From Candidatus Fermentibacterota bacterium (GTDB lineage: Bacteria > JAFGKV01): a stretch of 16,276 nt of DNA. Of this stretch, positions 1 through 16,276 are shown in pieces. Below the pieces are notes generated by a model. The model was not told where the DNA came from and did no database searches. It was given only the letters and a program-made list of their open reading frames with translations. Numbering within the stretch: position 1 is the stretch's first letter; every line of letters begins with the position of its first letter. Location: NCBI GenBank assembly GCA_030620115.1, contig JAUXFG010000087.1, positions 1-16,276 of the forward strand, read 5' to 3'. The position numbers were made by a program, and so were the translations under genes.

Positions 1-29
1 ATCCTGACCCTGAACCCTTCGCTTTCTTT

Positions 30-67
30 CATTCTGAGGGAGCGGAGCGACCGAAGAATCTGGGTGG
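30..67. repeat. Dispersed 38-nt repeat, copy 1
   Basis: A 38-nt block beginning CATTCTGAGGGAGCG and ending GAATCTGGGTGG. It recurs in the same orientation at 3265-3302 with one substitution (AGCGGAGCG here, AGCGAAGCG there). In both places it lies next to the 8-bp-period tandem repeats and downstream of a minus-strand gene. No protein-coding reading is supported. Its function is unknown; an intergenic dispersed repeat is the best description. Confidence 0.7.
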
Positions 68-89
68 AGAGGAGGAGGGGGAGGATTTC

Positions 90-137
90 GAAATGCTGAA
101 ATGCTGGAATGGGGGAATGGGGGAATGGGGAAATGCG
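90..137. repeat. 8-bp-period tandem repeat (GAAATGCT/GGAATGGG units)
   Basis: Six consecutive 8-bp units can be read without a gap: GAAATGCT twice, GGAATGGG three times, then GAAATGCG. The period is exact although the units vary. The tract sits just past the 3' end of the SAM hydrolase gene. The same unit family, in one orientation or the other, occurs near 3147-3178, 3301-3332, 10709-10764 and 15157-15180. Confidence 0.8.
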
Positions 138-158
138 GGCTAAACGTGAGAATCTTGA

Positions 159-965
159 TTACCCGGTTTTTCTGACAACAAAGGAAACGCCGCGCTGAAG
201 GCCAAGCTGTTCGGCAGCGGACCCGTCTCGCACAGCTATCTCGAGATGCCCGCTGGATCCCACCAGGGCCACTGGCTTATCCCTCGGCACTTGGCTGTAA
301 TAGCGACATACGGGTACCACGTTCCCATCTTCCAGATCAACAACCCACGAAGGGTCGATGTCGAGGCCAAGCTCTTTCGGGGCAAGGTTGGACACACAGT
401 TCCCGAAATGATCGATATAGAACACTTTTCCCACAAAAGTCCGACTATCGAGACGTTTCACTCTTGGCAGCGATAGCTCCACGAGGTGGCGCAGTCGTGG
501 GCCAAAGGCATCCAATTGGATTCCGTTCCCGATATGCGCCGCTACTGGAGCGAAGATATCTCTCCCATGAAACGTGTGGCTGGTTTCGGGAAGAAAGTAA
601 TCATGCTTCTCGAGCTTCACCGTTCTTGGTGGTGGATCCTCATCTCGAAGAAACCAGAAAAGGCCGTTGTTTGGACCGATGAAAAACATGTCACGAGAAT
701 GGATGGCTATGGGCAGTCTTTCACCTCCCACGCCTGGATCCACCACCACGAGATGAATGGTCCCACTGGGGAAGTAGTTCACTGCTGACCGAAGAACCAA
801 CGATGCCTTGAGAATATCGCCTTGGGGTATGCTGTGGGTCAGATCAATGAGTCGCACTCGAGGGCAAATCTTCAGTATAACCCCCTTCATCACTCCCACG
901 TACGCGTCATCAAGGCCAAAGTCGCTCGTCAGTGTCACAAGAGGAGTTTTCGCCGATTTCGTCAT
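159..965 (-). CDS. S-adenosyl-L-methionine hydrolase (adenosine-forming), DUF62/SAM hydroxide adenosyltransferase family
   Basis: A 268-residue cytosolic enzyme expected to split SAM into adenosine and methionine by using hydroxide as nucleophile. Family motifs are clear: TSDFGLDDAYVG at 13-24, VVDPGVGG at 74-81, GPNNGLF at 97-103, FHGRDIFAP at 132-140 and DHFGN at 185-189. Asp76, Arg83 and His133 have the spacing of the Asp-Arg-His triad of the hydrolase branch. The length fits the family; I see no case for a fluorinase or chlorinase. The ATG at 965 is chosen over an upstream ATG at 1085 because it follows a GGAGGT ribosome binding site, overlaps the stop of the upstream HAMP gene as ATGA, and begins where homology begins. 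Translational coupling as the last gene of the operon is likely. The cellular role of this family remains poorly understood. Confidence 0.93.
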   Translation of the reverse strand: MTKSAKTPLVTLTSDFGLDDAYVGVMKGVILKICPRVRLIDLTHSIPQGDILKASLVLRSAVNYFPSGTIHLVVVDPGVGGERLPIAIHSRDMFFIGPNNGLFWFLRDEDPPPRTVKLEKHDYFLPETSHTFHGRDIFAPVAAHIGNGIQLDAFGPRLRHLVELSLPRVKRLDSRTFVGKVFYIDHFGNCVSNLAPKELGLDIDPSWVVDLEDGNVVPVCRYYSQVPRDKPVALVGSSGHLEIAVRDGSAAEQLGLQRGVSFVVRKTG

Positions 966-2215
966 GTGGGGACCTCCATGTCGCGTGCTTCGGGTTCGAA
1001 CCAGATGATAGAACCGCGTTCTGGTCTCGTCGGGTCCACGGGATGTGTGCGGGCCGCCCGTAGATCGGGCGGGGGAAGTCTGCATTCGTCCACACCGCCG
1101 TTTCTCGCCGAGAGCGCAGCACTCACCAGGATCGGTTTCCCATTGCCATCAACTATACACCATAAATCGGTACTGTTGGATGCGAGAAGCTGAAGTCTCC
1201 GCCAATGGATACGAACCTTCTCCGTTCTCAGGCCGTCGATCTTGTTGAGATGGTCCATGAGAGCCTTCAATGCCGAGGAAAGCTCATCCAGCTCGGAATA
1301 GCCGTATTCAGGGGTCACTTGGCTGAAATCCCCGGTAGCCATCCTCCGGACCAGGTTCACGAAACGGAGCAGGGGAATGTAGAGTTTCCTGGGAAAGTAG
1401 ATTATCCACCATGTGAGCGAAAGGGCAGTCACCAGCAGGAGACCGAGCAGGTTCCTCTGGCCTCGGGATACTGCAATGCCGATGGACGTGAAGTCGTGGT
1501 CAATGGCATTCCGTGCTCTCTCGACAATGATCTCACCAACCGCCGTCATCCTGCGGAACAGATCATCGAGCTCCGCCTCCACCTGGCCGGTACGTGGATC
1601 TTGCTGCGGGAGATCGACAAGCAATGTATCGAGATCCAACCGTGAGAGATGCCCCTCCACCTCTCGGAGCACGCTATCACGGAAGGCCGGTTCCTCGTTT
1701 TGGGCGGCCTCACGCAAGAGTCCGTCAAGCTCGTCCCGATAGAGAGATAACTTGTGGTCGGCGTGCCTACGGAGTTGGTGGAGTTTGGGGGCTGTTGCGG
1801 GGAGCACCGAGATCAGCGTGTCAAGGGTCTCGTTGTATCGATAAGTCAACGTGGCCGCCATCACGGCGAGAGAGTCATCTTGCCCCAAGAGAGCCGTGAG
1901 GGAATCTGCCGAGCTCAGAAGCGCTTCGCCTGCCTTGAGAGCAAGACGTGCATAGCTGGTATCAGTTACAAAGGCATAGGTTCTTTCTGTTCGTCGGGCC
2001 CCTTCCACCGCGAGGAGATATTGTCTTCCCGCTTCCTCTTGTCGGACATGTGAAGTGACCAGCGTATCCACCGCTCGTTTCAGCTTGCTCAAAGATGAGA
2101 TGGAGAGCAGCGCTATGGGAATGAGCATGAGAGACGCAATGACCAGGCCAAGAGTCATTCGAGATCTTAGTGAGGGTCTATCTGGCATATCTGTGCGCCA
2201 TAACTGCGAACTCAT
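962..2215 (-). CDS. HAMP-domain membrane sensor-like protein without a recognisable output domain
   Basis: This 417-residue protein has transmembrane segments at about 20-41 and 255-275, which flank a roughly 210-residue, mostly helical and charged extracytoplasmic region. A HAMP-like linker follows at about 276-327 (KLYIPLLRFVNLVRRMATGDF, then SELDELSSALKAL). After it, residues 341-366 (LQLLASNSTDLWCIVDGNGK and onward) resemble the start of a PAS domain, but no complete PAS, histidine kinase, cyclase or methyl-accepting domain follows. The last 45 residues look unstructured. It lies 14 bases after the RCK gene and overlaps the SAM hydrolase start, so the three are probably co-transcribed. 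The start is uncertain: ATG 2215 and ATG 2188 both lack a strong ribosome binding site, and the codons between them lie in a dispersed repeat. It could be a true output-less sensor or a sensor kinase that lost its C-terminus. Confidence 0.75.
   Translation of the reverse strand: MSSQLWRTDMPDRPSLRSRMTLGLVIASLMLIPIALLSISSLSKLKRAVDTLVTSHVRQEEAGRQYLLAVEGARRTERTYAFVTDTSYARLALKAGEALLSSADSLTALLGQDDSLAVMAATLTYRYNETLDTLISVLPATAPKLHQLRRHADHKLSLYRDELDGLLREAAQNEEPAFRDSVLREVEGHLSRLDLDTLLVDLPQQDPRTGQVEAELDDLFRRMTAVGEIIVERARNAIDHDFTSIGIAVSRGQRNLLGLLLVTALSLTWWIIYFPRKLYIPLLRFVNLVRRMATGDFSQVTPEYGYSELDELSSALKALMDHLNKIDGLRTEKVRIHWRRLQLLASNSTDLWCIVDGNGKPILVSAALSARNGGVDECRLPPPDLRAARTHPVDPTRPERGSIIWFEPEARDMEVPT
2192..2210 (-). 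repeat. 19-nt dispersed repeat at the 5' end of the HAMP gene
   Basis: Read on the minus strand this is TTCGCAGTTATGGCGCACA, which matches 12803-12821 on the plus strand exactly. Here it lies between the two candidate start codons (2215 and 2188) of the HAMP gene; at the other site it is in the intergenic gap before rseP. It bears on start choice, since residues 2-9 of the longer protein would be repeat-encoded. Confidence 0.75.
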
Positions 2216-2229
2216 TTCCGTGGCAACCC

Positions 2230-2964
2230 TTACTCGTCCTCAACCGGAGGCAACTGGTCACCGAGAGAACCCAAGGCCGCTACCGCCGCGGCTTTTCCCA
2301 CCACCAGCAGTCGGTCACCGGGGTTGATCTCCAGATCAGGCCCTGGCGAGGGGAGCAGCTCCATCTCGTGCATGATCAGACCATCTTCTGTGGCATGGTC
2401 CGCGGGTCGATGAATTCCGATTATGAGGAGATCGAATCGCTGACGAAAGCGCAACTGCCCCACGGTTCTTCCCCAGAGCGCCTCCGGCGCGGTGACCTCC
2501 GCCACATGATAGCCATCCGCGATTTCGGCTTTGATGACTACTTCAAACGAGAGCAATGATCTCGCGAGCTCTGCAGCCGCATCAGTTTCCGGATCGATGA
2601 TTCGCCCGGCGCCCATCCTGGAGAGGATGCGACGATGCAGGTCCGACCGTGCACGAGCCACGATGGAGGGAATGCCCAGGTCACGCAGGATCGCCGTAGC
2701 CAGAAGCGATACTTCCTGTTCATCTCCGAAACCAACGATGGCAACGTCGACATGTTCAAGCCCCAGGTTCGAGAGCGCCTGCTCATCAGTGCAGTCGACG
2801 CAGATGGCTTCGCTCACCAATTCCTTGATGTCTTCCACACGCGCCATATCATCATCCAGCGCAATGACATCCGCGCCTTCCTTGGAGAGCTCCAGTGCGA
2901 GCTTGAACCCGAATCGCCCGAGGCCAAGAACTGCAAACCGCCGAACAGGTTTCGGTTTTTTCAT
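2230..2964 (-). CDS. TrkA/KtrA-type RCK potassium channel regulatory protein
   Basis: A 244-residue cytosolic regulator of K+ uptake with one RCK unit. The N-terminal Rossmann (TrkA-N) domain shows the nucleotide-binding loop GLGRFG at 14-19 and acidic residues DDD at 37-39 ending strand 2, as expected for NAD(H) or ATP/ADP binding. Residues about 145-232 form a TrkA-C domain. The length fits single-RCK KtrA-like subunits rather than double-RCK TrkA, so it probably assembles as a ring on a TrkH/KtrB membrane subunit. No such membrane gene lies in the window, which is unusual. The ATG at 2964 is preceded by AAAGGTGG at good spacing. It is the first gene of the minus-strand operon with the HAMP sensor and the SAM hydrolase; the operon promoter should lie in 2965-3100 but I cannot identify it. 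Confidence 0.92.
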   Translation of the reverse strand: MKKPKPVRRFAVLGLGRFGFKLALELSKEGADVIALDDDMARVEDIKELVSEAICVDCTDEQALSNLGLEHVDVAIVGFGDEQEVSLLATAILRDLGIPSIVARARSDLHRRILSRMGAGRIIDPETDAAAELARSLLSFEVVIKAEIADGYHVAEVTAPEALWGRTVGQLRFRQRFDLLIIGIHRPADHATEDGLIMHEMELLPSPGPDLEINPGDRLLVVGKAAAVAALGSLGDQLPPVEDE

Positions 2965-3146
2965 CTGCGATCCACCTTTTTAACCCGAACTTCTCAGCAA
3001 CTTTCGGCTGCAGCAGCCGAGGCCATATGCAACGCTGCAGTCCCGCGGCGGACGCGGGATGAGAAATGCGGGTTAAGATGGCTCATGCGAGGTTTCCCGA
3101 CAAGGCGCAATTAGGGAACGGGAGCGATGGAAGGGAGGGGAATTGC

Positions 3147-3178
3147 GAAATGCTGGATTGCTGGATTGGGGGAAGAAT
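3147..3178. repeat. 8-bp-period tandem repeat
   Basis: Units GAAATGCT, GGATTGCT, GGATTGGG and GGAAGAAT follow one another at an exact 8-bp spacing. They are of the same family as 90-137. A looser series with similar period (TAATCTGG, CAATCTGG, AATCTGTA) follows to about 3210. Confidence 0.7.
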
Positions 3179-3264
3179 CTATAATCTGGCAATCTGGAAT
3201 CTGTAATCCGAGGAGGGAGGGGAGGGGAATTGACAATTTGGAAATCGGGCGTGAGTGCATGTGT

Positions 3265-3302
3265 CATTCTGAGGGAGCGAAGCGACCGAAGAATCTGGGT
3301 GG
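3265..3302. repeat. Dispersed 38-nt repeat, copy 2
   Basis: Direct copy of positions 30-67 with 37 of 38 bases identical. It is followed at once by GGGGGAAT units (3301-3316) of the 8-bp-period family, so the two repeat types are linked at both loci. Confidence 0.7.
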
Positions 3303-3330
3303 GGGAATGGGGGAATGGTGGGTTGGATGG

Positions 3331-4200
3331 TCAGATTGAGAGCGCCTTTCTCAAGTACTTCGGAAGGGTGAAGAGCATCTGGTGGGTTTTCCCGTCGTAA
3401 TGGCGCAGTTGCCGGGCAACCTCAGCGGGGAGCCGCTGGTCGATCTCTTCTGGTCCAAGATCGGGGAGCCGCTCCTTGCCGGCCAACAGGAGGCCCCACG
3501 GCACGCCGAAGGATGGCACCGAAACAACATATGGCCGTACATCATTGAAAACTTTCCTGGCTGTGGAAATCATGTCAACAAAGGCCTTGTTGTTTCGCGG
3601 CGCCGCCGACCCGGCGAGAGACGAGAAGACACCGTGTGGAGTAAGGCTCTTCGCGATCAAGCGTAGGAATGTCTCTCCATAGAGGCGCTTCGCCGGTGAA
3701 CCGGGCACGGGATCGGTGATGTCCATGATCACGGCGTCGAATCTCCCTTCGTGCTGTTCCAACATGTCCCAGGCATCAGCAAAGACAAGCTCGGTTCTGG
3801 GGTCTTCGAATGCTCCCTGATGGAACTGGGGGAGGAAGGTTCTGCAAGCTTCCACCACTTCCGAGTCAATATCGACCATGAGGGCTTTGCTGATGGAGCG
3901 GTAGCGGAGGATCTCGCGAAGTGCGGCCCCCTCTCCCCCTCCTATGATGCAGATGTTCCTCATCTCGCCTGCGAGCATCGCTAGTGGATGCACCAGAGAC
4001 TCATGATAGATGAACTCGTCGCTCTCTGCCGCTTGTATTACATCGTCTATGAAGAGCGCATGCCCCAGCACATTGTTTCGGCCTATGATGTAGCTCTGAT
4101 ATGGACTCGTGCCGCGCGCAAGAACCGAGTGCACACGCCAAGAAACCATTTCATCAGGGGTTGCTTTTTCATGAATCCACAATGGTTTCGGGCTCTCCAA
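3331..4200 (-). CDS. speE: Polyamine aminopropyltransferase (spermidine synthase-like; thermospermine-synthase features)
   Basis: A cytosolic enzyme that moves an aminopropyl group from decarboxylated SAM to a diamine or polyamine. From the TTG at 4200 the protein is 289 residues, typical for SpeE. The dcSAM-binding loop GGGEG is at 87-91, VDID at 109-112, the substrate segment DEFIYHESLVHP at 61-72 and the catalytic region MDITDPVPGSP at 159-169. YHESLVHP and the DP-V-GSPAKRLY stretch recall thermospermine synthases (ACL5 type) more than enterobacterial SpeE, so the product cannot be fixed. An ATG at 4239 is in frame but has no ribosome binding site and adds a basic tail; TTG 4200 sits 6 bases after GGAGGAG at 4206-4212 and is preferred. 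No SAM decarboxylase gene is in the window. It stands alone between repeat-rich gaps. Confidence 0.88.
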   Translation of the reverse strand: MESPKPLWIHEKATPDEMVSWRVHSVLARGTSPYQSYIIGRNNVLGHALFIDDVIQAAESDEFIYHESLVHPLAMLAGEMRNICIIGGGEGAALREILRYRSISKALMVDIDSEVVEACRTFLPQFHQGAFEDPRTELVFADAWDMLEQHEGRFDAVIMDITDPVPGSPAKRLYGETFLRLIAKSLTPHGVFSSLAGSAAPRNNKAFVDMISTARKVFNDVRPYVVSVPSFGVPWGLLLAGKERLPDLGPEEIDQRLPAEVARQLRHYDGKTHQMLFTLPKYLRKALSI

Positions 4201-4212
4201 TGTTCTCCTCCG
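4200..4212 (-). promoter_or_regulatory. Ribosome binding site deciding a TTG start for speE
   Basis: On the minus strand ACGGAGGAGAACATTG is seen: a strong GGAGGAG followed by TTG at the usual distance. This points to a TTG start at 4200 and against the upstream ATG at 4239, which has no purine-rich motif before it. Confidence 0.7.
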
Positions 4213-4270
4213 TTTGTTACGCTTTTTTTCGGCAAGCATTCACAGGTTTCAGTGTTCAGTGCAGCCTCTT

Positions 4271-4334
4271 ATGGCGCCGCGCCATCAGATTTTGCAGGGT
4301 TGAGAGTACCGCAGATTATGAGATGTACTCTCAA
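4271..4334 (-). promoter_or_regulatory. Inverted repeats upstream of speE (possible operator or leader hairpin)
   Basis: ATGGCGC and GCGCCAT flank a single base at 4271-4285. Farther upstream TTGAGAGTAC (4300-4309) and GTACTCTCAA (4325-4334) form a perfect 10-bp inverted repeat around a 15-base loop. On the minus strand these lie 70-135 bases before the speE start, a fitting place for an operator or a structured leader. The role is inferred from position only. Confidence 0.35.
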
Positions 4335-4494
4335 ACAAGGAAAGACTATTCCTCAGAATGCAAGTGCGATAGAATGTACAAGACTGGTGTCTTCAGGGCG
4401 AGTACTGCGCGACGGGAAGGCGGAGGACAGACCTGGCATCAAAATACAGGTCCTTTCCATGCTTAACCTAAACACAATCAACGGCGTTAAGCGT

Positions 4495-4557
4495 CTTTGG
4501 AGTGCGGTAGCCATGCTACCGCTTTACCCGAGCAAGCATGGCTTGCGCACTCCAAAG
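4495..4557. repeat. Palindromic intergenic element A (TGGAGTGCG family)
   Basis: A 63-bp element bounded by perfect 12-bp inverted repeats CTTTGGAGTGCG (4495-4506) and CGCACTCCAAAG (4546-4557). Inside are two hairpins: GCGGTAGC-CAT-GCTACCGC (4504-4522) and GCAAGC-ATG-GCTTGC (4532-4546). Relatives at 7024-7105 and 14947-15000 keep the flanks but differ in stem sequence with pairing preserved. It resembles REP-like or small MITE-like non-autonomous elements. No transposase is nearby. Confidence 0.8.
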
Positions 4558-4733
4558 CGGCTATGTCAGTTCCGCGACGGGAGGACAGAAGACAGTGGAA
4601 ATAGGACAGCCCTCTCCTCCGAGACGACCGAAGGTCGCGTATCATCCCGCAATCGTATCCCAATCTCCTATCCCAATCTGAGTAATCTGTGGTTACGTTT
4701 TTGCGTGAGGCTCCTTCTCTTCCGACTTTATCC

Positions 4734-4750
4734 GCATCCGCCAGCTGGCG
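4734..4750. repeat. Partial copy of the CCGCCAGCTGGCGG palindromic repeat
   Basis: GCATCCGCCAGCTGGCG is shared with the centres of the longer repeats at 7269-7328 and 12831-12890. The flanks differ here. It lies just past the 3' end of the minus-strand VanZ-like gene. Confidence 0.6.
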
Positions 4751-4778
4751 CATGGGTAAATTCGCACCCACTAAGGGG

Positions 4779-5987
4779 CTAAAAGCGCCTATGCGTGGCA
4801 AAGATACTCGCGCAGAAGAGAGCAACAGAGAGACAGATCGTCAATGTCCAGAAACCTCGAGGCCCAATCCAGGCAATGAGGAGTTCCTGCACTGGGCTCC
4901 TGTAGGGCCATTCCTCCTTGGGAGGCATGCTCGCGTATCGCATTCTCTTCTCTTCCGGCCAATGAAGATCGTAGGTATTCATGTAATTCGTGTAAACCGT
5001 GCGCAACAAGCGCTCTTCTTCCAGTGCTTCCCTGAATGAACCATATCGAGGTGTCTCAAGGCCGTCACGGAGTTGTCGGTGACGCCATGCCTCATAGTTG
5101 TAGGCTGAAGGAGTAGGATGTCGGTAGGCTTTCCATTGCTCTATCCGTAAGGTGAGCCACTCGCGTGGGTTCGATGATTCGGTGCTCGAAAGAGGAGATG
5201 CCGACACCTCGCGCCAAGCCACTGCCTGCTTTGTTGCCCCTATGCTATCGAACTCGGCTCGTGTGAAGACGCTCTTGAATACGGTTCCGTCTTCAGAGGT
5301 GTGGAGATGTCCGAACCCATGGACAAAGGTCAGAAAAAAAGCTGTTCCAAGGACCAGTCCTCCAGCCACACGAAATATCACTGCCCAGGCTCTCCGATCG
5401 GGCCGGAGCTTGAGGAATCTGTCACCACCCATGACCAATCCAAGGAAAAGGCCCAGGGCGCCGGCGGAGATATTGATGCCGACGTCGCGAATCTCCCCAA
5501 CGCGATTCGGGATCACCCATTGGATGCCTTCATCCAGAAGACCAAGAGCAGCCACGTAGAAGAAGGCGAGGAAGAATATCCCCGCGTTGGGAAATGAAGG
5601 CGCCAATGCGTAGAGGGCGAGGATGGCTGCTAACCCATATTCAGCGTAATGCAAACGCTCCACGGCCAGATCCAGCCGGGAGATCAGAAAAGCATAGAGA
5701 GCTATTCCTAGTGCGAGAGCCGCAATTCGCCGAGGCGACCGACACTCCTTGCGTCGCAGGGTCCCCACCACGGCAATGATGCCGACAAGCCCCATGAGTA
5801 GAGATACGCACACAGAGAATCCACTGGCGCCTATGGCGCTTGTGAGCAAGTCCCTGAGGCGCCTGACGATGGAGAGCGTCGAGAGGATGAGAAGCGAATA
5901 AGCGCCTAGAATGATCCACCGTTTCAGTGGGCTTCCCGAGCAGTAGGGAGAACTGTTGTTGCTTTCCATTGGCATACGATACATCAT
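4779..5987 (-). CDS. VanZ-like family membrane protein with a C-terminal extension
   Basis: A 402-residue protein with about eight predicted membrane segments (roughly 22-40, 55-78, 87-103, 111-128, 135-152, 172-187, 203-224 and 378-396). The VanZ-like signature is visible in order: HYAEYG at 113-118, LLDEGIQ at 150-156, a basic RVGEIRDVGIN at 162-172 and a glycine-rich SAGALGLFLG segment. Residues about 225-375 form a polar, Tyr/Trp/Glu-rich domain placed between the last two membrane spans; I do not recognise it, and it is far longer than a plain VanZ domain. VanZ relatives are linked to glycopeptide or envelope phenotypes, but the molecular role is unclear. ATG 5987 follows GGAGCGGTAG; ATG 5984, 5972 and 5966 are alternatives. 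It is divergent from rplM and seems monocistronic. Confidence 0.85.
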   Translation of the reverse strand: MMYRMPMESNNSSPYCSGSPLKRWIILGAYSLLILSTLSIVRRLRDLLTSAIGASGFSVCVSLLMGLVGIIAVVGTLRRKECRSPRRIAALALGIALYAFLISRLDLAVERLHYAEYGLAAILALYALAPSFPNAGIFFLAFFYVAALGLLDEGIQWVIPNRVGEIRDVGINISAGALGLFLGLVMGGDRFLKLRPDRRAWAVIFRVAGGLVLGTAFFLTFVHGFGHLHTSEDGTVFKSVFTRAEFDSIGATKQAVAWREVSASPLSSTESSNPREWLTLRIEQWKAYRHPTPSAYNYEAWRHRQLRDGLETPRYGSFREALEEERLLRTVYTNYMNTYDLHWPEEKRMRYASMPPKEEWPYRSPVQELLIAWIGPRGFWTLTICLSVALFCASIFATHRRF

Positions 5988-6171
5988 CTACCGCTCCGGA
6001 TGGTCACGCCATCAGTATGAATGATCGGTATCAATGATACATGCGGAAGCTCGGGCTCGGGATGAACCGAGTCAAGGGATGCACATGGCGTGGAACGTGT
6101 GCTTGACGTGGTGTCCCCTGCACGGTTCTTTGCACGCGCTTCTTTGACCCAAGAGACGAGGTGAACATAAA
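5988..6171. promoter_or_regulatory. Divergent promoter region between the VanZ-like gene and rplM
   Basis: These 184 bases must hold promoters for both directions. A near-palindrome GTATCA-A-TGATAC lies at 6028-6040 and could be an operator or part of a minus-strand -10 region. A small hairpin CTCGG-GATGAA-CCGAG lies at 6056-6071. TTGACG at 6103-6108 is a possible plus-strand -35 box but has no convincing -10 partner. The rplM ribosome binding site GAGGTGA precedes ATG 6172. Confidence 0.45.
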
Positions 6172-6597
6172 ATGAAAACATACTCACCAAAGGCGGGAGA
6201 GATACAAGAGAAGTGGTGGGTTGTCGACGCTGACGGGCAAATCTTGGGCCGTATGGCCAGCAGAGTTGCCTCTGTTCTTCGTGGCAAACACCGAGCCGAA
6301 TATGCTCCTCATATGGATCTTGGTGATCACGTGATTGTCATCAATGCAAAGAAGATCTCGGTCACGGGGCGCAAGGCGATTCTGAAGGAATATGACCGGT
6401 ACAGCGGGTACCCTGGGGGTCGCCGCGTAGTCAAGTTCGGCACGATTTTCTCGAAACATCCAGAGAGGATCATCGAGCATGCGGTGAAAGGGATGCTGCC
6501 CCACAACCGGCTGGGGCGCGAGCTCTACAGAAAGCTGCGCGTGTATGCCGGGCCTGATCATCCCCATGAGGCCCAGAAGCCCGAGCCTCTCCCTTAA
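6172..6597 (+). CDS. rplM: 50S ribosomal protein L13
   Basis: A 141-residue large-subunit ribosomal protein of standard length that helps assemble the 50S subunit. Typical features are the WWVVDADGQILGRMAS start (15-30), GDHVIVINA (51-59), the YSGYPGG segment (77-83), and the conserved HAVKGMLPHNRLGR stretch (102-115). The ATG at 6172 follows GAGACGAGGTGA at good spacing. It is the first gene of the pair with rpsI, 20 bases upstream, an arrangement conserved in most bacteria. In E. coli L13 represses its own mRNA; the small hairpin in the leader is compatible with that but not proof. Confidence 0.98.
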   Translation: MKTYSPKAGEIQEKWWVVDADGQILGRMASRVASVLRGKHRAEYAPHMDLGDHVIVINAKKISVTGRKAILKEYDRYSGYPGGRRVVKFGTIFSKHPERIIEHAVKGMLPHNRLGRELYRKLRVYAGPDHPHEAQKPEPLP

Positions 6598-6617
6598 CAA
6601 CCAGTGGAGGATAATGA

Positions 6618-7010
6618 ATGAGTGAATCGGTGGCGTCCACCATAGGGCGGCGAAAGACCTCAGTGGCACGAGTGAGGATGATGCCCGGTACAGGGAAACT
6701 CGTCGTCAATAAGAGGTCGCTCACAGACTATTTCCCAAGGGAGACATTGGTCACGGCAATCCTCAAGCCCTTTCTGGTTTGCGAATGCGAGGGCAAGTTT
6801 GACGTGATCGCCAACGTTCGTGGGGGGGGGATGCGAGGGCAAGCAGGAGCGATCTGTCTCGGTATTGCTCGGGCATTGCTTGAAGTCGAGCCCTCACATA
6901 GACGGAATCTCAAGCGTCATGGCCTTCTTACCAGGGACCCGAGAATGGTCGAGCGTAAGAAATACGGAAGACCAGGCGCCCGGAAGCGCTTCCAGTTCTC
7001 CAAGCGATAG
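6618..7010 (+). CDS. rpsI: 30S ribosomal protein S9
   Basis: A 130-residue small-subunit protein whose C-terminal tail reaches the P-site tRNA anticodon stem-loop. The family pattern is plain: GRRKTSVARVRMMPGTGK near the N-terminus, NVRGGGMRGQAGAICLGIARAL in the middle (written here in part only), and the invariant basic ending RKRFQFSKR. The start at 6618 is chosen because it follows TGGAGG and the overlapping ATG at 6614 hits a stop after three codons. The codons for GGG contain a run of nine G (6822-6830), a possible slippage or sequencing-error site, though the frame is intact as given. Confidence 0.98.
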   Translation: MSESVASTIGRRKTSVARVRMMPGTGKLVVNKRSLTDYFPRETLVTAILKPFLVCECEGKFDVIANVRGGGMRGQAGAICLGIARALLEVEPSHRRNLKRHGLLTRDPRMVERKKYGRPGARKRFQFSKR

Positions 7011-7023
7011 GCTCCCATCGATG

Positions 7024-7105
7024 TGGAGTGCGGCGACATGTCGCCGCTTTGTTTTCCCACGACACGTCGCGGAATATGAAGGCGGCCTCATGCGACCGCA
7101 CTCCA
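7024..7105. repeat. Palindromic intergenic element B (TGGAGTGCG family)
   Basis: Bounded by perfect 10-bp inverted repeats TGGAGTGCGG (7024-7033) and CCGCACTCCA (7096-7105). The first hairpin is the perfect palindrome GCGGCGACATGTCGCCGC (7030-7047). The second arm is degenerate (GCGGCCTCATGCGACCGC, 7082-7099). It is related to elements at 4495 and 14947. It starts only 14 bases after the rpsI stop. Confidence 0.8.
7030..7055 (+). terminator. Possible Rho-independent terminator after rpsI
   Basis: The 18-nt GC-rich palindrome at 7030-7047 is followed by TTTGTTTT, the pattern of an intrinsic terminator, 20 bases past the rpsI stop. It is part of palindromic element B, so terminator function may be a by-product of a mobile repeat. 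The same stem-plus-TTTG pattern in element C lacks a long T run. Confidence 0.55.
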
Positions 7106-7207
7106 AGATTCCGTTATCTGTTGCTTGGCCTCGGTCATCCCGACTTCGCAAGTCCGCCGGCCGGGGCACTGCGGCCTCAAGATTGGCGCAAGAATAGGCT
7201 ACATCGA

Positions 7208-7231
7208 GAGTCCCGCGCACTGCGCGGGATT
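7208..7231. repeat. GAGTCCCGC hairpin repeat, copy 1
   Basis: A 24-nt unit with the hairpin CCCGCGC-ACT-GCGCGGG (7212-7228). An inverted copy lies at 15026-15049 with two differences, both in one stem arm. CAAGAAT and ATTCTTG lie on either side within 20 bases, which suggests it is the tip of a larger inverted repeat. Confidence 0.65.
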
Positions 7232-7268
7232 CGCATTCTTGGCGTACGGATTTGTCGCAGAATTGCTC

Positions 7269-7328
7269 TCCCCCATATAGGGGCATCCGCCAGCTGGCGG
7301 ACCGTGCCCACCGCAGACAAACCCTTAG
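7269..7328. repeat. CCGCCAGCTGGCGG palindromic repeat, copy 1
   Basis: A 45-nt core (7269-7313) with the perfect palindrome TCCGCCAGCTGGCGGA at its centre, flanked by GGGCA and TGCCC arms. It matches 12831-12875 with one clear mismatch (CATATAG against CATGTAG). Weaker similarity goes on to CCCTTAG here and CCCTAAG there. This copy is 180 bases before rpsB. Confidence 0.8.
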
Positions 7329-7392
7329 CCCGGACTTATGACCGGTTGTCGCAGCAGGAAGCTGGTGAGAAGTTCAGGCTTAGGATATCACA

Positions 7393-7504
7393 CACCCGTT
7401 TCTCTCACCGGGGTGCTCCATCGCCGTGGAGTAAAGGTGAATCATGCGATGAACGGGTGGAGGTTTAACCCCATCTAGGTCCAGCTTGATGGACCATGAG
7501 GAGG
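7393..7504 (+). promoter_or_regulatory. Structured rpsB leader (candidate S2 translational operator)
   Basis: Three nested stems can be drawn: CACCCGTT (7393-7400) with AACGGGTG (7452-7459), CACC (7406-7409) with GGTG (7436-7439), and CTCCA (7416-7420) with TGGAG (7427-7431) around TCGCCG. A separate hairpin GGTCCA-GCTTGA-TGGACC (7478-7495) ends 3 bases before the AGGAGG ribosome binding site (7499-7504). S2 is known to repress rpsB-tsf through its mRNA leader in Gammaproteobacteria; a like role here is inferred. Confidence 0.45.
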
Positions 7505-7510
7505 CACATC

Positions 7511-8647
7511 ATGGAAATTCCCGACATTGATCGGATGCTCGAAGCAGGTCTTCATTTCGGCCACCAGACGAGACGCTGGGATCCAAAGATGAAGGAATAC
7601 ATCTTTGGCGAGAGGAATGGTATCCATATCATTGATCTCCAGAAATCACGGCGTCTGCTGACTGAAGCCGTCCAGGCCGCGGAACGCGTCGCCGGTGAGG
7701 GCAAACGCGTGCTCTTTGTGGGCACGAAAAGACAGGCCAAAGATGTGATCAAGAGACAGGCGGAGCGTATCGGGATTCCTTATGTCACTGAGCGGTGGTT
7801 GGGCGGTACATTGACCAACTTCCAAACAATACGCCATAGCATGGCGCGACTAGAAGAGCTAGAGGGACTCGAACAGGATGGACCGACCCGGACCGTGACC
7901 AAGAAGGAGATGCTCAGGCTGCTCAAGGAGCGGGGAAAGCTTGAGAAAGTCCTCACGGGAGTTCGTCATATGACCGCGCTTCCCGGGCTTGTGTTCGTGG
8001 TGGATTGCAAGAAAGAACGGATCGCGGTGGCGGAAGCCAATAAGCTTGGGATTCCGGTCGTGGCCATTGTGGACACCAATATCGATCCCGAGAAGATCGA
8101 TTTTCCCATCCCAGGGAATGATGATGCCATGAAGAGCATCAAACTCATCACCAAGGTACTAGCAGGGGCTGTTGAGAAGGGGCTGGTGGCGCATCAAGAG
8201 CGTGTCGGCATCGAAAAGAAAGCCAAAGAGGAAAAGGCGGCGGAAGAAGCCAAGGCAAAGAGCGCCGCAAAGAAACCTGTGCGTCACGGCAAGGATTCTG
8301 AGAGACCTCCCATACGACGCCCGAGAGATATCAAGGAGAGAGCCCCCAAAGAGGCCAAGCCTGCGGGCAAAGAGGCCGGGGGTGATGTCAAGGAGGTGAA
8401 GGCCCCGGCAAAAGAAGCCAAGGGTGCGGTCAAGGACACGGCGAAAGCCAAGCCCGCGAGCAAGGAAGCTAAGGGTCCGGCAAAGGATACCCAGGCCCCG
8501 GCCAAGAAGGCCAAGAGTGATGCCAAGGGAACGATAAAGGCGCCAAAAGAACAGAAAGATGCGGCCAAAGGAAAACCTGCCACCCCCGAAGAGCAGAAGA
8601 GCCCGTCCGCGCCACAATCAATCAAACCGACCAAGAAGGAAGGCTAG
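7511..8647 (+). CDS. rpsB: 30S ribosomal protein S2 with a long Lys/Ala/Pro-rich C-terminal tail
   Basis: Residues 1-232 are a normal S2: EAGLHFGHQTRRWDPKM at 11-27, IHIIDLQKS at 38-46, FVGTKRQA at 69-76, ERWLGGTLTNF at 94-104, and VVAIVDTNIDP followed by DFPIPGNDDA at 183-206. S2 sits at the head-body junction of the 30S subunit and recruits S1. Residues 235-378 add about 144 residues made almost wholly of Lys, Ala, Glu, Pro and Gly, with many KEAK, PAKE and VKD repeats like histone H1 or other nucleic-acid-binding tails; most S2 proteins lack such a tail. ATG 7511 is chosen because AGGAGG lies 6 bases upstream; an in-frame ATG at 7496 overlaps that site. It is followed directly by tsf. Confidence 0.97.
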   Translation: MEIPDIDRMLEAGLHFGHQTRRWDPKMKEYIFGERNGIHIIDLQKSRRLLTEAVQAAERVAGEGKRVLFVGTKRQAKDVIKRQAERIGIPYVTERWLGGTLTNFQTIRHSMARLEELEGLEQDGPTRTVTKKEMLRLLKERGKLEKVLTGVRHMTALPGLVFVVDCKKERIAVAEANKLGIPVVAIVDTNIDPEKIDFPIPGNDDAMKSIKLITKVLAGAVEKGLVAHQERVGIEKKAKEEKAAEEAKAKSAAKKPVRHGKDSERPPIRRPRDIKERAPKEAKPAGKEAGGDVKEVKAPAKEAKGAVKDTAKAKPASKEAKGPAKDTQAPAKKAKSDAKGTIKAPKEQKDAAKGKPATPEEQKSPSAPQSIKPTKKEG

Positions 8648-8652
8648 TGAGG

Positions 8653-9249
8653 ATGAAGATAGAGGCGAAGCAGGTGAAGGAACTCCGCGACAGAACGGGC
8701 GCAGGGATGATGAATTGCAGGAAGGCTCTTCAGGAGTCCGAAGGAGACATCGAAAAGGCCATCGATTGCCTTCGGCGCCAAGGGATTGCCAAGGCGGCAA
8801 AACGGTCGGGGCGTGAAGCATCTGAGGGGATCGTCACTTCTTATATACATCTGGGTGGTAGGCTCGGCGTTATCGTGGAGGTCAACTGCGAGACCGATTT
8901 CGTCGCACGGACGGATGATTTCAAGAATCTCGCCCACGAAATCGCCATGCAGGTGGCTGCCACAGCACCGCTTGCGGTTATCAGAGAGGATCTTCCGGAG
9001 GAACTCGTACAGAGGGAACGGAATCTCTATTTGGCGCAGGTGGAAGAAAGCGGCAAGCCCGAAAAGATCTGGGACCGGATCGTCACCGGGAAGCTCGAGA
9101 AGTTCTACAAAGAGAACTGTCTCATGGAGCAGCCCTCCATACGCGATGGCGATCAAACCATCGAAGAAATGGTGAAGGTCTTGGCCGGGAAATTGGGCGA
9201 GAACATCATCATTAAGCAATTTGCACGGTTCCAGGTCGGGGAGGCATAA
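8653..9249 (+). CDS. tsf: Elongation factor Ts
   Basis: A 198-residue nucleotide-exchange factor for EF-Tu. The N-terminal UBA-like part (VKELRDRTGAGMMNCRKAL, 8-26) and the TDFVA motif (81-85) that contacts EF-Tu are intact. The length matches the short EF-Ts class (about 200 residues, as in Thermus) rather than the roughly 280-residue E. coli form. A GTG at 8647 overlaps the last base of the rpsB stop, but ATG 8653 has better spacing from GGAAGG and begins at the usual MKIEAKQVKELR homology. It is co-transcribed with rpsB. The gene that commonly follows, pyrH, is absent. Confidence 0.97.
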   Translation: MKIEAKQVKELRDRTGAGMMNCRKALQESEGDIEKAIDCLRRQGIAKAAKRSGREASEGIVTSYIHLGGRLGVIVEVNCETDFVARTDDFKNLAHEIAMQVAATAPLAVIREDLPEELVQRERNLYLAQVEESGKPEKIWDRIVTGKLEKFYKENCLMEQPSIRDGDQTIEEMVKVLAGKLGENIIIKQFARFQVGEA

Positions 9250-9254
9250 GATCT

Positions 9255-9368
9255 ATGGTAGCCGTGTTTTCGATCAGGGATGCAAGGGCGGCATGCAGCG
9301 CGTGCTTTTTGGAGAGGAAGGGGGAACGCTTGTGTGGCATGAGTCTGAGCTTCAGGAGTGAATTATGA
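9255..9368 (+). other. Possible 37-codon ORF between tsf and frr, overlapping the frr start
   Basis: An ATG at 9255 opens 37 codons ending in a TGA that overlaps the frr ATG as ATGA. The product (begins MVAVFSIRD) has three cysteines and matches nothing I know, including UMP kinase. No good ribosome binding site precedes it. It could be a coupled leader peptide, a scar left where pyrH often sits, or chance. Confidence 0.2.
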
Positions 9369-9922
9369 TTGAGCTGATTTTGGAAGAAGCCGAAGAGAAG
9401 ATGAGCAATGCGGTGGTGGCTCTGGAACGTGAGTTTATCAGGATCAGGACTGGGCGTGCATCCCCCGCATTGTTGGATAGTCTCAAAGTCGAATGCTATG
9501 GAAGCCTCATGCCGATCCGTCAAGTGGCCAACATCTCCGTTCCCGAACCACGACTCCTCGTTGTGCAACCCTGGGACCGAAGCGTGCTTTCGGCTGTGGA
9601 AAAAGCCATCAATAAGTCTGAACTTGGGCTGAATCCAATGAATGACGGCGTCGTCATTCGGCTGCCAATCCCCGCGTTGACCGAAGAACGAAGGAAAGAT
9701 CTTATCAAGCTGTCGCGCCGTGTGGCGGAGGAGGGGCGAGTTTCTATCAGGAATGCAAGGAGACAGGAGATCGAGGAGCTCAGGAAGTATCAGAAAGCGG
9801 GCGACATATCGGAAGACGATCTCCATCGGGGAATCGACAAGATCCAGGAACTCACCGATCGTTTTGTGGCCGATCTCGATAAGATCCTCAAGGAAAAGGA
9901 AAACGAGATCATGGAGGTGTAG
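9365..9922 (+). CDS. frr: Ribosome recycling factor
   Basis: A 185-residue factor that splits post-termination ribosomes together with EF-G. Full length and collinear with the family: a helical start, the FIRIRTGRASPALLD segment (24-38), VECYGSLMPIRQVANISVPEPR in part (42-63), and the late EERRKDLIKLSRR motif (107-119), followed by the long C-terminal helix. ATG 9365 is preceded by AGGAG at 7 bases. Its stop TAG shares a base with the uppS GTG start, so the two are probably coupled. Confidence 0.98.
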   Translation: MIELILEEAEEKMSNAVVALEREFIRIRTGRASPALLDSLKVECYGSLMPIRQVANISVPEPRLLVVQPWDRSVLSAVEKAINKSELGLNPMNDGVVIRLPIPALTEERRKDLIKLSRRVAEEGRVSIRNARRQEIEELRKYQKAGDISEDDLHRGIDKIQELTDRFVADLDKILKEKENEIMEV

Positions 9923-10671
9923 TGTCGGATTCCAGCGATCAAGAGGGGCTGGATCCTCGCAAGCTTTCCCGGCTTCCCCACCACGTTGCCGTAATCATGG
10001 ATGGGAATGGGCGGTGGGCCAAGGCGCGGGGTTTCCCGCGGATCAAGGGCCATAGTGCCGGCGTCGAAGCGATACGAGATACCGCAACTGCGTGTGCGGA
10101 ATGGGGAATTCAGTACCTCACTCTCTACTCGTTCTCCACCGAGAACTGGGCGCGCCCACGGGCGGAAGTCCAGTTCCTCATGAGACTGCTTCAACGCTAT
10201 CTTCGGGAAGAAATCAAGATTCTCTTCAAGAACAATATCCGGCTGAACGCCATCGGTTTTCTTGATGATCTCCCTCCTCGAGTTCAGAAGAACCTTGCCG
10301 ACGTCATTGCGCGAACCGAGAAAAACACGGGTCTTGTCCTTACCTTGGCGCTGAGCTATGGATCGCGGGCGGAGATCCTCGATGCAGTACGGGCACTCGC
10401 TGTCCGGATTGCGGCAGGTGAACTATCGCCGGACGAGATCGACGAAGCGTTATTCGCGTCCTCCCTTCATACGGCGGACATGCCGGATCCGGATCTGCTT
10501 ATCCGAACCAGTGGAGAGATGAGGATATCAAACTTCTTGCTCTGGCAAGTGGCGTACACAGAGTTATGGGTAACCCCCATCCTCTGGCCGGATTTTCGAC
10601 GAGGAGAGCTCTACCGCGCCTTCGAGGAATTCGCTCAAAGGGATCGGCGTTACGGCAAGGTAAAGGCCTAA
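9922..10671 (+). CDS. uppS: Isoprenyl transferase (undecaprenyl diphosphate synthase type)
   Basis: A 249-residue cis-prenyltransferase that adds isopentenyl units to farnesyl diphosphate to make the C55 carrier lipid for peptidoglycan and other envelope polymers. Conserved parts: HVAVIMDGNGRWA (21-33) with catalytic Asp27, Arg40 and His44, YSFSTENW (69-76), and RTSGEMRISNFLLWQ (195-209) leading to Glu214, which binds Mg2+. The C-terminal RRYGK replaces the common RRFG. The GTG start overlaps the frr stop by one base, with GGAGG 4 bases before it. It feeds on products of the MEP pathway to which dxr, two genes downstream, belongs. Confidence 0.97.
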   Translation: MSDSSDQEGLDPRKLSRLPHHVAVIMDGNGRWAKARGFPRIKGHSAGVEAIRDTATACAEWGIQYLTLYSFSTENWARPRAEVQFLMRLLQRYLREEIKILFKNNIRLNAIGFLDDLPPRVQKNLADVIARTEKNTGLVLTLALSYGSRAEILDAVRALAVRIAAGELSPDEIDEALFASSLHTADMPDPDLLIRTSGEMRISNFLLWQVAYTELWVTPILWPDFRRGELYRAFEEFAQRDRRYGKVKA

Positions 10672-10687
10672 CGTGACATTTGGAACG

Positions 10688-10744
10688 ATGAAAGCCCCAC
10701 TCCTTCCCATCACCCCATCACCCCATTACCCCATCACCCCATGA
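10688..10744 (+). other. Possible 18-codon leader ORF running into cdsA
   Basis: ATG 10688 opens 18 codons rich in Pro and Thr (MKAPLLPITPSPHYPITP) that end in a TGA overlapping the cdsA ATG. It is read through the 8-bp tandem repeat. The ribosome binding site (TTGGAACG) is weak. Loss of one 8-bp unit would join this frame to cdsA. Confidence 0.2.
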
Positions 10745-10764
10745 TTCCATCATTCCATTCTTCG
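10709..10764. repeat. 8-bp-period tandem repeat spanning the cdsA start
   Basis: Seven contiguous 8-bp units: ATCACCCC twice, ATTACCCC, ATCACCCC, ATGATTCC, ATCATTCC, ATTCTTCG. The cdsA ATG at 10741 is the first three bases of the fifth unit. The unit family is the reverse complement of the GGAATGGG units at 90-137. Confidence 0.85.
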
Positions 10765-11622
10765 AGTACCCCAAATGCGCAGCAGAGCGGAGCCAAGCTC
10801 TCGAACCTCGCTCTTCGTACACTTGTGGCGGCTGTGGGCATTCCGCTCTACCTATTCCTCATCTATCTGGGGGGCATCTGGTTTTTCCTCGCGAACCTCG
10901 TCATCGTGTTGGCCGCCACTCATGAGTTCCTTCTCTTGAGCCGCCCGCGGGCAGACATAACCTCTTGGATTGCCATGGCCGGCGCGGCTGCATGTCTCTT
11001 CTTCATGAGCTCCGGGCGTGTGGGGCAAGCTGCGTCTATGGCCGTGGCGCCATTTCTGCTGATTCTTTTGTTGCATATTGTCATCGGGAGATGCGAGGGC
11101 ACGATGCTCTATGCCTCGCAGGCCGCTGCGGCAGTCTTGTACATTGCGTGGTTTTTTGGGCATCTGTTCTTGCTCAGGAATCCCACAGGATCCCTCCAGG
11201 CGTGGGACACGCCCGGTTGGCAGCTTGTCTTACTGCCGCTTGGAATCACTTGGATTACTGATACTGCCGCCTACGCGGTGGGTCGAGCGGTAGGGAAGCA
11301 TCCCTTTGCCCCTGTGGTCAGCCCCAAGAAGACGTGGGAAGGGGCCATGGGAGGGATCCTCGGAGGCGTGGGAGCAGGTGCGCTTGCCGCTGCGGTGGGC
11401 ATTGTCTCCCTGAAGGCGGGGATTGTCGTTGGATTCTTTGTGGGGACAGTCGGTCAGCTGGGCGATCTGGGCGAATCACTGCTCAAGCGGGAGGCCGGCG
11501 TAAAGGACAGCTCTTCCCTCATTCCAGGTCATGGAGGTGTTCTCGACCGTTTTGATAGCCTTCTCCTGAATATACCGGGAACGTACTACCTGCTTCTTCT
11601 TCTTGCGCCGGGAGTACACTAG
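10741..11622 (+). CDS. cdsA: Phosphatidate cytidylyltransferase (CDP-diglyceride synthase)
   Basis: A 293-residue inner-membrane enzyme that makes CDP-diacylglycerol from CTP and phosphatidic acid, the branch point of phospholipid synthesis. Eight or so hydrophobic segments are visible. The signature is complete: TDTAAYAVGR (173-182), SPKKTWEG (194-201), GDLGES (241-246), KREAGVKDSSSLIPGHGG (249-266) and DRFDS (269-273). The start is doubtful: ATG 10741 lies inside an 8-bp tandem repeat, lacks a ribosome binding site, and gives about 20 Ser/Pro/Asn/Gln-rich residues before the first conserved stretch NLALRTL. In-frame alternatives downstream (such as GTG 10825) would cut into the first membrane helix. 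The stop is 3 bases before dxr. Confidence 0.94.
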   Translation: MIPSFHSSSTPNAQQSGAKLSNLALRTLVAAVGIPLYLFLIYLGGIWFFLANLVIVLAATHEFLLLSRPRADITSWIAMAGAAACLFFMSSGRVGQAASMAVAPFLLILLLHIVIGRCEGTMLYASQAAAAVLYIAWFFGHLFLLRNPTGSLQAWDTPGWQLVLLPLGITWITDTAAYAVGRAVGKHPFAPVVSPKKTWEGAMGGILGGVGAGALAAAVGIVSLKAGIVVGFFVGTVGQLGDLGESLLKREAGVKDSSSLIPGHGGVLDRFDSLLLNIPGTYYLLLLLAPGVH

Positions 11623-11625
11623 CCC

Positions 11626-12783
11626 ATGAAGCATATCGCAATTCTAGGGAGTACCGGATCCATTGGCCGTGCCGCCTTGGACGTGGTGTCCCATCTTGGA
11701 GAGGAGTTCAAGGTCAACGCCCTTGCCGCGTGGTCGAATGGTGATCTCTTGGCTATGCAAGTCGAGCAGTATCGTCCGGAGCTGGTTGGATTCGGCTCCC
11801 ATGAGGATGCGCGGGTCGCCGCGGCGTGCCGGCGTGTAGGTGCTCGGCTTGTGCTCGGCCGGGAGGGACTCGAGGAAGTCGCGGCTTGCCAAGGTGTAGA
11901 CACAGTTCTTAATGCCGTGGTCGGCGCCGCGGGGCTCTTGCCGACCCTCGTGGCCCTGAGATCCGGCAAGACGGTGGCGTTGGCAAATAAGGAGAGTCTC
12001 GTTATTGGAGGGGAGCTGGTGATCAGAGAGACGGGGGCTGATCTGGAACGTCTCATCCCTGTAGACTCTGAACACGCATCACTCCATATCGGGCTACGTG
12101 GGAAGAAGAGCAGAGACATCAGATCCCTCTGGCTTACGGCTTCCGGCGGGGCGTTGAGGGATTACCAGGGGCCATTGGCCGACGTGACCCCTGCCCAAGC
12201 TCTGGCCCATCCCACATGGAACATGGGGAGGAAGATTACCATCGATTCGGCCACCATGATGAACAAGGGGCTCGAGATTGTTGAAGCCCACTACCTGTTC
12301 AATATGCCTTTGGACAAGATTCACTGCGTGATGCACGAGCAGAGCATCGTGCATTGTTTAGTGGAACTGAACGACGGATCGGTCCTGGCACACATGGCCT
12401 GGCCCGATATGAGGGGGCCGATCCAATACGCGTTGACCTATCCCGACCTGGTACCCTCTCCGTTACCCCCCCTGCTTCCCAAAGGGCTGAGCAGACTTGA
12501 CTTCAAGCCCGTAGATCATTTTCGATTTCCCTGTCTGCGGTTGGTGCGGGATGCCGCCGAGGCAGGCGGCATCGCCCTGGCTGCCATGAATGCGGCCAAT
12601 GAGGTTGCCGTTGCGTCCTTCCTTGCGAAGGAAATATCCTTTGTAGACATCCCCAAGGTTATCGAGTCGGTGTTGGATAGACGAGAAACAATATGCTCTC
12701 CCAAGCTCGAGGATATCATGAATGCTGATCGAGCCGCACGAGAGAATGCGCGAGAGGTCATCAACCATTTGCGTTGTAGATAA
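11626..12783 (+). CDS. dxr: 1-deoxy-D-xylulose 5-phosphate reductoisomerase
   Basis: A 385-residue cytosolic enzyme for the first committed step of the MEP isoprenoid pathway, turning DXP into 2-C-methyl-D-erythritol 4-phosphate with NADPH. Seen in order: NADPH loop GSTGSIG (8-14), LANKESLV (119-126), metal-binding PVDSEH (145-150, Asp147 and Glu149), TASGGALRD (171-179), AHPTWNMGRKITIDSATMMN (194-213), GLEIVEA (215-221, Glu217), and VMHEQSIVH (235-243). Length and motif order are standard, with nothing missing. It begins 3 bases after cdsA; the purine run GGGAG is rather far from the ATG, so coupling to cdsA translation is likely. Confidence 0.98.
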   Translation: MKHIAILGSTGSIGRAALDVVSHLGEEFKVNALAAWSNGDLLAMQVEQYRPELVGFGSHEDARVAAACRRVGARLVLGREGLEEVAACQGVDTVLNAVVGAAGLLPTLVALRSGKTVALANKESLVIGGELVIRETGADLERLIPVDSEHASLHIGLRGKKSRDIRSLWLTASGGALRDYQGPLADVTPAQALAHPTWNMGRKITIDSATMMNKGLEIVEAHYLFNMPLDKIHCVMHEQSIVHCLVELNDGSVLAHMAWPDMRGPIQYALTYPDLVPSPLPPLLPKGLSRLDFKPVDHFRFPCLRLVRDAAEAGGIALAAMNAANEVAVASFLAKEISFVDIPKVIESVLDRRETICSPKLEDIMNADRAARENAREVINHLRCR

Positions 12784-12802
12784 GGGTTCGCGCAAGAATA
12801 AA

Positions 12803-12821
12803 TTCGCAGTTATGGCGCACA
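12803..12821 (+). repeat. 19-nt dispersed repeat before rseP
   Basis: TTCGCAGTTATGGCGCACA, exact inverted counterpart of 2192-2210. A looser relative (GTGGCACATATGCTATTTGG) is near 16092. It directly precedes the 45-bp palindromic repeat. Confidence 0.7.
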
Positions 12822-12830
12822 TATTTGGTC

Positions 12831-12890
12831 TCCCCCATGTAGGGGCATCCGCCAGCTGGCGGACCGTGCCCACCGGAGGCGAGCCCTAAG
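12831..12890. repeat. CCGCCAGCTGGCGG palindromic repeat, copy 2, abutting the rseP ribosome binding site
   Basis: The 45-nt core (12831-12875) matches 7269-7313 with one clear mismatch; similarity extends to CCCTAAG, the first bases of the rseP ribosome binding site AAGGAGGAG. The palindrome TCCGCCAGCTGGCGGA lies at 12847-12862. It separates dxr from rseP and places a strong hairpin 30-50 bases before the start codon. Confidence 0.8.
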
Positions 12891-12901
12891 GAGGAGCCTG
12901 A

Positions 12902-14302
12902 ATGGAAACACTACTAGCCGGCCTGATCGTTCTTGGAATCCTTGTGATTGCGCACGAATTGGGGCACTTGGTGGCAGGGCTGCGGCTTGGTGTCACCGTA
13001 CTGAAGTTCAGCATCGGGTTCGGTCCCAAGGTGGTTGGTTTCACCTGGAACGGAATCGAATGGGTCATCAGCGCCATCCCGTTTGGGGGATTCGTGAAGT
13101 TTGCCGGGGATGAACCCGGAGGGGAAGAGGAGGAAGAGGAATCGTCTCCTGATCCCGGCGATTTCTCAACGCAGCCGTGGTGGGTGAAGACCGTGGTAGC
13201 GGTCGCCGGACCCGGGATGAATGTCGTATTGGCATTTGTGCTGTTTTATGTGGTCTCACTGATTGGATTGCGGATACCCGACCCCGACCTTATCGTTGGT
13301 ATGGTGGAGGCTCACTCTCCCGGGGACAGTATAGGCTTGCTCTCCGGGGACAGGATTGTTGAGCTGGGTGGCCGCGAGGTGGATACCTGGTTTGATCTCA
13401 TGAAAGTCCTTGCTTCCTCTGAGAAGAACCAGGATGTCGGCTCTCTTGCTCTGGTGGTATCGCGTGCCTCAACCATGGATACGCTGCTTGTGGACGCCAA
13501 GGGTGGTTTCCTCGAGGGAATAGGTCTATCGGTGTCCCCGGTGGTGGGTGAAGTAAGCATCGGTCTCCCTGCGTTCGAAGCGGGCCTCCAGGAAGGCGAC
13601 AGCATAGTGGTTGCCGGGGGCCAATCGATTCAGACCTATGAAGAGTTCCGGAAGATCATCCAAGGCAAAGCCGACGAGGATCTGGAGCTGTGTTTTGTCA
13701 GGGAGGGGAGGTTGCTCACCACTACTATTCGGCCGATGAACGGCGAGAGCGTAGGGGTAGGGCCGGGTGGACTCATCGGCATCATGAGCCGCCAGGGAAA
13801 ACAGCGGGCTATCAAGTTTGGTCCCTTGGAGGCATTGGTTCACTCTGCGGAGATGACCTTTGGCATAGCAGGCAACATCTATTCCGGGCTCTATCGCATA
13901 GTGAAGAATCCGCGTGCGATGCGACGTCAATTGGGTGGACCCATCGCCATTGCACAGTTGTCGGCCAAGGAGGCCAAGAAAGGCCTGGACAGCATCATTA
14001 GTTTCGTGGCGATCATCTCGGTGATGTTGGCTGTGGTGAACCTGCTTCCCATACCGATTCTGGACGGCGGCATGGTACTCTTCTCGCTCATCGAGGGTGT
14101 ACGTCAGAAGCCGCTTGGTTTGAAGTCGCAGCTTGTTCTGCAGAGGATAGGTTACGCCTTTCTTGTGACCCTGATGGCGTTCTCCTTGGCGAATGATGTG
14201 GAGAGAATGTGGAAGCGTCGCAAGGCAATAGAATCCCCCGTTGAGGTGATGAAAAAGGAGCAGCCGCAGGAGACCGGCATAGGGTCTGGCAAAGCAGAGT
14301 AA
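12902..14302 (+). CDS. rseP: Site-2-type intramembrane zinc metalloprotease (M50, RseP family)
   Basis: A 466-residue polytopic membrane protease expected to cut transmembrane anti-sigma factors or signal peptide remnants. The zinc site HELGH is at 18-22 in the first membrane helix, GPGMN at 103-107, and the second active-site motif NLLPIPILDGG at 380-390. Two PDZ regions lie at about 125-205 and 213-283, as in E. coli RseP, though the first is divergent. An acidic insert with seven Glu in a row (about 74-80) follows the conserved FGGFVKFAGDEP stretch on the cytosolic side. ATG 12902 follows AAGGAGGAG. The C-terminal tail after 435 is polar. It is followed after 6 bases by rsmD. Confidence 0.96.
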   Translation: METLLAGLIVLGILVIAHELGHLVAGLRLGVTVLKFSIGFGPKVVGFTWNGIEWVISAIPFGGFVKFAGDEPGGEEEEEESSPDPGDFSTQPWWVKTVVAVAGPGMNVVLAFVLFYVVSLIGLRIPDPDLIVGMVEAHSPGDSIGLLSGDRIVELGGREVDTWFDLMKVLASSEKNQDVGSLALVVSRASTMDTLLVDAKGGFLEGIGLSVSPVVGEVSIGLPAFEAGLQEGDSIVVAGGQSIQTYEEFRKIIQGKADEDLELCFVREGRLLTTTIRPMNGESVGVGPGGLIGIMSRQGKQRAIKFGPLEALVHSAEMTFGIAGNIYSGLYRIVKNPRAMRRQLGGPIAIAQLSAKEAKKGLDSIISFVAIISVMLAVVNLLPIPILDGGMVLFSLIEGVRQKPLGLKSQLVLQRIGYAFLVTLMAFSLANDVERMWKRRKAIESPVEVMKKEQPQETGIGSGKAE

Positions 14303-14308
14303 CGAGGA

Positions 14309-14869
14309 GTGGCAGCCCCCTCGCGAGCGAGGCTCGTTGCTGGTGAAGCCAAGGGACGAGTCCTGGCGGTGCCGCCAGGCGTGCGACCGAGTTCTGCCAT
14401 GACGAGGAGGACAATGCTCGATCCTCTCCGTGAGCACATCCGCGATGCAGAGGTGCTCGATCTATTCGCCGGTGCGGGGGTGCTTTCCGCGGAGATCCTT
14501 TCTCGGGGCGCGCGCAACCTTGTGGCGGTGGAGCGATCGCCGAGAGCCGCGCAGGTTTGGAAGAAGAACATGGAGCTGTTGAGCTTCAGCGCTCGGGCAC
14601 ATATTCTTATCATGCCTGTACAGAGAGCGCTCAAGAGATTAGTGAAGGGCTCATGGGAGTTCACGCTTTTGGTCGCGGATCCGCCATATGCAATGCCGAA
14701 CTTGTTGGCTTTCTGGTCGGAAGCTCCGTTCTTTGAGCTCTTGTCTCCCGGGGGAATTCTGGTCATTGAACAGGCGCGGCGAGCCGGGGATCCGGCGCCG
14801 TCGAAATTGACTCCGCTGTGGAAACGCGAGATCGGCGACACCATGATCTATGCCTTTCAATCGGTGTAG
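14309..14869 (+). CDS. rsmD: 16S rRNA (guanine(966)-N(2))-methyltransferase RsmD
   Basis: A 186-residue SAM-dependent methyltransferase acting on G966 of 16S rRNA. The order is typical: RLVAGEAKGR (8-17), RPSSAMTR (26-33), motif I VLDLFAGAGVLSAE (49-62), the acidic ribose-binding Glu75, and catalytic DPPY (124-127). The GTG at 14309 is the only usable start between the in-frame rseP stop and the conserved region, yet its purine-rich GAGGA touches the start codon with no spacer, so initiation probably depends on ribosomes ending on rseP 6 bases before. RsmD and CoaD are neighbours in many genomes, which supports the call. Confidence 0.95.
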   Translation: MAAPSRARLVAGEAKGRVLAVPPGVRPSSAMTRRTMLDPLREHIRDAEVLDLFAGAGVLSAEILSRGARNLVAVERSPRAAQVWKKNMELLSFSARAHILIMPVQRALKRLVKGSWEFTLLVADPPYAMPNLLAFWSEAPFFELLSPGGILVIEQARRAGDPAPSKLTPLWKREIGDTMIYAFQSV

Positions 14870-14889
14870 GGGCACGGCATGCCGTGCCC
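14870..14889. repeat. Perfect 20-nt palindrome after rsmD
   Basis: GGGCACGGCATGCCGTGCCC follows the rsmD stop with no gap. It has no T-run, so intrinsic termination is doubtful. It opens a row of palindromes that runs to about 15050. Confidence 0.8.
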
Positions 14890-14946
14890 TCCGGCCTGCC
14901 TCGGCGAAGCCTTGGCGTAGACGGGAGGCGTAGCCCTAATGCAAGC

Positions 14947-15000
14947 TTTGGAGTGCGCAAGCCAAGCTTGCGCTTTGTTCCGCGGGAGCCATGCTCCCGC
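14947..15000. repeat. Palindromic intergenic element C (TGGAGTGCG family)
   Basis: TTTGGAGTGCG (14947-14957) leads into GCGCAAGC-CAA-GCTTGCGC (14955-14973), then TTTGTT, then a second hairpin GCGGGAGC-CAT-GCTCCCGC (14982-15000). The closing CGCACTCC arm found in A and B is not seen. The first hairpin keeps the flank and the CGCTTTG tail of element B but has a different stem. Confidence 0.75.
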
Positions 15001-15025
15001 GCTCATAGCAGACTGTTGGATGAGC

Positions 15026-15049
15026 AATCCCGCGCAGTATGCGGGACTC
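15026..15049. repeat. GAGTCCCGC hairpin repeat, copy 2 (inverted)
   Basis: Reverse-complement copy of 7208-7231 with 22 of 24 bases the same. Here one stem arm carries two changes that shorten the perfect pairing to CCCGC/GCGGG. Confidence 0.65.
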
Positions 15050-15125
15050 GGGAAAAGCGGTAGCCCCGCGCTCTAGATGGGATGAAGATCAAGAAGTCAT
15101 GGCTGATGGAAAACAGAGGACGGAA

Positions 15126-15713
15126 ATGGAAACAAGATCACAATCCTTACAACCCACCATTCAACCATTCCATGATTCCAAAACCCCGGATGTGAAGCAA
15201 GGCGGCGGCGAACACAAACCCAGAATCGCGGTCTATCCTGGGAGCTTTGATCCGGTCACATATGGTCATCTCGATATCATTCACCGAAGCGCCAATCTCT
15301 TCGACAGAGTGGTGATCGCGGTGACGCAGAATGTCGGCAAGGCGCCATTCCTCGATCTGGACGAACGGTTGGATCTTCTCCGCGAGGTAACCAAGGATAT
15401 CGATGAAGTGGAAGTTACGAGCTTTGGTGGGCTTCTTGTGGATTTCGCACGTTCCATCGGCGCCTCAATTGTCATTCGTGGGTTGCGAGCGGTTTCCGAC
15501 TTTGAATTCGAACTGCAGATGGCCCTGACGAATCGATCGCTCGATCCGAACCTCGAAACAATATTCCTTACGCCCAGGGGCAAGTTTATTTTCCTCTCCA
15601 GCGGCCTCGTACGGGAGCTCTGCTTGCTCGACGGTCCCCTGGAGAGATTTGTACCGGATTCCGTGGCTCGCGTGCTTCGCCGCAAACGTGAGGAGCTCAG
15701 GGCTCGCCCATGA
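15126..15713 (+). CDS. coaD: Pantetheine-phosphate adenylyltransferase
   Basis: The enzyme joins ATP and 4'-phosphopantetheine to give dephospho-CoA, the next-to-last step of CoA synthesis. Counting from ATG 15126 (195 residues): YPGSFDPVTYGHLD (37-50) with the TxGH nucleotidyltransferase motif at 45-48, IRGLRAVSDFEFE (117-129), and the late SSGLVRE (158-164). The family is usually about 160 residues, so about 33 residues before KPRIAVYPGSFD are extra. They are encoded partly by 8-bp tandem repeats. ATG 15126 is preceded by AGAGG at a fitting distance; GTG 15192 would give a normal-length 173-residue protein but has no clear ribosome binding site; ATG 15099 is a third choice. It is probably in one transcription unit with rsmD unless the palindromes between them stop transcription. 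Confidence 0.94.
   Translation: METRSQSLQPTIQPFHDSKTPDVKQGGGEHKPRIAVYPGSFDPVTYGHLDIIHRSANLFDRVVIAVTQNVGKAPFLDLDERLDLLREVTKDIDEVEVTSFGGLLVDFARSIGASIVIRGLRAVSDFEFELQMALTNRSLDPNLETIFLTPRGKFIFLSSGLVRELCLLDGPLERFVPDSVARVLRRKREELRARP
15157..15180. repeat. 8-bp-period repeat within the coaD 5' region
   Basis: Units CCATTCAA, CCATTCCA and TGATTCCA at exact 8-bp spacing, sharing CCATGATTCCA with the cdsA start region. If coaD begins at 15126, these bases encode part of its N-terminal extension. Confidence 0.6.
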
Positions 15714-15821
15714 ATTGATTCATAATCTCTCCCATCCCGGATATGAGATCATGAAGTGACCGGGAAATATGGTGAAGGTTGTCTTGATATCGCATCACAA
15801 CCGTGAATCTATCCGCTGGAG

Positions 15822-15841
15822 GGCCACGCTCCGTCGTGGCC
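15822..15841. repeat. Hairpin GGCCACG-CTCCGT-CGTGGCC
   Basis: A perfect 7-bp stem with a 6-base loop, 108 bases after the coaD stop. It has no T-run after it. It could help stop or stabilise the coaD transcript or be another dispersed palindrome. Confidence 0.5.
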
Positions 15842-15950
15842 GCTTATGTGCACGCCGCGGACGCGATGAAACACGTCTCCCCATCAATCAAATCAGAAGG
15901 GGGATTGCGGTATCCAACGCTTTGATGTTCTGGAAATGAGCTGCCATTGT

Positions 15951-16043
15951 GCCCCGAAGGGGCTTGACATACCAGCCCAGGGCAAGCCCGATAGGGCGTA
16001 ACCCTGGGGCTGGGTAACGAAATGCCCTCAGCCCTGACAGGGC
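15951..16043. repeat. Cluster of three GC-rich stem-loops
   Basis: GCCCC-GAA-GGGGC (15951-15963); a larger fold with CCAGCC and CAGGG arms (15972-15982) pairing with CCCTG and GGCTGG (16002-16013, one bulged G) that encloses GCCC-GATA-GGGC (15986-15997); and GCCCT-GAC-AGGGC (16031-16043). The density of pairing suggests a structured repeat element; no coding function is supported. Confidence 0.6.
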
Positions 16044-16143
16044 GAGACATGAAGGAGAAAATTGGATTCGCATTGTCCAAGTTCATTTCGGTGTGGCACA
16101 TATGCTATTTGGTGCGAATGGAGGCGGAGAAAGACGACTTCCT

Positions 16144-16276
16144 CGGGATCGCTATTGGGAGCTGTCGGGATCGAATTGAGATGTGATTACATGATTTTCG
16201 GTCATGAGGGACTGGATGATTGATGAAGGCGGGAGCCACGGGGTGGCTTATTCCGATAGCGATAGCGATTTCGATG
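16144..16276. repeat. GGGATCG / CGATAGCGATAG repeat pair at the window end
   Basis: CGGGATCGCTATTGGG and CGGGATCG near 16144-16173 are answered in reverse complement by TTCCGATAGCGATAGCG from 16251. The element probably continues past the window, so its right border is unknown. Confidence 0.5.

Follow-up and report, generated by a model that had tools for sequence, protein, structure and literature searches.

GGAG-footed REP/REPIN-type palindromes with covarying stems and a probable RAYT partner in a Candidatus Fermentibacterota genome

Three palindromic elements, A, B and C, are found in the window, i.e., the whole stretch of 16,276 nucleotides from Candidatus Fermentibacterota bacterium analysed here. 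They share their borders and differ in their stems, which raises the question of what is conserved in such a family and what has distributed it. A preliminary description, made from the letters alone, likened them to REP/BIME elements moved by RAYT transposases and named an active diversification of the stems as a second option. The first of these readings agrees with what we found, namely genome-wide copies, covarying stems and, in the same genome, a RAYT gene with these termini on either side. With a probability of roughly 0.9, we consider A, B and C to be non-autonomous REP/REPIN elements, whose spread was most likely brought about in trans by a RAYT of this genome.

The pattern TGGAGTGCG-N{6,30}-CGCTTT matches the window three times, while each of 200 dinucleotide shuffles yields no match. 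The cores at 4498-4525 (A), 7024-7050 (B) and 14949-14976 (C) lie where a common left TGGAGTGCG and a common CGCTTT tail had been described. It had also been claimed that the stems differ and yet pair completely with their partner arms, and the first hairpins of all three elements are indeed fully paired; the stem partners in the window are GCGGTAGC/GCTACCGC, GCGGCGAC/GTCGCCGC, GCGCAAGC/GCTTGCGC, and (C)GCGGGAGC/GCTCCCGC(G). The assertion that most loops are alike goes too far: the loop AGCCATGCT occurs in only three of the six main hairpins (the first of A, the second of A in reverse, and the second of C), that of the first hairpin of C is AGCCAAGCT, and those of B differ from AGCCATGCT. All three elements are located between annotated reading frames.

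Element A (4495..4557, plus strand), bordered by speE-like and VanZ-like genes, is a 63-bp inverted pair CTTTGGAGTGCG...CGCACTCCAAAG and represents an internally deleted REPIN of about 141 bp. Its first hairpin (4504..4522, plus strand), GCGGTAGC-CAT-GCTACCGC, stands on the foot GGAGT at 4499-4503 and is followed by CTTT; the second (4532..4546, minus strand) reads GCAAGC-CAT-GCTTGC and has lost the foot-closing arm CGC. Element B (7024..7105, plus strand), an 82-bp REPIN between rpsI and rpsB, is composed of three hairpins: the first at 7030..7047 (plus strand, GCGGCGAC-AT-GTCGCCGC), a middle one at 7057..7072 (plus strand, CCACGAC..GTCGCGG) with one mismatch in the window copy and perfect pairing in other copies, and the second main hairpin at 7082..7099 (minus strand, GCGGTCGCATGAGGCCGC). 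Element C (14947..15073, plus strand), a truncated composite REPIN of about 141 bp between rsmD and coaD, does not end at 15000 as initially described, but matches the composite over 14947-15064, its truncated last hairpin reaching to about 15073. Hairpin 1 of C (14955..14973, plus strand) is GCGCAAGC-CAA-GCTTGCGC and hairpin 2 (14981..15001, plus strand) is (C)GCGGGAGC-CAT-GCTCCCGC(G); hairpin 3 (15028..15047, plus strand) is a TCCCGCGCAGTATGCGGGA module at a place where other copies have a CAAGC hairpin, and the last hairpin (15054..15073, minus strand) has a CTACCGCTTT end and is missing the outer GGAGTGCG.

Other repeats share the intergenic stretches of the window. A second palindrome, GCATCCGCCAGCTGGCGGACCGTGCCCACC-like, recurs at 4736-4752, 7286-7316, and 12846-12872, and runs of GGGGGAATGGGGGAATG and CCCCATCACCCCAT-like short repeats are present at 95-135, 3296-3330, and 10701-10760.

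A genome-wide search with the core pattern, as the preliminary description had proposed, revealed 44 matches in the 4.1-Mb genome and none for the reversed control pattern, so the family is not restricted to the three copies of the window; TGGAGTGCG alone occurs 101 times, versus 29 for its control. Two subfamilies can be distinguished. The 82-bp unit to which B belongs has three hairpins and carries TGGAGTGCG inverted at its two ends, while A and C derive from a unit of about 141 bp with four hairpins. Identity to B amounts to 78/82 for a copy on contig C47 (L012), 76/82 for the copies on C155 and C211, and 69/82 for the REPIN beside the RAYT gene on C184. The longer unit is present in full length on C247 (98%). 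C agrees with the left 121 positions of that copy at 87%; A is the same unit without its middle, 4495-4547 corresponding to element positions 89-141. The stem words of this genome are few and discrete (GGTAGC, CAAGC, GGGAGC, and a longer CCCCGCGTACTGCGCGGGG) and are found at varying composite positions. Because the words change position and can be replaced by the longer CCCCGCGTACTGCGCGGGG, the composite of about 141 bp reads as a mosaic, as known from BIMEs. The family comprises short palindromes, each preceded on the 5' side by a fixed oligonucleotide foot, in many dispersed copies (44 cores) and in paired units of 82 and about 141 bp, traits that are all characteristic of REP/REPIN elements. 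Outside several B copies (L005, L012, L024, L099), similar sequence extends further, with CAGAGGACAGCCATA before and AGATTCYGTC after the element. In view of these alike flanks, some B copies may stem from larger duplications or lie inside a larger repeat.

Do the stems of these copies covary? Since the search pattern itself fixes GCG and CGC, these pairs are no evidence for covariation, and the comparison concerns the inner four stem positions. Among 71 distinct elements from 25 genomes, these positions form a mean of 2.96 contiguous Watson-Crick pairs, compared to 0.89 when partners are swapped (at most 1.30 in 2000 trials). The stem words are specific to each genome, and yet they are paired. 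An alignment of ten B-type copies, four of them from one Lentisphaerae genome, has 95.7% of its cells paired and four pairs changed on both sides; none of 500 shuffles reaches the paired fraction or the covariation score, while the number of doubly changed pairs (four) is reached by 91 of the 500. Sliding the structure along the alignment lowers the paired share to 21-70%. The 71 elements and the B-type alignment agree with the claim that the hairpin itself is kept, through paired changes.

Template switching in hairpins is able to alter both arms at once, and an active process of this kind (hairpin replacement or template switching) would rewrite both stem arms in one step, which would suit the discrete stem words shared by different composite positions in this genome. 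Single unmatched or G-U changes do exist, however, such as GGTTGCC/GCTACC at L015 and one-sided changes in the B-type alignment, and BIME-like mosaic shuffling of hairpins suffices to explain the pattern. The same pattern is seen in published REP families, where fixed feet with alternative complementary stems are the norm, so that a stem diversifier is not needed and the combination of changeable stems and fixed borders, which had been called less usual, is ordinary (PMC3733652). We regard an active rewriting of the stems as improbable.

A REP family is expected to come with a cognate RAYT, and a search for such a gene between the same termini had been suggested as a check. In 6 of 13 carrier genomes, RAYT-like genes are adjoined by the elements, mostly on both sides. 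A profile (A1) of eight RAYT-like genes, chosen as flanked by GGAG elements in carrier genomes, gives one strong match in the genome of the window (G000:C184:18297-18830, E 2.5e-82); the Pfam Y1 model misses this gene, which was found only with the clade profile. B-type REPINs lie on both sides of it, one of 82 bp and intact, the other slightly decayed, so that this genome contains a REPtron, i.e., a cognate RAYT flanked by the same elements; the flanking REPINs are of B type only, not of A/C type. The frame is uninterrupted and ends in ...LSIPDDF, the TGA being its own terminal stop. Just upstream of the conserved WPHAP region no ATG is present, and the open frame extends upstream across the second REPIN, inside or before which translation may start.

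The predicted structure of the C184 RAYT (pLDDT 85.6, pTM 0.84) has 4ER8, the TnpA-REP of E. coli in complex with a REP hairpin, as its best PDB match (Foldseek E 3e-9; Z 16.9 over 154 residues, the next entry reaching Z 11.2). Phmmer against PDB sequences returned nothing relevant. Throughout the clade, the HUH motif (NHYH) and the tyrosine of YVHxN do not vary; the protein combines HUH, a single Tyr motif, and a predicted Y1 fold, as RAYT/TnpA-REP proteins do. No relatives of the C184 RAYT were found in phage and plasmid records at E 1e-5.

Looking beyond this genome, the core pattern is present in 28 of 50 genomes reached via RAYT loci, with up to 52 copies, and reversed controls give 0-4 per genome. 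Multi-copy carriers include Verrucomicrobia, Kiritimatiellae, Lentisphaerae, and one Neomarinimicrobiota genome. B-type REPINs beside a RAYT of the clade in a Lentisphaerae genome (L270) align with B of the window at 57-59 of 82 columns. In the sister genus, two genomes contain 6 and 1 pattern matches; of the six in G001, five form hairpins whose stems are different, e.g., CAACCTTGGTTG and CACGCTTGCGTG. Viral contigs show 44 pattern matches.

Because the eight seed genes had been picked as flanked, the coupling of elements and RAYTs was assessed in an unbiased sample of 115 genomes, drawn evenly from the phylum of carrier G049 and including G049. By the A1 profile alone, 13 of them carry the RAYT clade. 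At least two elements are present in all 13, versus 6 of the 102 genomes without a clade RAYT (Fisher p 6e-13); when five elements are required, the proportions are 11/13 and 3/102 (p 4e-11), and the picture is the same after dropping G049. Of 16 non-seed RAYTs identified by protein homology in the even sample, 14 lie no more than 220 nt from GGAGTGCG elements, most of them with elements on both sides. Exceptions occur in both directions: clade RAYTs without nearby elements are L357 and L361 in the even sample and L274 in the earlier set, and elements but no clade RAYT at E 1e-30 were found in G061 (35 copies), G064 (9), and G150 (6).

This distribution also bears on the question whether the hairpins serve the neighbouring genes as RNA or transcription signals, be it as terminators, mRNA stabilisers or attenuators, with covariation reflecting RNA selection at each site. 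All three elements are intergenic and fold strongly as RNA (z -7.9 for A, -5.8 and -3.4 for the others), and REPs elsewhere have acquired such roles (PMC6006769, PMC3733652). Against such a function, the elements flank RAYT genes in many genomes and follow RAYT presence, the foot bases are fixed although they lie outside the stem, and an Rfam search matched no family. Furthermore, the sister genus keeps the gene pairs without the element: in two genomes rpsI-rpsB and rsmD-coaD are still adjacent, and GGAGTGC is absent from the fetched stretches of both pairs. In G001 the gaps measure about 170 nt (rpsI-rpsB) and 20 nt (rsmD-coaD) by tblastn ends, versus about 490 and 340 nt in the window. The proposed comparison of empty and filled sites in relatives thus yielded gene pairs without GGAGTGC, but no base-exact empty site; at this resolution, the sites fit a gain of B and C in this lineage. 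Selection on RNA signals as the source of the family is highly improbable in our view.

Further Y1 and RAYT-like genes of the same genome were considered as movers. A 179-aa RAYT (L033:1210-1439, G000:C200) has its own 32-bp inverted repeats GTAGGTCGGGTTAGCG... of the classical GTAG type and was rejected. L031 and L032 (G000:C187 and C118) are Y1 proteins of about 320 aa, both carrying a DnaA C-terminal-like domain, and are encoded between inverted repeats including GGGGTCAG; with these inverted ends instead (compare the TIRYT type, PMC3733652) they were discarded too, as was L034, only a fragment. The 159-aa RAYT at L035:1125-2330 (G000:C160) is flanked by arrays of TGGAGGG-stem-CTCCGT-stem' hairpins, in which the loop CTCC is complementary to the foot GGAG; TGGAGGG-footed relatives of this protein form a supported group in Verrucomicrobia and other phyla. 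In Verrucomicrobiia, L134 (L134:1279-1800), a RAYT near a TGGAGTGCG REPIN, was rejected as partner, as it belongs to the TGGAGGG group and carries a TGGAGGG element; such a hairpin is also found in frame within this RAYT gene, between the HUH and Tyr motifs.

L035, rather than the C184 RAYT, might be the mover of A, B and C: it and its arrays are GGAG-footed as well, and both kinds of elements occur near the one TGGAGGG-group RAYT at L134. Nevertheless, L035 carries TGGAGGG elements of its own on its flanks and belongs to another supported group, and the genome-wide coupling is with the C184 clade. A role of L035 or another RAYT of the genome is accordingly very unlikely.

With the C184 RAYT as the preferred partner, the following mechanism is conceivable. 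The unit consists of opposed hairpins, the outer ones on the fixed foot 5'-(C/T)TTT-GGAG-T-GCG...CGC-TTT. Each hairpin would fold in single-stranded DNA, and foot and hairpin would be bound by the RAYT (TnpA-REP, an HUH/Y1 single-strand nuclease). GGAG would replace GTAG as the guide, a nearby CT would be nicked, either before the foot or in the CGCTTT tail, and the nicked strand would be joined elsewhere. A requirement for the foot, the GCG/CGC clamp, and a paired stem, but for no particular stem sequence, would leave the borders fixed and let the stems change in matched pairs. Known TnpA-REP enzymes bind REPs in single-stranded form, need both the foot and the hairpin, and cleave at a CT next to the latter; for one of these systems, it was shown that the foot selects, by cross-pairing, the dinucleotide to be cleaved (PMC8266576). 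As GGAG retains the last two bases AG, cleavage at CT would still be expected. A pyrimidine-rich (C/T)TTT precedes the foot and CTTT follows the hairpin, the latter fixed by the search pattern. We infer that GGAG serves as guide, that CT is cleaved, and that the C184 RAYT moves the elements; the A/C subfamily would be served by the same enzyme.

How does this system relate to known ones? Like REPs, REPINs and BIMEs, it has a short hairpin on a fixed 5' foot, occurs in many copies (those of the window intergenic), includes inverted pairs and mosaics, splits into subfamilies whose complementary stems are alternatives to one another, and comes with a cognate RAYT. The difference is the foot. Known REPs carry GTAG/GTGG or CGTC tags (PMC3733652, PMC3116915), whereas here GGAG is followed by TGCG, with a matching CGCTTT tail. 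Window elements and REPtrons alike have GGAG as their foot; neither the GT[AG]G foot of the GTAG superfamily nor the CGTC superfamily tag is found on the elements. In the broad sense, this is a REP/REPIN system; by its foot, it lies outside the GTAG and CGTC superfamilies.

The enzymes have relatives among described proteins as well. TnpA-REP subclass 2.8 of Quentin et al. (2018) comprises proteins with long GT[AG]G REPs in Cyanobacteria, and related sequences are said to exist outside this phylum (PMC6006769). Compared by description, our clade resembles it in NHYH, W followed by H/Y, a YIHxNP-like Tyr motif, and a length of about 200 aa; in detail, the subclass has NHYH, W[YH], and YIHYNP, while the clade has NHYH, a YVHxN-like motif, and varied residues after W. 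It differs in being associated with GGAG elements in Verrucomicrobia-related and other phyla, and GT[AG]G flanks were not encountered. The E. coli TnpA-REP (4ER8; PMC8266576) shares the fold (Z 16.9), HUH and Tyr, but only 13-18% identity, and its guide-contact region WQ....D/EH..R corresponds to W-x-Q/N-Y/F-W/R-D/E-S/T/R...T here. Class 3 of Quentin et al., with CnGA-footed hairpins (PMC6006769), likewise has RAYT-like genes flanked by multi-copy non-GTAG hairpins, but another foot, and a Tyr motif YV..EQ rather than YVHxN[PA]. What is new here is the foot, together with the enzyme clade and the range of phyla; the kind of element is known. The word GGAG was found in none of the RAYT papers searched, supplements and subscription journals being outside this search, and an earlier description is possible.

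The relation of feet and enzymes was studied in a tree of 89 RAYT-like proteins, each labelled according to hairpin feet up to 700 nt away; for three with bulged stems the label was assigned manually, and the labels of the distant RAYTs L248, L268, and L285 possibly reflect chance hairpins. One branch (SH-aLRT 99.6) unites the C184 RAYT with the eight seeds and L274. TGGAGGG-footed RAYTs lie in a second supported group, which has 26 rows, not all of them with a called foot, and is itself nested among GTAG RAYTs. Outside both groups lies a distant RAYT (L286:623-1731, G050:C51) with GGAGTGCG-CCCGTCCCCGGGCG elements on both sides, possibly a further origin of the GGAG foot.

E. coli H101 is among the residues implicated in guide contact (PMC6006769). 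At this column, His is present in 35 of 38 GTAG/GTGG-labelled proteins versus 1 of 26 GGAG-labelled ones, most of which have T, R or S instead. A test for independent changes of tag and H101 comprises only two to four pairs, too few for significance, and we take the contrast between GTAG and GGAG RAYTs as a lead, not as a result. There is an even chance that GGAG REPs are a further tag superfamily and that GGAG-reading RAYTs arose at least twice (the TGGAGTGCG clade and the TGGAGGG group), both without His at the H101 position.

Published REP searches are keyed to GT[AG]G or CGTC feet and would miss GGAG elements; what is gained here is a multi-phylum family with its enzyme identified. Its natural sets of feet, stems and RAYTs make the choice of foot, stem and cleavage site by RAYTs directly testable. 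If GGAG-reading RAYTs did arise repeatedly with a change at the H101 position, a natural guide-recognition code of RAYTs might be readable from genomes.
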